Shown here: positions 1-57,627 of the stretch, piece after piece | Layout: each line of letters opens with the position of its first letter | Position numbering within the stretch: position 1 is the stretch's first letter | Virus record (IMG/VR): IMGVR_UViG_3300005336_000007 | Coordinates: 1-57,627 of that record | Reading direction: 5' to 3' (one strand) | Length of the DNA stretch: 57,627 nt | Source: a virus | Notes under the pieces: generated by a model | What the model saw: the letters and a program-made list of their open reading frames with translations, nothing else | What the model was told of the DNA's origin: nothing | Databases searched by the model: none | Position numbers and translations under genes: made by a program

Positions 1-110
1 CTACTGATGGCGTGTCAAGCTCTTCAGATGACTCGCTATTGTAGTCTCCGCTCTCAGGATGCACAACTGAAATTGTTCGCCGTAGAACTTTGATGAACTC
101 CTCCGCGCTG
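1..110. repeat. terminal direct repeat, left copy (circle join)
   Basis: These 110 bases are identical to 57518-57627. A reading frame continues through the join without interruption. The simplest reading is a circular molecule cut open by the assembler with an overlap of one k-mer length, not a biological terminal repeat, though a short direct terminal repeat cannot be excluded from sequence alone. Confidence 0.95.
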
Positions 111-565
111 TCCGGGTTGAATTCCTCCTCTAAGATTAGATGACTTCTAAGTGTTGTGTCTGAGGGAATTACACCTTGATAGTGCTTAAGCACCTTTGAT
201 ATAACGGCAGGACTCAAGGCCGCTTGCTTAATCAATTGGGCACGTTCTGGCGAGTCTTCAGGTAACTCTAAAATGCGAAAGGCCATATCGGAAACCCGAT
301 ACTTACCCGCCTTATCCTCCAACAAGCCATATTGCTTTAGAGTCGCCACAATTCGTGCGCTCCGGCCACCTTTTTTCTCCTTCACCTTATAGCCCATATG
401 CTCCAAGATCGAGTCAAACGTAGCAAAAGCCCTGCGATCTGCATTGTAAATAGCCCTGACCTTGGTAACGGCCTCATCAATAGCCAGCACTGGATAACGC
501 GGGCTCCGCTTGCGCTTTGAGTCTACCGAAACAGCCGACGCGGCTCCACTTCTAGTCTCAGTCAT
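1..565 (-). CDS. winged-helix-like protein, N-terminal part (gene crosses the circle join)
   Basis: The ATG at 563-565 follows a strong GGAGG site with about 10 bases of spacing. The frame is open to base 1 and continues at 57517 down to the TAG at 57261-57263, giving a 273-residue protein. Residues about 25-135 are helical, with a basic GGRSARIV segment, and resemble the winged-helix region of DUF5343-type proteins; this is a weak recognition by pattern only. The C-terminal part is proline-rich and then acidic. It is divergent from the transposase-type gene at 810, and the space between them carries TAGTCC boxes, so an autoregulatory DNA-binding role is plausible but unproven. Confidence 0.7.
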   Translation of the reverse strand, partial: MTETRSGAASAVSVDSKRKRSPRYPVLAIDEAVTKVRAIYNADRRAFATFDSILEHMGYKVKEKKGGRSARIVATLKQYGLLEDKAGKYRVSDMAFRILELPEDSPERAQLIKQAALSPAVISKVLKHYQGVIPSDTTLRSHLILEEEFNPDSAEEFIKVLRRTISVVHPESGDYNSESSEELDTPSV

Positions 566-597
566 TAGTCTCTTACCTCCAGAACCAAGGTAACTCC

Positions 598-676
598 TAG
601 TCCCTAATACTGTCAAGAACTATTTCTCGGACTAGGGGGATTTAGTCCTTGCATTAGTCCCGACGATCTGTATAAT
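598..676 (+). promoter_or_regulatory. sigma70-type promoter with four TAGTCC boxes
   Basis: On the + strand a -35 TTGCAT (649-654) and a perfect -10 TATAAT (671-676) are separated by 16 bases and point at the gene at 810. TAGTCC occurs at 598-603, 643-648 and 655-660, and inverted as GGACTA at 629-634. The boxes at 629 and 643 form a palindrome with an 8-base centre, as expected of a dimeric HTH operator. The box at 655 sits directly after the -35. A minus-strand TTGACA (611-616) may serve the divergent gene, but its -10 is poor. Confidence 0.6.
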
Positions 677-692
677 GGGCTCCAAGAGAAAA

Positions 693-722
693 CCTCGCCA
701 GTTGCGCAAACAACCAGCGAGG
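693..722 (+). promoter_or_regulatory. leader hairpin of the transposase-type gene
   Basis: CCTCGC (693-698) pairs with GCGAGG (717-722), and GTTG with CAAC inside it, with a 2x2 internal loop and a CGCAAA loop. It lies between the TATAAT at 671 and the ATG at 810, so it would be in the 5-prime leader of the mRNA. Its role is unknown; it could limit translation. Confidence 0.45.
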
Positions 723-809
723 CCATTGAAAACCAAACGCGATTGCTCGCACTTGATCTCCGCAAGTTCATTGTGAGCCAGTCGCCTAACAAAGGCAAGG
801 AGAGACACA

Positions 810-2036
810 ATGGACGCGAGACAAGAGAAGGGACTTCAAATAGCCGCCACAACCAAGCTAGTACCTGAAGGCAGCATGTGGCTCGTTCCGTCGCAAGCTG
901 GCAAGGGAAAATACGTGGTCGATGCCGATGCTAATCAGTGTACTTGTCCAGACTTTGAAACCCGCCAAACTACTTGCAAACACATCTATGCGGTGAGTTT
1001 TACAATTGAGCGCGAGACGACCGCAAACGGTCAGACTGTCGTCACTGAGACGTTAAAGGTCACGCGCAAGACCTACACGCAGGACTGGAAGGCTTACAAC
1101 AAGGCGCAGACTCACGAGAAGTCAGAACTGCAAGCGTTGCTCTATGAACTATGCAGAAACGTGCCTGAGCCTGAAAAGCGCAAAGGCAGAGGTAGACCAC
1201 AACTACCTCTGAGTGACATGATCTTTTCGTCAACCTACAAGATTTATTCAACCGTCTCAGGTCGCCGCTTTGCCACGGATCTTCGCGAAGCAAAACAACG
1301 TGGCTATCTCTCGCACTTGCCGCACTACAACAGTGTCTTTAACTACCTGGAATCGGAAGCGTTGACACCGTACCTTTACGAGTTGATTACGCTCAGTGCT
1401 GCGCCGCTCAGATCGATTGAGGAAGACTTCGCGGTCGATAGCTCAGGATTCAGCACGGGACAGTTTATGCGTTGGTTAGACGTGAAATACGGCACGAAGG
1501 AAGATCGTCGCCAGTGGCTCAAACTGCACCTAACATGCGGAGTTAAAACCAACATCGTTACAGCCGTGCAAGTGAGCGACGGATACGCGCATGACTATCC
1601 GTTCTTTAAGGGCTTGATTGATCGCACAGTTGAAGCGGGATTCAAGATGAAGGAAGTAAGCGCAGACAAAGGCTACCTCGGAGCAGACAACATGCTGGCG
1701 ACATTACGCCACGGCGCGATCCCTTATATCCCGTTCAAGACGAACTCAGTACCACAGTCAGGCTATGAACCAAAGTCGCAACTGTGGACACGGATGTATC
1801 ACTTCTACGCCTTGCATCGTGGGGAGTTTCTACAGCACTACCACAAACGATCCAACATTGAAACGACCTTTCACATGATCAAATCAAAGTTTGGTCAACG
1901 GTTGCGGAGTCGGACACTCACGGCGCAGATCAACGAAGCTCTGTGTAAGGTGCTTTGTCATAACCTCTGCGTCGTGATTCAATCAGTGCATGAATTAGGG
2001 ATTGAAACCAATTTTGCAGAGGCGCTGCCACAATGA
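810..2036 (+). CDS. SWIM zinc-finger plus DDE transposase-type protein
   Basis: 408 residues. Residues about 35-60 form a SWIM zinc finger (CTC...TCKH pattern, C-x-C-xn-C-x-H). A DDE nuclease fold follows: first Asp in VDSSGF (near 207), second in SADKGYLG (near 285), and the Glu in NIETTFHMIKSKFG (near 352), so the catalytic triad looks intact and the family is that of IS4/IS5-type transposases. SWIM fingers occur in some transposase families. The gene is the only + strand gene in its neighbourhood and ends 17 bases from the converging gene at 2053. I found no terminal inverted repeats or target duplication, so it may be a stranded or domesticated transposase and not a mobile IS. The ATG follows AAGGAGAG. 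Confidence 0.85.
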   Translation: MDARQEKGLQIAATTKLVPEGSMWLVPSQAGKGKYVVDADANQCTCPDFETRQTTCKHIYAVSFTIERETTANGQTVVTETLKVTRKTYTQDWKAYNKAQTHEKSELQALLYELCRNVPEPEKRKGRGRPQLPLSDMIFSSTYKIYSTVSGRRFATDLREAKQRGYLSHLPHYNSVFNYLESEALTPYLYELITLSAAPLRSIEEDFAVDSSGFSTGQFMRWLDVKYGTKEDRRQWLKLHLTCGVKTNIVTAVQVSDGYAHDYPFFKGLIDRTVEAGFKMKEVSADKGYLGADNMLATLRHGAIPYIPFKTNSVPQSGYEPKSQLWTRMYHFYALHRGEFLQHYHKRSNIETTFHMIKSKFGQRLRSRTLTAQINEALCKVLCHNLCVVIQSVHELGIETNFAEALPQ

Positions 2037-2052
2037 TGTCTGTAACGTCCTC

Positions 2053-2545
2053 TTACTGGATAGGCCTGCGCATTACAACTACGGCGCTTCCATATGTAGT
2101 ACCCTCAACACCTTTTTCAGTTTGATGCAAGATGTCCCACGACTTACCTAGCTTGCTTACCCATATGCCGTTTGATAACTGTCGCGCCATATGCATCGGA
2201 ACACCTTGCGTGTCCAGATATAAAGCTACCTTTTCGTATCCCGTTTCTAAACTGAAATCCGTTGGGCCAACCTCGTAGTGACCGTCTTGCTTGAACGCTT
2301 CAACATAACAGTCTTTGCTGTACGAACGCCACGCAATCGGCCAAAAAGCCATCAGTAGGATCAAGAGTCGGTTCCCACCAATGATCACAGTCGTCCGCTG
2401 CCCATGCTATGCAATTATAATATTCGTCTGCCTCACTCTCTGGGCAAAAGATCTCATGTTTAAGATTTGGAAACCAGCATTCCAGAAGTAGTCGAATGAG
2501 TAATAATTCGCTGGCGTTTACAAATAGCCGTGCTGGCGTCCCCAT
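2053..2545 (-). pseudogene. DUF7689-like protein, interrupted by a frameshift
   Basis: The N-terminal half (YNCIAWAAD then WWEP) is in one frame and the C-terminal half (VALYLDTQGVPMHMARQL, then SKLGKSWDILH and YGSAVVVMRRP) in the next. Together they match the arrangement I know from DUF7689 proteins. The frames join at a run of five A (+ strand 2343-2347); one base fewer there would give a continuous protein of about 163 residues. This can be a true mutation or an indel error. The ATG at 2543-2545 overlaps the preceding gene; no better in-frame start is visible. Function unknown. Confidence 0.6.
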
Positions 2546-2976
2546 GTAATCCAATCCTCGCGCATTTCCTTGATGCGACCAGCGTGTTCCGCTGGTACTG
2601 GGTTTTCGTCTGAGATCAAACGCAACGCCAAAAACCAATGTCCGCCATTCTGTTGCAGTTCTTTTAAGATCAAGGGCAGCGCAATTTTGCCCATAGCCAA
2701 AATGGCCAAATGCGCAGGATGCGCATGATCCCGTGTTACAGATGAAGACAGCAATGTATCCTTGAGCCATTGGCTTGCTAAGCGCTGGAACTTGAGTTCG
2801 TCGTTATGCGTTGGGGCTTGTACCCCTATGCTAGACATTAGCGTCACCGTATTCGTATCGCGGTCGAATATAGAAAAGCGAGCAACGCCCATTGTGAGTG
2901 TCTGAGGCGCACTTGTTTGCGCCCCACTTAAACGTGCTGAAACTGGTTCCGGTAATGGCGGTGTGTCCATGCTCAT
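2518..2976 (-). CDS. conserved hypothetical protein with HPAH...WGRQHGYL domain
   Basis: 152 residues. The C-terminal 70 residues (HPAHLAILAMG, then GHWFLALRLI, NPVPAE, ending WITWGRQHGYL) match a pattern common to phage and bacterial proteins of unknown function, often with HPAY-IIGMG and HWFWALRAIT. The N-terminal half is variable. The ATG overlaps the TGA of the gene at 2973 as ATGA, so the two are translationally coupled. Confidence 0.8.
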   Translation of the reverse strand: MSMDTPPLPEPVSARLSGAQTSAPQTLTMGVARFSIFDRDTNTVTLMSSIGVQAPTHNDELKFQRLASQWLKDTLLSSSVTRDHAHPAHLAILAMGKIALPLILKELQQNGGHWFLALRLISDENPVPAEHAGRIKEMREDWITWGRQHGYL

Positions 2977-3275
2977 GTAGCTTGTGCTTCCTCAGGTTTA
3001 GCCGTGACCTGCAAGCCTCTATTATCAGCAATAGCCTTGAGAAGAACTTCAAGCCCGTTAGATGCAACCATAATACGGGCAATACATTTCGCCTTGTAAG
3101 AAGGCTCGACTCGGGTAGTTGCGTCCAAACCGCCCTCTGGAATTCGCGTTTGGCTTTGGAAAAAATAGAGTGTAGTAACGTTGCTTTTGGTATCGGTGGC
3201 CACCATAAACACGTCGCAAAACACTCCCAAGGTTTCTTCTGTCCCGATAAACTGCCAAGGTGTTTCGTCAGCCAT
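2973..3275 (-). CDS. hypothetical protein, weakly DUF3467-like
   Basis: 100 residues. The alternating pattern of a short beta-rich half followed by a CIARIMVASNGLEVLLKAI segment recalls DUF3467-type proteins; this is a weak resemblance. The ATG follows GGAGGACGCT. First gene of a three-gene minus-strand unit with 2518 and 2053. The region upstream carries AGGCA-type boxes. Confidence 0.65.
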   Translation of the reverse strand: MADETPWQFIGTEETLGVFCDVFMVATDTKSNVTTLYFFQSQTRIPEGGLDATTRVEPSYKAKCIARIMVASNGLEVLLKAIADNRGLQVTAKPEEAQAT

Positions 3276-3519
3276 AGCGTCCTCCAGTGGGATAGTTTGG
3301 GACGCCTACTGTATCCCTCAAGGCTGGGGCTGAGCAAGACTGCGAGCCAATTAGTCATTTTGATTTTTTAGGCAGAAACGATGGTTTCCATTTTAATGGG
3401 CATTAATTAGGCAAAGCCGCACTTCTCGTGCCTGACCTTCAGAATCTCGCTTTACAGTTATGCCGTTCATTGATTCATTCTCGCTCGCTGTCGTTGTGAT
3501 GGTGGATGAAGAGCATCTA
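3276..3519 (-). promoter_or_regulatory. intergenic region with two AGGCA boxes
   Basis: No gene is evident in these 244 bases. On the + strand there are two AT-rich boxes, TTTTTTAGGCAGAAACG (starting at 3365) and TTAATTAGGCAAAGC (ending at 3417). They resemble three or four boxes at 56476-56559 upstream of another minus-strand operon, in the opposite orientation relative to the gene. They are probably binding sites for a phage or host regulator. Confidence 0.35.
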
Positions 3520-3845
3520 CTAATCTCGCCTGACCGGACAATCCACTAAGCCACAACTAAGTAACGAGTCGCGATCCTTTATGTGTTCATCAAGATCCGC
3601 ATTCTCCCGCTCCAAGCGTTCCACTTCAGAGATGAGGGCAAGAACGGCAGCGGGGTTGCAGATTGCGATATACTCCGTGTTGGCAGGCATGTCCGCAAAG
3701 GCTATCAAGCCGTTTCCATCCTCTGAAGTTGCCTTGATATGTTGGTCGGACCATTTACCTGCTAATACATGGTGGTTTAGCGCATCTCCGCCGCCTCCTT
3801 CATCGCCGCTATTCGCTGTTTGAGATTATCCACGCTCTTTTTCAT
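3520..3845 (-). pseudogene. Ead/Ea22-like protein, probably frameshifted
   Basis: The C-terminal 62 residues (EYIAICNPAAVLALISEVERL then a coiled coil) are the typical end of Ead/Ea22-like phage proteins. The frame stays open upstream through ALNHHVLAGKWSDQHIKA, also typical, but has no start codon. A 22-codon ORF from the ATG at 3843-3845 (MKKSVDNLKQRIAAM) ends at a TAA at 3777-3779 in the adjacent frame. A one-base shift near 3780-3805 would join them into a protein of about 108 residues. Function of the family is unknown. Confidence 0.5.
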
Positions 3846-3940
3846 AGGTTTGCTCACTTCACTAACTGAATCACTTTCCCTTTTCGCGCGTGTACCGTAC
3901 TCGGCTTTCTGGCAAGTTCGATTGATTCCTCAAGTTTGCG

Positions 3941-4549
3941 TCAAAATGGAATATCATCATCTGAGAAGTCCGGCCTACTCTCTTGGGGCGGATAATAGTT
4001 TCCGGCAGATGCGGCAGGATACTCTTCTGACTTCTTAATGATTGCTTTGATTCCATCAGGAATGCTGTCGAACGTTTCTTCGTCAAATTCGTCCAGCCAA
4101 AATGTGAAGCTCGGATTTATCTGATCGGGACAAGTTGTATTCTTAGGCAGACCGCTAACTGACGCTACCTTTGTCTTGCCATTCTCGGCGGCGACGATCG
4201 TTAGCAAGCAGGGTTTGGTCAAAATGTTTTCAAGGTCAAACCTGTCAAGTTCCTCTTCGGTAAACGTGCGACCTCGCCATGATTCTAGATCCCTACGAAG
4301 ATTAGCTTTTTCTCCGAGAGAGTTTGTATAAAAGCGGCTTGTAGTAATTGGTATTTGCTTGCCCTCGACTTCGATCATTTCGTCGGGCAACTCCCACGTC
4401 ACTAAAATCTGATTCCGCCTGGTTGGCTGACCCTTATATTCTCCGTGCTGTGTGCCCAAATCCGTGATCCGAATACATCGGGCAATGTGTGTTCCTGTCG
4501 GTGCTGGCGTAAAACTTCCGCCCCCTGAATCGCTCGCATAACGTCCCAT
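3941..4549 (-). CDS. DUF669/SSB-like single-strand DNA-binding protein
   Basis: 202 residues. The N-terminus (FTPAPTGTHIARCIRITDLG...Y.GQPT) and the body match phage DUF669-type proteins found beside recombination genes. The last residues, DFSDDDIPF, are a typical single-strand-binding-protein acidic tip, which in known SSBs recruits replication and repair partners. It follows the nuclease gene at 4934 and the 121-residue protein at 4572, so a recombination or DNA-processing role is likely. Start: ATG after AAGGAGAATAAG. Confidence 0.75.
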   Translation of the reverse strand: MGRYASDSGGGSFTPAPTGTHIARCIRITDLGTQHGEYKGQPTRRNQILVTWELPDEMIEVEGKQIPITTSRFYTNSLGEKANLRRDLESWRGRTFTEEELDRFDLENILTKPCLLTIVAAENGKTKVASVSGLPKNTTCPDQINPSFTFWLDEFDEETFDSIPDGIKAIIKKSEEYPAASAGNYYPPQESRPDFSDDDIPF

Positions 4550-4571
4550 GATTCTTATTCTCCTTCTTTTG

Positions 4572-4937
4572 CTATGGTTTGTGTCTTTGGTTTATTTGCC
4601 ACTCGTCACGTAGATTCGCCCCGAGTGACTGTGCAGCACGAAGCTGCTCTTTAGTCGTGTCCAGAACCGTTTTCAGGTATTTGTAGCGCACGTCGCCTTT
4701 CAACATGCGCTTGTATAAATCGCGGCAGTTCTTATCAGCGATCGACTTCTTTTCCTGAACGGTTCCTTCGGCGGATAGGATCTCTCTCGCGTACCGATCT
4801 TCGTAATCAACCTTGCTGTCTATGTATTCGTCGCCAGCCTTATAGATTTCCGTCACAACGTCATTGGCGCGTTTAATCAATCGCCAGATCTCTCCGTTGA
4901 CCTCTGATGGTGTAACAGGTGACTGGCCGTGACTCAT
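4572..4937 (-). CDS. hypothetical helical protein of the recombination cluster
   Basis: 121 residues, almost entirely helical and charged (WRLIKRANDVVTEIYKA, LDTTKEQLRAAQSLG). Proteins of this kind occur between phage RecB/Cas4-like nucleases and SSB-like genes, which is also the arrangement here. The ATG overlaps the stop of the nuclease gene as ATGA. Function unknown. Confidence 0.7.
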   Translation of the reverse strand: MSHGQSPVTPSEVNGEIWRLIKRANDVVTEIYKAGDEYIDSKVDYEDRYAREILSAEGTVQEKKSIADKNCRDLYKRMLKGDVRYKYLKTVLDTTKEQLRAAQSLGANLRDEWQINQRHKP

Positions 4938-5803
4938 GCCTCGCCTTTCTGCATGGCGGCAAACTGCGGGCAGTGGTTAGCCACGGAACAATATGCAAGG
5001 CAGCGCGTCGATTCGCCGGGACGCTCTACTATGTAATGCGAATGCGGCGGTGTAGTTGCCAACCGATTCTCAGCCGTCTCGAGATCATCAAAAAGTTTAA
5101 CGGCTTTCTTTTGGTTCTTTTTCATTAGGGCAAATTGTGTCGGCTTGGCCCATCTCTCATCAGGCGTACAATCAGGCCACTCCCCAATCTCCGCGAGTTG
5201 ATGTAACCTTACGCGCTTCTCAATAAACTTTTGCGCTTGTTCCGATGTCCATAAGGGCACGGATAAAACCTTCACTTGTTGTTGGGGATATGATGAGTCA
5301 AACTTGGCTTTGTTCTTACTCCAGTCGCGACCGATAGCTACAATCTGAAGTCGGCTGACTTGTCGGCCGGCGTGTCGAATCAAATGGGCATAAACATTTA
5401 ATTGCTGTTCCCATTCGATCTTTGCCCCGTCCTTCACAGACCATACAGAGGTCAGTTTGTAATCAGTCAACAACTCTCCGTCCAGCAACATTTCGCTCAG
5501 GTCGTAATGTCCGATAATCTTCCATCCTAAGACATCAACAGATAATTCTTCTTCTGTGGTCAGGTTCTTAATCCCCTGGGCGTGTTTTTCAAGGGCGTGG
5601 TGCAATAATGTTCCGAGCAGTGCCCACAGCCGATCTGCTGCATCCTCACTCAACTCAGCATCATGCCTAATTGATAGGGCGCGGACTTGCGGCGGCAGAA
5701 TTAACGACGTTACTGAGATGGTGTTCGGACGCGCTTCGTGGTCATGGCGTGACACGGCATTAACCAGAGGCAACGGTAAAGAACTATTGTTCGTTATCTT
5801 CAT
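4934..5803 (-). CDS. PD-(D/E)XK nuclease, Cas4/RecB-like
   Basis: 289 residues from the ATG at 5801-5803, which overlaps the preceding small gene; an upstream in-frame start would add 29 unconvincing residues. Motifs: a nuclease core with D..ELLTDYKLTS (the D-x(n)-D/E-x-K signature) and a QLNVYAHLIR motif typical of RecB-like nucleases. Near the C-terminus lie clustered cysteines (TRCLAYCSVANHC) as in iron-sulfur Cas4/AddB-type enzymes. It probably resects DNA ends during phage recombination. Its partners are the genes at 4572 and 3941. Confidence 0.8.
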   Translation of the reverse strand: MKITNNSSLPLPLVNAVSRHDHEARPNTISVTSLILPPQVRALSIRHDAELSEDAADRLWALLGTLLHHALEKHAQGIKNLTTEEELSVDVLGWKIIGHYDLSEMLLDGELLTDYKLTSVWSVKDGAKIEWEQQLNVYAHLIRHAGRQVSRLQIVAIGRDWSKNKAKFDSSYPQQQVKVLSVPLWTSEQAQKFIEKRVRLHQLAEIGEWPDCTPDERWAKPTQFALMKKNQKKAVKLFDDLETAENRLATTPPHSHYIVERPGESTRCLAYCSVANHCPQFAAMQKGEA

Positions 5804-5912
5804 CACTTGCCATTTCCTGCTCAGAGGGCCATGTATCCACATCATCACCGTAACGCGGCTCACGTTCATCCGCGCGTTGGAGTTCATCATTCAGGCGTTT
5901 ACTTAGTGACAT
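5784..5912 (-). CDS. acidic miniprotein, 42 residues
   Basis: MSLSKRLNDELQRADE then a very acidic C-terminus (DVDTWPSEQEMASDEDNEQ). GAGGT ribosome binding site 8 bases before the ATG. It overlaps the nuclease gene start by 20 bases and the preceding zinc-ribbon gene end by 14. Not recognised; the tight packing supports translation. Confidence 0.5.
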   Translation of the reverse strand: MSLSKRLNDELQRADEREPRYGDDVDTWPSEQEMASDEDNEQ

Positions 5913-6033
5913 CTTTACCTCGTGGCTTCTGCCAGCTTAGAGACTTACAGCGCGGGCACTGAATGGGCTTACCCTCTTTTCGAGGCGTCCAGTCAGCACC
6001 GCATTTATGGCAATGAAGTTGTCTTGTTTTCAT
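5899..6033 (-). CDS. zinc-ribbon miniprotein, 44 residues
   Basis: MKTRQLHCHKCGADW...IQCPRCKSLSW: two CxxC knuckles 17 residues apart form a zinc ribbon. It is the first gene of the recombination operon. Its ATG lies only 8 bases after a TATTAT -10 box, so the message is probably leaderless; no Shine-Dalgarno sequence is present. Confidence 0.65.
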   Translation of the reverse strand: MKTRQLHCHKCGADWTPRKEGKPIQCPRCKSLSWQKPRGKDVTK

Positions 6034-6041
6034 GCTTCGTA

Positions 6042-6070
6042 ATAATAATCATAATACCCCGTCGTGTCAA
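6042..6070 (-). promoter_or_regulatory. sigma70 promoter of the recombination operon
   Basis: On the minus strand, TTGACA (6065-6070), a 17-base spacer and TATTAT (6042-6047). Transcription should begin close to the A of the ATG at 6033. The surrounding CTCTTGACAC is shared with the promoter at 49541-49569. Confidence 0.7.
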
Positions 6071-6094
6071 GAGGCGAGTGTGAGAAACACCAAG

Positions 6095-6117
6095 AGCCGC
6101 CCGGTTGCGCGAGCGGC
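6095..6117 (-). terminator. possible hairpin terminator
   Basis: GCCGC (6096-6100) pairs with GCGGC (6113-6117) around a 12-base loop, and a T-rich stretch follows on the minus strand. It lies between the end of the gene at 6281 and the promoter at 6042-6070, where an operon boundary is expected. The rest of 6118-6280 shows no gene. Confidence 0.35.
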
Positions 6118-6280
6118 CCTCAATGTGTTGTTTCCCGAAATTTAATCGGCTTCTGTTGGAAAATAATTTACCACAAACGAACGGGAATTTGCTAGTCTTA
6201 TTCCGTTGTTTCTTGAATTAGCATTGGCTCACGCCTTAAAGCTCATTCAGAAACCATTATCGGTTGGCGCGAAAAGAGAT

Positions 6281-6679
6281 TTACCTTATGGGTTTCTGTA
6301 TCAGCCTCCACAAACCCCAACAAGCAAAATTAGAGGCTTCGTGTGCCAACAAGCTGACGTATTGTGCTGAAAATCTGGCAACGAGTAGGTAGTATGATCC
6401 TACTAACGGCAGGGCGCGTCCAGATGCAAATTCGGTGACTTCCAAAAGAAGGCAAGGACTAAGGCACAAAGAAGGCATACCACCATCCGGCGGTAGCATC
6501 TCTCTGCTTCCTAATGCCGTGTAACCCTCGGAGATTAGATAAGCACGATAACACTTGAAAGCTTCGGGCGAATCCGCGTGTACTTTCTGCCCCGCCGATC
6601 CACCGAGCCATGCATTTACAGACATTTTGGAGCCGCTGCATTTGCCTTGCGGAGTTCCGCACATAACCTTTCTGCCCAT
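6281..6679 (-). CDS. hypothetical protein with PPDGG motif
   Basis: 132 residues; ATG after AGGAAGGGAG. The segment from about residue 30 to 65 (SPEAFKCYRAYLISEGYTALGSRE then PPDGG) has the feel of a conserved phage domain. The following 65 residues have unusual composition (many Leu, Ser, Cys), so the C-terminus could be altered. Function unknown. Confidence 0.5.
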   Translation of the reverse strand: MGRKVMCGTPQGKCSGSKMSVNAWLGGSAGQKVHADSPEAFKCYRAYLISEGYTALGSREMLPPDGGMPSLCLSPCLLLEVTEFASGRALPLVGSYYLLVARFSAQYVSLLAHEASNFACWGLWRLIQKPIR

Positions 6680-6696
6680 CTTCTACTCCCTTCCTG

Positions 6697-6966
6697 TTAA
6701 TCCAACAAAGCTGGATTTTCGTGTGATTTCGCCTTACACCAACAATCCGCAACAGGACACGTCTGCCAACGCGTAGCCAGATTCTTAAGACCGATCCAAC
6801 TACCGCGCGTCGTCATCTTTCGAGGTTCACCGTAAAGCAAGTTATGACACTTAGCGCGACCATTACGCATGTCCGTGATGATGACGTGTCGCCAGTCCTC
6901 ACGTAAATCCTTAGACCTGAATACCGCCCCGATGAAAAAGTCTCTGCCAAATGCGTTTAATGCCAT
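6697..6966 (-). CDS. hypothetical protein
   Basis: 89 residues from the ATG at 6964-6966, which follows CAGGGGATTG. A central IITDMRNGRAKCHNLLYGEP segment may form beta hairpins. The C-terminus has two cysteines near TCPVADCWC. Not recognised. Confidence 0.55.
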   Translation of the reverse strand: MALNAFGRDFFIGAVFRSKDLREDWRHVIITDMRNGRAKCHNLLYGEPRKMTTRGSWIGLKNLATRWQTCPVADCWCKAKSHENPALLD

Positions 6967-6970
6967 CACT

Positions 6971-7195
6971 TCAATCCCCTGTTAATCCAACAAAGAATAC
7001 AAACGAGAATAATGCAAAGAATAAGATCGCGATCAGGATGCGAATTACCACAGCGAGCAAAGAGATTCTCTTGCTGCGTTTATCCTCTGGAAGCACCACG
7101 CCTCTCGTGTAAGTCGCTGGAGGCTGAAGATGATCTGCGCTCTTTCCTATAAGCGCGTCGCGTTCTCGGTGATATTGTTCAAGTGATTGGCTCAT
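6971..7195 (-). CDS. small membrane protein
   Basis: 74 residues; MSQSLEQYHRERDAL start chosen at 7193-7195, after GGGG, inside the stop region of the upstream gene. One strong transmembrane helix near the C-terminus (LLAVVIRILIAILFFALFSF) with a basic preceding segment (DKRSKR), so the N-terminus is predicted in the cytoplasm. Function unknown. Confidence 0.6.
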   Translation of the reverse strand: MSQSLEQYHRERDALIGKSADHLQPPATYTRGVVLPEDKRSKRISLLAVVIRILIAILFFALFSFVFFVGLTGD

Positions 7196-7197
7196 CG

Positions 7198-7401
7198 TTA
7201 AGTTCCCCAAACGCTATTATGGCCCTCATCGCTGGTGTCGCGGTCAGGCTGCTTCGTGTTTTTGACAACCGAGTAATTGTAGTCCTCAGCATCTGACTCT
7301 TCGACCATTTCGAGTTCCGCGATCTCGCGTGCCCGTTTACGATTATCAGCCTCGATGGTCTTTACCCAAACGCGGTGAAATTCAACCTTATAGTTGGACA
7401 T
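7198..7401 (-). CDS. hypothetical protein
   Basis: 67 residues (KVEFHRVWVKTIEADNRKRA...AEDYNYSVV); GGAGATCCGC ribosome binding site before the ATG. The pattern of two strands around a helix with a charged ERA/AREIAELE region is common in small phage proteins. Not recognised. Confidence 0.6.
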   Translation of the reverse strand: MSNYKVEFHRVWVKTIEADNRKRAREIAELEMVEESDAEDYNYSVVKNTKQPDRDTSDEGHNSVWGT

Positions 7402-7539
7402 GCGGATCTCCTATCTACTAACCGGAATACAATCAACTACGCGCACCATTCGGGTTGTATCTATCGTGCTCTTTGCGCCTTTGACGTGGTAGCCAGCATA
7501 AGCGCATGCATCGCGTTCATTGAGAGCGCAGAACCTGAA

Positions 7540-7683
7540 TTAACCTTGATGCTCATACGTGATCCCAAATTTACCTTCGTTAATCTTTAGCGTTACGTTC
7601 ACTGTGAATTCGCGCCAACGGAGAAGCGTTAGCGGCTGGCCATCATTCAGAGCGGCTCGCGCTCTACTTACTACCTGATTCAT
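7540..7683 (-). CDS. hypothetical protein, 47 residues
   Basis: MNQVVSRARAALNDGQPLTLL...TVNVTLKINEGKFGITYEHQG. Amphipathic helix followed by beta strands, plausible for a real product, but the ribosome binding site is weak. Two further ORFs of 31 and 12 codons fill 7402-7560 and are not convincing. Confidence 0.4.
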   Translation of the reverse strand: MNQVVSRARAALNDGQPLTLLRWREFTVNVTLKINEGKFGITYEHQG

Positions 7684-7706
7684 TAGTGCCTGTTTCTCAA
7701 TGTCGT

Positions 7707-7874
7707 CTAGCTCGGGCTAGTTGCGGGCTTAGTGATTTTCTCAACTTTGCGAATCGAATGATTCCGGCATTTAGGACAGCGATTTGACATCGTTCGCCCG
7801 GTACGTTTGCCTTTCCACTTGCACGTGGGCCGAGTACACGCAACAGCATACTTTGGCGACCAGTTACGCCCCAT
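7707..7874 (-). CDS. zinc-ribbon-like miniprotein, 55 residues
   Basis: The start at 7872-7874 overlaps the stop of the upstream gene. CTRPTCKWKGK...NRCPKCRNHSI gives a C-x4-C and a CPKC knuckle, so a zinc ribbon is likely; the protein is strongly basic and may bind nucleic acid. Function unknown. Confidence 0.55.
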   Translation of the reverse strand: MGRNWSPKYAVACTRPTCKWKGKRTGRTMSNRCPKCRNHSIRKVEKITKPATSPS

Positions 7875-8127
7875 TGCTCGCCCCATAGACTTTAGCGAAC
7901 GCCTTTTCGTTGGCCTCACGCTCGCGCTGATGTATTAACTCAGCAGCCGCGTCGTAACTATCCCCGGCATTCCCGTCAGCGCCCTCGGTCCACAACACAT
8001 ACGCATGGCCTAGCCGCACGCTCCCGCAGTCTTGGAGCGCAACCAGAGCGGCGGCATCCTCGGCATATTTCACACAACCGATGTATTCCTTACCTTTGTA
8101 CACTTTGTATTTTGGTGACTGTGCCAT
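7864..8127 (-). CDS. hypothetical protein
   Basis: 87 residues, start ATG after AAGGGAGATTATTAG. Begins SPKYKVYKGKEYIGCVKYAEDAAALVAL, with a C-terminal acidic helix. First gene of the minus-strand operon from the divergent promoter region; its mRNA has a long leader with a hairpin at 8157-8232. Not recognised. Confidence 0.65.
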   Translation of the reverse strand: MAQSPKYKVYKGKEYIGCVKYAEDAAALVALQDCGSVRLGHAYVLWTEGADGNAGDSYDAAAELIHQREREANEKAFAKVYGASNGA

Positions 8128-8156
8128 CTAATAATCTCCCTTCATTTCAACCGCCT

Positions 8157-8232
8157 CCCGAGGGGCAGCGCGGCGAATCTGGGTTCGCAATTTACGGCAG
8201 CACTCCCTTTGCCTTTCGCTCTGCCCCTTGGG
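8157..8232 (-). promoter_or_regulatory. leader stem-loop
   Basis: Bases 8219-8232 and 8157-8170 are inverted repeats matching at 12 of 14 positions (core AGGGGCAG with CTGCCCCT), with a 48-base loop. It lies in the roughly 117-base leader between the minus promoter and the ATG at 8127. It could act as a translational or transcriptional control element. Confidence 0.45.
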
Positions 8233-8250
8233 AAGCGCCCCACGGAAAGG

Positions 8251-8279
8251 ATAATGGACTACCCGGAGAATAAAGTCAA
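8251..8279 (-). promoter_or_regulatory. minus-strand promoter of the divergent switch
   Basis: Minus strand TTGACT (8274-8279), 17-base spacer, CATTAT (8251-8256). It faces away from the plus promoter at 8306, and the two -35 boxes are only about 26 bases apart, so one regulator could control both. Confidence 0.55.
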
Positions 8280-8305
8280 TAGGTTTTTTGGTGAGTATAA
8301 TTTAA

Positions 8306-8335
8306 TTGACGAAATGAGCGGACCTGTTCTAAGAT
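8306..8335 (+). promoter_or_regulatory. plus-strand promoter of the divergent switch
   Basis: TTGACG (8306-8311), 18-base spacer, TAAGAT (8330-8335). The ATG of the next gene begins 7 bases after the -10, so transcription and translation would start at the same place. Confidence 0.55.
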
Positions 8336-8341
8336 GCTCGC

Positions 8342-8545
8342 ATGGGACGCAAATCTTTGCCAGCAACAGAACGACTACATCAGATTCAGGCCGCCGTTAC
8401 TCTGCCAGTAAAGGACTATCTAGAGAAGCTTGCAGAGCAGGATGAACGCTCGGTCAGTCAAGTAGTGCGGCGGCTACTGGAAGAATCGCTACAACTGAAA
8501 GTGAAGCCAAGCAAAAAGAACGGTAACAAGAAAGCGGGGAAATGA
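8342..8545 (+). CDS. ribbon-helix-helix (CopG/Arc-type) regulator
   Basis: 67 residues. HQIQAAVTLPVKDYLEKLAEQDERSVSQVVRRLLEESLQ is a classic ribbon-helix-helix pattern: a strand, then two helices with the SVSQVVRRLL turn. The tail is lysine-rich. It is the first gene of the + strand module and is divergently transcribed from the minus operon at 8127, the usual position of a repressor. No Shine-Dalgarno sequence; probably translated from a leaderless message. Confidence 0.8.
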   Translation: MGRKSLPATERLHQIQAAVTLPVKDYLEKLAEQDERSVSQVVRRLLEESLQLKVKPSKKNGNKKAGK

Positions 8546-8549
8546 ACCG

Positions 8550-8792
8550 ATGGCCTTTAAGATAATTCAAGTACCCCTGACCGGGGATCAGATTAAACAG
8601 ATCGAGCGCGGCGTAGGCGCAAACGGTGAGGACGATAAATACGCCCTGCTTGCGGAGCCGAAGTTGATGGGTGAAGTGCTGAACGTCCAAGTCGTCACCT
8701 TAGAGCAATACGAAATTCTCCGGCCCGCTATTTTGGCAGCGACAAAGCTTCCTCAGTGGAAGTCGCGGAACGGCAATAAGAGGTCTAAATGA
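8550..8792 (+). CDS. hypothetical protein
   Basis: 80 residues, ATG after GGGGAAATGAACCG. Starts AFKIIQVPLTGDQIKQIERG; basic C-terminus. Its stop overlaps the next ATG as ATGA. Not recognised. Confidence 0.6.
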   Translation: MAFKIIQVPLTGDQIKQIERGVGANGEDDKYALLAEPKLMGEVLNVQVVTLEQYEILRPAILAATKLPQWKSRNGNKRSK

Positions 8793-9100
8793 CGGAGTTA
8801 TCAAGAGAGGCTTTGCTTGCAGACGATTATCACGAGGAGCCCGCAACGGCGCTCCATAAACACGCCGACTCTTTTTTCCAGAAGAGGGTTCGAGATGATG
8901 TCAAGACGCGATATTTCATCAACGTTTATTACTATCGCTATCCTGACCGTGAGAGTTGGCACGGAGAACTAAGCACGCATCTACAGGACGGGCGTTACGT
9001 TGATCTCGGAATTCACAGCCTGAGCGGCATAGAAGACACTAACGAGTTTTTTGAGCGCGCATTTGTGGCGCTAAATGGTAGAGATTACGACGAAGACTGA
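8789..9100 (+). CDS. hypothetical protein
   Basis: 103 residues, acidic ends and an aromatic core (RYFINVYYYRYPDRESWHGELSTHLQDG...DLGIHSL). Coupled to the preceding gene by a 4-base overlap. Not recognised. Confidence 0.65.
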   Translation: MTELSREALLADDYHEEPATALHKHADSFFQKRVRDDVKTRYFINVYYYRYPDRESWHGELSTHLQDGRYVDLGIHSLSGIEDTNEFFERAFVALNGRDYDED

Positions 9101-9107
9101 ATCTCAG

Positions 9108-9193
9108 GACAGCACCTTGCGGCGTAAACAAAGCATTAAGGCGCTGTCTTTGAGTGGGGGCGGGAGTTGAGTGCGGGGCTCGCTCCTGCTCCC
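9108..9193 (+). promoter_or_regulatory. two hairpins between + strand genes
   Basis: GACAGC-a-CCTT (9108-9118) pairs with AAGG-c-GCTGTC (9138-9148) and is followed by TTT; a second hairpin GGGAG (9162-9166) with CTCCC (9189-9193) ends 17 bases before the ATG at 9211. These may be a leaky terminator and a translation-control stem. No gene is seen in 9101-9210. Confidence 0.4.
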
Positions 9194-9210
9194 TGAATTT
9201 AGGATCACAT

Positions 9211-9516
9211 ATGAATCAAACCGAACGATACACGAAGGATGAGCGGGAACTGCGAAAGTATTTAGGGCACCTGATCTGCGCGGTTCGCCTGTTCGAGTCA
9301 CAAGTGGACTGCCTTTATCATCCCGCTAGTCCAGTAACTGGAGTTGAGCGCGGAAAGAAACTCGCGGAGCATCTGAATGCGCTCACTATGACAAATGATA
9401 GAGCGCTCTACTTCGGTATGGGATTCGACTACAAACAAGACGGGGCCACGAAGCGCAAACACGGAACCAACATCAGGCCGATTCTAAAACTGGCAAGTAA
9501 AACTAAGCGAGGTTGA
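9211..9516 (+). CDS. hypothetical protein
   Basis: 101 residues from the ATG at 9211, preceded by AGGATCACAT; an upstream in-frame ATG at 9154 has no ribosome binding site. Charged helical N-terminus (NQTERYTKDERELRKYLGHLI), basic C-terminus. Not recognised. Confidence 0.6.
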   Translation: MNQTERYTKDERELRKYLGHLICAVRLFESQVDCLYHPASPVTGVERGKKLAEHLNALTMTNDRALYFGMGFDYKQDGATKRKHGTNIRPILKLASKTKRG

Positions 9517-9518
9517 CG

Positions 9519-9593
9519 ATGTCCCTTACACCCAAGCAAGAGTGCAGCGAATACCCACCCGAGGCTCGGTTTGGGTGGGACTTGCTAGAATGA
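9519..9593 (+). CDS. 24-residue ORF
   Basis: MSLTPKQECSEYPPEARFGWDLLE. It begins two bases after the previous stop and its stop overlaps the next ATG as ATGA, the pattern of coupled phage miniproteins. Composition gives no clue to function. Confidence 0.35.
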   Translation: MSLTPKQECSEYPPEARFGWDLLE

Positions 9594-9700
9594 CCAAAGC
9601 CGAGAGTGATGAGATGGCGGATCTTATTGATGCCGGCTTGTTCGATGAAGCGGAGGCCGTGGTGGGGCGGGCTGAGGCTCGACTGTTTTACGAAGCTTAG
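9590..9700 (+). CDS. acidic miniprotein, 36 residues
   Basis: MTKAESDEMADLIDAGLFDEAEAVVGRAEARLFYEA, fully helical and acidic. Coupled by ATGA to the ORF before it; 10 bases separate it from the LexA-like gene, whose AGGAGG overlaps its end. Function unknown. Confidence 0.45.
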   Translation: MTKAESDEMADLIDAGLFDEAEAVVGRAEARLFYEA

Positions 9701-9710
9701 GAGGACGCTG

Positions 9711-9929
9711 ATGCTAACTGTAAAACAAGAACGCATATTGCATTACATAAAGAACTACATCATCGGATCTGGAGGCGCTGCCCCTACCATTGCCGAAATA
9801 GGCCGGCAGTTTGAAATGAAGTCTCCAGCCAGCGTTCATAAGGTTCTTGGGGTGCTGGAGCGCGAGGGCAAGATTCAGAAAATCGCAAACGTGAGCCGCG
9901 GCATACGCTTGGTTACGACTACTGAATGA
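9711..9929 (+). CDS. LexA-type winged-helix DNA-binding protein, no protease domain
   Basis: 72 residues, ATG after AGGAGGACGCTG. LTVKQERILHYIKNYI...APTIAEIGRQFEMKSPASVHKVLGVLEREGKI is the N-terminal winged-helix domain of LexA almost in full. The S24 peptidase domain of LexA, about 130 residues, is absent and the gene ends naturally. It can be a stand-alone repressor or a competitor for SOS boxes. It is in the regulatory + strand module. Confidence 0.8.
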   Translation: MLTVKQERILHYIKNYIIGSGGAAPTIAEIGRQFEMKSPASVHKVLGVLEREGKIQKIANVSRGIRLVTTTE

Positions 9930-9936
9930 GAAGGCT

Positions 9937-10239
9937 GTGATCCGCCAAACAGACAATGACCGGGGCCGACCTTTCGCGGGGATACATTGCCCGTCATGCG
10001 GCAGTATTGAGTCTCATGTTGTCAACTCGCGCAACAACGAAATCAGAGAAGCAAGACGGAGACGCTATGAGTGCAATCGCTGTCAGTTTCGTTACACAAC
10101 TTATGAGGTATTCGCAGTTGAGTATGAGAGATTACAGGTAACGCAGATTGACGTGAAGAAGTTCGACTCTGTGATTGCGACGTTGCGGGCGATTAAAGTT
10201 CAGTTCGGAGGGAATGATAATGGACATCGCAAAGACTGA
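9937..10239 (+). CDS. NrdR-type zinc-ribbon protein without ATP-cone
   Basis: 100 residues from GTG at 9937 (GAGAAGG before it). HCPSCGS...VVNSRN...RRRRYECNRCQFRYTTYEVF matches the N-terminal zinc ribbon of NrdR, the ribonucleotide-reductase repressor. NrdR proteins continue into an ATP-cone; here there is instead an unrelated 45-residue C-terminus. A DNA-binding regulator is likely; whether it binds NrdR boxes is open. Confidence 0.75.
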   Translation: MIRQTDNDRGRPFAGIHCPSCGSIESHVVNSRNNEIREARRRRYECNRCQFRYTTYEVFAVEYERLQVTQIDVKKFDSVIATLRAIKVQFGGNDNGHRKD

Positions 10240-10417
10240 GTATGACTTTCTGCTTGGATTCTACCTGCATCTCTCAGTGTTCGATCCGTTCACGAGCACG
10301 TTTAGATACCTTACGCTGCCTGAGCGACAGGAGATCATGTTGACCATCTCAGTACTCCAGCGCAAACTCCAGGAGATAATGCCGAAGGTGCAGGATAGAG
10401 AAGCATCGGTGCAGTGA
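10220..10417 (+). CDS. hypothetical protein
   Basis: 65 residues from the ATG at 10220, spaced 7 bases after GGAGGG; it overlaps the end of the preceding gene. Helical (TEYDFLLGFYLHLSVF then ERQEIMLTISVLQRKLQEI). Not recognised. Confidence 0.55.
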   Translation: MDIAKTEYDFLLGFYLHLSVFDPFTSTFRYLTLPERQEIMLTISVLQRKLQEIMPKVQDREASVQ

Positions 10418-10436
10418 AGACGAGATACGGCAGCAA

Positions 10437-10685
10437 GTGAGCAAACAAATGAAATCTATTATTCTCTGCGCAGTCGCAACGTTTCTGCTCGTCCTGACTC
10501 TTTACTGGCTTGCCTTCAACGGCAATCCACTGCACCGGATCGGATTCGCTGCCTTTATCAGCATTCTACCCGGAATCCTCGCGCTGATAATCGCGCGACT
10601 CTATCGCTTCTCTCCATACGGCGCCGTGGTGGCTTACATAATGCTCTTAGTGATGACGATTGCGATTCAAGGATGGTTGCGGTAG
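10437..10685 (+). CDS. small membrane protein
   Basis: 82 residues from GTG at 10437; ATG at 10449 is an alternative start. Three hydrophobic stretches (ILCAVATFLLVLTLYWLAF, IGFAAFISILPGILALII, VVAYIMLLVMTIAI) predict three membrane helices. Function unknown. Confidence 0.6.
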   Translation: MSKQMKSIILCAVATFLLVLTLYWLAFNGNPLHRIGFAAFISILPGILALIIARLYRFSPYGAVVAYIMLLVMTIAIQGWLR

Positions 10686-10691
10686 GACGAT

Positions 10692-10880
10692 ATGAACTAC
10701 ACAGAGGACACATACGACACTCGCTGGATCTGTTGGTCCTGTGGCGATCTCGATCAGCTCAACAATGACGGATTATGCCGCAGATGCAAGCCTGAGCCAG
10801 TAGCGGAGTTCTATCAAGTCTGTGTACGCGTATTACCTGGTGAGGTGAAGGCGACGGAACGAGTGTGGGTGATTGGGTGA
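10692..10880 (+). CDS. zinc-finger miniprotein
   Basis: 62 residues. WICWSCGDLDQLNNDGLCRRCKPE contains two CxxC knuckles, a rubredoxin-type zinc site. ATG after GTAGGACGAT. Last gene of the + strand module, converging on the gene at 10896 with only 15 bases between; no terminator is visible. Confidence 0.6.
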   Translation: MNYTEDTYDTRWICWSCGDLDQLNNDGLCRRCKPEPVAEFYQVCVRVLPGEVKATERVWVIG

Positions 10881-10895
10881 GCCAGAGACCCCCTG

Positions 10896-11354
10896 CTATC
10901 GATTGCCTTTCGGTGCCTTAGGGCCATTGAGAATCTCATCAAGAGCATTGACCATCCTTCTCACCTCAATATGTTCAGCCTCTGCGAATCGAATGTTATT
11001 GTAAGCGAGCAACGCCGTAGCTTTCTTTAGATCCAACCGAAGCATGTCATCCCCAAGTTTCTCTTGCTCCAGGTCGAATATCTTCTTTTGTAATTGGTGA
11101 ATCGTGTCGCCGCTGCTGATTAAAGCGCTTAACAGCTTGCCGGCGCCTTCGCTGACCGTGGCAAAGTCCTGCATTTCAGCACTGCGGATGTTAGTGCGTG
11201 CCAAGTCAGTTCGAGCCACCGCCTCAGCATTTTCAATTGCTGATTTCTTTCTATCGCGATAGGTGGTTACGGCAAAGGGAATTAAACCGATAAGGATGCC
11301 GACAAGGGTTCTGAGTAGGTCGGTCCATGTGAGAAAGAAAGGAAAGGTTTGCAT
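10896..11354 (-). CDS. membrane-anchored coiled-coil protein
   Basis: 152 residues. An N-terminal membrane helix (LLRTLVGILIGLIPFAVTTY) is followed by a long charged helical region with coiled-coil character (IHQLQKKIFDLEQEKLG). The arrangement resembles inner-membrane spanins, but no partner was established. Last gene of the 15152-10896 unit. Confidence 0.6.
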   Translation of the reverse strand: MQTFPFFLTWTDLLRTLVGILIGLIPFAVTTYRDRKKSAIENAEAVARTDLARTNIRSAEMQDFATVSEGAGKLLSALISSGDTIHQLQKKIFDLEQEKLGDDMLRLDLKKATALLAYNNIRFAEAEHIEVRRMVNALDEILNGPKAPKGNR

Positions 11355-11364
11355 CTCATTGGAG

Positions 11365-11874
11365 TCATGACGAATTCAGCGTTGTCTCACGAGCGCTACG
11401 AATAATTTCCAACAATCGCTCCGCTTCCTGCTCCAGCATGCGCAACTGCGTGGTAGACATTGCGATAGTGGAAGCGCTTATGTTCTCGTACATTTGAGCG
11501 GCTTCACTCTCGGGAAACCTCACTGCCCACTCACCTTGAACTGCTTCCTCGGTGAGCACTGAATCGATGGGCAACTTGCAGCAGAACCAGCTGGGACCAT
11601 GCTCTTTGACGAACTGCTCTGCCAGTGCGCGCGAGGTGCAAATGCCCATCATCTCGACGCAATGATCAGAAGCCCATAAAGTGTCTCGATAGGCCGCACG
11701 GATTTGCTCTTGTTTCTCCGGTGGTAACTCGGTAATAGGACGACGCTTGCCAACGGCGTACATCGTCCCGAGTGCGCGCACTTCACGTATCAGGACTTCA
11801 CGAAGCAAGTCAACTTCGTTGACAGCCCGAAGGGTATTACGACCTTCATATGTTGAGGCCGCAACTGCGCTCAT
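11365..11874 (-). CDS. hypothetical helical protein
   Basis: 169 residues, mostly helical and acidic, no membrane segment. The ATG follows GGGAGGATAA that also encodes the glycine tail and stop of the preceding gene. Not recognised. Confidence 0.6.
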   Translation of the reverse strand: MSAVAASTYEGRNTLRAVNEVDLLREVLIREVRALGTMYAVGKRRPITELPPEKQEQIRAAYRDTLWASDHCVEMMGICTSRALAEQFVKEHGPSWFCCKLPIDSVLTEEAVQGEWAVRFPESEAAQMYENISASTIAMSTTQLRMLEQEAERLLEIIRSARETTLNSS

Positions 11875-12069
11875 TTATCCTCCCGGCCCTCGTCCTGGCC
11901 CCACGGGCGTTCCCGGTGGTTGTCCCGGCGGGGGATCTTCACCTTCTTGCGGCTTAATTGGCGGTCTCGGTTGTGCGGGCGGTTGCGCGGGTTTTTTCGG
12001 CTCGTCATCCTCGTGTCTCTTGTCTGCCATCATTTTCCTCCAGCTTAAATCTGTCTCCGGTTCACGCAT
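11875..12069 (-). CDS. proline/glycine-rich miniprotein
   Basis: 64 residues from the ATG at 12067-12069 (GGGGAGAAAGTTCG before it). The first half is charged (EPETDLSWRKMMADKRHEDDE); the second is almost only Pro, Gly and Lys/Glu. Disordered, perhaps spanning the periplasm or bound to the virion; function unknown. Confidence 0.55.
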   Translation of the reverse strand: MREPETDLSWRKMMADKRHEDDEPKKPAQPPAQPRPPIKPQEGEDPPPGQPPGTPVGPGRGPGG

Positions 12070-12130
12070 CGAACTTTCTCCCCGGTTGACTGCGTTAGTA
12101 TCACGGGGGAGTGGTAATTTGATTGCGACG

Positions 12131-12712
12131 TTAGCGTCTGATTGCGAACGCGATCGCAACCACAACAGAGCCAATCGTAATCAGCGACACTACCAAACCA
12201 ACTGCCAGCACAACGTAAGTAACGGTGTTCTTTGCTCCGGTCCCTTTCCCCGCACCTTCATAGCTCGACTTCTCCAGTGCGGCTAGTCGCCGATTGACTT
12301 CCACGTTGTTCTCGGCGTTCTGACTGGCTAATGCTGTCGCAGTCGAATTCAATGTTCGCTCAACTACCTGAATCGCGGCAAGGCTTCTGTTTGCCTCAGT
12401 AATTCTCGCCATCTCATCACTAGCGCGGAACGCTGCCAGCTTGTCCTGCTCCATCTTGTGAATTTCGCGATCATGGCCCTGATGAATAAGTCCGACTTCA
12501 CGAGCATGCGCGGCCCTTAGCTCTGATACCTGTTCCACGCGCCTGACGGATTCCTCAAGTCGCCTAATCTCTGCGGCGATGAGTAGATCATGGGCATTGC
12601 GAAGATCGTCCTGTCGCTTGTTGGCAGCGGCAGTCAGATCGAGGACGTTCTTGGTCGGATCTATTACAGGCCCGCCCATTGCGTCCACGCCTATTCCAAC
12701 TCGTTCGCTCAA
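12131..12712 (-). CDS. coiled-coil protein with C-terminal membrane helix
   Basis: 193 residues. Residues about 25-150 form a long coiled coil (RRLEESVRRVEQVSELRAAH, REIHKMEQDKL); residues about 165-190 are a membrane helix (YVVLAVGLVVSLITIGSVVV) ending in RR. A tail-anchored protein, possibly part of the lysis apparatus given the holin-like gene upstream. Confidence 0.6.
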   Translation of the reverse strand: MSERVGIGVDAMGGPVIDPTKNVLDLTAAANKRQDDLRNAHDLLIAAEIRRLEESVRRVEQVSELRAAHAREVGLIHQGHDREIHKMEQDKLAAFRASDEMARITEANRSLAAIQVVERTLNSTATALASQNAENNVEVNRRLAALEKSSYEGAGKGTGAKNTVTYVVLAVGLVVSLITIGSVVVAIAFAIRR

Positions 12713-12730
12713 GCACGATCTCTCCCTTAC

Positions 12731-12889
12731 CTAATACTTCCCATTCACCATTGAACTAACTTTCTCATTGGTGTCCTCAATGGTTGCCTGATTCTGTCGA
12801 TGTTCCTTATTGCTCCACAAGCGACAGAACACCACGACGATGATGGTGGTGATGTTGGTGATTAGTGCGATTGCCACGGCTTCAGTCAT
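12731..12889 (-). CDS. small membrane protein, 52 residues
   Basis: One membrane helix near the N-terminus (ALITNITTIIVVVFCRLW) and a charged tail. Its ATG overlaps the stop of the Trp-rich peptide gene at 12886 as ATGA, strong evidence for coupled translation. Function unknown. Confidence 0.5.
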   Translation of the reverse strand: MTEAVAIALITNITTIIVVVFCRLWSNKEHRQNQATIEDTNEKVSSMVNGKY

Positions 12890-12984
12890 ATTCGAGGTTT
12901 ACCAAACAGCCCGCGTATCCAGTTCCTCAGCGTTACAATCCAGTACCAGAACGTTATCCATGCTTTGATTAGCCAGTCTTTCAC
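12886..12984 (-). CDS. tryptophan-rich 32-residue peptide
   Basis: GTG start at 12982-12984 overlapping the upstream TGA (GTGA), and a stop overlapping the next ATG (ATGA). The peptide (KDWLIKAWITFWYWIVTL then RNWIRGLFGKPRI) has five tryptophans and a net positive charge, an amphipathic membrane-active profile. It could be a small lysis or holin-regulating peptide. Evidence is the two perfect overlaps and composition only. Confidence 0.5.
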   Translation of the reverse strand: MKDWLIKAWITFWYWIVTLRNWIRGLFGKPRI

Positions 12985-13265
12985 CGCTTGCCCGCTGGCT
13001 GGAGAACGTCTAAAACTTCCACTGCCATGACCGCTAAGTCGTTAGCGAGCGGGGTTCCCTCGACCGCCTTAGACCACCACGGATGTTTCTGAAACTTGTC
13101 ATTAAAGAGGCGTAATTTATCAGCGTAGCCTATTCGTGGTCTTGGTGCTAATTCCCGCAGAGTGGGGGCAGTCGCTGCCCTTGCTACGCAATCATCGCAT
13201 CGACCACTGCCGCTATGTGGATGAATACAGCCTATCTCTAACGTCAGGACGATCGGTTCACTCAT
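12981..13265 (-). CDS. hypothetical protein
   Basis: 94 residues. The start at 13263-13265 is set by its ATGA overlap with the gene before and by GGGG six bases upstream. An N-terminal CIHPHSGSGRCDDC cluster may bind a metal. Not recognised. Confidence 0.55.
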   Translation of the reverse strand: MSEPIVLTLEIGCIHPHSGSGRCDDCVARAATAPTLRELAPRPRIGYADKLRLFNDKFQKHPWWSKAVEGTPLANDLAVMAVEVLDVLQPAGKR

Positions 13266-13396
13266 TTGCATCCCCTTCGACTCCCCACACTCAGCACGAG
13301 CACGAATCCCATACCGAGACAGAGCAGAAAAGTGAGATAGCCGAATACCATCGCTGTTAATTGCGGTGACTCAGAGCCAAGCCCTGCAAACCCCAT
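13262..13396 (-). CDS. small membrane protein, 44 residues
   Basis: ATG at 13394-13396 after GAGGTAAT; an in-frame ATG at 13351 is an alternative. One hydrophobic helix (FGYLTFLLCLGMGFVLVLSV). The stop overlaps the next ATG. The 148 bases upstream (13397-13544) show only ORFs under 20 codons. Confidence 0.5.
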   Translation of the reverse strand: MGFAGLGSESPQLTAMVFGYLTFLLCLGMGFVLVLSVGSRRGCK

Positions 13397-13544
13397 ATTA
13401 CCTCAGTCTCCATTTCAAACTCGGGCAACTAGCATCTGAATCACCGCAATCTTTTCTCGCAGCGCCCCTCAGTGCCGATTTGCAAATGCCCCATATTCGC
13501 AAATGAAGGGTAAAACAGGCGAACTGATGAGCGCTGCGAATTCG

Positions 13545-13760
13545 TTAGGCCGTTGGTGCGCCGGGAGTATTTGCAGCAACCGCGGCTGCCAGCGCCTGGC
13601 CACTGGTGTCAAGGTCTGATTGCAGTTTGGCGAGCTTCGCCGGATCTACTCCAGCTTCGCGCAGCCGATCTGCAAAGCCGTTAATCAGCGCCGTCGCGCT
13701 GTCCATCACGGTCACTTCTTCGGATACTTCAGTTTCAAGTTCAGTAATCTCTTGCGGCAT
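13545..13760 (-). CDS. hypothetical helical protein, 71 residues
   Basis: ATG at 13758-13760 after a perfect AGGAGG. The C-terminal part (LINGFADRLREAGVDPAKLAKLQSDL then SGQALAAAVAANT) is a pattern I know from several phage miniproteins of unknown function. It overlaps the end of the preceding gene by 20 bases. The preceding gene has a similar DTSGEALKDAV segment, so the two may be related by duplication. Confidence 0.6.
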   Translation of the reverse strand: MPQEITELETEVSEEVTVMDSATALINGFADRLREAGVDPAKLAKLQSDLDTSGQALAAAVAANTPGAPTA

Positions 13761-14031
13761 CTTTGTCCTCCTGATTTGGTTGATTGCGTTCAACTGCATC
13801 TTTCAGAGCTTCCCCTGAAGTATCCAGTTTATGTTTCATTGCGCTAAGGCGTTCATCAAGTTTCACCGCTCGTTCCATTACGTCCGTGCGGCGATTATAA
13901 GCGTCAAGGAAGGCTTTGAGCAGTGCGCACTCCAGAAACCCTCGCGTCTGCTCTCCAAGTTCAAACTCAATACGAGTAATAGTGCTGGTTCGTTTGTCTG
14001 GCATAAAGATGCGCCTTAGAAACTCAATCAC
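13741..14031 (-). CDS. hypothetical helical protein, 96 residues
   Basis: GTG at 14029-14031 overlaps the upstream TGA (GTGA); an internal ATG at 14002-14004 with AAGG upstream is an alternative. Helical, with SAMKHKLDTSGEALKDAVERN near the end resembling the neighbouring gene product. Function unknown. Confidence 0.55.
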   Translation of the reverse strand: MIEFLRRIFMPDKRTSTITRIEFELGEQTRGFLECALLKAFLDAYNRRTDVMERAVKLDERLSAMKHKLDTSGEALKDAVERNQPNQEDKDAARDY

Positions 14032-14174
14032 CTGACCTCGTTGGTTGGCGGGTAGTAAGAATACACCACTACATCTCCGTCTTGATCAATCAGCGCAAGG
14101 AAGCGGCCGTAAGCATCGCGTACTTCATCGAACTGCCGGCCGTCTGCGGTCGTGATGGTCTCGTGTGTATTCAT
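14028..14174 (-). CDS. hypothetical protein, 48 residues
   Basis: MNTHETITTADGRQFDEVRDAYGRFLALIDQDGDVVVYSYY: short beta-rich protein. ATG overlaps the stop of the lipoprotein-like gene (ATGA), and its own stop overlaps the next start. Function unknown. Confidence 0.5.
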   Translation of the reverse strand: MNTHETITTADGRQFDEVRDAYGRFLALIDQDGDVVVYSYYPPTNEVR

Positions 14175-14680
14175 TGTCGCGTCGCCTCAAACCCTTTCAG
14201 TATCGCCTTGTCCAGCGTACTGTCAGCGCCTGAAGGCGTCGCTGCGCCAGTCGCAACAGACGTTTCCGACTTCACAAATGCCTCAACTGTAAGTAACAAC
14301 ATGCTGACTGAACCAAGGATGCCGATGATCGTAGTCCGTCGCGCACTTGGCGGAAGGTTCAGTAGCGCATCTCCAACCAGGCGCAACACACTCCGTACAT
14401 TGTCAAGCATGGATGACGAGGCAGGAATGTCAGCAGCAGCAAGGGCACTCTTCAACTTCTCCAGCGCGGGAATTACTTTCGCTTCAACTGTGGTTGTGAG
14501 ATCTTGAGCGTTGAGTAGGTTGAGAAGCGGCGTAGCTTCTTTGACAATGTCGATGACAAAGCCTGTGACCTTGACGGCCTTCTCTTTGGAGACGCCGCAA
14601 GAGGGGGAGGATGAGCCTGTACCAACGGCAAGTCCAGCGAGCCCGAGGCTGGTAGTGACGATCATGTCGCGTCGGTTCAT
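14171..14680 (-). CDS. exported protein with twin-arginine-like or lipoprotein signal
   Basis: 169 residues from the ATG at 14678-14680 (GAGGA before it). N-terminus NRRDMIVTTSLGLAGLAVG is a signal peptide with two arginines, followed by a cysteine near residue 28 (SSSPSCG), not a perfect lipobox. The mature part is helical with a second hydrophobic helix (IIGILGSVSMLLLTVEAFV). Possibly an outer spanin or other envelope component of the lysis region. Confidence 0.6.
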   Translation of the reverse strand: MNRRDMIVTTSLGLAGLAVGTGSSSPSCGVSKEKAVKVTGFVIDIVKEATPLLNLLNAQDLTTTVEAKVIPALEKLKSALAAADIPASSSMLDNVRSVLRLVGDALLNLPPSARRTTIIGILGSVSMLLLTVEAFVKSETSVATGAATPSGADSTLDKAILKGFEATRQ

Positions 14681-14799
14681 TCGGCTTCCTCTTTCTTCTG
14701 ATTCGCTAAGCACTCATCCTCGGCATGATGAAGATTCACCGGAGCCGGATACCACTCCTTACAGTAATGGCATTGCGCCTCTTCGTAGTCAGGTTTCAT
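14677..14799 (-). CDS. zinc-binding miniprotein, 40 residues
   Basis: QCHYCKEWYPAPVNLHHAEDEC contains CxxC plus H-x4-C, a short zinc finger. GAGGGGAAGAA precedes the ATG. It overlaps both neighbours as ATGA. Function unknown. Confidence 0.55.
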   Translation of the reverse strand: MKPDYEEAQCHYCKEWYPAPVNLHHAEDECLANQKKEEAE

Positions 14800-15152
14800 T
14801 TCTTCCCCTCCATCGCTTTCTCAAGATCATCTTTAGACGAGCCCTCCGGCATCGCAAGCGCAGTATCAATTCTTTCCTCAGTCTTGTTCGCGCGTTTCTG
14901 CAACTCGGTCACGCCGATAGTCAAACCCCAGGCGATCAGTCCGATAGTTACAGCCTGTGCAATGACCTGTTGATTGAATACTGCGCCCTGAGACAGCAGT
15001 AACAGAAACTCTCCAGCCTGAGCGGCTATAAACGCGAGCAACACAGGCATCCATCGGGGCATGTCAACCGCCATGCGCACACCATCAACTACCATCTTTG
15101 CAATGAACCCTGCTCCGGCCGCGGCTTGAACGAATGTGGCGAGGTTTTCCAT
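14796..15152 (-). CDS. holin-like membrane protein
   Basis: 118 residues: a weakly hydrophobic N-terminal helix, two clear membrane helices (MPVLLAFIAAQAGEFLLLL and AQAVTIGLIAWGLTIGV) and a charged coiled-coil tail (TELQKRANKTEERIDTAL...LEKAMEGKK), the classic layout of phage holins. No Shine-Dalgarno sequence; a GATAAC box lies 8 bases before the ATG. No muralytic enzyme was recognised nearby, which leaves the assignment tentative. Confidence 0.6.
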   Translation of the reverse strand: MENLATFVQAAAGAGFIAKMVVDGVRMAVDMPRWMPVLLAFIAAQAGEFLLLLSQGAVFNQQVIAQAVTIGLIAWGLTIGVTELQKRANKTEERIDTALAMPEGSSKDDLEKAMEGKK

Positions 15153-15424
15153 AGAGCGATGTTATCACGGAACTGTGGCATACGTGGCAGAAAAGTGTGC
15201 AGATGCGGATTCGCTCCTGAAAAACAGACACGGCCCATTCCCTGCTCGAAAGGGCTGCTTCCGATGTGCTATACTGCATTCGCTTGATCGGCCCGTCTTC
15301 AGCAGCGGTAAACCGTTCTTGCTTGCGCCTGAGAGATTCGCTTAGCGTTTCGCGCTTGCACACTTTGAAAGCCGTGGCCTAGGTAAACGCGGCGGACAAG
15401 TGACCAGTGAGCCTCAGTCGCTAT
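15153..15424. other. intergenic region upstream of tRNA-Pro
   Basis: 272 bases without a convincing gene on either strand. It must hold the promoter for the minus-strand operon at 15152 and may hold one for the + strand RNA genes; a TATACT at about 15271 lacks a clear -35. Confidence 0.4.
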
Positions 15425-15500
15425 CGGGGTGTAGCGCAGATGGCCGCGCGCTTGCCTTGGGAGCAAGAGGACGCAAGTTCGAGTCTTGCCACCCCGACCA
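15425..15500 (+). tRNA. tRNA-Pro, anticodon TGG
   Basis: A full cloverleaf: acceptor CGGGGTG/CACCCCG (perfect 7 bp, C1-G72 as usual for tRNA-Pro), D arm GCGC/GCGC with a GG-containing loop, anticodon arm CTTGC/GCAAG with loop CTTGGGA, T arm GCAAG-TTCGAGT-CTTGC, discriminator A and encoded CCA. The loop gives anticodon TGG, reading CCN proline codons. Confidence 0.95.
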
Positions 15501-15605
15501 GTTTGACAATTTGGCCCACGCGACAAGAGTGAGCGCATTTGCTCCCATCCCATCTTGTTTGTATGCGAATCGACGCATGTCTTAACGCGGGGGCCAATTA
15601 AACGT

Positions 15606-15775
15606 GACGCAAAAGCGTGTGCCTTGCCGAATTGACGGGCCAGCGGAAACGCTCGGGTGTAAACTTGGCGCTACTCCGTGAAAGTCGGAGACACGGTTCG
15701 CGGCCTGATCCGGCCCCGGCCCAATGTCGGACGCGGGTTGCGGCAAAGTCCTTGGATTGAATCCGAGGCACACAC
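15606..15775 (+). ncRNA. putative structured RNA downstream of tRNA-Pro
   Basis: No credible ORF. Nested complementary segments on the + strand: GTGTGCC (15617-15623) with GGCACAC (15767-15773); TTGCCG (15624-15629) with CGGCAA (15741-15746); GGGCC (15637-15641) with GGCCC (15718-15722). Inside are hairpins AGCG-GAAA-CGCT (15642-15653, GNRA tetraloop), CTCCG...CGGAG (15674-15690) and GGCC...GGCC (15702-15715). The 3-prime part has a T-arm-like hairpin CTTGG-ATTGAAT-CCGAG next to the closing stem. G-U pairs and the GNRA loop favour the + strand. Class unknown. Confidence 0.5.
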
Positions 15776-15809
15776 GAAGGCTGAGCCTAACCGCTTGGCC
15801 TTTTGTGTT

Positions 15810-15884
15810 TCAACTGACATTCACCTTCACCACGGCAATTCCGCATCCTGACGAAAACGTGATCGTCCTGCTCTGTTTCTTCAT
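15810..15884 (-). pseudogene. remnant 3-prime end of a tail-spike gene
   Basis: The 24-codon frame MKKQSRTITFSSGCG...VVKVNVS ends in TGA and matches the last 23 residues of the spike at 17077 (KKQSRTITF...VKVNVI) at 17 of 23 positions. It starts exactly where the methyltransferase gene stops (ATGA). It looks like the original 3-prime end of the spike gene, displaced when the HNH/methyltransferase cassette brought in a replacement end. Confidence 0.7.
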
Positions 15885-16519
15885 CCCATCTTCGCATTAA
15901 TTGCGATCCATTCTGAGTAAGCGGGCGGGATCGCTTCTTTTAACCCTCGGAAATCCATCCAGTCGATACCGTAGGCCAACGGGGCGTTTTTAACTGACTT
16001 GTAATGACCCGGTTGCCGAATGGCTCTGCTGTTCGCTCCTGCGGTAGTAACCAGCAATGGCGGTTGTAGGTGATTGCATTTTGGCGGTTCAGGCACGGAG
16101 AATCCCTTCACCTCAAACCATCGATGACGTTGTGAGCGAAGTCCGAACATGGAACCGCATAGCATAAATGGATTTTCAAGCAGGTTTCGAGCACCGCTTA
16201 CATTTTCAATAACATAAGGAGGCTTCAGCCTTAGTCGGAGGTCTCTGATGTGGTCGGGATGGTCTTCCCGATTACGTAAAGGTGTAACTTGGGAGTACCG
16301 CTGGCATGGCGGACTAGCCCATGTCAAATCATAACCATCGAGCGCAAATGTCATGGCATCAGCAAGAATAAATTTGAACGGATAGCGCGGTTGCGGATTG
16401 ATATCTACACCGATGATCTCTGCGTCCGGCCACGCACGATGTAGCCCCATTGCCGCGCCACCAGCCCCGCAGAATAGATCCAATACTCGTAAGCGTCTCG
16501 CTTGATGTTGGCTTTTCAT
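15881..16519 (-). CDS. small C5-cytosine DNA methyltransferase
   Basis: 212 residues from the ATG at 16517-16519, which overlaps the HNH stop as ATGA. Motifs: I DLFCGAGGAAMG (near 13), IV SPPCQ with the catalytic Cys (near 69), VI YVIENV, VIII QRHRWFE, and a C-terminal EAIPPAYSEWI in the place of motif X. About half the size of host C5 methylases, with a very short target-recognition region. It probably protects phage DNA from restriction. A paralogue is at 43796. Confidence 0.85.
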   Translation of the reverse strand: MKSQHQARRLRVLDLFCGAGGAAMGLHRAWPDAEIIGVDINPQPRYPFKFILADAMTFALDGYDLTWASPPCQRYSQVTPLRNREDHPDHIRDLRLRLKPPYVIENVSGARNLLENPFMLCGSMFGLRSQRHRWFEVKGFSVPEPPKCNHLQPPLLVTTAGANSRAIRQPGHYKSVKNAPLAYGIDWMDFRGLKEAIPPAYSEWIAINAKMG

Positions 16520-16986
16520 GGAATATGCTTCCACAACTTCCGTTGGCAAATCCGCAAAATCGTGACCGGATGAACGCCGTACAGTCTGCCCAGATGCACT
16601 AAGTTTGCTCTGCCTGTCTCATACTGCATTCGTATGGCGATTACTTTTTCGGTATTTAGCTTGACCCGGCGGCCCATACGTTCACCTCTAGCCTCTCGGC
16701 CTTTACGCATTTTATCTGCCGTATTATCTGCGCGGGTTCCTAAGAATAGGTGTGATGGTCTGACGCAAGGCGGGTTGTCGCAGTGGTGAAGTATCCACAT
16801 TCCCTCAGGGGCTGGCCCATGAGCCATCTCATAAGAGACACGGGCGGCACTAACGTGACCAACCCCCTTTTTCACCCTGCCGTATCCATCAGATTGTCGA
16901 TAGCCCTGCCAGAGCCAGCAACCCTCGGGCACGATTTTAACTTTTAGTAAGAATCTCTCAACGAATGATAAACTGCGGGTATCCAT
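16516..16986 (-). CDS. HNH homing-type endonuclease
   Basis: 156 residues. CWLWQGYRQSDGYG, then HHCDNPPCVRPSHLFLGTRADNTADM-type sequence, is the HNH_3 pattern with its metal-binding cysteines and histidines; a C-terminal segment (VIAIRMQYETGRANLVHLGRLYGVHPVTILRICQ) looks like a helix-turn-helix for target binding. Coupled to the methyltransferase. The pair sits between the intact spike gene and a remnant of its 3-prime end, as expected of a homing insertion. Confidence 0.85.
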   Translation of the reverse strand: MDTRSLSFVERFLLKVKIVPEGCWLWQGYRQSDGYGRVKKGVGHVSAARVSYEMAHGPAPEGMWILHHCDNPPCVRPSHLFLGTRADNTADKMRKGREARGERMGRRVKLNTEKVIAIRMQYETGRANLVHLGRLYGVHPVTILRICQRKLWKHIP

Positions 16987-17076
16987 ACTCGAAACTCGTC
17001 CTTTCGGGTTTAGGTAGGAGCGGGTATGCGCTAGAACCGCATGCCCTGCTCCGTCAATTATCTCACAGTCTTGCCT

Positions 17077-19194
17077 CTAAATCACATTGACTTTTACACT
17101 CACCGAACCGCATGAAGACTGAAACGTGATAGTTCTGCTTTGTTTTTTGGTCCGCACCTGAAATTGTTTCATCGTACTTGTCGGCCCTGCATTCCAACTG
17201 AGCGGCGACACAGTTATCTGCCCGTCAGGAACGATAGCTCTGACCTCAGTTGGCCCACTGACATTCTGCAACGTGACTGAGATAACACCTGTACCATTGC
17301 GCGGAATGGAGACTGACGCAGGAGCAGAGATTGAGCACTGTGGCGGCGGTGGATCTACGACATTCTTGACTGTGACGTTAATCTTCCCGTCTCCTGCCTG
17401 TCCGGTCAAATTCCACGCTCGCACCCAAATAGAATGAACACCATCAGACAACTTTTTCGTGTCGTATTTGAACTCGTAAGGCGCAGATGTTAGATGGCCG
17501 GACGTTACTTCATCCACAAGTAAGTAAACATCTCCAATTGGAGCGTTTGTAACTGTAGCAGTAACAGTAATCTGTCCTGAGACTGTTTCTCCGTTACGAG
17601 GTGAGGTGAGAGTGACCACTGGAACCGGATCGGGCGGTGGTGGTTCAGACGTGCCCTGTTGTGCGGCTAAGAGCGCATCCATGTCGCAGCCGGGATCTTT
17701 TCCATCTGTAGCTTTGCCTTTGTAGGGAGAGTCGGCAGCGAGCTTGAAATCGGGGCCAAGTTTTACTTCAGCCCATGTTGGCGGGTAGAAGTTCTTAGGC
17801 GGATAGAGATTTGTACTCGCTCGCGCGATCACGTTTCCTTCTGCTGTCCACGTCCCCGGTGAGTAAGCATTAAAAGTAGCCGCCCCTTCAGGTACGTTTG
17901 CGCCAACTCCCTCGCCGTCGCCCCGAATCCCAAAACCCGAGTAATCGCCAAGGTTATTATTGAACTTCAGCCCTTTAGTCACGCGACCGTACATGACGAA
18001 GATATTGCCGTCTTTGATAATCCACGTGTTGTGTTCGATCTGTACGTCTTCACCGCTGTTTGGGCCTTGAAACGCGAGCCGATCCACGATGAACAGGTTA
18101 TTTCTGTAGTAGAGTCGCTTGCCGATTGCGCTCACCTTTGGTGGATTCTCAATCAGCAGCATGTTCAATCCCGCTTCTGAAATGACGATGTTGTGCTGGA
18201 ACAGTAGATCCTCAGTCACGGACCAAGGCGCAGTTGAGTCCTGATTGTTGCATTTGATGACGATTCCAGATCCCGCTTGAGACTGTGTCCAGTTATTCTC
18301 AAACACGTTTCCTTCGACAATTAACTGCCGCGCATTCTTGGTCTCAAACAGATTCTTCACTGACCATCGTTTAGCCGTGTTCCCACGTGAGTCAATATAC
18401 CTTGGTCTATTCCACGCACTTGAATCGTTTGGGTCTTCATCCAGTCCGGGCTTGATTACCGTTGTCCACGTAACGCTTTGGCCAAATGGTGACTTGAAGT
18501 TGAGTTGATCGTAAGGATTCCAACTCTTAGGCTTAAAGACATGGTTCTGTCGAATATCAATGTTTGTAGGGATCAGCCCTTGGATCTTCGGATCAGCTCC
18601 GCCGAACATGATATTTTCCCCGGCCGCCTCAAAGTAACCATTGATGACGCGAAACGGCCCTGGCCCTGCCCAACCACAAATTGCCTGACTATCTACGTCT
18701 GCACTGTGGATATCTGAAATGTAAGTGTTGAGGATGTCAGTGCTTGCTGAGTTCAACGCGACGCCGCGGACACTGGCACGATCGGCGTGGCCGTGGATGT
18801 ACATCCGGTCCAAGGTGAGCGTGTGCGGGATGTCTTCAAGAACTGCCTGATCACCGTCGCCCAACGCAATCAATGTGTGAATGTCAGTTGTAGGGTCGTG
18901 GGTCACTTCCAGCCCGAGCAGCTTAATCTCCCGCGCTCGTGCCTTCGTCTTAATCGCTCTGTCACCCACTGGAGCAATCAACTTCGGCATCTTCCCTGCA
19001 TCATCAGGTAAGACACGCTTGTCAGGCGCGAGCTCTGACAGTCGTGAACTCTGCAACGTGAGCGGCTTGTCAGGCGGAAGAATGATCGGCCCCGTAAAGG
19101 TTGCGCCCGCTTCGAGCGCGAGAACCGAACCTGATGGGCATGTATCGACAATTGTTTGCGGACTCTGGCCGGCGCCGACGTTGATTTGAGCCAT
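17077..19194 (-). CDS. tail spike with beta-helix and Ig-like domains
   Basis: 705 residues. Residues about 10-500 resemble right-handed beta-helix, pectate-lyase-like proteins (GATFTGPIILPPDKPLTLQ, repeated N-V-F and I-E-H-N-T turns such as IVEGNVFENN, LFQHNIVI, IEHNTWII). Then a proline linker and an Ig-like domain (VTLTSPRNGETVSGQITVTATV...GVHSIWVRAWN), and a last beta domain. It probably binds or cleaves a host surface polysaccharide. The last 23 residues are duplicated as a remnant at 15810. Confidence 0.75.
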   Translation of the reverse strand: MAQINVGAGQSPQTIVDTCPSGSVLALEAGATFTGPIILPPDKPLTLQSSRLSELAPDKRVLPDDAGKMPKLIAPVGDRAIKTKARAREIKLLGLEVTHDPTTDIHTLIALGDGDQAVLEDIPHTLTLDRMYIHGHADRASVRGVALNSASTDILNTYISDIHSADVDSQAICGWAGPGPFRVINGYFEAAGENIMFGGADPKIQGLIPTNIDIRQNHVFKPKSWNPYDQLNFKSPFGQSVTWTTVIKPGLDEDPNDSSAWNRPRYIDSRGNTAKRWSVKNLFETKNARQLIVEGNVFENNWTQSQAGSGIVIKCNNQDSTAPWSVTEDLLFQHNIVISEAGLNMLLIENPPKVSAIGKRLYYRNNLFIVDRLAFQGPNSGEDVQIEHNTWIIKDGNIFVMYGRVTKGLKFNNNLGDYSGFGIRGDGEGVGANVPEGAATFNAYSPGTWTAEGNVIARASTNLYPPKNFYPPTWAEVKLGPDFKLAADSPYKGKATDGKDPGCDMDALLAAQQGTSEPPPPDPVPVVTLTSPRNGETVSGQITVTATVTNAPIGDVYLLVDEVTSGHLTSAPYEFKYDTKKLSDGVHSIWVRAWNLTGQAGDGKINVTVKNVVDPPPPQCSISAPASVSIPRNGTGVISVTLQNVSGPTEVRAIVPDGQITVSPLSWNAGPTSTMKQFQVRTKKQSRTITFQSSCGSVSVKVNVI

Positions 19195-19224
19195 AGGGGA
19201 TTGTCCTTTCAGTGCTTCAGTTTA

Positions 19225-19914
19225 TCAGTAATGTGCCCAGACTGTGCGCAGATCGTTGAATCGAGTTGTTAACTCACCACTTGATAGCACGCTGTTCCAG
19301 TAGGCCACGTAGGCGATGTCACCAAGGAAGCGATCCAAGTTTCCGCCCCTTATGCCTATACCAGCAAATCGTCTTGTAAAATTCGCTGCTTGAGTACCTG
19401 ATCCGTCTGCGGTGCCATTCAGATAAAACGCAAAGTTGTTCGTGGCATCATCGAAGGTAACGGCGACGGTAAAGAAATCCGTTGTGTTCAGCGAAGTGGT
19501 CGAGACTCCGACCGCCCCGACATCCAACTCATGTAATTCTATCTTGCTGGATCTTATTCCGAAGAGAGGCGCATTACTGCCGTTGCTTCTGTCGGCAAGT
19601 ATCGTCCGGAAGTTGCTGCCGGTGCCCGTGCATTTCACCACTGCAATGACAGTGATCGTTGCATCTGTGCTGTTACCAGTAAAATCCAGCCCTGTCACTC
19701 CACCATCGCAACGACAGATTGAATGCCCGTTTAAGATATTAGTTTTCAACACGGGACCGGAACCGACTACCGCAGAAGCATCTCGGTTATTACCGGATGA
19801 GTCGTCCCATAGCGTGATAAAAGAGTCATCGCTGCCCGTCAGGGTGCGGGCATCAAACTCTACTTCTGGTGGTGTAAAACTAAGCACATCACCCCCGCCT
19901 GATAGGATAATCAT
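19225..19914 (-). CDS. LamG/concanavalin-like virion protein
   Basis: 229 residues. EFDARTLTG then LWDDSSGNNRDA...ILNGHSICRCDG, VAVTFDDATNNFAFYLNG and FLGDIAYVAYWNSVLS are hallmarks of LamG-like jelly-roll domains on phage tails. Probably a carbohydrate-binding tail or fibre component, between spike and tip genes. Confidence 0.7.
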   Translation of the reverse strand: MIILSGGGDVLSFTPPEVEFDARTLTGSDDSFITLWDDSSGNNRDASAVVGSGPVLKTNILNGHSICRCDGGVTGLDFTGNSTDATITVIAVVKCTGTGSNFRTILADRSNGSNAPLFGIRSSKIELHELDVGAVGVSTTSLNTTDFFTVAVTFDDATNNFAFYLNGTADGSGTQAANFTRRFAGIGIRGGNLDRFLGDIAYVAYWNSVLSSGELTTRFNDLRTVWAHY

Positions 19915-19919
19915 AGTCG

Positions 19920-20315
19920 TTAGCTCGCAGGCTGCGTCACTGAGAATGAAGTAATAGTCACTGTCTGACCGCTCACGATGGACGTTGATGTTAATTCAAT
20001 CTCCCCGCCACCGCCCGTTCCTGTCACCTCGCCATCATAGAAGCGTGAGCCCGCAGACGATTCAATACGAAACCATCCTGCCGTACCGGTCGCCCCCGCC
20101 GTACCAGACCATGTACCAGACTTCGCGGCAGTTCCACCTGAACTCGCAGCCATCGCGTCAGCCGGCAACGTGATTGTTACAAGCAGCGTGCCCGTAGCTC
20201 CGCCGCCCGCCGAAGGTTGCGTGCCCGTATAGATTTTTAGCGTCGCATTATTGAAATCGTCGCCAATTGAATCTACTTGGCGATTCCGGGCCGCGTCGTT
20301 AAGTCTCTCTGCCAT
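19920..20315 (-). CDS. virion-associated protein of conserved unknown type
   Basis: 131 residues: NDAARNRQVDSIGDDFNNATLKIYTGTQP...LLVTITLPADAM...GTAGWFRI...FYDGEVTG. This pattern is common in phages next to tip and fibre genes. Role unknown; rich in Gly, Ser and Thr. Confidence 0.7.
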   Translation of the reverse strand: MAERLNDAARNRQVDSIGDDFNNATLKIYTGTQPSAGGGATGTLLVTITLPADAMAASSGGTAAKSGTWSGTAGATGTAGWFRIESSAGSRFYDGEVTGTGGGGEIELTSTSIVSGQTVTITSFSVTQPAS

Positions 20316-20324
20316 CTTATGCTC

Positions 20325-23300
20325 CTATGGGATTGTATAAGTTCCGCCACCAGCAGGGTTGGGCTCGCCTGCGCCACTCTCTGTAATCATGGGAATGTTA
20401 AAACTGCCTGTTCCAGTCCACGCCGCATTGCCAGCGCCACTGAATGTAACCATCGGCGTAATCCACTCACCTTGCGCAGCGCCAAGACCAATCGCTATCG
20501 TCGCACACGGGCCAATAGCAGACTTCACGCCAAACCCTGACACTGCCTGTAGGCACACTTCATAAACTCCCGGTGTAGCCGCAAGGATTTCAAAGGTGCC
20601 ATGCAGTGTATCGTCAGGAATGACTTTAGCATTTGCGATCTCCTGTGAGCCTCCGGGTTTGGTCACGTAGACGATTGCATATTGCCCCGGATAATAAGTT
20701 CCGCCGAAGATGATGCCGCCGACAATCGTAGAGACGCCGCCTATGCCATCATTGCCTTGTTCTAATCCATCAGGCGGGAATGTAACCGTGTCAAACTCCA
20801 GCGCAGGGGCTTCACCTAGATAGTTAACTAGCGCACTTGGAAGCGGTACTTGAGTTTGCAGCACCGCATCATCAAATGCTGAAGTCGAATACAGTCTACA
20901 GGTGAACGATGCCTCGAATTTCTGATTGTAGCTGATGTCCTCAATCGTGACCGGAACATTGCGCCACTCACCCGAGTCGTCGGAGAGACAAACCACATCT
21001 CCGATCTCGAGCAGTAGTGGCTCGCCCGCCGCGCTCCACTTGAAGAAGAAGTCAAGATCGCGAAACTTTGCCAGATAACCATTCAGTAATCGTGAGGCTT
21101 GATTGAAATTATCCACTGCGGAGAGATCTATTGTCGTGCTGTTAATCTCCCCAACCTCATCCTGATGCCGTTCATCGTTGATTGTTAGCGGCTGCTCAGC
21201 AAAGTCCCATATTGCTTCTCGATAAGTTCCTTTGACTTGGTTGATTAACGACTGTCTGCCGCCCTCGGGCCATCCGAATGAGCCATCAAGATGTGTGGCC
21301 CTCGTTGTGTCGGCATAGGCTAGGGCTCGCTGCGCATCCGAATACATCACACGGAGAATCTCTTCTCCTGTGGTATTGAGTTTTGGCGCATGTTCGGCTG
21401 TGACTACTGGAAGAGAGTTAATTGAGAATCCCGATCCATTGTTATTGTTCACCACGAGCATGAGATCGGAATTCGCCTCAACTGAAACAAACCAGTCAAT
21501 CGAATCCGCTCCCGCTGGCAGTGAAACTCCAGGTACGTCAATCTGCTTGTTTGCGATGATCGTGATCGCGCCTATGTTGGAAATATTCGTATTCCCGTTT
21601 GCGTTACGATAGGCATAAGCGACAAGGTAAGTGCCGGCTGCAAGCGTTCCCGTGGATGATGTGAGGGTTGGCGCCGTAACCGGATCATCCAACTCAGCAA
21701 AGTGAGCTTCTTCTATAGGCGTCGTGAAGCTCAGTTCACCGTACTTGCAGAAGATTCCTACTGTAGTCGGATTTGATCCCGATCTCCAGGCTTCGATATA
21801 TTCATTGAGAATCGGTTCAGCGTTGATTGCACAGGTCAACTGACAAGCCATTGTGAGGTTATCAATTGAGGCATCTACATCTTCCTGCGTGGCGATGATC
21901 GAAACCGTGAAACCATCGATCGTGATTGAGATCTCATCCCCGACCGCACACGAACCCGCTATTTCAACTGAGCCACTAGCAGCCACTGAGGATGATCCAC
22001 CAGTGAGGCTCGCTCCCGCCGCTGTCGCGGTCATAGTTCCTGAAGTGCTGTTTGCTGAGTAAGGAATGCCATTACCATCAGCAGAGTAGCTTGATGAAGT
22101 AACGGGACGGACTTCAGAGGTTAGTTTGTGAGCCCCAATGAGGATCTTTCCGCGTAACTCATCAACCCCTTCTAAGGCCCCTTCGAGCCGCTTCCACGGC
22201 GTGACATCCAAGAGTTTGATTGATGTCGCTGCAGCCGCCGCATCCGCTCGCAGAAAGGAGTGATCTACAGGCCGCTCGCAGTCAACCACTAACCGACCGT
22301 GACGATCCCAACGATTGAAGCCGCGACAACTTGCGTACAAGTTGTCGTAAAGAAAGTCTACGGCCTTCTTTTTATCCGTGAGGACCATTCCCGCCGTGTA
22401 GCGCTTGCGGTACTTCGTCTTAACCGTCAGCGATGTCGGTGGAGTTGCGGGGTCGAAGAATTCATATTCCGCCTCACGTGCCCAATAACCTCCCGGCCGT
22501 TGCGGTTGAAACAGGAAGTCAGCCGTTCCAAAGAAACTGAGTGGCCCTATCAATCCGGTTGAAGTGAAGCGTTTGTAATCAACTCCCGCATGGGTAGTTT
22601 CACTATTGGGCAATAAACATCTCTCAGCATTGGATACGTCTTTGACTGCTCCTGTCGTGTAAGCTGCCGTGATCGCGGTTTGATGCTGGCCTACGTGGGC
22701 TAGAGGCAGATTCAAGTAAGCGGGATCGGTGATAACGTGGATTGCGAGATCAATTGGATTATCCGTCCACGCATCATTGCCGTTATCGTAACTCCCGAAC
22801 ACACTATCTATGCGTCCCGTGCCAAGCATGACGCCCGCAGAGACGCCAGAGCAGACACGTACCACCTGTCCCGCAATTAACGAAGTCACATCAGGTGCGG
22901 GATCGGAAACAACAATGTCTGAGCCAATACATCTTGCTGTAACGTATGCCAGTTTGGAGTGATATTCACCACCGGGAAACACCGTGTCTTGCGTCTGTGT
23001 TCCCACACCACCGTACTCGCCTAAATGTTTCGTGACTTCGAGTGGCTGGCTGAGGTTGGGCGATTCATTCTTGAGTGTCACGAAGTCCTTGATCGGCCCT
23101 CGGCATCCGCCCTTCTTAAACCAGATCGTCTCTCCAGCGTCCTTGTATTGAATGGTGAAGAGTCGATGCAGCCATCGGCCTAACACTACCGGGACAGGCT
23201 GACCGTAGGGCGTGGTGTTGTAAGTCGAGTTGTCAACTGTTGTTTTCTTCCGACTAATGCCGGGAAGGATGTTTAGTACCTTTTTCCAAAACGACTCGTT

Positions 23301-24026
23301 GTGTTTGTGAAGGAAGCTCGACTCAATTTGAATAACCTGTGTGCCCTGAAAGTACTTCTCATTCCCGTAAGCAGTACACGTTTCCTCACGCTTGTCACAG
23401 ACCTTCGCAGCTTGATACGTCGCGGTCTTCTGCGAGAGGATCTGATCGCCTAAGCAGTCGCCTTTCTTGAACTTCAGTGGACAGCTTGGCTGTAGATCTC
23501 GCTCAGGAATCTGTGCCGCAATCGTGCCGAGGTCTTGAACGGCAGTTATTACTCCTGATTCTCGATTAAATTGATCGGGTTTTTGTACGCGCCCCACAAA
23601 CCGAATTACCGAATGAGTAAAGGGAGAAGCAGAGCCTTCAACAACATCCAGATCATTTGCGGAAGCGGGGATTTCCCTGATGACCAGTCGCAGCCCCGCA
23701 ATGGGTGTTGATAATACCCATGCCGCAACGCTGCGATCGACATTAGAAAACGTTACACTTGCTGTATCAAACTCTTTGCCCTTGTGTTTTGTAATAGAGG
23801 GTCCATCAATGACTTTAGCCTCGTAAGCGATCTCATCTTCTCCCCAAGAAAAAGAGATCGCTTGCCCAGCGTACCTTTTGATAGCAAAGCGTGGGTCATA
23901 GCTGAGGTTGCCGAAGCCGGGATCTGGAAATGGGACATACTTCCATTCGTAAAACTCGAAGACGGTAAGCAGATCGCGGTTGCGAGTGCGGTATAAATTC
24001 AGAAGTTGCGAGGTGACAGTAAACAT
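20325..24026 (-). CDS. tail tip/host-specificity protein (J-like)
   Basis: 1233 residues, the second largest gene. The N-terminus (residues about 1-300) resembles DUF2163-type tip proteins (SWGEDEIAYEAKVIDGP, RFVGRVQ, CPLKFKKGDCLG with paired cysteines). The middle has a phage-tail_3-like region (PLTINDERHQDEVGEIN...GDVVCLSDDSGEWRN), and the C-terminus a fibronectin-like end. A domain at residues about 780-882 is shared with the neighbour at 24027. It follows the tape measure as tip proteins do. Confidence 0.75.
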   Translation of the reverse strand: MFTVTSQLLNLYRTRNRDLLTVFEFYEWKYVPFPDPGFGNLSYDPRFAIKRYAGQAISFSWGEDEIAYEAKVIDGPSITKHKGKEFDTASVTFSNVDRSVAAWVLSTPIAGLRLVIREIPASANDLDVVEGSASPFTHSVIRFVGRVQKPDQFNRESGVITAVQDLGTIAAQIPERDLQPSCPLKFKKGDCLGDQILSQKTATYQAAKVCDKREETCTAYGNEKYFQGTQVIQIESSFLHKHNESFWKKVLNILPGISRKKTTVDNSTYNTTPYGQPVPVVLGRWLHRLFTIQYKDAGETIWFKKGGCRGPIKDFVTLKNESPNLSQPLEVTKHLGEYGGVGTQTQDTVFPGGEYHSKLAYVTARCIGSDIVVSDPAPDVTSLIAGQVVRVCSGVSAGVMLGTGRIDSVFGSYDNGNDAWTDNPIDLAIHVITDPAYLNLPLAHVGQHQTAITAAYTTGAVKDVSNAERCLLPNSETTHAGVDYKRFTSTGLIGPLSFFGTADFLFQPQRPGGYWAREAEYEFFDPATPPTSLTVKTKYRKRYTAGMVLTDKKKAVDFLYDNLYASCRGFNRWDRHGRLVVDCERPVDHSFLRADAAAAATSIKLLDVTPWKRLEGALEGVDELRGKILIGAHKLTSEVRPVTSSSYSADGNGIPYSANSTSGTMTATAAGASLTGGSSSVAASGSVEIAGSCAVGDEISITIDGFTVSIIATQEDVDASIDNLTMACQLTCAINAEPILNEYIEAWRSGSNPTTVGIFCKYGELSFTTPIEEAHFAELDDPVTAPTLTSSTGTLAAGTYLVAYAYRNANGNTNISNIGAITIIANKQIDVPGVSLPAGADSIDWFVSVEANSDLMLVVNNNNGSGFSINSLPVVTAEHAPKLNTTGEEILRVMYSDAQRALAYADTTRATHLDGSFGWPEGGRQSLINQVKGTYREAIWDFAEQPLTINDERHQDEVGEINSTTIDLSAVDNFNQASRLLNGYLAKFRDLDFFFKWSAAGEPLLLEIGDVVCLSDDSGEWRNVPVTIEDISYNQKFEASFTCRLYSTSAFDDAVLQTQVPLPSALVNYLGEAPALEFDTVTFPPDGLEQGNDGIGGVSTIVGGIIFGGTYYPGQYAIVYVTKPGGSQEIANAKVIPDDTLHGTFEILAATPGVYEVCLQAVSGFGVKSAIGPCATIAIGLGAAQGEWITPMVTFSGAGNAAWTGTGSFNIPMITESGAGEPNPAGGGTYTIP

Positions 24027-24755
24027 TTAGCTTGGTGGCTTTATCAGGCGTACTACTCGCTTGTTGCGCCATATCTTCGAATGTTCGCCGTCAATGTACT
24101 CTTCTATATAAACACCAGTTACGAGGCTGCCGGGTTCTCCTGCTACCCGAGGGCGATCGCGTGGTTCAAGGAAATCGAAAGGCGTGTCTAGTTTTACAAC
24201 GTCGTGAAAATCATCTAATACGATGATCGCGGCTTCGCTCTTGTCTTCATAGGTTAGAGTGTAGCGTTGTGGCACGTCTTGAGCGGATCGGTTTGTATCG
24301 AATCCCTTGTCTTCATAGACTGACTTGAGAGTTACTTCGGACCAATCTTTGACGTGCTTTACGTACTTCGTCGGCCTGACGCCCGTACCGCCCGTTGTAT
24401 TTCGAGTCGGAACAAATACGGCATCTACGGCCGGCAGAGCGTTGATTGAAAAGGCTCCGCCTGAGTTATTGGCAATGAATCTCAAAAGGGCGGCATTGGG
24501 CTCTTCCGAAACAAACCAGTCCACACTCACGGCGCCTGTTGGGAGAGGCGTGATCGCTGCGACGTTGATTTGCTCATCATCATCCAACGCTATCAAAGCC
24601 ATTGGACCAATCTTTGTTTTTCCATTGGCGTTGACGTAGGCATAGGCGACAAGGTAAGCACCATTACTGAGCGCGCCACTGGCACTCGTAAGCACTAGCG
24701 CCGTGGTCGGATTCGCGAGAATTCCCGCGGCTGGCATGGGATAGAGTTCAGCCAT
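24027..24755 (-). CDS. distal/minor tail protein with mobile N-terminal domain
   Basis: 242 residues. The N-terminal 115 residues (LTSASGALSNGAYLVAYAY...VDWFVSEEPNAALL) repeat a domain found inside the tip protein at 20325. The C-terminal part (YTLTYEDKSEAAIIVLDDFHDVV...FDFLEPRDRPRVAG) recalls minor tail proteins of the M/DUF2460 type. It starts just after the tape measure ends. Confidence 0.6.
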   Translation of the reverse strand: MAELYPMPAAGILANPTTALVLTSASGALSNGAYLVAYAYVNANGKTKIGPMALIALDDDEQINVAAITPLPTGAVSVDWFVSEEPNAALLRFIANNSGGAFSINALPAVDAVFVPTRNTTGGTGVRPTKYVKHVKDWSEVTLKSVYEDKGFDTNRSAQDVPQRYTLTYEDKSEAAIIVLDDFHDVVKLDTPFDFLEPRDRPRVAGEPGSLVTGVYIEEYIDGEHSKIWRNKRVVRLIKPPS

Positions 24756-24769
24756 ATCAAACTAATCCG

Positions 24770-27700
24770 TCATCCGTCATTAAAAACTAGTTCGCGAAGC
24801 CCCCCCGCCGTTTTCCAATTCTTGCCGATGGTCTCAATGATATGCGAATCGTTGGTCTGTATTTTCAGTACATGCTCGTGTCTGACTATCTGCGTTTGTT
24901 GTTGGGGCTGATTGCGATTAAATGCTAGCGGATTCAATTGCCCGGATTCCCGTGACGAAGATGGCAAACCACCCGCGCTTGCGGTCTTCTGCTTAAACAG
25001 ATCCCCTGCTACGCTTCTGCCCAATAGAGCAGAGCCCCCAGCCACAGCCGCCCAAATGCCCGCCGCGGTGAAGTGTGCAGCCGATTCGGCCGGATTGAAA
25101 AACAATGTGGCAAAGCCGAGCGCCGTTTCTTTGAGCGCGTTAACGGTCGCCTCTTTCGCTAGGTTGGCGAGTGCCTGTGCGAGAATCTTGCGGCCTATTG
25201 CCGGCCCAGTCTCTCCGAGTAGAACCCAATTAGCAACCGTCTCTCCGATTGCGTCTGATACCTGATGAAATGAATCGATGAGAATGTCATTGATCGGGAC
25301 TATTGAATCTTTAATCTCTTTCGCTATTTTCTCAAGGTCAAAATCGAACGGATCAACTTCTTTTTCTTTCCTCTTGGCTGCGTCTGTTGTTCGCCGTTGC
25401 CGTGTCTGGCTGCGTTCGTCTTCTGCCTCTTGCTGGCGCTGTAATTCAAGGCGCTTTTGTCGCAACTTCTCGAGTGATTCAATCAGGCGATTGTGTTCGT
25501 CAATCTCTTCCTGAGTGCCAACCTTCATTCGCTCGAGATGCTTTTCCAGAACTTTGATTTCTTCGTCAACCTCAGCCTTTTGGTCGTTGATTGATTCGGT
25601 GGCCCTACGATGCCTGTTGTTTTCTTCTGCCAGTTCCAGGTCGCGCTGTGCCCGGATAATGTCTTTACGACTCGCAAAGCTGATCCGCAATATGTCGAGG
25701 CGTTCCCGCTGCGTGTCCAGTTCTATATCAACCGTCTCTTCCTGAAGACGCTTTAGATCCTCTGCATAACGCCGCGCACTATCTAGATCTTCTTGTCGCT
25801 TTTCATCAATATCTCGATTACCGTCAGCCTCGATAGAGACGCGCTGTTCCTTTAGAATCTTTAATTGATTATTTAGTTCTGCCTCTGCTTTTGTGCGCTC
25901 ACCAACATTAACAATCAATCCCGCCGCTTTAAGACGCGCTTCAGTTGCTTCAATCTCTGCGTCAATAAGTCGTAGTTTTACTTGCAGCACCTCGCGCGCT
26001 ACCTGCTCTTCTGTCTTGACTCGAAGCCGGCCAAGAGACTCAAGCGCTCCTATCGTGCGCTCACCTACAATCCGTTGCAGTTCGATGGCCGTATCAATCT
26101 CACCTTGCTTGATTTCCTTGGTCTGTTTGGCGGCATCGCGGTCACGTTGCAATCGGCGCTCGTTCTGTGCGTCCTTAAGTTGATTGGCCTCACGCTCGAG
26201 TTTCTCAATCTCGCGATTAACCTCTTTTTGATTCTCAATGGTCAGGAAGCCTATTTCCTTCTGCTTCTCAAGCGACTTCCGGCGCTCATCTATCTTATTC
26301 CGTTCGAGCGCCTCAATAACCGTGAGACCATCAGTTTCAACGCGCTCTTCACGTGCAATCTGACCTTCGATGACCTTTATCTGTCGGTCGAAATCAGCCA
26401 GTAAATTGTCCAAAGCGTTGCGCTCTTCATTCCGTTGCGAATCCGCGCGTTCCTTGGCGGCCTTCGCCCGGATCTCGCGTGAGGTGGTAGTAAATAACGA
26501 TTCGGCGTCGAGTTGTTGATGCTGAAGTTTTTGAACCTCTTCGCCTGACTTGCGAATAGTGTCCTGCTTTTCTCTCTCAGATATATCTGTCCGCTCTTGT
26601 ATGGTCTTGATTTCCCGTTCTTTTAAGTCAAGTTCGGACTGAATGCGGTCGCTCTCAGATTTGAAGATCTTTCTATTATTCTCTATGACTCCTTCCGCTT
26701 CCTGTTGACGATTGATGCGGCCCCGCTCAAACAGTTCCGTCAGAGCCTGCTTTTGCTCCGCGGCAGCACGTTTGACTATAGCCGTGACCGCATCGGCCGT
26801 CTGAGCGGCTTCCTGTGCTGTGCCGAGGGGCGTTTTAGTAGGAAGCGTAACCGAACTTGGGCCGGGAACATTAATCGTCGCTATAGCCTGTGAATTGATA
26901 TCCCTGAAGATCGTGGCCTGCTCATTTGATTCTTTAATTGCCTCTGCGAGGGCTCTGTAGTCCTGTGTAAGGAATCCAACGACGATCCCGAGCCCTTTCA
27001 TGCCTTGCCCCACACTACGCACTACAGGGCCAGCAAGGTTACTAAAAGCTTTAAGTAGCGGGCTCAGGTCGCGAACCAGATCTCCGGTGACGCGAATAAT
27101 GTCAATGAAGGCTGGGATCAGTTCCTTAGCGGCCACCGCAGAACTCGCGCGAAGCTGAAAATCAAGCTCTGCTAATTGGTCGTTGAATTTGTCGGCGGCC
27201 CGCGCAGCGTCCGTTTCAATTAGTATCCCCATCTCACGGAACCGCTTTATAGCGCCATCAAGATCGCCGTTAGTCTCTTTAAGGATGGCGAGAATTTGCT
27301 TGCCGCCCCGCGCTCCAAAGAGTTCAGCCGCTGCATTAGTTTGTGCAAACCCCTCCTGCATTGCAGCCAACGCGGTAAACGCAGAACGTAACGCAGATTC
27401 AGTGTCTCCAGTTTTCACCCCGAGATCGGCAAAGAGTTGTCCGGTCTTGCTGAGCGGGTCTTGAGCGTCATCAAGTTTGCGCTGGAAATTGAATACTGAC
27501 TGCGCGATATTGTCGATATTTCCACCAGTAGTCCTTGCCACTACTTCCAGCGCGGAGAGTGTCTCTACTGCCAGCCCTGTTTGTTGGGCCAGATCGAACA
27601 TCCGCCCCTGAAACTCTGCGGCACTCTTTGCTAACTCAAATAATTCCTTACTGATGACAATCAGTCCGGCGCTTAGTGCGGCGATCGCCACAACGGCGAT

Positions 27701-28273
27701 TCCAACAGGGCCAGCGATCGCGGCAATCGATCCGCCCGCCGCCGCCGCTTCTGTGCTCATTTCACCGAGACTTGCTCCAGTAGAGCCAACAACACTTCCA
27801 AGAGAACTGATGCGCCCGGATACCGCGCCTAAAGGGCCTTGGAACGTTGCTACTGTGGCGCTCAGTTGCTGAAGCACGTCTCTAAACGACTTGGTTCCTG
27901 CGGCTGTTTGGAGCGCGGCCTTTTCTTCCTGCTTCCACTGCGCTATCAATGCTGCGCTTCGTTGGCGCTGTAGAGACGCAGCAGCAGCCAGTTGTTGCTT
28001 TACAGTGAGTTCCCCGCGGGCGGCTGTCTGTATGGCCTGTGAGCGCGTGTGCGTCTCATTTACGACTGAGGCGGTGACTTCTTTTTGAAGTCCTATCGCA
28101 GCTTGCGCTTGCTGTCTTTGAACAGATATCGGAGCAGCGGCGGCACCGTCTCCAGGCTTATTTAAGTTCGCGAGTTGGGATGATAATTGAGCGGTGAGGC
28201 GTTGAAGTTCAGCCGAGGCTTGGGCGCCGTTGGCTTTAAGTAGAAACGTTAGTGAGAGTTCATTAGCAGACAC
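24770..28273 (-). CDS. tail tape measure protein
   Basis: 1167 residues from GTG at 28271-28273. Long helical, Ala/Gln/Glu/Lys-rich coiled coils (residues about 520-980), two hydrophobic stretches (AAIAGPVGIAVVAIAALSAG near 190 and a C-terminal AGIWAAVAGGSALLG), and an N-terminal domain typical of tape measures. At about 0.15 nm per residue the tail would be near 175 nm. A 16-codon ORF precedes it. Confidence 0.9.
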   Translation of the reverse strand: MSANELSLTFLLKANGAQASAELQRLTAQLSSQLANLNKPGDGAAAAPISVQRQQAQAAIGLQKEVTASVVNETHTRSQAIQTAARGELTVKQQLAAAASLQRQRSAALIAQWKQEEKAALQTAAGTKSFRDVLQQLSATVATFQGPLGAVSGRISSLGSVVGSTGASLGEMSTEAAAAGGSIAAIAGPVGIAVVAIAALSAGLIVISKELFELAKSAAEFQGRMFDLAQQTGLAVETLSALEVVARTTGGNIDNIAQSVFNFQRKLDDAQDPLSKTGQLFADLGVKTGDTESALRSAFTALAAMQEGFAQTNAAAELFGARGGKQILAILKETNGDLDGAIKRFREMGILIETDAARAADKFNDQLAELDFQLRASSAVAAKELIPAFIDIIRVTGDLVRDLSPLLKAFSNLAGPVVRSVGQGMKGLGIVVGFLTQDYRALAEAIKESNEQATIFRDINSQAIATINVPGPSSVTLPTKTPLGTAQEAAQTADAVTAIVKRAAAEQKQALTELFERGRINRQQEAEGVIENNRKIFKSESDRIQSELDLKEREIKTIQERTDISEREKQDTIRKSGEEVQKLQHQQLDAESLFTTTSREIRAKAAKERADSQRNEERNALDNLLADFDRQIKVIEGQIAREERVETDGLTVIEALERNKIDERRKSLEKQKEIGFLTIENQKEVNREIEKLEREANQLKDAQNERRLQRDRDAAKQTKEIKQGEIDTAIELQRIVGERTIGALESLGRLRVKTEEQVAREVLQVKLRLIDAEIEATEARLKAAGLIVNVGERTKAEAELNNQLKILKEQRVSIEADGNRDIDEKRQEDLDSARRYAEDLKRLQEETVDIELDTQRERLDILRISFASRKDIIRAQRDLELAEENNRHRRATESINDQKAEVDEEIKVLEKHLERMKVGTQEEIDEHNRLIESLEKLRQKRLELQRQQEAEDERSQTRQRRTTDAAKRKEKEVDPFDFDLEKIAKEIKDSIVPINDILIDSFHQVSDAIGETVANWVLLGETGPAIGRKILAQALANLAKEATVNALKETALGFATLFFNPAESAAHFTAAGIWAAVAGGSALLGRSVAGDLFKQKTASAGGLPSSSRESGQLNPLAFNRNQPQQQTQIVRHEHVLKIQTNDSHIIETIGKNWKTAGGLRELVFNDG

Positions 28274-28331
28274 ATCTATTTTGAAACGGTTACAAACGTA
28301 ATGGGTGTCTTAAAGAAAGTTTCCATGTTTA

Positions 28332-28527
28332 CTATCTTACACCAATTCTCAATAGGACTGCGGTTAACAATTCTCTGTCAGTTTTCTTTACTTCCAAATC
28401 ATAGATCCTTAGTCTCAAGTTGCAAACCAGATCGAAAGCTGTCAGAAGATCACAATCAGGGTCAAGACCATAAAGAATTCCCGGACGAACGCTAAAGTTT
28501 CTACCCGCGACCGAGAGTTCGAGAACC
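28332..28527 (-). CDS. frameshift extension of the tail chaperone
   Basis: A 64-codon frame (VLELSVAGRNFSVRPGILYG...RELLTAVLLRIGVR, stop TAG 28332-28334) lies +1 relative to the gene at 28501 and has no start of its own. It is open from 28562, after an upstream TAG at 28563-28565. The shift must happen between there and the chaperone stop. GGA-AAA-GGT (28525-28533) is the likely site: tRNA-Lys can move from AAA to AAG. The product would be a G-T type fusion of about 245 residues. Confidence 0.6.
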
Positions 28528-29070
28528 TTTTCCGGATCTCTTAGAAACGCTTTTGATAGTCGCTACCGTAGTGCTTTCACCTCCCTTGAGTGTGACGGTT
28601 GCGCTTTCGGGAGATGCTTGGCCAGTAGCAGCACGGAACACGAAAAACATGTCACTCTGTTCCATGTCTACGATGTGTAGGTCTCCTGGGAGTTCGGGAT
28701 TGAGCACTATCCGAGGAATAACGCACGCTTCCTTTATGACCCTAGCCATCACCTCAGCATGCTCTTCACCCTTTTTGATCAGCTTCGCGAGTTCTTCTTG
28801 CTCCGAAAGTTCTTCGTGATCTTCGTCATCCTCTATCGGAATCCCAACCCCATTCTTTTGCCAGCCGTCAACCGCGTCTTCCGTCAAAAGATGCTGCATA
28901 TGACCAGCCACAACGAAGGCCATCGCACCGATCGGGCGAACATAGAAGCGCTCGCCCGTCTCCGGGTTGGTAAACCATTGTGGTGCTACTTTATCGCGCC
29001 GCTCCCTCTTGCGCTGAAGGTAGTCAGCGGCATTCCACTCTGCTTGCTCAGATTGTTTCTGCCTTGCCAT
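28501..29070 (-). CDS. tail assembly chaperone (G-type)
   Basis: 189 residues. ADYLQRKRERRDKVAPQWFTNPETGERFYVRPIGAMAFVVAG followed by an acidic helical region fits tail assembly chaperones placed between major tail protein and tape measure. The last 12 residues are basic (SKRSGKGSRTLGRG) and overlap a frameshift window leading into the extension at 28332-28527. The ATG overlaps the end of the major tail gene. Confidence 0.75.
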   Translation of the reverse strand: MARQKQSEQAEWNAADYLQRKRERRDKVAPQWFTNPETGERFYVRPIGAMAFVVAGHMQHLLTEDAVDGWQKNGVGIPIEDDEDHEELSEQEELAKLIKKGEEHAEVMARVIKEACVIPRIVLNPELPGDLHIVDMEQSDMFFVFRAATGQASPESATVTLKGGESTTVATIKSVSKRSGKGSRTLGRG

Positions 29071-29942
29071 CAGGCTGCGATGATCTCCAGGATAAATTCT
29101 TTCGTCTGAGTGGCCCCGTTAGCGTCTTCAGCCTCAACCGTAAACGTTGAAACCCCTACAGTCGTTGGAGTACCGGTAATCACGCCGGCGGAACTGAGTG
29201 TCAGGCCAGCGGGCAATGTCCCCACTGTGACGGACCAAGTGTACGGAGACACGCCGCCAGTGACAACCAGCGTTATCGGCGCGATTGCTACATCCTCCAC
29301 CTTGTCAGGAAGCGGACTTGCCGTAGAGATAGTTAAGACCGCTTCGATGACGAATGTGCGCCATATTTGATCACCATCTTGACGAGTGTCATCAGCCAGG
29401 CCCGTGATGACCATACTTTGCTTTGCGCGCTCTGTCTTTTTGAACTGGAGTGTATACGCCGCGTTGTTGTACGCCTTGTAAAGAATCGCCCCAATATAAC
29501 CGCCGCCCTTTTCTTTAGAGATCACCGCCACTGGAGCAGGTGCCAGCGAAACACGGGAGCCTCCAGCGGTTACGCGCTTCGTAGTAATTCCTGCGTCGGT
29601 ATTCTCTGAGTACTCTACACCCGGCTGGAGCGCTGCCATCTTTTCAATGTCCACAACCTCAAGCGCGTCAAAGTCGACATGCGCATTCCAAGCATCTACG
29701 CCAGCCTCATACGGAGCATCTATTTCATCGTAGATCTCCTGTACGATGGTAGGCTCAGCAAGAAACGTGTAGCCCGCATCGGTGCCCCCAAAGAAGACGG
29801 CGTCGGGATTCTGTGTGGCATCTGGAACTCCGTTCGCGTCAACGATCAAGTCTTCATCGAAGGCGAGTGCCTTGATGTTGTAGTAAGCTTTTCCGTGCTT
29901 GCGATGAAATTTGACCGTATTAGCGGTGCCCGTTGCTGCCAT
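29070..29942 (-). CDS. major tail protein with C-terminal Ig-like domain
   Basis: 290 residues. The first about 200 form the tube domain (KFHRKHGKAYYNIKAL...MVITGLADDTRQDGDQIWRTFVIEA). Residues about 210-290 are an Ig/cadherin-like He_PIG repeat (LVVTGGVSPYTWSVTVGTLPAG...GTPTTVGVSTFTVEAEDANG), a decoration often displayed on siphovirus tails. Upstream of the chaperone, as expected. Confidence 0.8.
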   Translation of the reverse strand: MAATGTANTVKFHRKHGKAYYNIKALAFDEDLIVDANGVPDATQNPDAVFFGGTDAGYTFLAEPTIVQEIYDEIDAPYEAGVDAWNAHVDFDALEVVDIEKMAALQPGVEYSENTDAGITTKRVTAGGSRVSLAPAPVAVISKEKGGGYIGAILYKAYNNAAYTLQFKKTERAKQSMVITGLADDTRQDGDQIWRTFVIEAVLTISTASPLPDKVEDVAIAPITLVVTGGVSPYTWSVTVGTLPAGLTLSSAGVITGTPTTVGVSTFTVEAEDANGATQTKEFILEIIAA

Positions 29943-29951
29943 TAGATTCTC

Positions 29952-30473
29952 CTATCCTCTTTCAACTTCGCGGTAAGAAATCGTTGCGATTACGCTGCCG
30001 ACTTGGACATATGTGTTTTCACTCTCATATTGTCGCTCACCGTAGCGCTCACTTCCAACCGTGATGAGAATTCCCTCGCGCCCATTGTTGTTAAAGCCCA
30101 CTGTCAACGCTTCCTCGTCCATTTCACAAACAACCGATCGAACCATCAACACATAAGGCTCAAGGGTTTCAATTAACTGCTCACTGTCGGATTCAATGCA
30201 CTCGACTTCAAGTAGCAGGCGCTTGTTTTCATCGTAGTCACCACCGTTAGTAGCCTCGGGATCGTTCCCCAAAACGAGGGCGTTGATAACCGGATAATTG
30301 TCTCTTACCGCGCGGGCCGTGTACGCCTGGGCTAATGGCGGCAAAGTCTCCGAGATCCCTGATTGACTTGCGGCCCAAGCTAACGCTTCCACCTGATTCG
30401 CCATGATCGCGCTCAGAATATTGTCGCGAAATGGCCTGATCGATAGAAACTGGAATTTCGGCGTCCATGTCAT
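29952..30473 (-). CDS. tail terminator-like protein
   Basis: 173 residues; a helical N-terminus then an alpha/beta body (KRLLLEVECIESDSEQLIETL...GSVIATISYREVERG). Its position between the gp10-like protein and the major tail protein is that of tail terminators; sequence alone does not prove it. Confidence 0.6.
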   Translation of the reverse strand: MTWTPKFQFLSIRPFRDNILSAIMANQVEALAWAASQSGISETLPPLAQAYTARAVRDNYPVINALVLGNDPEATNGGDYDENKRLLLEVECIESDSEQLIETLEPYVLMVRSVVCEMDEEALTVGFNNNGREGILITVGSERYGERQYESENTYVQVGSVIATISYREVERG

Positions 30474-30937
30474 TTAACTTGGAACCCTAGACCGCGCGCC
30501 TGCTCTTTCATCTTCTGCGTAGCCGCTTCGCCCATACGATTAAAGTCTCGCTGGTTGAACATGAAGACCGGACGCCTCTTGCTCGCGAAACGGGAGTACT
30601 GAATAGACGATCCGAGTAATAATGTATCCCTACCTGTCGCGGTGTGAATGTTCATTGTTGCGTTCTTTTTCGTTAGCGAGGTTACAAGAGCCGTGGTAGC
30701 TTGCATGATCGGTTTGTCAACAAACCTAACGCGCTTTCGCTCTCGATATGCGGGCGTCAGATCCGGCCACTGACCGCGCCCTTCGCTGTCAAATATCTCC
30801 TGAACAATTGGGTAGAACGCTCGCTCGGCTACCGCTTCGAGAATTTGTTGCGGCTCTTCAACCAGTCGGCTGATTTGCTTAAACCCCGACCGGAGCTGCT
30901 CGAAGCCGATTACTTCAACGTAGAATCGCACCGTCAC
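30470..30937 (-). CDS. virion morphogenesis/tail completion protein (gpS/HK97 gp10-like)
   Basis: 155 residues: IFDSEGRGQWPDLTPAYRERKRVRFVDKPIMQATTALVTSL...SRFASKRRPVFMFNQRDFNRM. The W-x-x-L-T..Y...K and L..S...H/F.R..F motifs are those of phage virion morphogenesis proteins (Phage_tail_S). It probably helps join head and tail. Overlaps both neighbours by 4 bases. Confidence 0.75.
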   Translation of the reverse strand: MTVRFYVEVIGFEQLRSGFKQISRLVEEPQQILEAVAERAFYPIVQEIFDSEGRGQWPDLTPAYRERKRVRFVDKPIMQATTALVTSLTKKNATMNIHTATGRDTLLLGSSIQYSRFASKRRPVFMFNQRDFNRMGEAATQKMKEQARGLGFQVK

Positions 30938-31293
30938 TTGATTGCTCCAACCTTGATTTCTTTAGTGAAGAACGTCCACATTCGCGGCTCGCCCTGAGGC
31001 GGGTCTTGGCTATCAATCTTGCAATAATTGTCGCCCCATTGAAGCCGATTAACCCGAGATGTTACGTCCGGTGTTAATAGGTCTTGATCAATAACCTCGA
31101 TCTTGATTAGCGACTCGATCTGTCCACGTATTCGCTCTTCATCGGGCAGCCATCCGTCTGTTATTTCGGCTAACAACACAGCATCGCTAGTTTTCTTCTC
31201 AAAGAGCTTTAAGGTCACGTTGCCGTATAGCAGCTTCCTAATCTTATTGAAAGCTTTGCGATTTGCCTTCCTGATTGACAGTCCTGCTGGCAT
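30934..31293 (-). CDS. head-tail joining protein candidate
   Basis: 119 residues, basic N-terminus (SIRKANRKAFNKIRKLLYGNVTLKLFEKK) then an alpha/beta region. Placed between capsid genes and the gp10-like gene, where head-tail connector or stopper proteins lie. No family recognised with certainty. Confidence 0.55.
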   Translation of the reverse strand: MPAGLSIRKANRKAFNKIRKLLYGNVTLKLFEKKTSDAVLLAEITDGWLPDEERIRGQIESLIKIEVIDQDLLTPDVTSRVNRLQWGDNYCKIDSQDPPQGEPRMWTFFTKEIKVGAIK

Positions 31294-31295
31294 GG

Positions 31296-31631
31296 TTAGA
31301 ACACAAACTCATTTCTCAACACAACTGAACCGGATTCGCCGGTTATCGCAAGGCTTCGCACCTCGGGAAGTCCTAAGAGCAGCCGCATACGACTCCGAAT
31401 ATCCAAACCAGCGTCTAGATGAGGGTCGTACTGAATCCCTCGGCTCCCGCCTTTGATTCCAATCGATTCTCCCGCTGGATACTCAGCATCCCAAGCATCG
31501 ATGAGTTCAAGGGCTCGATCCCATTGCCCGTTCGTCAGTAACGCGATTCGGCTCTTGACAAAAGCGTAATTGTTTTCGCCCGCAATCTCACGGACTTTGT
31601 CAATTTCTGAATCATCGGCACTTGGAGGCAT
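31296..31631 (-). CDS. hypothetical head completion protein
   Basis: 111 residues, helical (DDSEIDKVREIAGENNYAFVKSRIALLTNGQWDRALELIDAW) with a beta C-terminus. Position in the head-tail junction cluster suggests an adaptor. Not recognised. Confidence 0.55.
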   Translation of the reverse strand: MPPSADDSEIDKVREIAGENNYAFVKSRIALLTNGQWDRALELIDAWDAEYPAGESIGIKGGSRGIQYDPHLDAGLDIRSRMRLLLGLPEVRSLAITGESGSVVLRNEFVF

Positions 31632-31633
31632 GG

Positions 31634-32104
31634 TTAGAACTGGAAAACCGTTGCTCTGACTGTGACTGATGCTGGATTACTTAGAGCCGTGGTCGCGTTG
31701 GTTAAATTACACCGCTTAACCGTGACAGTGTTTGACGCTGACACAAAGCCTTCGATGGTCGCGTATTCAGTAGTCGCCCATCCTGCTGCGGGAACTCCGA
31801 TAGCCACAGAATCACCGTCAGCCGCTCCGGTTACAGTCACGTTGAAGGTTTCACACGCTCCCGCTGCCAGGGCCGTAAAATCAACCGCTGCGGTTGCTGA
31901 TAAGACTTTTTTAAGCGCCGTGCCGCCCCCAACCTGAACGCCTTGGCCGCTCTTAGGCGTGAGTTTCACGGCCCCGGCACTCGTCAACTCGATTACCGCT
32001 CCGCCATAACTCAGACGATAGCCGGCCGCGTACACGACCGTCGAAAGCGAAAGAATCACCAGTAGAACCGTTACGATGATGTTTCTAAGTCTGAAGAGTT
32101 TCAT
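31634..32104 (-). CDS. exported beta-rich protein within the head cluster
   Basis: 156 residues. A clear signal peptide (NIIVTVLLVILSLSTVVYAAG, cleavage after AYAA-type site) is followed by a Gly/Ala/Thr/Val-rich beta domain with two cysteines. This class of domain (VTGAADGDSVAIGVP...SNTVTVKRCNL) appears in phage virion or exported proteins. It is unusual next to the capsid gene. Confidence 0.6.
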   Translation of the reverse strand: MKLFRLRNIIVTVLLVILSLSTVVYAAGYRLSYGGAVIELTSAGAVKLTPKSGQGVQVGGGTALKKVLSATAAVDFTALAAGACETFNVTVTGAADGDSVAIGVPAAGWATTEYATIEGFVSASNTVTVKRCNLTNATTALSNPASVTVRATVFQF

Positions 32105-32119
32105 TCTGGCTATCTCCTG

Positions 32120-33247
32120 TTAGGCTAAATCGGTGCTTGAAACGTAAGTCTTGGCTTCCGTGGCGGTAACGTCCTCGCGCACTGGCAGCATGTTTGAAAC
32201 GCCCTCTGCCGAGATCGACCATTGCGCATGTTCCGGAACGTACATTCGGCCCCATCGACCCATCGCGCCATTACCTTCAACCGTTGGCGCAACATGCGTA
32301 TAACCAAGAGCCTGATCACGAATTGGATCGGGAGTTGAGCCTTCACCAACCCTGTATCCGTTGCGACGGTTGTTTGCAACGTAGAGCAGTTTTCCGGACG
32401 GCGCCATTTGTACGCGCTTCGTTTTCGAGGTATCGGCGGGATCTAACACTTCCCCTTCAAGATCATAAGCAATGATTGAGAGCGAATCGCGGGTGTCGCC
32501 CGAGAGGATTTCCCCATTACCACGAGTGCGATAGCGGCGTAACGTAAAGACATTTCCAGTCTGCGAAACGTCAACCTTCAATCGATCGGTGTTGATGATT
32601 GCCAGCACTGTATCAGTGTGAGCGATAATCGCGCGAACGTTGTAACGCAGCGCCTTGAGGGCAGCATAGTGGTCCGTCCAGAACTTGTTATCAGCATGAT
32701 CGGCATTATAGCGATCGTTGCCCGTGCGGTTGGTGCCAAAGTGAGAGGCGGGCACACCGTAATCAATGTCGAGCTCTTTCTTGTTAAATGTCCACTGTAT
32801 TTTACCAGTGAACAGTGTTTGGGCACGCAGCCACTCCGCGGTGTCCATGTGACCTTGAACGATGACCTTTTCCATGAAGTTGAGGGCCTCATTCATAAGG
32901 AATTGCTTGCGCCCGTCGCCTGTCAGGCCCTTATTTCGAAGTATCTGTTGGATTTCCCTTAGCGGCTCCTCTTCGAGCGTGACGGCGTTCGCGATCTTTG
33001 CCGACTTCTCAAGAAACGTGCTCGCCTCGATGACGCCGCCCGGAGGATAGGGCGAAGACATACCAACAAGTCCGGCCATCGTGGCTCGGATCAGCATGTA
33101 CGCTGATTCGACGTAGTAATCAGGCTTCGGCATCTCAGGGAGAAGCGTTTCTAGAAGGTATGCTGTTGCCGGCCGTGCTTCATTGATAATCCGAAAGCCG
33201 GCATTACGTCCCAGACCTTCGAGGGCTTCATTGAAAGAGAAATCCAT
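32120..33247 (-). CDS. major capsid protein, lambda E-like
   Basis: 375 residues. SSPYPPGGVIEASTFLEKSAKIANAVTLEEEPLREIQQIL, the QGHMDTAEWLRAQTLFTGKI segment and the GYTHVAPTVEGNGAMGRWGRMYVPE region match the lambda gpE-type capsid family (Phage_cap_E). It lies after the D-like decoration gene and the scaffold, the lambda order. Confidence 0.85.
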   Translation of the reverse strand: MDFSFNEALEGLGRNAGFRIINEARPATAYLLETLLPEMPKPDYYVESAYMLIRATMAGLVGMSSPYPPGGVIEASTFLEKSAKIANAVTLEEEPLREIQQILRNKGLTGDGRKQFLMNEALNFMEKVIVQGHMDTAEWLRAQTLFTGKIQWTFNKKELDIDYGVPASHFGTNRTGNDRYNADHADNKFWTDHYAALKALRYNVRAIIAHTDTVLAIINTDRLKVDVSQTGNVFTLRRYRTRGNGEILSGDTRDSLSIIAYDLEGEVLDPADTSKTKRVQMAPSGKLLYVANNRRNGYRVGEGSTPDPIRDQALGYTHVAPTVEGNGAMGRWGRMYVPEHAQWSISAEGVSNMLPVREDVTATEAKTYVSSTDLA

Positions 33248-33259
33248 GTCGTTATCTCC

Positions 33260-33712
33260 TTACGCTGCGCGGCTGTCAGAAAACGTTTCGAGGCGGATGG
33301 ACGAGCCCAAATCTCGGATCTCGGCAATCCAGTCATCAAAGGCGGCCTCTTCCCGATCCGGAAGCAGATCTTCGTAAAAGACCCCGCCGATGAACATTCC
33401 GTAACCTGAGAGGGCCGCAGTCTTTGAATCTTCAACCGCATCAGACACGATCAAACCGACTGCCGTACTGGCCTCGGGCCAATCTGACGGATTAGCGATG
33501 AACGCCGCGGCTACGTCCTTGCGCGGAATCACCTTGCCCGCAGCGTTTTCGGCTAAGATCGTACCAGCCGGAATCCGTTTCTTGGTGAGCCCTTCCGGAA
33601 TGAAGTCGTCGGATACGTTGACCCAATCAATTTGCCGCCCATCAGATCGCGCAGTAGCGTTCGGATCAACGACAAAGCCAGGCGATGAGCCGGTGATACT
33701 GGTACGTCCCAT
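33260..33712 (-). CDS. head decoration protein, lambda D-like
   Basis: 150 residues. GTILAENAAGKVIPRK...AVGLIVSDAVEDSKTAALSGYGMFIGGVFYEDLL corresponds to the beta-rich core of lambda D-type capsid stabilising proteins. Directly upstream of the E-like capsid gene. Confidence 0.7.
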   Translation of the reverse strand: MGRTSITGSSPGFVVDPNATARSDGRQIDWVNVSDDFIPEGLTKKRIPAGTILAENAAGKVIPRKDVAAAFIANPSDWPEASTAVGLIVSDAVEDSKTAALSGYGMFIGGVFYEDLLPDREEAAFDDWIAEIRDLGSSIRLETFSDSRAA

Positions 33713-33727
33713 AGTCAGGAATCTCCT

Positions 33728-34483
33728 TTACTTCGTAGCAGCCGCTCCGGCCCCTGCAATTACCGGACGAGCCATAAGCGGGTTAGGATTTGTCTTTCGC
33801 GCTTCCTCGCGCTCTTGGTTGCGCTTCGTGATCGGATCGTCGGCAGCACCCTTGCCTAGATCGCGTTGCTGTTCCGGCACTCTTATACCCGTGGATGCAA
33901 CCTTAAGCGCTGGCAGTAACGGCGCGATGTTCGGCGCCGATTCAATGAACTCGGCTGCCGGCTTCTCAGTGATGACGTTGTTTTCGCCCTTGATCTTTGC
34001 GATCACAGTGTCTTTGCCTTCAACCGTTCGAATCTCAAACTCTGGAAGACCGGGAAGCAGGGCAAATGCATCCTCGCTGTATTCAAGCAACTTAGCGACT
34101 TTCTTCAGATGATCCGCCGTCTTGCGAGTCTCTGATTCTTCCTTGAGAGCCTTATAAGCAGCGAGTTTGGTTTCGATTTCCTGCACAGTGCCATGCGGCT
34201 TCAACTTGTCAATTGACTCCGCGTCCGCAACCGTTACGGCCCGATGACCGCGCGGTAGATTGCTGGCTTTGGCGCTTTCGAGATCTGCCTTCAGAGTCGA
34301 CACTTGAGATTCAAGACCGTTAGCCTTTGTCTCGGCAGCGGTCTTTTCGTTTAATAGATTCTTGTTTGTAACCAGCACCGGATGATCGTCTGATAACTCA
34401 GGGACGAACTTGCCCTGGATCAGTTTGTAATGCTCACGTAGAGCCTCCGGAACGTCTTCTAACTTTTCGAACGTCCTCAACAT
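33728..34483 (-). CDS. scaffold protein
   Basis: 251 residues: N-terminal FEKLEDVPEALREHYKLIQGKFV, a central coiled coil (LNEKTAAETKANGLESQVSTL and on) and a charged, proline-rich C-terminus. The profile and position before the head genes are those of capsid scaffolds. No head protease was identified. Confidence 0.7.
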   Translation of the reverse strand: MLRTFEKLEDVPEALREHYKLIQGKFVPELSDDHPVLVTNKNLLNEKTAAETKANGLESQVSTLKADLESAKASNLPRGHRAVTVADAESIDKLKPHGTVQEIETKLAAYKALKEESETRKTADHLKKVAKLLEYSEDAFALLPGLPEFEIRTVEGKDTVIAKIKGENNVITEKPAAEFIESAPNIAPLLPALKVASTGIRVPEQQRDLGKGAADDPITKRNQEREEARKTNPNPLMARPVIAGAGAAATK

Positions 34484-34506
34484 TGTTGTCTTACTCCGTT
34501 GATTTT

Positions 34507-34524
34507 CCCCGCTGTCTTGCGGGG
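34507..34524 (+). terminator. GC hairpin
   Basis: CCCCGC-TGTCTT-GCGGGG, followed on the + strand by TTTGGTT and on the minus strand by AAAATC. It could stop antisense transcription or act as a processing or stabilising stem in the minus-strand operon; it does not look like a terminator for that operon. Confidence 0.35.
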
Positions 34525-34580
34525 TTTGGTTGGAATTAGGGGCAGCATAAACTAGTTTTACAGTTTACGCTACAGAATTT

Positions 34581-34802
34581 TCAGTCTTTGTATCCACCGT
34601 TGGTTTCCTTATTCCCCGGGTAATCATAAAAAGCGGTGATCGTCGCGACGGTTGAGTCGTTATTCGAATCGTTGACTGACCATCCCACCCATACGTGTGA
34701 ACACCAATCAGGAACGAGATGCCCTAAGTCTTTCAAAAACCGATTTAACTCAACTCGGATAATTGGTGGCACCTCATCATAAATGCGGATTCTGTCAGCC
34801 AT
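34581..34802 (-). CDS. hypothetical protein
   Basis: 73 residues: DRIRIYDEVPPIIRVELNRFLKDLGHLVPDWCSHVWVGW. Alpha/beta protein between portal and scaffold. Not recognised. Confidence 0.6.
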   Translation of the reverse strand: MADRIRIYDEVPPIIRVELNRFLKDLGHLVPDWCSHVWVGWSVNDSNNDSTVATITAFYDYPGNKETNGGYKD

Positions 34803-35099
34803 TTACCCGCCGATCTCCGTTGGCCACTCATCATCAAGAGGCGTGAAGTTCTCGAATTCAGGCGGGATGTCTGCGGTTAACTTTAGTGGTTGAATCTTTC
34901 CGTCGCTCGTGATCAGGGAAACGTAAAGATAGCCCTGCCTTGTGACCATCTCGAGTTCAGCCTCATCCAGTCGCCAGCGCGTAAGCACCACTCCGTCTTC
35001 CCGACGCAACGTCGGCAACGGCATGTAGACCGGATGGTTCTCAGCAATAATCGATTCTTGATCGTTGCCTTGCGGAATGACTGGACTGACTGCTTGCAT
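34803..35099 (-). CDS. hypothetical protein
   Basis: 98 residues, beta-rich (LRREDGVVLTRWRLDEAELEMV...YLYVSLITSDGKIQPLKL). Follows the portal gene; paired with the gene at 34581. Not recognised. Confidence 0.6.
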   Translation of the reverse strand: MQAVSPVIPQGNDQESIIAENHPVYMPLPTLRREDGVVLTRWRLDEAELEMVTRQGYLYVSLITSDGKIQPLKLTADIPPEFENFTPLDDEWPTEIGG

Positions 35100-35106
35100 T
35101 AGTTCC

Positions 35107-36708
35107 TCATGCGGGCAACCGATCGCCCTGTGGTTGTTTCGTTAGATCGATCGTTGGTTGCGGCTCTTGGCTGATGCGCTCGACTTCCGCATCTGTATCC
35201 TCAATGCCGTTCCGAGACATGGCGGTTTCTTTGCTCATTAATCCCGCCTGCACGTCAGCTCGATTCTCTTGTCTGTCTTCTGGATCAATTGGGCCATCCT
35301 CGACCGTCGCGTTGAAGTCAGCTCGGAGTGATAAAAACTCGCGCGACCTACCGCATAACTGCGCTGAAAGTCGTAGTTCCGTTTCCAGCATCCATCGTCC
35401 CGTGTCATCAACCGGATCTTTTGATTCCCACAGTGAGCCACGATATTCGCCGCGCGCTTCTGAACGGCTTTTACCTGACGCCATCGCATCCCCTGAGATT
35501 AACGCATGTCGCTGTTGGCACTGCCCGAGGATTGATGCGTAGAACTGATCGCGAGTTCCGGTGAAGGTGTCAATGGGAACGGGATCGCGGAAAGAAATGT
35601 TTGGGTTGGCGCGGCCAATGATCTCCCCCTTGTCGTTTCGAATAAGCAGACCGGCAAGAGCCACGGTGGCGCCTGGACCCTCCCAATACTTATTTGTTTC
35701 GATCAACTCCTCACGGTAGCCACCCGGAGCGCTCTTGTCGCGCACCTTCGTTATCTTCTTTGGTGGTTCTGCATTGAGAATTGTTCTCTCAAGTGAGCCC
35801 GCGAGGTTGACGTTCCGCATCATCATCGTGAGCGCGAGATTCAGCGCCCGTTGATTTGACATTACCTGAGGCGAGATTAGGGCTTGCCTGACCAATTCAT
35901 GCATCAACAAACGTCCGCCAAGTTCAAATGGGAATGTTTGAGGCGCTTCACCGTCAACCAGAACTTGCAAAACTGTGAGGCCGTCCTGTACGAACGTGAC
36001 CTCTGCGACCTTCTTATCGTCGCTGCGCCGCTTGTAGAGATATACCCCAAATTGCTGAAGCGTATCATCGTCAACAAAGATACCTGCAATGTCGGCTGTC
36101 AGAACTTCGAGGCGCGGGATATCAACTGCCGAAGTCAGATCTTTGCGTAAGACAATTTCGCCATTGCTGTTTCGTAGTCCCTTCGGCAAGAAGAAACGCA
36201 GAATCACACGCTCTTCAACGAGTGCGATTCTCAGAGCTTCTTTGAGAACATTGCGAGGTTTGCGATTATTCCACCAGATGGTCAGCGCGTCATCTGCCTC
36301 TTGAGCAAGATTGTCTTGGCTTCCGCCTGTGACTCGCTGAACTGTCGTTCTTACTAACTTGAAGAGTTTTGAGAACAGTTTTCGGCGCTGCTCAACACTT
36401 GGCGTGATTGCTTCGCTCGGTAAGAATCCCCACAAAGGCTCCCGGCCCAACACTCCGGAGCCGTGTCGATCCGTCACCTCTTTGATGACGTTTTCTGACA
36501 CAAACCCTCGCTCGATTTGGAGAACTGTTTCGTTATATCCCGGCGTTCCCTGAGGTGGCTTAGCGCCAATCCAACCGTCAAAGTCTTGAAAGTGATCGCC
36601 TTGGTAAAACTTATCAGCAGCTACGGCGTTGACTGATCGGCGGCTTTGGAAGAGTCGAGAGGCTTGTTCGGGCGAGGTTATCTTTGATAAGAGGATCGGA
36701 TCTGCCAT
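35107..36708 (-). CDS. portal protein
   Basis: 533 residues: FQSRRSVNAVAADKFYQGDHF...NVIKEVTDRHGSGVLG near the N-terminus, a helical core (ALNLALTMMMRNVNLAGS) and ISGDAMASGKSRSEARGEY before an acidic C-terminus. This is the profile of SPP1-like portals. It lies directly after the large terminase. Confidence 0.85.
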   Translation of the reverse strand: MADPILLSKITSPEQASRLFQSRRSVNAVAADKFYQGDHFQDFDGWIGAKPPQGTPGYNETVLQIERGFVSENVIKEVTDRHGSGVLGREPLWGFLPSEAITPSVEQRRKLFSKLFKLVRTTVQRVTGGSQDNLAQEADDALTIWWNNRKPRNVLKEALRIALVEERVILRFFLPKGLRNSNGEIVLRKDLTSAVDIPRLEVLTADIAGIFVDDDTLQQFGVYLYKRRSDDKKVAEVTFVQDGLTVLQVLVDGEAPQTFPFELGGRLLMHELVRQALISPQVMSNQRALNLALTMMMRNVNLAGSLERTILNAEPPKKITKVRDKSAPGGYREELIETNKYWEGPGATVALAGLLIRNDKGEIIGRANPNISFRDPVPIDTFTGTRDQFYASILGQCQQRHALISGDAMASGKSRSEARGEYRGSLWESKDPVDDTGRWMLETELRLSAQLCGRSREFLSLRADFNATVEDGPIDPEDRQENRADVQAGLMSKETAMSRNGIEDTDAEVERISQEPQPTIDLTKQPQGDRLPA

Positions 36709-36770
36709 TCAAGGGCAAATAGTATTCCTCTGTGTGTCATTACGTCAACGTGTTTCTTTCTGGCCCAAGC

Positions 36771-38318
36771 TTATGCATACGAGACATAGCCCCATGTTTC
36801 TGATTCTGATTCACTGTAACGGTCTGTTGGTGATAGGGTCCGAGCCACAAGGCCGAGAGCGTAGGAATCCGCTTCGTCGTCCGGCTCGCCATCTGGAGCT
36901 CGTAAGCTGGCGCCTTCAATACTTGATAACTGAGTGTTTGTGGTGAAGCTATGAAGGATAGTATCTTTTGTCCTGAAGGCGTCTGCCGCAGCGTCGTACA
37001 GCAGGGTTTTCCCTCGTGAATTATCTAGCCATCCGGGCTTATCATCAGGGCCTTTTAATAATCTAAGCTTCGAATTATCTTCCAGCCATAGCAGAACGGC
37101 ATGCCCGTGATTATTCCGCTCAACCAAAACATCCGAATCGTTGTAGTATTTACCAATTGAGTCGGCATGTGCGGCAGTAACGGCTGGCTGTAGCTTTCCT
37201 GACAGTTTGGCGCATTCTTCTCCTGTCTGCCTATCCAGAACGTGGATCGATGAATCATCAGAGGTCGGGTTGCCCTCGGCTGTGTCAACCCCCTCAACGT
37301 AACTCCTGCCTTTTACCGGAAGTCGATAAATTACCAATCCTGGTATTGATGGGGCTCCGCTCGTTTCTTCTTCTGAAAGTGAATTTAGCTCTTGATAACA
37401 CTGCTCGATCCATACAGGTGCGATTCTTTTATCTAGCGAGCGCGGCGCCAACGCTTCAGTATCGGTGTTCGGGTATTGTTCGTAAAGATCATCAAGCGCG
37501 GTGGTCCGGTGCAGAATGTCTCGCTTCTGCTTCTCATACCATTCACGCGTACGATCGGGGCGTACACTCCAAGGCAGGAAGATCGATACCCAATCCGTCA
37601 GCTTTTGCTTAGCTGCGCGATAGATTCTCTTAAACTCCGAATTCGGCTGCTTCTTATCCGACCGACTGAGCAGGATCATTTTTCCGCCACCGTCGATCGT
37701 CGGCTTTACTCGCCCCATTAACTTATTCAGGTCCGGAACCAGATCGGCCTCATCAACAAGTGCCGCAGTGGCTGAATACGAGTCGCCGGCAGTTGTTGGA
37801 AAGGCTTTTATGGTTGAACCGTTTGATAGCGTCCTTACGTGTTCGTCATCTTTGATAAGAGTAAGAATTCCCCCTTTGGCGTCTGTTCGGATGTTGGCTG
37901 GAAGTCGGGTAAACATACCGCGCCAACGCTCATCACCAAGCAAGAACTTCGCCTCGGTGTCGCGGAGTGAAAAGACGAGCACCGCCGCAGAGGGATGGAA
38001 GATCATCAACCATAAGAAGTAGGCAAGCACAAGCCAGGTAAGACCCAATTGCCGCGCTTTGAGGATGATTACAAGTTGATTTAGGTGGATTGTCTCAAGT
38101 GAGGCTTCCTGTTCGAGCCACAGAGAAAAGGGTATCCACCCTCTCAGAGTCGCGTCGTAGATAACGACATAGGTGTTAATGAAGTAGCAATAGGAATCGG
38201 CGCATTTATTCCATTCCGGATCCGCTGCTTTCGGTGCTTCCTTGATCGCGAGACTCTGCCGCGCTTTCTCGCTGCGTACCTGTTCCAGTCGATCTTCTAT
38301 CGGCCACAGGTGTTTCAT
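36771..38318 (-). CDS. terminase large subunit
   Basis: 515 residues from ATG at 38316-38318 (KHLWPIEDRLEQVR); the frame is open further but the upstream part lies inside the small-subunit gene. ATPase: KARQLGLT Walker-A-like loop (near 87-94), ALVDEADLVP Walker B, LSRSDKK coupling motif. RNase-H-like nuclease: GVDTAEGNPTSDDSSIHVLD and a C-terminal DEADSYALGL. It packages DNA into the prohead with the portal. Confidence 0.9.
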   Translation of the reverse strand: MKHLWPIEDRLEQVRSEKARQSLAIKEAPKAADPEWNKCADSYCYFINTYVVIYDATLRGWIPFSLWLEQEASLETIHLNQLVIILKARQLGLTWLVLAYFLWLMIFHPSAAVLVFSLRDTEAKFLLGDERWRGMFTRLPANIRTDAKGGILTLIKDDEHVRTLSNGSTIKAFPTTAGDSYSATAALVDEADLVPDLNKLMGRVKPTIDGGGKMILLSRSDKKQPNSEFKRIYRAAKQKLTDWVSIFLPWSVRPDRTREWYEKQKRDILHRTTALDDLYEQYPNTDTEALAPRSLDKRIAPVWIEQCYQELNSLSEEETSGAPSIPGLVIYRLPVKGRSYVEGVDTAEGNPTSDDSSIHVLDRQTGEECAKLSGKLQPAVTAAHADSIGKYYNDSDVLVERNNHGHAVLLWLEDNSKLRLLKGPDDKPGWLDNSRGKTLLYDAAADAFRTKDTILHSFTTNTQLSSIEGASLRAPDGEPDDEADSYALGLVARTLSPTDRYSESESETWGYVSYA

Positions 38319-38739
38319 TTTCACCGAGGGCGGCAAGTTTTGATAAGTCGAGTTTGACTCCATCGGTTTCACTCTGCGCGAATTTGAGCCAGTCGAGCAC
38401 GTCTTTGTCAGTGTCGATTCCGTCTTCCCTGACCTTTTGCCGGATGGCGCGCATCGCAATGCGTAACCGCTCAGCACGGGAAGACACGTCAACCATTAGT
38501 GAGAGGCGATCAACTTCCGCCGCGAAGTCTCGATTTTGCAGCCAGTTAGTAATCGACCGTCTATCAACTCCCACGTGATCCGCTGTTGCCTGTTGTGTGT
38601 AGCCAGACGCGAGCATTATGGCTGCTTGACTGTGTTGCTCGTTCCAGTCCCATTGGGAAGTTTTTGGGAAAGCGTCAGAGGGGCGGGGATTGCTGTCTCC
38701 CGCCTGTGGCGATACCTCATTTTCCTTAACCTTTTTCAC
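38206..38739 (-). CDS. terminase small subunit
   Basis: 177 residues from GTG at 38737-38739 (GGGATAAA before it); a TTG at 38772 would add 11. QAAIMLASGYTQQATADHVGVDRRSITNWLQNRDF is a helix-turn-helix DNA-binding domain; a central helical oligomerisation region and a disordered Ser/Glu tail follow. Overlaps the large subunit by about 110 bases. Confidence 0.8.
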   Translation of the reverse strand: MKKVKENEVSPQAGDSNPRPSDAFPKTSQWDWNEQHSQAAIMLASGYTQQATADHVGVDRRSITNWLQNRDFAAEVDRLSLMVDVSSRAERLRIAMRAIRQKVREDGIDTDKDVLDWLKFAQSETDGVKLDLSKLAALGENETPVADRRSTGTGTQRESAAESRDQGSTESSGSGME

Positions 38740-38768
38740 TTTATCCCATTCAAACAAGTAGCCAAAAG

Positions 38769-38873
38769 TCAAGCAAAGAAACAGAGTCGTCCTAACTCTG
38801 AAATCTTAGGCTTATCAGTGGCGAGCCAGACGATCAAGCCAATCAGCATAATGAGTTCGGGTAAATACTGCAT
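38769..38873 (-). CDS. small membrane protein, 34 residues
   Basis: LPELIMLIGLIVWLATDKPKISELGRLCFFA then TGA. One membrane helix followed by a PKISELGR motif seen in small phage membrane proteins. These usually continue with a second hydrophobic stretch, and after the TGA the frame indeed reads LLATCLNGIK, so the end may be truncated. Confidence 0.5.
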   Translation of the reverse strand: MQYLPELIMLIGLIVWLATDKPKISELGRLCFFA

Positions 38874-38876
38874 CCC

Positions 38877-38993
38877 TTAATCTCCTGCTAGAAAATGTGG
38901 CGCCAACTGCGATACTACCGGAGTTGGTGTTTTTGATGGCATCCACCTAACCCTGGATCTTACTCGCCTTACTATTCTTTTGAAAAATGCCAT
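38877..38993 (-). CDS. basic miniprotein, 38 residues
   Basis: AFFKRIVRRVRSRVRW then a proline-rich end; AGGAGAGCGAA precedes the ATG. Very basic amphipathic N-terminus, possibly nucleic-acid or membrane binding. Not recognised. Confidence 0.5.
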   Translation of the reverse strand: MAFFKRIVRRVRSRVRWMPSKTPTPVVSQLAPHFLAGD

Positions 38994-39008
38994 TTCGCTC
39001 TCCTATTC

Positions 39009-39500
39009 TCAGGGCATTTCCTCAACGAAAAAGGTTACCGCAAGAGTGAAATCGTCCGCAGGCGTTGTCTCCATTCGAACAATCAATGCCTCTCCCTGCA
39101 TCGCAATAGGGCGCATTTCTTCAGGAATAAATCGCTCCCACGGCGAACTGCGCTCATTCCAGCCAGTTTCTTCCATTATTGTACTTGTTCCTGATGTTGT
39201 CGCAACAGTAGTGCTATTACAAGTCGCAGTAAATCCAGCCGCTGCCACGTCAGATGTTCCGGGCCGATTAGCTTGGGGTGTCACACTCGTCCCGCCCGTG
39301 ACTGTAACAGTCGCAGTCATGTGGCGAACAGTGATCCTTAAGTTCTCTTCTGCTGCGTCGCCAACCTCCGATGTTTGCCCTAGAAGCCAGCCTGCCAATC
39401 GAATCGGCTTATCGTCTGCCGGCTGGAGAATAACGAAGTCCGCGTCTCCCCCTGAGTTAGTTATGGTTCCCGTGTAAGGGACTCGATACATGCGAGACAT
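39009..39500 (-). CDS. virion-associated protein of conserved unknown type
   Basis: 163 residues: RVPYTGTITNSGGDADFVILQPADDKPIRLAGWLLGQTSEVGDAAEENLRI...FTATCNSTT...WNERSSPWERFIPEEMRPI. This is a pattern I have seen in many siphovirus metagenomic genomes near fibre genes; function unknown. GGAG before the ATG. Confidence 0.7.
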   Translation of the reverse strand: MSRMYRVPYTGTITNSGGDADFVILQPADDKPIRLAGWLLGQTSEVGDAAEENLRITVRHMTATVTVTGGTSVTPQANRPGTSDVAAAGFTATCNSTTVATTSGTSTIMEETGWNERSSPWERFIPEEMRPIAMQGEALIVRMETTPADDFTLAVTFFVEEMP

Positions 39501-40676
39501 TCAGATTCTCCTTTTGAACAACTGCGGACGCTTAACAGGAAACGGTAGTGACGTGGCCGCAACCACGGGGAACTCTGCTTCGACGGCCCATCCGCGTAAG
39601 TATACATCCGGAGTTGCATCGGACGAATAACCGAATCTGAGTTTAAGCGCTTTGAATCGGGCAAGCGTCCAAGCGGCTGAATCCGCGGGCATCAGCCCGT
39701 AGTGCTTGGTGAAATACTGATCACTGGTTAAGCCATTAGCCGATTGCGCGAAAACTGTGTTCTCAGTTCCATTGTCGTTGACCTTGAAGGTTGAGTTGCA
39801 GCTTTGCGTTGCCGCTTGCCGATGAATACCCACCACCTCAACTGCTCGCGGAGCAGAAGTTTCCGAGGTCTGCTCGATTCCATGCTCAACGTACTGACCC
39901 GAGGATAGGGTTTGCTGGTTGATTAATCGCGTATTGTCTGACGCGCCCCCGCCTATTGGCCGCGCGTTCACCCAATTGAACGAGTCGGATGTGGCAGATG
40001 TGATCGCGGCTCCAACCGGAGTTCCGGTCGTGCCTTTTACGATGTTGGTGCTAGTAGCGGTATGAGTACCATCAGAAGCCGGGACGAATCCAAGCACCTT
40101 GCCGGAACCTAAAGGGTAGTCACCGCTTGTTGCACTTACTAAAAAGCTGTCGAAGTAAATATCGCACGTGACCGCGCCATCTATGCCCAAATTAGTGAAG
40201 GATGTCGCGCCTGACCCTGTACCGCTCGCCTGCCCCAATGTGCTACCGTTGATTTGCGCGTCAACTGTTGTGCCTGATCCTCCCGTCTGATTGAACTTGA
40301 TATCAATCAGATACCATTGTCCCGTGCTAACAGAGAAGCCGGAAGCGCCATTCGTCGTGTCAAATCTACAATAAAGCTTAGAATCGGAAAACTGGAAGTA
40401 AAGCCCGAGATTTACATTCTGAACTTTCCATAATATATACGAATTCCCGGTTGGCAGGGCGGTTGGAAATATTACGTAAGCACGGAGAACACTTATAGTG
40501 CCCGATTCACCCCAACCAAATCCGATTGCATAAACGGGACTACCAGAAGCATTGCAGCGCAGCGAGTACGTACCAGCATTTACCGTGGTAGTATCAAAGG
40601 TGGGCGTTCCTGCTCCCGCGCTCCAATGCGGCCCTAACTTGCCACACTCAAAGCCACAACAAAACGATGGTGTCAT
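39501..40676 (-). CDS. lectin-like (ConA/LamG) virion protein
   Basis: 391 residues. GFECGKLGPHWSAG...YSLRCNASGSPVYA start, then strand-rich repeats (FDTTNGASGFSVSTGQWYLIDIKFNQ; CDIYFDSFLVSATSGDYPLGSG). This matches jelly-roll lectin domains of phage fibres. Probably involved in host recognition. Confidence 0.65.
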   Translation of the reverse strand: MTPSFCCGFECGKLGPHWSAGAGTPTFDTTTVNAGTYSLRCNASGSPVYAIGFGWGESGTISVLRAYVIFPTALPTGNSYILWKVQNVNLGLYFQFSDSKLYCRFDTTNGASGFSVSTGQWYLIDIKFNQTGGSGTTVDAQINGSTLGQASGTGSGATSFTNLGIDGAVTCDIYFDSFLVSATSGDYPLGSGKVLGFVPASDGTHTATSTNIVKGTTGTPVGAAITSATSDSFNWVNARPIGGGASDNTRLINQQTLSSGQYVEHGIEQTSETSAPRAVEVVGIHRQAATQSCNSTFKVNDNGTENTVFAQSANGLTSDQYFTKHYGLMPADSAAWTLARFKALKLRFGYSSDATPDVYLRGWAVEAEFPVVAATSLPFPVKRPQLFKRRI

Positions 40677-40688
40677 GTCAATTCTGTC

Positions 40689-41108
40689 TTATGGAACAAC
40701 ATCGTAGGACGTTTCAACTTCACTCGCGGAGTTGTGGTAAATCATCGCCGTGTAGGCATCCCACTCACCCCCGCATTCAGGCGTAAAAGTGACGGTCTCA
40801 ATTTTTGTCGTGTGCGCCGGGACGATGTAGTCCTGATTGTAAAAGAGATCGGCGTGCTGCTCAGCCTCACAGGCCGAATAGGAAATGATCTCGAAGGTTA
40901 TGTGCTTCGTTCCGTTTCCGGTGTTCGTAACCGTTCCAGTGACGGTGACGGGGCTACCTAAAGTAATAGTGTCCTGACTCACAGAAACTCCGAGCACCAA
41001 CCCACTCGATTGTGAAGACAGAGAGTTAGCAGTTAGTGCTGTAACAGATCTCTGCGTTGGAAGCAAACAAAGAGTGAGAAGGGTTAAAGTAAGGATCGTT
41101 TTTCGCAT
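40689..41108 (-). CDS. secreted Ig-like protein
   Basis: 139 residues with a signal peptide (KTILTLTLLTLCLLPTQRSV) and an Ig/CARDB-like beta sandwich (DTITLGSPVTVTGTVTNTGNGTKHITFEI) with three cysteines. Export from the host cell suggests an envelope or extracellular role. Unusual inside the virion operon. Confidence 0.6.
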   Translation of the reverse strand: MRKTILTLTLLTLCLLPTQRSVTALTANSLSSQSSGLVLGVSVSQDTITLGSPVTVTGTVTNTGNGTKHITFEIISYSACEAEQHADLFYNQDYIVPAHTTKIETVTFTPECGGEWDAYTAMIYHNSASEVETSYDVVP

Positions 41109-41156
41109 TAAATGTTCCTTTCGGGATTTTGTACCCAGTATCGGGTTTTATCAATC

Positions 41157-41684
41157 TTAGATTCGAAATGGTTCTCCCGCAATTAGCAGATTCTTAATTC
41201 CCGTGCGCTGCCACTTCATTATCCGGTCACGCTTCATTCCTTTAGTGCGAGCTAATTTAACAAGAGATTCACCGTTGATGTAAGCATTCAGTGTCTCTCT
41301 GTGCCGCGGCTTCAGATTATTAAGCAACGTCTGGAAGATTGAGGCGCGTTCACGATCATAAATCCTATCCTCTTGTTGTGCTGGAGTCACGTAGTTATCC
41401 TCCAGGGGAACAGACTCAATCCGGCCTGAATCGTGATGTCCGTCTATCCGAGTAAATGATCGAAGCATCTCACCTCTCACAAACTTGAACGCGTAGGTCT
41501 TGAACTGGCAACCATTACGACCTTCGAAACGATGCGCGGCCTTAACCAAAGCGAAGTTTCCAGCACTGATCAACTCATCCCAATCGGCAGAAAATAGGCA
41601 AGAGGTCTTGAGCATATTTGCGACAGACTTAACTACCCACAAATGGGAGATGATTAGATCGTCTCGGTTAGGCGTTGTCTCCAT
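41157..41684 (-). CDS. sigma-70 family RNA polymerase sigma factor
   Basis: 175 residues. Region 2: HLWVVKSVANML...DWDELISAGNFALVKAAHRFEGRNGCQFKTYAFKFVRGEMLR, with the aromatic -10 recognition residues; region 4 is shorter (LKPRHRETLNAYINGESLVKLARTKGMKRDRIMKWQRTGIKNL). Region 1.1 and 3 are absent, as in small alternative sigma factors. Its first 17 bases overlap the end of the preceding fibre gene. It probably drives late phage promoters. Confidence 0.85.
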   Translation of the reverse strand: METTPNRDDLIISHLWVVKSVANMLKTSCLFSADWDELISAGNFALVKAAHRFEGRNGCQFKTYAFKFVRGEMLRSFTRIDGHHDSGRIESVPLEDNYVTPAQQEDRIYDRERASIFQTLLNNLKPRHRETLNAYINGESLVKLARTKGMKRDRIMKWQRTGIKNLLIAGEPFRI

Positions 41685-42153
41685 AACTACCGATATAAGT
41701 TGTGCCGTTGTAGCTCAAGCCCACTAAAGCCGTTTTACTGGCCGCTGTTGGTACTGTTGGGGCTGTTCCCCCGCTGCGCATCCAGGTCACTGTGGGCCAT
41801 GTGACGGTGAAACTCCCTGCTCCAGTTCGAATCTCCAATAAGTAGCGGAAGCCTGATTGTCCGTTTGAAAATGCGAGTGTCGGACTGCCGGTCAACGTTA
41901 AAAGTTGAGAGTTCCCATTGTCCCAATCGATCGTAACCGTCCCACTGCCGCTGTTACCGTTGTCATGGATCGGCCCCGATCCGTACTGTTCGCTAAATGT
42001 GTTTCTCCCGCTCAGAAGCGCGAACGTTCCGGCTCTATCTGGCAGCGTATAAGTCCGCTGACTCGTATTCGCACTGGGGTCCAATACGGCCTTGTTAAGG
42101 CCGATTTTGAACGTAGTCCTGACCGTTCCCAATAATGCAAGCCAAAGTCCCAT
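41668..42153 (-). CDS. fibre/virion protein
   Basis: 161 residues. The N-terminal 35 residues (WLALLGTVRTTFKIGLNKAVLDPS) resemble those of the neighbour at 42154 (WQDLLGTTKAFFRIGFTG), a likely shared virion-anchoring element. The rest (TLPDRAGTFALLSGRNTFSEQ...TVTIDWDNGNSQLLTL) has fibre-type beta structure. Confidence 0.6.
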   Translation of the reverse strand: MGLWLALLGTVRTTFKIGLNKAVLDPSANTSQRTYTLPDRAGTFALLSGRNTFSEQYGSGPIHDNGNSGSGTVTIDWDNGNSQLLTLTGSPTLAFSNGQSGFRYLLEIRTGAGSFTVTWPTVTWMRSGGTAPTVPTAASKTALVGLSYNGTTYIGSYGDNA

Positions 42154-42843
42154 TTAACTTGGAATTGCATAGAACACTAAGAAACGAGCCGATCCAGCCG
42201 TGGCACCACCTGCCGCATAGGTAATAATAAGCGCTTCGGTGCCACCGGGGGCAGCCACGCCCGGATGAACCTCGAATACAGTGCCAGCCGCCTGCGTCAA
42301 AAGAAGGTCAGTAGATGAAAGGTACTTTGAGACGGTACCCGAGATGCCCACTGATGCTGTCGGCGCTCCGTCAAAGGAGGTGTCGATTACTACCTGAATC
42401 TTTTCAATAACCGCATTTGCCGGCAGGGTGAACATAGCAACGGGGGAGGTGCTGTCGAATGCAAGAGTTGTCGTGTCGATCTTATCGTCAGCATCCGTGG
42501 CCGCCGCGCTAGTCCAACTCAATACGCCGCTTCCATCTGTTTTAAGCACCTGATCAGGCGAGCCGTCGTCAACTGGCAGTGTTAGCGTAACCGCTGCGCC
42601 CATGCCGCTTGATGGCCGCTGAAGCGTGTACTTCCAATCGGCACCAGAACCAGCAGCATCTGAGTTTAAATCAACGCTGTTCCCGCTCACATTCAACTTG
42701 GACGCTGTGACTTCGGCGTCTGCTGAATCGCCGGGATTGCGAATCAAAAGATTGCCGCTTGAATCCTTTAAGCGCGGGCCAGTAAAACCGATTCTAAAAA
42801 ACGCCTTGGTTGTCCCTAATAGGTCCTGCCAGATAGATGCCAT
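42154..42843 (-). CDS. fibre/virion protein
   Basis: 229 residues. N-terminal anchor shared with 41668; then GNSVDLNSDAAGSGADWKYTL...PVDDGSPDQVLKTDGSGVLSW, typical of fibres. The C-terminal 90 residues (VIEKIQVVIDTSFDGAPTASVG) match the C-terminal domain of 42861. Confidence 0.6.
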   Translation of the reverse strand: MASIWQDLLGTTKAFFRIGFTGPRLKDSSGNLLIRNPGDSADAEVTASKLNVSGNSVDLNSDAAGSGADWKYTLQRPSSGMGAAVTLTLPVDDGSPDQVLKTDGSGVLSWTSAAATDADDKIDTTTLAFDSTSPVAMFTLPANAVIEKIQVVIDTSFDGAPTASVGISGTVSKYLSSTDLLLTQAAGTVFEVHPGVAAPGGTEALIITYAAGGATAGSARFLVFYAIPS

Positions 42844-42860
42844 TTCGTTGCTCCTTAAAC

Positions 42861-43346
42861 TTACGTTTGCATTTCTACAACAACCAGTCCTGACCCTTGT
42901 GAAACCCCCACACCGGGACTGATAAATAGCAGCACTTGTGTGTCAGTTTCGTAAGAGAGGTTAGGTGTCACCTGATAGGCTGCTTCTTCAAGTGGATTGT
43001 TTTCGAGTGTGCTCATCAGTAATGCCGGATCGGATTCGTCACCGATTGTTAACGATGGGCTCTCACCATCAAATGTCGTTTCAATGTAGAGCGTGATCCG
43101 CTCAATCAACTTGCCCGCAACTGCCGAAAAGAGATTCGCGGGCGTCGCATCACCAAACGAAAAGGGGATCTCTATGCGCGGCGTTCCTGCTGAACCTGGA
43201 ATGCCCTGTAACCCTTGCGGTCCTGATGGCCCTTGTATTCCGCGAACAACAACCTGAACATCCTGTTTTTCAATCGTTATCCGCTGGCCAGACAAGAAAC
43301 TTAAGGTCTGCACCCTTGGCTGGATTGTGACTCTCTCTACAGGCAA
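42861..43346 (-). CDS. short collagen-like fibre protein
   Basis: 161 residues. Residues about 36-54 are Gly-X-Y repeats (GIQGPSGPQGLQGIPG), a collagen-type trimerising segment. The C-terminal domain (LIERITLYIETTFDGESPSLTIGDESD) is shared with the gene at 42154. Probably a trimeric fibre element. Confidence 0.65.
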   Translation of the reverse strand: MPVERVTIQPRVQTLSFLSGQRITIEKQDVQVVVRGIQGPSGPQGLQGIPGSAGTPRIEIPFSFGDATPANLFSAVAGKLIERITLYIETTFDGESPSLTIGDESDPALLMSTLENNPLEEAAYQVTPNLSYETDTQVLLFISPGVGVSQGSGLVVVEMQT

Positions 43347-43681
43347 GCGTCTTCAATCACCACTTTTCCGGTCAGCCAGCTACCGTCAACGTGACCATCT
43401 GTGTAAGTTACGGACCAACAGAACTCGCCTCGCTTCCACTCATAAGCAGCGATCTCAGCCAGTGGGATTTCAAAGCCAAACACACCATCCGAAGGCATGA
43501 GCAGCTTCCCGTTCGATAGGCTCCAGACAACATCTTCTAATAACTCTTCAGTGCTCGGAGAGGGATGGATCGTGATCTCTGCATCGCTAAAGACCACCGC
43601 AGCCCCGGCCTGATCTTTGACAGTGACCCTTTCTTCCCAATAGTCGGCATCTCGTTTTAAGTTGATGGTCCACTGATACAT
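43337..43681 (-). CDS. hypothetical virion protein
   Basis: 114 residues, beta-rich (INLKRDADYWEERVTVKDQAGAAVVFSDAEITIHPSP...CWSVTYTDGHVDGSWLTGKV). The DADY...V.D..G.P.D.SD.T...I pattern is like upper-baseplate or fibre-base proteins. First gene of the virion operon; 43682-43795 upstream shows no clear sigma70 promoter. Confidence 0.6.
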   Translation of the reverse strand: MYQWTINLKRDADYWEERVTVKDQAGAAVVFSDAEITIHPSPSTEELLEDVVWSLSNGKLLMPSDGVFGFEIPLAEIAAYEWKRGEFCWSVTYTDGHVDGSWLTGKVVIEDACL

Positions 43682-43795
43682 GCTGTAAGAATCTCAGGCT
43701 GTAGCGTTCGAATACGCCGAGGTGGATTATGCGTTGCTAGGTGAGGAAAAGTAAATAGAGGATTTGTGGGTGAGGCGTTGACGCGACATAGGTAA

Positions 43796-44470
43796 CTAGA
43801 TAAGGGTTAGTAAGTGTTTCCCGATCCATTCCGTATAAGCTGGCGGGATCGCCTCTGACAGTTCTCGCCATTTTCCAACCCAAGGCATCTGCATGGCTGC
43901 TTTACCAAGGGCCAGTTTATCGCTGTCAGGAAAGTCTATCCCTCTATCGCGGACGCCGGGCTTACGCCGCCTGTCTCGGGCGTGATCACCGTAAATGCCG
44001 ATGGTCCCATTGGCGTGATGATTACAGGGCGGTGACAACAAATTCACATTAGACTCGAACAGTCGATGCCGCTGAAGATCCCGCCAACCGTCATACACTT
44101 CTACGCCCAAACCGAAAGCGCTCCCACAAAGCTTGAAAGGATTTAGCAACGGAGCGCCGGGAACGTTCTCGATTACGTAAGGCTTGCCCGTGGCTTTTAA
44201 CATCTCTCGCGTCTGCGGTATCAGATCGGTGTGGTTATCTCGGTAATTCCAAACCGTCTTCAGTGCGGTATGCTTTTGACATGGCGGGCTGGCATGGATG
44301 AAGTCAAAGCGCGATATGTCAACGGCTGGATTTAGCGCATCGCCCTGAATGAACGAGAACGGGTAACGCAACTGAGGTTGGATATCGACTCCAACTATCT
44401 CAGTGAAGCCGGCGCGAAAGTAGCCCATTGCCGCGCCACCGGCCCCGCAATACAAGTCGAGTAACTTCAT
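43796..44470 (-). CDS. small C5-cytosine DNA methyltransferase, second copy
   Basis: 224 residues. Motifs: DLYCGAGGAAMG (I), SPPCQKH with catalytic Cys (IV), YVIENVPGAP (VI), LQRHRLFES (VIII), SEAIPPAYTEWIG (X-like). Clearly paralogous to 15881 but with a different target-recognition stretch (NLLSPPCNHHANGTIGIYGD), so its target site probably differs. Not linked to an HNH gene. Confidence 0.85.
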   Translation of the reverse strand: MKLLDLYCGAGGAAMGYFRAGFTEIVGVDIQPQLRYPFSFIQGDALNPAVDISRFDFIHASPPCQKHTALKTVWNYRDNHTDLIPQTREMLKATGKPYVIENVPGAPLLNPFKLCGSAFGLGVEVYDGWRDLQRHRLFESNVNLLSPPCNHHANGTIGIYGDHARDRRRKPGVRDRGIDFPDSDKLALGKAAMQMPWVGKWRELSEAIPPAYTEWIGKHLLTLI

Positions 44471-44582
44471 AGAGACCTTCTTCTCCTAAACCACCACCCC
44501 CGCAGTCTGGTTATCCCCCGAAAACACAGATCGCTTGACCCGTGCCGCCTGTCGAGGGTGGCGGTCTAAGTTCGTCAAAGTA

Positions 44583-44858
44583 TCAATTACTACCCGGAGG
44601 CGAAGTCGGCGGCTTATACGGACAGCCGGAATTTGCTAAGCAGTTAATTGTGTTTTGTGCTTCTTCATAGGCGCACTGATCAGCCGGCCGCCCCATCACG
44701 ATACAGAGGTCGTACATGCGTCTGCTTATTTGACGGCAGAGTTGTCCGGTCAAGTCACAGTCGATTGTAGTTGCGTGTGCTGCTTGCGGAGCAATGGGTA
44801 ACATAAGCGCGAACGCCATGAGCAGCAACGCAGAAATTGAGACAAGTTTACGTTTCAT
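44583..44858 (-). CDS. secreted cysteine-rich protein
   Basis: 91 residues: signal peptide (LVSISALLLMAFALMLPIAPQAAHA) and a short mature part with six cysteines (DCDLTGQLC, DLCIVM, DQCAYE, NCLANSGCPY), probably disulfide-bonded in the periplasm. ATG overlaps the preceding stop. Function unknown; could act on the envelope or exclude other phages. The 112 bases after it hold no gene. Confidence 0.6.
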   Translation of the reverse strand: MKRKLVSISALLLMAFALMLPIAPQAAHATTIDCDLTGQLCRQISRRMYDLCIVMGRPADQCAYEEAQNTINCLANSGCPYKPPTSPPGSN

Positions 44859-44935
44859 TTGAGAGGGTAATTCCTTCCAGTTTTAGAGATTTGAGTGGAA
44901 CCGTGCGAGAGTACACCATTCTTTGGTTCGCTCAT
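44855..44935 (-). CDS. 26-residue ORF
   Basis: MSEPKNGVLSHGSTQISKTGRNYPLK. It is joined to both neighbours by ATGA overlaps; the GGAAGGAATT inside it is the ribosome binding site of the next gene. It may exist mainly to couple translation. Confidence 0.4.
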   Translation of the reverse strand: MSEPKNGVLSHGSTQISKTGRNYPLK

Positions 44936-45087
44936 AATCTCACCTGAATCTTTCTCGGAGCCTCTCTTGGAACGTCTACCACTTGGTTCACCTTCTCACA
45001 CAGGAAGTAGGCTCCGGCCAAAGCAAGGGCAGAAAGAATTAACGCGATGATCAGGTTTTCAATGAAGTGTTCAGTTAATGGTTTCAA
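44932..45087 (-). CDS. small membrane protein, 51 residues
   Basis: TTG start at 45085-45087 overlapping the upstream TGA (TTGA), with GGAGAGAG upstream. One membrane helix (NLIIALILSALALAGAYFLC) then a basic C-terminus. Function unknown. Confidence 0.5.
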   Translation of the reverse strand: MKPLTEHFIENLIIALILSALALAGAYFLCEKVNQVVDVPREAPRKIQVRL

Positions 45088-45842
45088 GGTTGACTCTCTC
45101 CCTGTCCGGTTACGAGTGACGCGAGCGCGGATGCAATCTCTTCCGCAAATCCCCCCTTGTCACTAAATGCCGCGCCCCTGCTCCGAGCGTTTGCGTCCCA
45201 TTCTTGACCCATACAACGCACCTTGCCAATGCATTCAGCGATAGCATTCATGCGGGCTTGGCGGATTTCTGCGACGTGAAGTTGTTCTAAGTGCTCAAGC
45301 AGACTTTTAATGTCCCGTTCCGGTTTACTTAACATATGTTCTCTGCCTTCATCTCCGCGCTGCTCAAACCTTCTCTCATCGTCTTCAGTGGTTGCGCCGG
45401 TGGCGGGAAAGATGCACTTGCAGCCGCATGGCCGTGTGCCGTGGTAAGCATCGGAGCAGATCGGAACCGGAAAGCGGCACGTACCATCGTTCGCGATCCA
45501 CTTCTGCTCGTGACCGCAAATTCGACACCTACTGCACCGCTCGCTCGCTGTGGGTGGCTGCTGGAGCAGGGAGAGAAGATAGTCAACGTCTTCCCATGAC
45601 AGGCGCGGCTCAACTTTCAGCCCTGCCTTAATCATGTCTTGCGCAACCTTATTGCGTCTCCGAATCTCCGCCATCCGCTTCTCATCTGGTACGCGCTGGA
45701 GTAGCAATAGTAGATCGCTGATGTATCCAAGCAGTCGCGAGCAAGTCATACATTCCACATTGCCCCACAAAGGCTCGCAACCCTCCCTGATTTCCTCTAA
45801 CGTGTACTGCTGCTCTGGTTGTTGCTGTTGATTATGAGTCAC
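45084..45842 (-). CDS. hypothetical protein with zinc-type cysteine cluster
   Basis: 252 residues from GTG at 45840-45842. Gln-rich start, helical regions, a cysteine cluster near 105-145 (CSRCRICGHEQKW...CGCKC) likely to bind zinc, and a C-terminal coiled coil. Not recognised. Confidence 0.6.
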   Translation of the reverse strand: MTHNQQQQPEQQYTLEEIREGCEPLWGNVECMTCSRLLGYISDLLLLLQRVPDEKRMAEIRRRNKVAQDMIKAGLKVEPRLSWEDVDYLLSLLQQPPTASERCSRCRICGHEQKWIANDGTCRFPVPICSDAYHGTRPCGCKCIFPATGATTEDDERRFEQRGDEGREHMLSKPERDIKSLLEHLEQLHVAEIRQARMNAIAECIGKVRCMGQEWDANARSRGAAFSDKGGFAEEIASALASLVTGQGESQP

Positions 45843-46003
45843 TTAGGTTTATCCTTTTTCTTCTTAGGCCACCGTGCCGCTCGCGCCTTCGCAAGACTCT
45901 TCTGTGTTGCTGCCCGCTTCTTCTTAGATGAAACTTTCCCGCCCCGGCGCCCTAGCTCCTGCATTACCTTCTTGATTGTCTCGTCTTCCATTTGGTTAGA
46001 CAT
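45839..46003 (-). CDS. lysine-rich basic protein
   Basis: 54 residues: VMQELGRRGGKVSSKKKRAATQKSLAKARAARWPKKKK. The GRRGGK...ARAARW motif is common in small phage and bacterial proteins with KGG-type repeats. Probably binds nucleic acid. It overlaps neighbours at both ends. Confidence 0.6.
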   Translation of the reverse strand: MSNQMEDETIKKVMQELGRRGGKVSSKKKRAATQKSLAKARAARWPKKKKDKPK

Positions 46004-46407
46004 CAGACTTGAGCCTCTGAATGTTCTACGGCTGCGAGGGCGGAGTCGATCTTATCCAGCAGACTCCCACATAGTCCGCGTTTCTCTGGTGTATGAAGTT
46101 CAACGTAGGTCTGACATTCTTTGAGCGCAGCCACCAGCAACGGCACGGCGCGATGATCTGAAACGATTTGCTCAGCGGTCTACTCATCTGTCGTAAACGC
46201 AACGTAGAAACCACGCTCGTTAACGATCTCACGCTTGCACTTGTGAACACTCCACTCACCGCCAGCCCCCTGCGCTGGCTGCGATGAACCGTCAAGTCCG
46301 GGTTTAGCTGCCCGCACGGGATTAACGCACATCACGTTATACAGGTGAGACTCGCGCTCATCGTCGCACGTAACCCAATCGCCTCGCGTAATTGTTTCAG
46401 TTGTCAT
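46003..46407 (-). pseudogene. hypothetical protein interrupted by an in-frame TAG
   Basis: The ORF from 46407 (TETITRGDWVTCDDERESHLYNV...ERGFYVAFTTDE) stops at TAG 46180-46182. The same frame continues without interruption for 58 residues (TAEQIVSDHRAVPLLVAALKECQTYVELH...LLDKIDSALAAVEHSEAQV) to TGA 46003-46005, which overlaps the next ATG. The two parts read as one typical phage protein of 134 residues. Either a nonsense mutation (for example CAG to TAG), a sequencing error, or TAG readthrough. Confidence 0.55.
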
Positions 46408-46598
46408 TGTCGTTCCCTTTCATCACTTGGAGACGCATTGCGTTCTCGGATTAACTGTGCGCCCTCATAGTCGAAGTTGCTTAAGCACCGAATCCAAGCA
46501 CCCCGCCAACGCATATCAGGTTGCGGCTCAGGAGTATTGAAGTGTAGTGCTGGATCTGTGTTGGCCCAACGCGCAAGCCCCTGTGCTTTTTGTCTCAT
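46404..46598 (-). CDS. hypothetical protein
   Basis: 64 residues: RQKAQGLARWANTDPALHF...RGAWIRCLSNFDYEGAQLIRERNA. Stop overlaps the next ATG. Not recognised. Confidence 0.55.
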   Translation of the reverse strand: MRQKAQGLARWANTDPALHFNTPEPQPDMRWRGAWIRCLSNFDYEGAQLIRERNASPSDERERQ

Positions 46599-46602
46599 AG
46601 TC

Positions 46603-46761
46603 TTACCGTTTCCAAGCGAAGTAGATAACGTAAAGCCAGCCGAAGATGCCGTGCAGGATGGCCCACAAGATTGAGTGATACAGTGACCACGAGATTGTCA
46701 TTGCTAACGCGGCGCCAAATCCGATACCGGAACTTGTTGCTGTTGATTTACCATCTGCCAT
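46603..46761 (-). CDS. small membrane protein, 52 residues
   Basis: SSGIGFGAALAMTISWSLYHSILWAILHGIFGWLYVIYFAW, two membrane helices with conserved-looking NHSILWAI/HGIFGWLYVIY type sequence known from small phage membrane proteins. GGGAGAGAAGG before the ATG. Function unknown. Confidence 0.6.
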   Translation of the reverse strand: MADGKSTATSSGIGFGAALAMTISWSLYHSILWAILHGIFGWLYVIYFAWKR

Positions 46762-46778
46762 TGCCTTCTCTCCCTGCG

Positions 46779-46985
46779 CTATACTTGCGCTGTTGCGCTC
46801 ATGGCCGCATCAATCGCAGCATCAAGGTCTTCATTGAATCCACGCATGGTCCGATCGATTTCCGCTAAGGCGTTAGGGTTGATATCGTCACAGTCGCCGT
46901 TGACTACATCCTTGAGTTGCTCTTGGATAGTCCAACCTAATCGTGCATAAGCATTAGCGAATCGCATTAAGTCTTCGAGTTCCAC
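46779..46985 (-). CDS. hypothetical helical protein
   Basis: 68 residues from GTG at 46983-46985 after AAGGACAG. ELEDLMRFANAYARLGWTIQEQLKDVV...IDRTMRGFNEDLDAAI; acidic. Not recognised. Confidence 0.6.
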   Translation of the reverse strand: MELEDLMRFANAYARLGWTIQEQLKDVVNGDCDDINPNALAEIDRTMRGFNEDLDAAIDAAMSATAQV

Positions 46986-46999
46986 TGCTCTGTCCTTTC

Positions 47000-47206
47000 T
47001 TACGTTGCCGACATTTCACGTCTCGCGCTCTCAACCTCACTCAATGACATTAAGAGTGCATGGCGTAACGGTAGCTCCGGAGTTGTTAGCGGCTCTCCGC
47101 ATTGCGAGCAAGCGCCCATCTCGAGATCCGCTTCCGTAAGTTCGGCTCCGCATCCTCGATCTCTATCGCCGCAATAGGCTCGCTGTGTGGGTTGGGTGGT
47201 GTGCAT
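47000..47206 (-). CDS. zinc-ribbon protein
   Basis: 68 residues: YCGDRDRGCGAELTEADLEMGACSQCGEPL gives a four-cysteine zinc ribbon; helical C-terminus. Start overlaps the previous stop by one base. Role unknown. Confidence 0.6.
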   Translation of the reverse strand: MHTTQPTQRAYCGDRDRGCGAELTEADLEMGACSQCGEPLTTPELPLRHALLMSLSEVESARREMSAT

Positions 47207-47460
47207 TATTTCTTCGCCTTCCGGCCGAACGGATTAGGGTTGGGCCGCTTCCCCTCCTGTGCGCCTTTGAGCCTCACGACTTTCGTAATTCTCACCGTGC
47301 GCCCGTCTTTCATGGTGAACTCGGCATTGATCGCGGCATTAAGAAACCACGCACCATGTGCGGCTCGCTCAAGCTTCGTTGTGAGCAGTTCCGTTTTGCA
47401 TTCCACGATCCCTCTCGGTAATTGACTTGTTATTAAGTTGTAGGATTCAGGTTTGACCAT
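47206..47460 (-). CDS. hypothetical protein
   Basis: 84 residues: GIVECKTELLTTKLERAAHGAWFLNAAINAEFTMKDGRTVRITKVVRLKG, a small beta protein with basic tail. Not recognised. Confidence 0.55.
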   Translation of the reverse strand: MVKPESYNLITSQLPRGIVECKTELLTTKLERAAHGAWFLNAAINAEFTMKDGRTVRITKVVRLKGAQEGKRPNPNPFGRKAKK

Positions 47461-47767
47461 GCGTTAGTATATATCACGAGCGCACGTGAGAAGTCAAGCG
47501 CCCTGATTTGTTTGGAAGAGCAATTCAAAAGGGAAGGGCTGAACTGCTTGGCTTAGATTTCCTCGCGCACTGCTTCTATACCGATTACGGCAGGGCAACA
47601 CGGTCTGGCTGTAATTGTGTTTCAGTTCGCCCCTCCCCTGCTTACTATGGTGCTGGAAGTGGAAACGTTACTGTCAGGCTCGATTCCGTGTCCACAGTCA
47701 TGCTTACATCGCAACGCCGCACAATCCTGACAACGTCCAATGCGGCTTTGAAAGTGCCCAAGAGAAG
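47461..47767. other. intergenic region without a convincing gene
   Basis: 307 bases. ORFs exist on both strands (87 codons on +, 38 codons from TTG on -), but neither has a ribosome binding site or recognisable sequence. It probably holds the promoter for the genes below 47460. Confidence 0.4.
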
Positions 47768-48412
47768 TTAATCCCACGGTGCCTTATCCTCACTTTCAAA
47801 TAGAACCGGCTGCTCATTTGGATCTGAAACTTCTATTTGCTCAACTGTGATTTCAACTCGGGCCGGCGATCCGTAGCGTTTCAGCGTGATGTCGTCAACT
47901 ATCTGCGCGTCATCGACGTATAGAACGCCAGTCATCGCATCGATCGTGCCCCTTGCAAGCTTTCCCGAATCAGGTTTTGTAATCGGATACGGCGTCTCTC
48001 TGCCGACTTTGTTCAGCCCTACAGTGCCACAATGTGACTTTGGCCGCTCGCGATAGAAAACCAGCGTAACTTTGAGCGGACCTGTCAGTAATGGGCTGCC
48101 ACACTCTTCCTGCGCTGTTTTGGCAACTAACCGCTTCCAGCCCTTGGAGCGCTTGTTATCATCAACTACGGAGACAACTATCCCGCCATTCTTGTTTCTG
48201 TAGGGATGCTTAGTCTGAGGATGTAGCGGCACGAACGCCCGTTTGCTGCCCGCTGGCTGAGCAATGCCGAACACGATGAATCGGTAAGACTTTCCATCTT
48301 GAGGCGCTAGCGGGGCATTCTGCGCTAAAGCGGCGCCATTTGAAGACGCCTTCTTCGCGTTGTATTTTGCTAGCCGCCTAGCGTACCAGGCTTCGTCGTA
48401 TCGATCGCTCAT
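47768..48412 (-). CDS. rusA: RusA-type Holliday junction resolvase
   Basis: 214 residues from ATG at 48410-48412. The core FIVFGIAQPAGSKRAFVP...KPDSGKLARGTIDAMTGVLYVDDAQIVDDITLKRYG carries the RusA signature: the K-P-D..K..R...DA.TG and DDAQIV motifs with the catalytic aspartates. A 45-residue N-terminal extension (DRYDEAWYARRLAKYN) is additional. It resolves branched DNA during phage replication and packaging. Confidence 0.85.
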   Translation of the reverse strand: MSDRYDEAWYARRLAKYNAKKASSNGAALAQNAPLAPQDGKSYRFIVFGIAQPAGSKRAFVPLHPQTKHPYRNKNGGIVVSVVDDNKRSKGWKRLVAKTAQEECGSPLLTGPLKVTLVFYRERPKSHCGTVGLNKVGRETPYPITKPDSGKLARGTIDAMTGVLYVDDAQIVDDITLKRYGSPARVEITVEQIEVSDPNEQPVLFESEDKAPWD

Positions 48413-48417
48413 CTGAT

Positions 48418-48654
48418 TCAGAGTTTGCCTCCGTCGATGCGCCGATAGTAGATCACTCTCTCCAGCCCAAACCACTTTAATATCTTATCGCTGATCTCAC
48501 GGCGTTGTTTGAGAATGTCGGAAAGAAACTGCTCCGATATGCCCGCCTTTTCAGCGAACGCCTTTTGAGAACCGGCGACGTTGATGGCTATGCTAAGCAT
48601 TTCTCGCAGCCTTGTTTCGTCTATGTGGGATTTGCTGACCGTACTCCGACTCAT
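48418..48654 (-). CDS. Cro-like helix-turn-helix protein
   Basis: 78 residues: LREMLSIAINVAGSQKAFAEKAGISEQFLSDILKQRREISDKILKWFGLERVIYYRRI, a standard HTH_3 domain with a final beta strand. A transcriptional regulator, encoded just before rusA and overlapping it in mRNA. Confidence 0.75.
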   Translation of the reverse strand: MSRSTVSKSHIDETRLREMLSIAINVAGSQKAFAEKAGISEQFLSDILKQRREISDKILKWFGLERVIYYRRIDGGKL

Positions 48655-48923
48655 ACTGCCTTGCCTCCGGCACGCTGATCAAGTTCCTGAAAATCAGCGA
48701 CGTTCTCTTTGCAATACTTGACGCAAGCCGGACAGGCTATGTTCTCCGTGTCCTCGATTATGAAGTTATCGAGCCACCCGGCCTCGTGCATTTCGCGTTC
48801 AGCAGCTGCGAGATTTTTAGCCCCAAGTTCAGATTCATCCTCGCAGTAGCCAGAGATTTTTGCGGAACACTCCGCAACGAAAACAGCGGGTTTCTTGGTG
48901 ATGTAGTTTCGTAGTTTGCTCAT
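48651..48923 (-). CDS. hypothetical protein
   Basis: 90 residues from the ATG at 48921-48923, which overlaps the previous stop (TGATG). KKPAVFVAECSAKISGYCEDESELGAKNLAAAEREMHEAGW...ACPACVKYC: two cysteine pairs may bind zinc. Not recognised. Confidence 0.6.
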   Translation of the reverse strand: MSKLRNYITKKPAVFVAECSAKISGYCEDESELGAKNLAAAEREMHEAGWLDNFIIEDTENIACPACVKYCKENVADFQELDQRAGGKAV

Positions 48924-49180
48924 CACGCCTCCCGCTTTTCTTCGCAGGCTTTGAAGGTTTCGCCATGACAACAATGCTCGCAACCTCCGCACTCAGTACA
49001 CCTATGCTCTTCATCGTGCTTTGAGAGACGGTCACATAGCTCGCAAACGTAGCGACATTCGCCGTTGACGTGATCTAGAAACGGTCGGCGGCAATGCGCA
49101 CAGCGATCAGGTACGTTATATCCCATACTTCCGCGTTTGTGTTCGGCTTCAGATTCAGGCCGAAAGTGCGACTTGTTCAT
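48923..49180 (-). CDS. cysteine-rich zinc protein
   Basis: 85 residues with five CxxC-type pairs (CAHCRRPF, CRYVCELCDR, CTECGGCEHCC). Two or more zinc sites are likely, in a RING or rubredoxin-like fold. Coupled to neighbours by overlaps. Function unknown. Confidence 0.6.
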   Translation of the reverse strand: MNKSHFRPESEAEHKRGSMGYNVPDRCAHCRRPFLDHVNGECRYVCELCDRLSKHDEEHRCTECGGCEHCCHGETFKACEEKREA

Positions 49181-49449
49181 AGCATTCCCTCCAGTTCGGG
49201 ATACCGCTCAAGGATCGCGTCTACGACTTTCCGTTGGTTAGCTAAGTCCAGATCGCAATACCACCAAGTAAATCCGCGAGTTTCCCAAAGGGTCAATTTA
49301 CTGTCCTTGTAACCCGCGTTAAAAGGCTCTGTCGGGCCGTAGACTTTGTCCAGAAGTTCGAGCTTATCGATGTTGTGCGGAAACCTAAACAGGCGATCAA
49401 GTAACGCAGACAGTTTGTCGGATGCGGTGCTATTATTCGTTTTGGTCAT
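49177..49449 (-). CDS. hypothetical protein
   Basis: 90 residues: LSALLDRLFRFPHNIDKLELLDKVYGPTEPFN...TRGFTWWYCDLDLANQRKVVDAILERYPEL. First gene of the unit below the promoter at 49541. Not recognised. Confidence 0.6.
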   Translation of the reverse strand: MTKTNNSTASDKLSALLDRLFRFPHNIDKLELLDKVYGPTEPFNAGYKDSKLTLWETRGFTWWYCDLDLANQRKVVDAILERYPELEGML

Positions 49450-49540
49450 GACTTGATTTTCTCCTTAACACGGTTAATCAGGTTGTGGCTTTGGGTTGTC
49501 GGAGTTAACGGCTCTGACAGCCCTTCTTTCTACGCGGAAC

Positions 49541-49569
49541 AGCGTACTCCTAATCGGCCATTGTGTCAA
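49541..49569 (-). promoter_or_regulatory. sigma70-type promoter
   Basis: Minus strand TTGACA (49564-49569), 17-base spacer, TACGCT (49541-49546). It lies over the 3-prime end of the NinG-like gene and points at the gene at 49449. The CTCTTGACAC context is identical to the promoter at 6042-6070. Confidence 0.55.
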
Positions 49570-50122
49570 GAGAGTTTCTCAACTTTAGCGTTTCCAGAAC
49601 CACTCTCAGGTGATCTCTAATCTCAGAAAGTTCAATGTAAGTCAGTTTACCCTTTTGTCGTGAGCGCTTCTCAAGATTCTTAAATGCTCTGATTCCGAAG
49701 TATCGTTTGAATTCATTCTCATAGTGATGAGGCGAAAACTCGTGGCGAAAGTTACAGAGCGAGCACTGAGCCGCGTTGTTCTCTAAAGACCACCGCAGAG
49801 ACTCAATCCCGCGACGGAATAAATGGCCCACTTCAAGATCTTCTGTTTCAGGACAGGTGAAGCACCTCCTATCTCTTATTGCGACGATCTCTCTGATGAG
49901 TTGATCGTTCTCAAGTTTGATGTCTCTTGCTGAGTCTCCGTCCTGTGTGTGTCGTGCTCGCCTAAAGACTTTCCTCAGTGGTGTTCGCTGCTTCAGCTTC
50001 GAGGCGTGACGTGATAGTGCATCCTCTACGTCTCCTGAGTAGGCTTTGCGTCTAAAGCCTGTGCGGCGTAGCGGCTTATAACTGGCTTTCGCCTCAAGAA
50101 ATGTTTTGGCCCCAAAACTCAT
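49550..50122 (-). CDS. NinG/Rap-like recombination protein
   Basis: 190 residues. Basic N-terminus, then CFTCPETEDLEVGHLFRRGIESLRWSLENNAAQCSLCNF and a Y-x(3)-KRYFGIRAF region: the C..C...GH..R......N...QC..CN pattern of lambda NinG (Rap), an HNH-like junction-processing nuclease. Between the adenine methylase and the promoter at 49541. Confidence 0.75.
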   Translation of the reverse strand: MSFGAKTFLEAKASYKPLRRTGFRRKAYSGDVEDALSRHASKLKQRTPLRKVFRRARHTQDGDSARDIKLENDQLIREIVAIRDRRCFTCPETEDLEVGHLFRRGIESLRWSLENNAAQCSLCNFRHEFSPHHYENEFKRYFGIRAFKNLEKRSRQKGKLTYIELSEIRDHLRVVLETLKLRNSLDTMAD

Positions 50123-50127
50123 AGTAT

Positions 50128-50787
50128 CTAATAGGCTGATGCTGTGAAACCTAATACTTGCTGTCTGAGCCTGTTAGCAGCGATCTCGCAGTACCTTTCC
50201 TCAACCTCAATACCTATGGCTTTTCGGCCTAAATCTTTGGCGGCTCGCAGAGTTGTGCCGCTGCCCATAAATGGATCAAGAATCGTTTCGATGAGTGGGA
50301 ATTCCACCTGCTTGTCCGCATGGCTTATGCAGTGCTTGATAAGTTTTAGAGGTTTTTGTGTTGGGTGATACGCGCCATCCAGCATTAACTCGACACGGTT
50401 GAAGATGAACACGCGCAAGGCACAATCAAACGAAGTAAACGCAAGTTCACCATCGGAGCCACAGATACGCTGTCCCTTATCCCAAAACAGCCATCCCATG
50501 CTCGGCGGTAGCGACCGAGTGAAATAGTTCGCGCCCCAAATAATCTGATTCGTTGAGCAGGCAAAAATTGAATCAAAAATCTCAGGCGCTGGCGCCTGGG
50601 AATCCCATCCCAAGAACTCATAAGCCTTGCGTCCTCCGTGTGAGCTTGTGGTAGGCCGCATGCCGTCGCGCTCAATACCGTAAGGCGGATCAGTCAGCAC
50701 CAAATCAACACTTGGAAGAGACGGAAGCAACTCCCTACAATCACAGTTGAAAATCTGGATTCCTTTTTCTTCGTAGTAGGGCTTCAT
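50128..50787 (-). CDS. adenine-N6/cytosine-N4 DNA methyltransferase, beta class
   Basis: 219 residues. Motif IV DPPYG (near 33) precedes motif I DPFMGSGTT (near 172), the beta-class order; HPTQKP motif between. GVEVEERYCEIAANRL-type C-terminus (AIGIEVEERYCE). It probably methylates phage DNA. It overlaps the small gene at 50784. Confidence 0.85.
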   Translation of the reverse strand: MKPYYEEKGIQIFNCDCRELLPSLPSVDLVLTDPPYGIERDGMRPTTSSHGGRKAYEFLGWDSQAPAPEIFDSIFACSTNQIIWGANYFTRSLPPSMGWLFWDKGQRICGSDGELAFTSFDCALRVFIFNRVELMLDGAYHPTQKPLKLIKHCISHADKQVEFPLIETILDPFMGSGTTLRAAKDLGRKAIGIEVEERYCEIAANRLRQQVLGFTASAY

Positions 50788-50978
50788 CCGCGCCTCCCTT
50801 TCCTTATGAACTCACGATCTCTCTGCTTTCTGAGGAAGTCTAAAGCTTGCCACGCTCGGGATAGTGACCATGCATAGCAAAGGAAGGTTCTTCCAAGGTA
50901 AATTGCAAAGCTCCGTAATTTTATTCCTCGATGGTCTGGATGGTGCTGCACTAGAATATAAAACTTCTTTCGTCGCAT
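50784..50978 (-). CDS. small basic protein
   Basis: 64 residues: RRKKFYILVQHHPDHRGIKLRSFAIYLGRTFLCYAWSLSRAWQALDFLRKQRD. Strongly basic. Coupled to the methylase gene. Not recognised. Confidence 0.55.
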   Translation of the reverse strand: MRRKKFYILVQHHPDHRGIKLRSFAIYLGRTFLCYAWSLSRAWQALDFLRKQRDREFIRKGRRG

Positions 50979-50989
50979 CTTTACAGTCG

Positions 50990-51376
50990 TCAGTCGAACT
51001 TCCAGTGAACGATCTCGCCTTTGAATGGGAGTCGCCCTTTCCAGAATGCTTTCATTTCCGTGAAGTCCTCAAACCCATCCAGACGGGCCAATTTCTCTCG
51101 CTCGTCTGCGCTCAACTCCTGGTCAGCAATCAGAACTCGTACTGAGTGTTCACACGCGATCTGCTTACAGGTGCAGCCGTGCAGAATCTCAATTGGTTCG
51201 ATCTTCGTGATCGGATATCGGCCCAACAGAAATGCGTACTTCGTGCGCAAGCCTACATATAGGTGTGCAATGTTGCCAACCTTATCGCGCACCTTTCGGG
51301 TTGCTCTGATTGTGTGGCGCTTCCTGCCATCACGGATGAAGGGCGCGAACCGTTCTTTGAAGTTATAGAGTCCCAT
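50990..51376 (-). CDS. ASCH-domain-like protein
   Basis: 128 residues: LYNFKERFAPFIRDGRKRHTIRATRKVRDKVGNIAHLYVGLRTKYAFLLGRYPITKIEPIEI, the layout of ASCH domains (an N-terminal F.P.I..G.K..TIR motif). ASCH proteins bind RNA or modified nucleotides. C-terminal WKGRLPFKGEIVHWK fits the family. Confidence 0.7.
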   Translation of the reverse strand: MGLYNFKERFAPFIRDGRKRHTIRATRKVRDKVGNIAHLYVGLRTKYAFLLGRYPITKIEPIEILHGCTCKQIACEHSVRVLIADQELSADEREKLARLDGFEDFTEMKAFWKGRLPFKGEIVHWKFD

Positions 51377-51393
51377 TTACCCTTTCTTCTCGG

Positions 51394-51612
51394 TCAGTTG
51401 TGCAGCAGTATTGAGAGTGCGCGATATTCCAACTCATCACGCGTGCTACCATCCTCTGCAAACGTCATAATCGCATCTTCGTTATTCTCACCAACGAATA
51501 ACGCCACCTTACGCGCGAACTCAATCGGATCGTCCGGGTTATCAACATACTTTCCGATTCGTTCCAACGCTTTATAGCGAGTCATTATCGACGTTGCTGT
51601 TAGTTCAGGCAT
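51394..51612 (-). CDS. hypothetical protein
   Basis: 72 residues, acidic and helical (YKALERIGKYVDNPDDPIEFARKVALFVGENNEDAIMTFAEDG). Between ASCH and primase genes. Not recognised. Confidence 0.6.
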   Translation of the reverse strand: MPELTATSIMTRYKALERIGKYVDNPDDPIEFARKVALFVGENNEDAIMTFAEDGSTRDELEYRALSILLHN

Positions 51613-51645
51613 TGTTCGTTTTCCCTTCTCCGGTCAATTGTGCAA

Positions 51646-52452
51646 TCACTGGCTGCCCTTAGACCATCTTAGGTCTTTTAAGGACGCCTGCATGTCTGCG
51701 TAGTTACCGCCAAGGTTGACAAACTCTCTTATATCCTTTACTGGTGGAAGCCAAAGACAACTTGAGATTGAAAGCATAGAACGCAGTTTCTCTGCGCCTT
51801 TAACTCCCGGTCCATCGTTGTCAGTGACAATTACTAACCTGCGGATCTTATGCCGCGCGATGTAACCCAATATCATTTCCTCTTGTCCGAGACATGCCGC
51901 CCTACCGATTGCTTGCAGCCCGATGGTCATAGCTGCCGCAAGGTCTGTCGGCCCTTCCACTAGATAAAGAACGCCGTCTGACATGTAATGATAATCGAGG
52001 GGAATAAAAATCCCTGACTTCGATCCCTTCACTGCCCACTTATCGCCCTTGTCATTTCGTAAACGAATTCCTATCACGTCTCCGCTCGCATTCTTCATCG
52101 GGAACGCCCAAGCGTTAAAGGTTGACCATGCACAACCGATCGCTTTCAAACAATCAGTATCAACGCCGAGCAGCATTCCAAGCCCGTCTAGCCGGTAGAA
52201 GTCGGTTTGCTTAAACCACCTTTCCCACATTGCGCGAGCATCAAGCGGCTTGTCCTCGATCGCCTTTCTCGCAGGGGCTGTGTACGGAATTCTGATATCC
52301 GTTTTGTGGAGATAGCCACCGTTTCTCATTGGCGTTTCCGACTTTACGCGCATACAACAGACAGCCCCGTCCTGATATGTACACCAGTCAGGATGATCGC
52401 ATATCGAACATCGCCGCTTTTTGTTTACGCGATACCAGCGTTCAACATTCAT
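51646..52452 (-). CDS. DNA primase (zinc finger plus TOPRIM)
   Basis: 268 residues. N-terminal zinc site CSICDHPDWCTYQDGAVCCMR; TOPRIM core with LYLVEGPTDLAAAMTIGLQAIG (Glu) and VTDNDGPG (the D-x-D motif). Shorter than bacterial DnaG; no helicase domain, which is supplied by the next gene upstream. Overlaps the helicase gene by 4 bases. Confidence 0.85.
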   Translation of the reverse strand: MNVERWYRVNKKRRCSICDHPDWCTYQDGAVCCMRVKSETPMRNGGYLHKTDIRIPYTAPARKAIEDKPLDARAMWERWFKQTDFYRLDGLGMLLGVDTDCLKAIGCAWSTFNAWAFPMKNASGDVIGIRLRNDKGDKWAVKGSKSGIFIPLDYHYMSDGVLYLVEGPTDLAAAMTIGLQAIGRAACLGQEEMILGYIARHKIRRLVIVTDNDGPGVKGAEKLRSMLSISSCLWLPPVKDIREFVNLGGNYADMQASLKDLRWSKGSQ

Positions 52453-54101
52453 GCTGGACGCCTCCAGTTATTCTTTGCCAGTGCGTCAATCAGCTTGCCA
52501 GCATCAACCATTGAGAGATCCTTAGTCTCATAACCGTGACGTTGCAGTAGGTTGCACTGCTTCAGGGTAGCGAGTTTCTTATCGAAGCGTCTAAACATCT
52601 CATTCATTACTTGGCGCACTTGAGCGTAGGGCATACCCTCCGGATTCACACCTTGCTTCAGCAGGAACGAGCGCTGCTTCTCTGAAATGCTCTTGCCGGA
52701 ATCCCATCCCCTGGCCTTAGAAGGTTGAAGCTGAAAAACGTCAAAAGGGTTAATCGTCTTAGTGCTGAACCTTGCCGTAGCGACAAGATGCGCCTTTCTT
52801 GCGGCTTCACGTTTTTTGCGCTCCTCAATTTCCCGGTGAATGTCGCGCTCGGCTTCATCAAGCGCTTGGTCCATGCGGATAGCCTTGCCGTTTTGCTTTG
52901 CCTTTGCTATCGCTCGTTCAACCGCTTCATCACTAACTTTCCCGCCCAATACATCCGCAGTCGTCATCAATTTGTGCCGACCGGCATTGCCAACAAAATC
53001 CAAAACCAAGGCCGAAGGTTTAGGGCTTAAAGATATTGCGATCTTCCGCGCTTCGGCTGTTTCAACTCCGTCAACTACGCCTTTCAATGGTCTAAGTGAT
53101 CGACCTATGATCTGCGCATAGAGGCACCTCGATTTTGTTGGCCGGCCCTGTACGATTACCTTAACTGCCGGATTGTCGTAGCCCTCGGTCGCAACGCCAA
53201 CATTCACGAGCACCTGAGTTCTGCCGCTGTCGAAGTCTCGAAAGATCCTGTAACGATCTGGTTTTGGTGTTTTGCCACAAACCCAATCTGCCATCCCTGG
53301 TCTATGTCGGTTGAAAATCTCTGACAGCATTTCGGCCTGTTTCACGGTAACAGTGAAAACAAGTGTTCTCTTGCCGTCACCAATAATCTCTATTGAAGCG
53401 GATGCTATGCCGTGTAGATTCTTTTCCGCTTCCATCACTGCCGCAAGGTCGGCGCCGTTCAGATCTCCCGCAGTTGTTCGCACGGCTGAGAAGTCTAAAC
53501 CCTCGATATGGACCATCTTCTGATCGACCGGAACCAGCCAGCCATCATGTATCGCATCAAGGATCTCGTAATCGTAGGCTACACTTTCAAAGACTTGGCC
53601 CAATGCCTGCTCATCGGCTCGGTCTGGCGTTGCCGTCACTCCCAAGATCTTCAGTTCAGGATTTTGTTTGTAGTAATCAAGTACGCGCCTAAATGATGGG
53701 CTTGTGTAGTGATGGGCTTCGTCACAAACAACAAGGCCAAAGTCGTTAGGATCGAAGATCTTCATTCGACCGTGGCCGCCGTTACCCGCACATTGCGTTT
53801 GGATTGTTGAGACAACCACCGGAGCGCGATTGTGGTAAAACTCGTCTGCCTGTAAGTCAGCCATCTCGATATCGGCGTTGATCCCAAAGTCATTCCTAAG
53901 ACGATTGACTGCCTGAGTGATCAACTCACCTCGATGCGCAAGCACCATCGCGCGCCTTGGCTGCATCTTGCGGATGATGTCACAGAAGATTTGAGTCTTA
54001 CCCGTTCCCGTAGGGCACACAACTAGAGTGCTGTTCTTTTCTTCCCACGCGTTGAAAACCGCGCTCACCGCTTCTGACTGGTAGTCGCGTAAGGTGCTCA
54101 C
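52449..54101 (-). CDS. superfamily 2 DEAD/DEAH helicase
   Basis: 550 residues. CPTGTGKT (Walker A, near 30), CDEAHH (near 128), GVTATP, and QIIGRSLRP (motif VI) define an SSL2/UvsW-like helicase. A C-terminal 120-residue part (SISEKQRSFLLKQGVNPEG...RRFDKKLATLKQ) is typical of phage versions. It presumably opens or remodels the origin for the primase. Confidence 0.9.
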   Translation of the reverse strand: MSTLRDYQSEAVSAVFNAWEEKNSTLVVCPTGTGKTQIFCDIIRKMQPRRAMVLAHRGELITQAVNRLRNDFGINADIEMADLQADEFYHNRAPVVVSTIQTQCAGNGGHGRMKIFDPNDFGLVVCDEAHHYTSPSFRRVLDYYKQNPELKILGVTATPDRADEQALGQVFESVAYDYEILDAIHDGWLVPVDQKMVHIEGLDFSAVRTTAGDLNGADLAAVMEAEKNLHGIASASIEIIGDGKRTLVFTVTVKQAEMLSEIFNRHRPGMADWVCGKTPKPDRYRIFRDFDSGRTQVLVNVGVATEGYDNPAVKVIVQGRPTKSRCLYAQIIGRSLRPLKGVVDGVETAEARKIAISLSPKPSALVLDFVGNAGRHKLMTTADVLGGKVSDEAVERAIAKAKQNGKAIRMDQALDEAERDIHREIEERKKREAARKAHLVATARFSTKTINPFDVFQLQPSKARGWDSGKSISEKQRSFLLKQGVNPEGMPYAQVRQVMNEMFRRFDKKLATLKQCNLLQRHGYETKDLSMVDAGKLIDALAKNNWRRPA

Positions 54102-55012
54102 CGTTTAATCGCCTTCTCGCGTAGTTCGATCGTCTTCTTTGGAAACCAATGTGTGTATCCAAACTCCGAAACAAAGCCTCTCTGCTTGCAGCTTGTGCAA
54201 TCATCCCGCGTTCGGCCCTGACACGTTGGACAAACGGCATACGGTAAGACTTGCTTAAGTGTCGCCCAGGCATTTTGAAGATCAATTAAACAGTCCTTAC
54301 CAATTTCGCGGAACCTCAACTCACTGGTTTCTAACGACTTTTCGACGGAGAGTTTTATCCGTTGCAGATCGGCAAGGGTTGACCGGAAAGAGTCAGCTTC
54401 TTTCCAGTCTTCGAGAATCGCATCAGGAATGGGGTAGCCAGTCTTATCAACAGCCCTCACCTCGTCTTCGGCGTTCGCCTTTCGGATTTCCTTAACCGCC
54501 GTTGCGACGGATTTCTCACCCCGCTCTATTTGGGCAACGACTTCTTTTGGTGCCTCACGTAACACTTTTTTCGCTTGTTCTATCGTGCTCGGACTAACCT
54601 CTACCTCTTTGGCTGCCTCAGCCGTGGTTGTCCAATTCCGTATTTGTACGGAATTGGAATTTGTTGGGCTTTTTGAGGATTTCAGATTCGGATTCCCCCT
54701 CGGGAGGTCCGCGATCTTAGCCACAGCCAACGCTTTTTGACTTGCTGTCAGGTGTCGCCGGCACAGATTCTCAGAAACAATAAAGGCGATCGGGTCCCCT
54801 GCGCCGTTGAAGTCCTGAAACTCGGGCTCAACACCGACTAGGCGGCAAGCCCGATAGCGATTTCGTCCGTCAAGAATTTTTCCATCCAGTAAGACGATCG
54901 GATGTCGAAGGCCGTGCCCTTGGATATCGGCCGCCAACGCGTTCAACTCAACCTGGCCTAACATCGGGACAATAGACGCATAAGGATGAAACTCATACTC
55001 TTGTTCATTCAT
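54098..55012 (-). CDS. ParB-like protein with C-terminal zinc ribbon
   Basis: 304 residues. N-terminal ParB/Srx domain: PMLGQVELNALAADIQGHGLRHPIVLLDGKILDGRNRYRACRL. A helix-turn-helix follows (TAEAAKEVEVSPSTIEQAKKVL), then a coiled coil and a CPTCQGRTRDDCTSCKQRG zinc ribbon. Phage ParB-like proteins bind DNA or nick it. It lies next to the iterons and may act on them. Confidence 0.8.
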   Translation of the reverse strand: MNEQEYEFHPYASIVPMLGQVELNALAADIQGHGLRHPIVLLDGKILDGRNRYRACRLVGVEPEFQDFNGAGDPIAFIVSENLCRRHLTASQKALAVAKIADLPRGNPNLKSSKSPTNSNSVQIRNWTTTAEAAKEVEVSPSTIEQAKKVLREAPKEVVAQIERGEKSVATAVKEIRKANAEDEVRAVDKTGYPIPDAILEDWKEADSFRSTLADLQRIKLSVEKSLETSELRFREIGKDCLIDLQNAWATLKQVLPYAVCPTCQGRTRDDCTSCKQRGFVSEFGYTHWFPKKTIELREKAIKR

Positions 55013-55080
55013 AGATTTGTTTCCTATGGAGATCCTTGAAACTTAATCCAAACCAAGCTAAACGGAGGTCGAAAAACGGT

Positions 55081-55160
55081 AAGCAAAAGTCCGAACTTTG
55101 CTTGATGGTTTGCTTCGATTTTGCTTCATGTTTTGATTAACGTTTGCTTGGCTTTTGCTT
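55081..55160. repeat. iteron array, candidate replication origin
   Basis: TTTGCTT starts at 55097, 55109, 55120, 55143 and 55154, with a variant TTTGATT at 55132: six units spaced 12, 11, 12, 11 and 11 bases, about one helix turn. An inverted AAGCAAA is at 55081-55087. The array covers the last codons of the DUF1376 gene and runs past its stop. The spacing is not a multiple of three, so the repeat is conserved as DNA and not as peptide, which fits initiator binding sites. Confidence 0.65.
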
Positions 55161-55484
55161 GCCGCCAATGGCGCCCGCAGACTGTCGCCCTTTGGCTTTG
55201 CGCGCTTCCTTTAGCATTCGCGGATTAAACACGCGCCCGTTTCCATCGCTATCAAACTTAGCCAGTATCGGCCCTTTGATCCGCTCCCATGTCTCGAAGT
55301 CAACGCCGCCCATCATGGCTAATTCGTCTTGATCGTTGGGTAGTGTTCCCGCGGGCGTCTCGTACCATGAACGGAATAAAAGTGTAAGGTAAACGTCGCG
55401 TTGCTGGTGGCTCATGCGAGCACGTGTATTGCTGCCTAGCCAGTCACTGGCATACCAGAGAACTGCGGGTAACTTATCCTTCAT
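55137..55484 (-). CDS. DUF1376 replication protein
   Basis: 115 residues: LPAVLWYASDWLGSNTRARMSHQQRDVYLTLLFRSWYETPAGTLPNDQDELAMM is the DUF1376 domain found at the N-terminus of phage replication initiator proteins. The protein is short: after the TAA at 55137-55139 the frame stays open for about 43 codons to the ParB start, so a longer ancestor is possible. Its 3-prime end contains the iterons. Confidence 0.75.
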   Translation of the reverse strand: MKDKLPAVLWYASDWLGSNTRARMSHQQRDVYLTLLFRSWYETPAGTLPNDQDELAMMGGVDFETWERIKGPILAKFDSDGNGRVFNPRMLKEARKAKGRQSAGAIGGKQKPSKR

Positions 55485-55499
55485 TGTGCGGAGTGGTCC

Positions 55500-55601
55500 A
55501 TAAAAGAAAAGCGATTGATAGTCGCGTCCGCGCTTTTGCCCGCCTTAACCTGCCTTCAGGAACAAGAAAAGACTTTCGGCGTAACGCGACTATCAATCGC
55601 T
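55500..55601 (-). promoter_or_regulatory. long leader hairpin with T-tract, possible attenuator
   Basis: An 18-bp perfect inverted repeat (55510-55527 with 55584-55601; AGCGATTGATAGTCGCGT and its complement) encloses 56 bases. The 56 bases contain a smaller hairpin CCTG-AAGG-CAGG and a CGCC/GGCG pair. On the minus strand the stem is followed by TTTTCTTTTA, as in intrinsic terminators, only 16 bases before the DUF1376 ATG. It probably controls expression of the replication genes; a separate small RNA or a single-strand initiation site are alternatives. Confidence 0.6.
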
Positions 55602-55658
55602 CCTGAAGTTCCTACGATATGACCGGGGCAAGTCGGTGTTTATCAAACGCGTGGACGA

Positions 55659-55686
55659 ATTATACTTTAACTACAAACCAAAGCAA
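55659..55686 (-). promoter_or_regulatory. sigma70 promoter of the replication operon
   Basis: Minus strand TTGCTT (55681-55686), 16-base spacer, TATAAT (55659-55664). It would start a leader RNA of about 165 bases that runs through the hairpin at 55510-55601 before the DUF1376 start. Confidence 0.6.
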
Positions 55687-55725
55687 CTCTTTTCTCTTCC
55701 TTAACCGGGAGAGGCGTTGCTGTTT

Positions 55726-55857
55726 CTACTCACCGTAATAATCGTCATCGTCATATTCTTCTTCGTCGCAATCGTGCGAGCAGTCATCAGGTGCAGATTG
55801 CCAGTGGTCTTCCATATCGCAATCGCAAGCCGCTTCGCATTCAGGACAATCGTGCAT
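55726..55857 (-). CDS. acidic cysteine-rich miniprotein
   Basis: 43 residues: MHDCPECEAACDCDMEDHW then an Asp/Glu/Tyr tail (DCDEEEYDDDDYYGE). Six cysteines and strong negative charge; GGGAGAA before the ATG. A DNA-mimic or metal-binding role is conceivable. The + strand ORF overlapping it is its shadow. Confidence 0.6.
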   Translation of the reverse strand: MHDCPECEAACDCDMEDHWQSAPDDCSHDCDEEEYDDDDYYGE

Positions 55858-55867
55858 TTCTCTCCCT

Positions 55868-55933
55868 CTACTTCCCTAAAGGATTTAGTGGCTGCGCTGA
55901 TTCTGTTGGCTCACTTCCCGCTATCACTTTCAA
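55868..55933 (-). CDS. 21-residue ORF
   Basis: TTG at 55931-55933 overlaps the preceding TGA and follows GAGGGG. Product KVIAGSEPTESAQPLNPLGK. Supported only by start context and spacing. Confidence 0.35.
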   Translation of the reverse strand: MKVIAGSEPTESAQPLNPLGK

Positions 55934-56163
55934 TGTAGCCCCTCGGGTAATTTGCATTCGATGTACATTGACGCCCCGTCAGAACCGCGTCCGCCACACT
56001 CTTCTCCAAACTGAAACCCTAACGCCTCCAGCGGTGCGCGTAGCTCCGGCGTGTGCAGCCCTTTGAACGGCAACTTGTCTTCCATGACGAGTGCTCTACC
56101 GCCGCGACGTTCTCCGGCTACGATTCCTTCTGGCGTGTTTGCGAATAGATCTGCTAAGTCCAT
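55930..56163 (-). CDS. hypothetical protein
   Basis: 77 residues: DLADLFANTPEGIVAGERRGGRALVMEDKLPFKGLHTPELRAPLEALGFQFG. GGAG before the ATG. Not recognised. Confidence 0.6.
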   Translation of the reverse strand: MDLADLFANTPEGIVAGERRGGRALVMEDKLPFKGLHTPELRAPLEALGFQFGEECGGRGSDGASMYIECKLPEGLH

Positions 56164-56236
56164 GATTCAATCTCCTCTCTCTTGTTTGGTTTCCGTTCCA
56201 CTGTCAACTCATAAGTCTGTATCCTCAATAACAACT

Positions 56237-56467
56237 TCACTGCTCACCACTGGCAGCGAGTACCTTACGAAATGCTTCCGCGATCAACGGGACAAGTCCG
56301 GGCACCGCGGATGAAGCGCCGCCACTCGTGCAAAGCCTGACCATGCTAAAGCTGTGCTCGCCCTCAGGAACCGTAACCACATACCAATCGCCGTTATTGC
56401 CCCAACCGATACAAAGTTCAAGCCTGCGCCCGTCTCGCGCATCTCGATCGTCAGTGAGGTATCGCAC
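56237..56467 (-). CDS. hypothetical protein
   Basis: 76 residues from GTG at 56465-56467: RYLTDDRDARDGRRLELCIGWGNNGDWYVVTVPEGEHSFSMVRLCTSGGASS. The beta pattern IGWGNNGDWYV..VPEG is common in small phage proteins. The AGGCAAA boxes lie directly upstream. Function unknown. Confidence 0.65.
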   Translation of the reverse strand: MRYLTDDRDARDGRRLELCIGWGNNGDWYVVTVPEGEHSFSMVRLCTSGGASSAVPGLVPLIAEAFRKVLAASGEQ

Positions 56468-56475
56468 TTCTCAGC

Positions 56476-56559
56476 TTTGCCTAATAAATCGCGTTTGCCT
56501 AAAAATTCCTCCGTTTGCCCAAAAAATCATTTTGACGCAAACGGCGAACGTTTAGGCAA
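56476..56559 (-). repeat. AGGCAAA box array upstream of 56467
   Basis: On the + strand TTTGCCTAATAAA (56476-56488), TTTGCCTAAAAA (56494-56505), TTTGCCCAAAAAA (56514-56526), starts spaced 18 and 20 bases, and an inverted TTTAGGCAA (56551-56559). Similar boxes occur at 3365-3417. They sit where the promoter of the gene at 56467 should be, so they are probably operator sites. Confidence 0.5.
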
Positions 56560-56569
56560 GCGCCAGATA

Positions 56570-56887
56570 TTAGAATTTAATGCCGAGCTTCTTCAGCATC
56601 TGTTCTTCCTCCAGCGTCATATCGCCCTCTACCACTTTGTTAAAGAACTTCCGGCATAACAGATGGAAGTCTGAGTGTGGATAAAGAGCCGTGATAGCAC
56701 GATCAATCGCCTCTGACATGAATTCAGCGTCTAAGGGATCTTCGTACAGGTAATCGCGCAAAGCATTCAAGGCAAAGCTGAGTTGAAGTGCTGCGCCCGG
56801 ATGGCCTTTGTAAGGCTCAAAGGCGTTTTCCCAATCCTCCGCATCAAGGGGCGGATTCTCAGTTTGTTTGTTAGGATTGTCTGACAT
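56570..56887 (-). CDS. hypothetical acidic protein
   Basis: 105 residues: PPLDAEDWENAFEPYKGHPGAALQLSFALNALRDYLYEDPLDAEFMSEAIDRAITALY. GGAGGT before the ATG. Helical; not recognised. Directly under the promoter at 56977. Confidence 0.65.
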   Translation of the reverse strand: MSDNPNKQTENPPLDAEDWENAFEPYKGHPGAALQLSFALNALRDYLYEDPLDAEFMSEAIDRAITALYPHSDFHLLCRKFFNKVVEGDMTLEEEQMLKKLGIKF

Positions 56888-56976
56888 GGTCGAATACCTC
56901 CAGTAAAGGTTTCGGTCGTGTAGGGTTGGCGAGTGTTACCAGCACTTGCCAGCCCGCTTCATTTGCGAGGCCGACC

Positions 56977-57005
56977 ACTATAGACACATTGTTTCATCTG
57001 TGCAA
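56977..57005 (-). promoter_or_regulatory. sigma70 promoter
   Basis: Minus strand TTGCAC (57000-57005), 17-base spacer, TATAGT (56977-56982), driving the gene at 56887. It begins immediately after the putative terminator at 57025-57075. Confidence 0.65.
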
Positions 57006-57020
57006 GTTCTACGGTAAATT

Positions 57021-57075
57021 AAAAGGGCCGGCTCACCTTGCGAGTCTCTGTGGCCTCGCTCCAGTTCACCAGCCC
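57021..57075 (-). terminator. intrinsic terminator-like hairpin after the tRNA
   Basis: On the minus strand GGGCTGG (57069-57075) pairs with CCGGCCC (57025-57031), followed by TTTT; inside, GCGAG pairs with CTCGC. Together about 51 bases. It would end the transcript that carries the tRNA and its antisense anticodon copy. Confidence 0.5.
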
Positions 57076-57085
57076 TTGTTGATTT

Positions 57086-57136
57086 GGTTTCCGTCCCTAT
57101 ACCTCAACGGAACCGAACAACGGTCTACTAAACCGT
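57086..57136 (-). ncRNA. antisense copy of the tRNA anticodon arm, plus hairpin
   Basis: The + strand 57118-57136 (core ACGGT-CTACTAA-ACCGT) matches the tRNA anticodon arm (minus strand 57207-57225) at 18 of 19 bases but in inverted orientation. In the minus-strand transcript it therefore lies about 40 bases after the tRNA and could pair with its anticodon arm over 19 bp, with a single U-G pair. A hairpin GGTTTCCGT/ACGGAACC (57086-57094, 57107-57114) follows. Alternatives are a relic attP core or a decoy stem-loop. Confidence 0.5.
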
Positions 57137-57175
57137 ATTTTACTTACTATTTATGCTTTACGCAATAATTCTGAG

Positions 57176-57249
57176 TGCCCCCGGCAGGACTCGAACCTGC
57201 AACCAACAGTTTAGTAGACCGTTGCTCTATCCAATTGAGCTACGGGGGC
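57176..57249 (-). tRNA. tRNA with anticodon ACT (class I, Arg-like body)
   Basis: Cloverleaf: acceptor GCCCCCG/CGGGGGC (7 bp), D arm GCTC/GAGC with A20 in the loop, anticodon arm ACGGT-CTACTAA-ACTGT, 5-base variable loop, T arm GCAGG-TTCGAGT-CCTGC, discriminator A, CCA not encoded. U33, A37, T54-T55-C56 and A58 are standard. Anticodon 34-36 is ACT, which reads AGU serine codons, but serine tRNAs have a long variable arm; A20 and C35 are arginine identity elements. It may derive from tRNA-Arg TCT or ACG. Confidence 0.85.
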
Positions 57250-57260
57250 ATAAAACAAGA

Positions 57261-57627
57261 CTAGTCCTTGCTTTCATTAGAGGTATCTGAATCAATAACA
57301 GAAGTCGCCTCCATTACAAGAAGGCTGTTTTCAAGCTGCTTTTTTAGCAATTCGTATTCGGTACGACTCATAACGGCGGGAACTAGCAGAACCGCCTCAG
57401 AGTTTTTGGATAAGTACAACGGAAATGGCCTTTGGCCGCTCTCTGGTTTTGGTAACGGCGGTGGCGGTTGTGCGTTGCGTATCTGCGACACTGATGGTTG
57501 CATTCGCGGCGTCCCTCCTACTGATGGCGTGTCAAGCTCTTCAGATGACTCGCTATTGTAGTCTCCGCTCTCAGGATGCACAACTGAAATTGTTCGCCGT
57601 AGAACTTTGATGAACTCCTCCGCGCTG
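57261..57627 (-). CDS. winged-helix-like protein, C-terminal part
   Basis: Continuation, through the circle join, of the gene starting at 565. Bases 57518-57627 duplicate 1-110. This part encodes a proline-rich stretch (PPPPLPKPESGQRPFPLYL) and an acidic C-terminal helix (RTEYELLKKQLENSLLVME). It ends at TAG 57261-57263, in which another TAGTCC box (57262-57267) is embedded, 12 bases from the tRNA 5-prime end. Confidence 0.7.
   Translation of the reverse strand, partial: SAEEFIKVLRRTISVVHPESGDYNSESSEELDTPSVGGTPRMQPSVSQIRNAQPPPPLPKPESGQRPFPLYLSKNSEAVLLVPAVMSRTEYELLKKQLENSLLVMEATSVIDSDTSNESKD
57518..57627. repeat. terminal direct repeat, right copy (circle join)
   Basis: Exact copy of bases 1-110. 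See the left copy; the unique circle is about 57,517 bp. Confidence 0.95.

What the first reader, a model, noticed from the sequence alone, without database searches (positions are those of the whole stretch)
57176..57249. Phage tRNA with anticodon ACT on an arginine-like body: possible recoding of AGU
Seen: a canonical class I tRNA whose loop CTACTAA gives anticodon ACT. The same loop appears in a second copy at 57118-57136, so a single base error is unlikely. Known: serine tRNAs have a long variable arm, absent here; ArgRS recognises A20, C35 and U/G36, all present. Inference: the tRNA may carry arginine yet read AGU (Ser), or, if A34 becomes inosine as in tRNA-Arg ACG (loop differs only at base 36), also AGC/AGA. 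It could be a mistranslating, decoy or AGA-reading tRNA.
Basis: partly seen in the sequence, partly recalled or inferred. Interest (0 to 1): 0.75.

Follow-up and report, generated by a model that had tools for sequence, protein, structure and literature searches.

The report
Phage arginine tRNA reading serine codons
A phage carries an intact arginine-type tRNA whose anticodon reads a serine codon, and next to it lies a stretch that could make an RNA pairing with that anticodon; related odd tRNAs turn up in many phages and bacteria, often as cargo of transposons, which suggests mobile, switched-off 'wrong-reading' tRNAs rather than a changed genetic code.

Summary
The tRNA is real: minus strand, 57249 to 57176, class I, anticodon ACU, no broken stem pair, and every bacterial ArgRS determinant (A20, C35, U36, A73). 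The 'second copy' is an inverted, degraded copy of the tRNA's 5' half (57084-57136). It gives an RNA antisense to the anticodon arm: 16 nt perfect, about 22 bp with G·U. That is the best such match among 447 tRNAs.

ACU tRNAs with this body recur in about 10 phage lineages and about 27 bacterial contigs (37 distinct). A20 is kept in 33/37. Anticodon stems are specifically weakened: 27/37, against 9/107 ordinary UCU tRNAs. At least 14/37 sit beside an IS1-like transposase. Elements with 8-bp target duplications enclose such a tRNA in L046 and Leu-type UUA tRNAs in L182 and L191-194. Three other loci (L036, L176, L022) also carry RNA antisense to their own tRNA.

AGU recoding is not supported. 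AGU is 14% of serine codons here, and in three genes shared with a relative phage whose contig lacks the tRNA, AGU aligns with Ser 5 times and Arg once.

Best reading: an arginine-accepting, AGY-reading missense tRNA held down by antisense RNA. Mechanism and toxicity are inferred, not shown.

The parts
57176..57249 (-). tRNA gene, class I, Arg-type body, anticodon ACU at 57213-57215
   Evidence: ARAGORN, Rfam RF00005 68.2 bits
57209..57224 (-). 16 nt of the tRNA (anticodon arm) with a perfect complement 76 nt further 3'
57118..57133 (-). perfect antisense of the tRNA anticodon arm (GTTTAGTAGACCGTTG); also a hairpin with loop UUAGUAG complementary to CUACUAA
57084..57136 (-). inverted degraded copy of tRNA 5' half plus leader; predicted 5' part of an antisense small RNA
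   Evidence: inverted repeat I1; best of 447 tRNAs; own-flank duplex -30.7 kcal/mol, 0 of 150 control regions as good
57025..57077 (-). predicted stem-loop followed by TTTT, possible 3' end of the small RNA
   Evidence: fold of 57000-57139, z = -3.33, 0 of 200 shuffles as stable; the simple terminator scan did not list it

Best explanation
A two-RNA locus. (1) An intact tRNA that keeps what bacterial ArgRS reads (A20, C35, U36, A73) but has A34 instead of U34, so it would be charged with arginine and read AGU (perhaps AGC) serine codons: a missense tRNA. (2) Directly downstream, on the same strand, an RNA segment antisense to its anticodon arm and 5' half, ending in a stable hairpin. Pairing (in trans as a small RNA, or in cis in a long precursor) would stop the tRNA folding or decoding, so it is off by default and acts only if the antisense RNA is lost or titrated. 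It would work like an RNA-only toxin-antitoxin pair or a silenced missense suppressor carried by a mobile element. Shown: both sequences, their complementarity, the recurrence of the tRNA class, and similar antisense segments at three other loci. Inferred: expression, charging, misreading, silencing, toxicity.
For: Intact tRNA. A20 kept in 33/37 ACU and 8/8 GCU tRNAs of many bodies, N73 = A/G in 31/37 ACU; Arg determinants from PMC9976931. Antisense: best of 447 tRNAs, duplex -30.7 kcal/mol; cofold gain -16.8 with its own tRNA, against 0 to -5.2 for the same segment with three other tRNAs. L036 and L176 have a comparable segment downstream and L022 upstream, each fitting its own, different anticodon arm; L176 and L022 have a 10-of-12 promoter match just before it. 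Mobile context of the class: IS1-like transposase beside 14/37 ACU tRNAs, 0 of 120 UCU controls by the same criterion; TIR/TSD-bounded elements with a tRNA inside; other passengers of these elements look like HTH antitoxin-type genes (by eye).
Against: No expression data. The promoter before the window's antisense segment is weak (7/12, matched by 24.5% of random sites; L036 8/12, 9.3%). Clear antisense segments exist at only 4 of about 45 ACU/GCU loci, and L022's cofold gain is small (-1.2). L176 is not an outlier in the automatic test (score 25) and was picked out by eye. The antisense could be a by-product of an inverted duplication. ArgRS charging of an A34 tRNA is untested. The nearest relative phage lacks the tRNA, so long-term selection in this lineage is not shown.
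Confidence: 0.3

Rival explanations
1. A missense (AGY-reading, Arg-carrying) tRNA that acts without regulation; the inverted copy is an accident of an inverted duplication.
For: The duplication covers leader plus 5' half, as one copying event would give, in the window and in L036. Most ACU loci, including nearly all IS-borne ones, have no clear antisense.
Against: In the window the anticodon arm is the best kept part (16 nt perfect) while the whole copy is only 74%. L176 shows pieces complementary to three separate tRNA regions, not one duplication.
Confidence: 0.2
2. A translation helper that still reads AGA/AGG: A34 (or inosine 34, or relaxed pairing through a weak anticodon stem) lets it serve arginine codons while evading a host nuclease that cuts tRNA-Arg(UCU).
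For: Phage tRNAs with anticodon-loop changes that evade VapC, PrrC and colicins are proposed (PMC10264068). tRNAs with 4-bp anticodon stems can misread, shown for tRNA-Trp in E. coli (PMC13092985), and 27/37 ACU tRNAs have weakened anticodon stems.
Against: It would also misread AGU/AGC. The window tRNA has an intact anticodon stem. GCU versions, which should not read AGA, occur too. Other tRNAs in the same transposon family carry UUA or GUA on Leu- or Ser-type bodies, which are not arginine helpers.
Confidence: 0.15
3. A decaying tRNA-Arg(UCU) passenger; base 34 drifted and the gene has no role.
For: 9/37 ACU tRNAs have acceptor-stem mismatches against 0/107 UCU. The nearest relative lacks the gene.
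Against: The window copy has no broken pair. In the class the mismatches concentrate in the anticodon stem (42/185, against 5/185 in the T stem, p = 3e-9) and are mostly pyrimidine-pyrimidine (30/42). A20 is kept in 33/37.
Confidence: 0.2
4. A DNA site: an attachment core or terminal inverted repeat (for example of a tiny transposon-like element, 57084-57258) rather than an RNA device.
For: The anticodon arm is a dyad with a 7-bp centre, as in tRNA-targeting recombinases (own knowledge), and the two arms are inverted. L355, a distant relative by its helicase, ends in a broken tRNA-like stretch next to what reads by eye like a phage integrase.
Against: No integrase among the roughly 35 window ORFs scanned (not all ORFs). 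No target duplication found. The inverted copy in L176 is discontinuous.
Confidence: 0.1
5. One reading: AGU is recoded to arginine in this phage.
For: The tRNA could insert Arg at AGU.
Against: AGT is used at a normal share (85/616 serine codons); AGT positions are Ser in the relative 5 of 6 times.
Confidence: 0.03

Closest known systems
Bacterial and phage tRNA-Arg(UCU) (argU type)
   Same: Body, A20, C35, U36, short variable loop, TAGCTCA..GGATAGAGC D arm
   Different: A34 instead of U34, so the cognate codon is Ser AGU rather than Arg AGA; antisense segment beside it
Phage tRNAs with anticodon-loop mutations that evade tRNA nucleases (van den Berg et al. 2023, PMC10264068)
   Same: Phage tRNA with altered anticodon loop
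   Different: There loops change to avoid cleavage; here the decoded amino acid would change
Nonsense and missense suppressor tRNAs
   Same: Anticodon and aminoacylation identity disagree; Leu-type UUA and Ser-type GUA relatives sit in the same transposon family
   Different: Natural, transposon-borne, and with antisense RNA at some loci
Type I toxin-antitoxin systems and CreTA (RNA toxin acting on tRNA-Arg UCU; CreTA from own knowledge)
   Same: Small RNA control; link to arginine tRNA; mobile elements
   Different: Here the possible toxin would itself be a tRNA and the possible antitoxin its antisense RNA; untested
YrlA Y RNAs (RF02553)
   Same: tRNA-like RNA with a long stem; weak match over 57111-57228, 27.6 bits
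   Different: Far below the gathering score of 69; no Ro/Rsr (TROVE) protein among the window ORFs scanned

Membership tests
tRNA (RF00005, class I elongator) | Score above gathering, cloverleaf with all four stems | tested here: met
   68.2 bits against 29; all stems paired
tRNA-Arg (bacterial identity) | A20, C35, U/G36, A/G73 | tested here: met
   All four present in the sequence; determinants listed in PMC9976931
tRNA-Arg (bacterial identity) | Charging by ArgRS | not testable with these tools
   Needs aminoacylation assay
tRNA-Arg decoding set | Anticodon complementary to an Arg codon | tested here: not met
   Anticodon ACU
tRNA-Ser | Long variable arm needed by SerRS | tested here: not met
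   Variable loop of about 5 nt
Passenger of the IS1-like element | Transposase and GGTAGTG..TCAGTTTG terminal repeats around the tRNA | tested here: not met
   Motif in window at chance level, none near the tRNA; no such ends within 4-6 kb
RNA-only toxin-antitoxin pair | Antisense complementarity of the two RNAs | tested here: met
RNA-only toxin-antitoxin pair | Toxicity of one RNA and neutralisation by the other | not testable with these tools
   Needs expression in cells
RNA-only toxin-antitoxin pair | Independent promoter for the antisense RNA | tested here: inconclusive
   Window 7/12 (weak); L176 and L022 10/12
YrlA Y RNA (RF02553) | Gathering score | tested here: not met
   27.6 against 69 bits
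Recoded phage (AGU to Arg) | AGU at conserved Arg positions | tested here: not met
   5 Ser, 1 Arg at AGT positions; small sample

The most novel reading that the evidence does not exclude
Phages and IS1-like transposons carry a family of selfish or sabotage modules whose active agent is a mistranslating tRNA (aminoacylation identity kept, anticodon exchanged: Arg-type/ACU or GCU, Leu-type/UUA, Ser-type/GUA), neutralised at some loci by an antisense RNA to its anticodon arm: a toxin-antitoxin class in which the toxin is a tRNA.
Probability: 0.15. Interest if true: 0.88.

Novelty: new variant of a known kind. Interest (0 to 1): 0.6.

Why it matters
Why phages carry tRNAs is an old question; codon supply and nuclease evasion are the usual answers. 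A recurring class whose synthetase determinants are kept while the anticodon is exchanged does not fit either answer and points to deliberate mistranslation or a non-decoding role. That transposons carry such tRNAs as cargo, some as the only obvious one, is to my knowledge not described; my few literature searches in an open-access library found nothing. The claim is directly testable with a tRNA gene and a reporter in a laboratory strain.

Tried and rejected
Window relatives: no near phage in INPHARED by megablast; no relative of the neighbouring 106-aa protein in viral contigs; helicase relatives L354 and L355 found, and neither record has a tRNA above the cut-off.

Pattern for ACU tRNA followed by TYAGTAG: 13 hits, none a tRNA, all chance.

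Idea that the odd tRNA suppresses a stop inside the linked transposase: rejected, no consistent in-frame stop; where stops occur they do not fit the linked anticodon.

Idea that the tRNA forms the terminal repeat of the IS1-like elements: rejected; true ends are GGTAGTG..TCAGTTTG with 8-bp target duplications outside the tRNA.

Large-loop hairpins upstream of IS-borne tRNAs as a conserved antisense RNA: not supported by the duplex test at most loci.

AGU recoding: not supported. Y RNA: not supported.

Tyrosine integrase near the ACU tRNAs: a motif scan of neighbouring ORFs gave none, and Pfam found transposases instead.

Full report
OBSERVATION. The window is an IMG/VR virus record of 57.6 kb classed linear, with terminase, major head protein, helicase, primase and methyltransferases, so it is a tailed-phage contig. 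ARAGORN and Rfam both find a tRNA at 57176-57249, minus strand, anticodon ACU, 68.2 bits. It has no broken pair and is a close match to the tRNA-Arg(UCU) body: TAGCTCA-ATTGGATAGAGC D arm with A20, C35, U36, A73, a short variable loop. Base 34 is A, where tRNA-Arg(UCU) has U. The 'second copy' is not a tRNA: it is an inverted 53-nt, 74% copy of leader plus 5' half at 57084-57136.

IS ACU AN ERROR OR A ONE-OFF? No. A strict pattern (class I D arm of this type plus loop CTACTAA) matches 15 viral stretches, about 10 lineages, of which L004 is not a tRNA; a slightly wider pattern matches 32 contigs of GTDB genomes across many phyla, a few of them not tRNAs. Of distinct tRNAs, A20, the main bacterial ArgRS determinant (PMC9976931), is kept in 33/37 ACU, 8/8 GCU and 107/107 UCU. 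The ACU set has weakened anticodon stems: 42/185 pairs broken, 30 of them pyrimidine-pyrimidine, in 27/37 tRNAs, against 10/535 pairs in UCU controls. The T stem (5/185) and acceptor stem (19/259) of the same tRNAs suffer much less (p = 3e-9 and 5e-6). That is not uniform decay. The pattern was designed by me, so it samples only part of the class. The window tRNA has none of these mismatches.

MOBILE CONTEXT OF THE CLASS. Pfam and tblastn show IS1-like transposases (HTH plus DDE, about 280 aa) beside 14 of 37 ACU tRNAs, usually 50-250 nt downstream on the same strand, against 0 of 120 UCU control loci by the same criterion (one 40-residue fragment at E = 0.001 ignored); p = 2e-10, or p = 0.005 for viral loci alone. 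The controls are all viral while most of the 14 are genome contigs, so the first p value overstates the contrast. Two others sit by IS1595- and ISL3-like transposases (L039, L044). Starting instead from the transposase (A1), 80 viral loci gave 4 independent ones with an upstream tRNA (L182, L191-194, L209, L247), and 52 genome loci gave 6 (L301, L311, L314, L323, L333, L338). By my reading several have an anticodon that does not belong to the body: Leu-type long-arm tRNA with A73 and UUA (L182, L191), long-arm tRNA with G73 and GUA (L323, L338, best read as Ser-type), Arg-type with GCU (L209, L333). L247, L311 and L314 look like Glu- or Gly-type bodies with AGU, UAC and UUC but are uncertain; L301 may be an ordinary tRNA-Thr(CGU). 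The elements end in GGTAGTG(TC/GG)TCAGTTTG repeats with 8-bp target duplications (L182 AATCTCCC, L046 CGCCGGCT, L192/L194 CTTCCCCT); in L182 and L191-194 the UUA tRNA lies between left end and transposase, in L046 the ACU tRNA lies between transposase and right end. Other elements of the family carry HTH antitoxin-like or P63C-like genes in that place (read by eye). The window's own tRNA is NOT in such an element.

THE ANTISENSE SEGMENT. Among 447 distinct tRNAs in all fetched loci, the window has the strongest inverted copy of its own 5' half within 150 nt (score 50); next is L036 (30), also an ACU tRNA; the 99th percentile is 25. L176, a GCU tRNA at 25, on inspection also has one, with pieces complementary to the anticodon loop, the D arm and tRNA positions of about 39-48 (by eye). 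L022 has 11 nt perfectly complementary upstream, in a stretch that ends in a hairpin and T run just before the tRNA. Own-flank duplexes are better than all 150 control regions for the window, L036 and L022 (L030 too, but there the match lies in a local hairpin). Cofolding gains are -16.8, -6.7, -7.5 and -1.2 kcal/mol with the own partner; non-cognate combinations are mostly near 0, the largest -5.2. The window segment folds into a stable structure with a long stem before TTTT (z = -3.3). Promoter matches before the antisense start are good in L176 and L022 (10/12) but weak in L036 and in the window. So complementarity in the window is solid; a separate small RNA there is plausible, not shown. 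An alternative is cis action: a long precursor in which the trailer pairs with the anticodon arm. The weak YrlA match (27.6 bits against a gathering score of 69) probably reflects that long stem.

DOES THE PHAGE RECODE AGU? No sign of it. AGT is 85 of 616 serine codons in 25 ORFs; in three proteins aligned with L354 (56-81% identity), whose 81-kb contig has no tRNA, AGT positions are Ser 5 times and Arg once. Six positions are few, but the normal usage agrees.

MECHANISM. Shown: an intact tRNA with arginine determinants and a serine-codon anticodon; a neighbouring antisense segment; recurrence; transposon carriage of the class. Inferred: charging with Arg (follows from PMC9976931), reading of AGU and perhaps AGC, silencing by the antisense RNA, and use as a toxin-antitoxin-like or conditional missense device. 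Weakened anticodon stems in relatives could lower decoding or broaden it (a 4-bp-stem tRNA-Trp reads UGA in E. coli, PMC13092985). Nuclease evasion (PMC10264068) is a serious rival but does not explain GCU, Leu-type/UUA or Ser-type/GUA relatives.

VERDICT. Observation confirmed; arginine-type/ACU inference supported by sequence; recoding not supported. The finding opens onto a wider class of mobile, identity-mismatched tRNAs that I could not find described in the papers searched; those searches were few and limited to open-access text.

Noticed in passing
window 15425-15500 (+): Second tRNA of the phage, tRNA-Pro(UGG), ordinary in appearance.
   Followed up: partly
window 810-2036 (+): DDE_Tnp_1 transposase with a SWIM zinc finger near the contig start; about 1.2 kb from the tRNA only if the genome were circular.
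   Followed up: partly
L182 around 2018-3390; L191-L194; L046: IS1-like transposons in phages and bacteria with GGTAGTG..TCAGTTTG ends and 8-bp target duplications that carry tRNAs (Leu-type UUA in L182 and L191-194, Arg-type ACU in L046); in L182 no other clear passenger gene was seen. Deserves its own study.
   Followed up: partly
L323, L338: Long-arm tRNAs with G73 (Ser-type) and anticodon GUA (Tyr) just upstream of IS1-like transposases.
   Followed up: partly
L203, L212, L232, L183, L185, L195: Upstream of the same transposase family: divergent genes that read like HTH antitoxins or P63C-domain proteins, apparently exchangeable passengers.
   Followed up: no
L039, L044, L175: ACU or GCU tRNAs beside IS1595-type and ISL3-type transposases, so the link is not limited to one transposase family.
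   Followed up: partly
L360 55-125 and following: Distant relative of the window phage (by helicase) ends in a broken tRNA-Arg(UCG)-like stretch next to a gene that reads like a phage integrase, so relatives may be temperate.
   Followed up: no
L356 (Streptomyces phage Sham 70727-73800): Phage record with a Ro-like RNA-binding protein gene near tRNA genes; its tRNA annotated 'tRNA-Ser(tct)' lies where relatives are annotated tRNA-Arg.
   Followed up: no
window 55510-55601: 18-nt perfect inverted repeat (AGCGATTGATAGTCGCGT), 56 nt apart.
   Followed up: no
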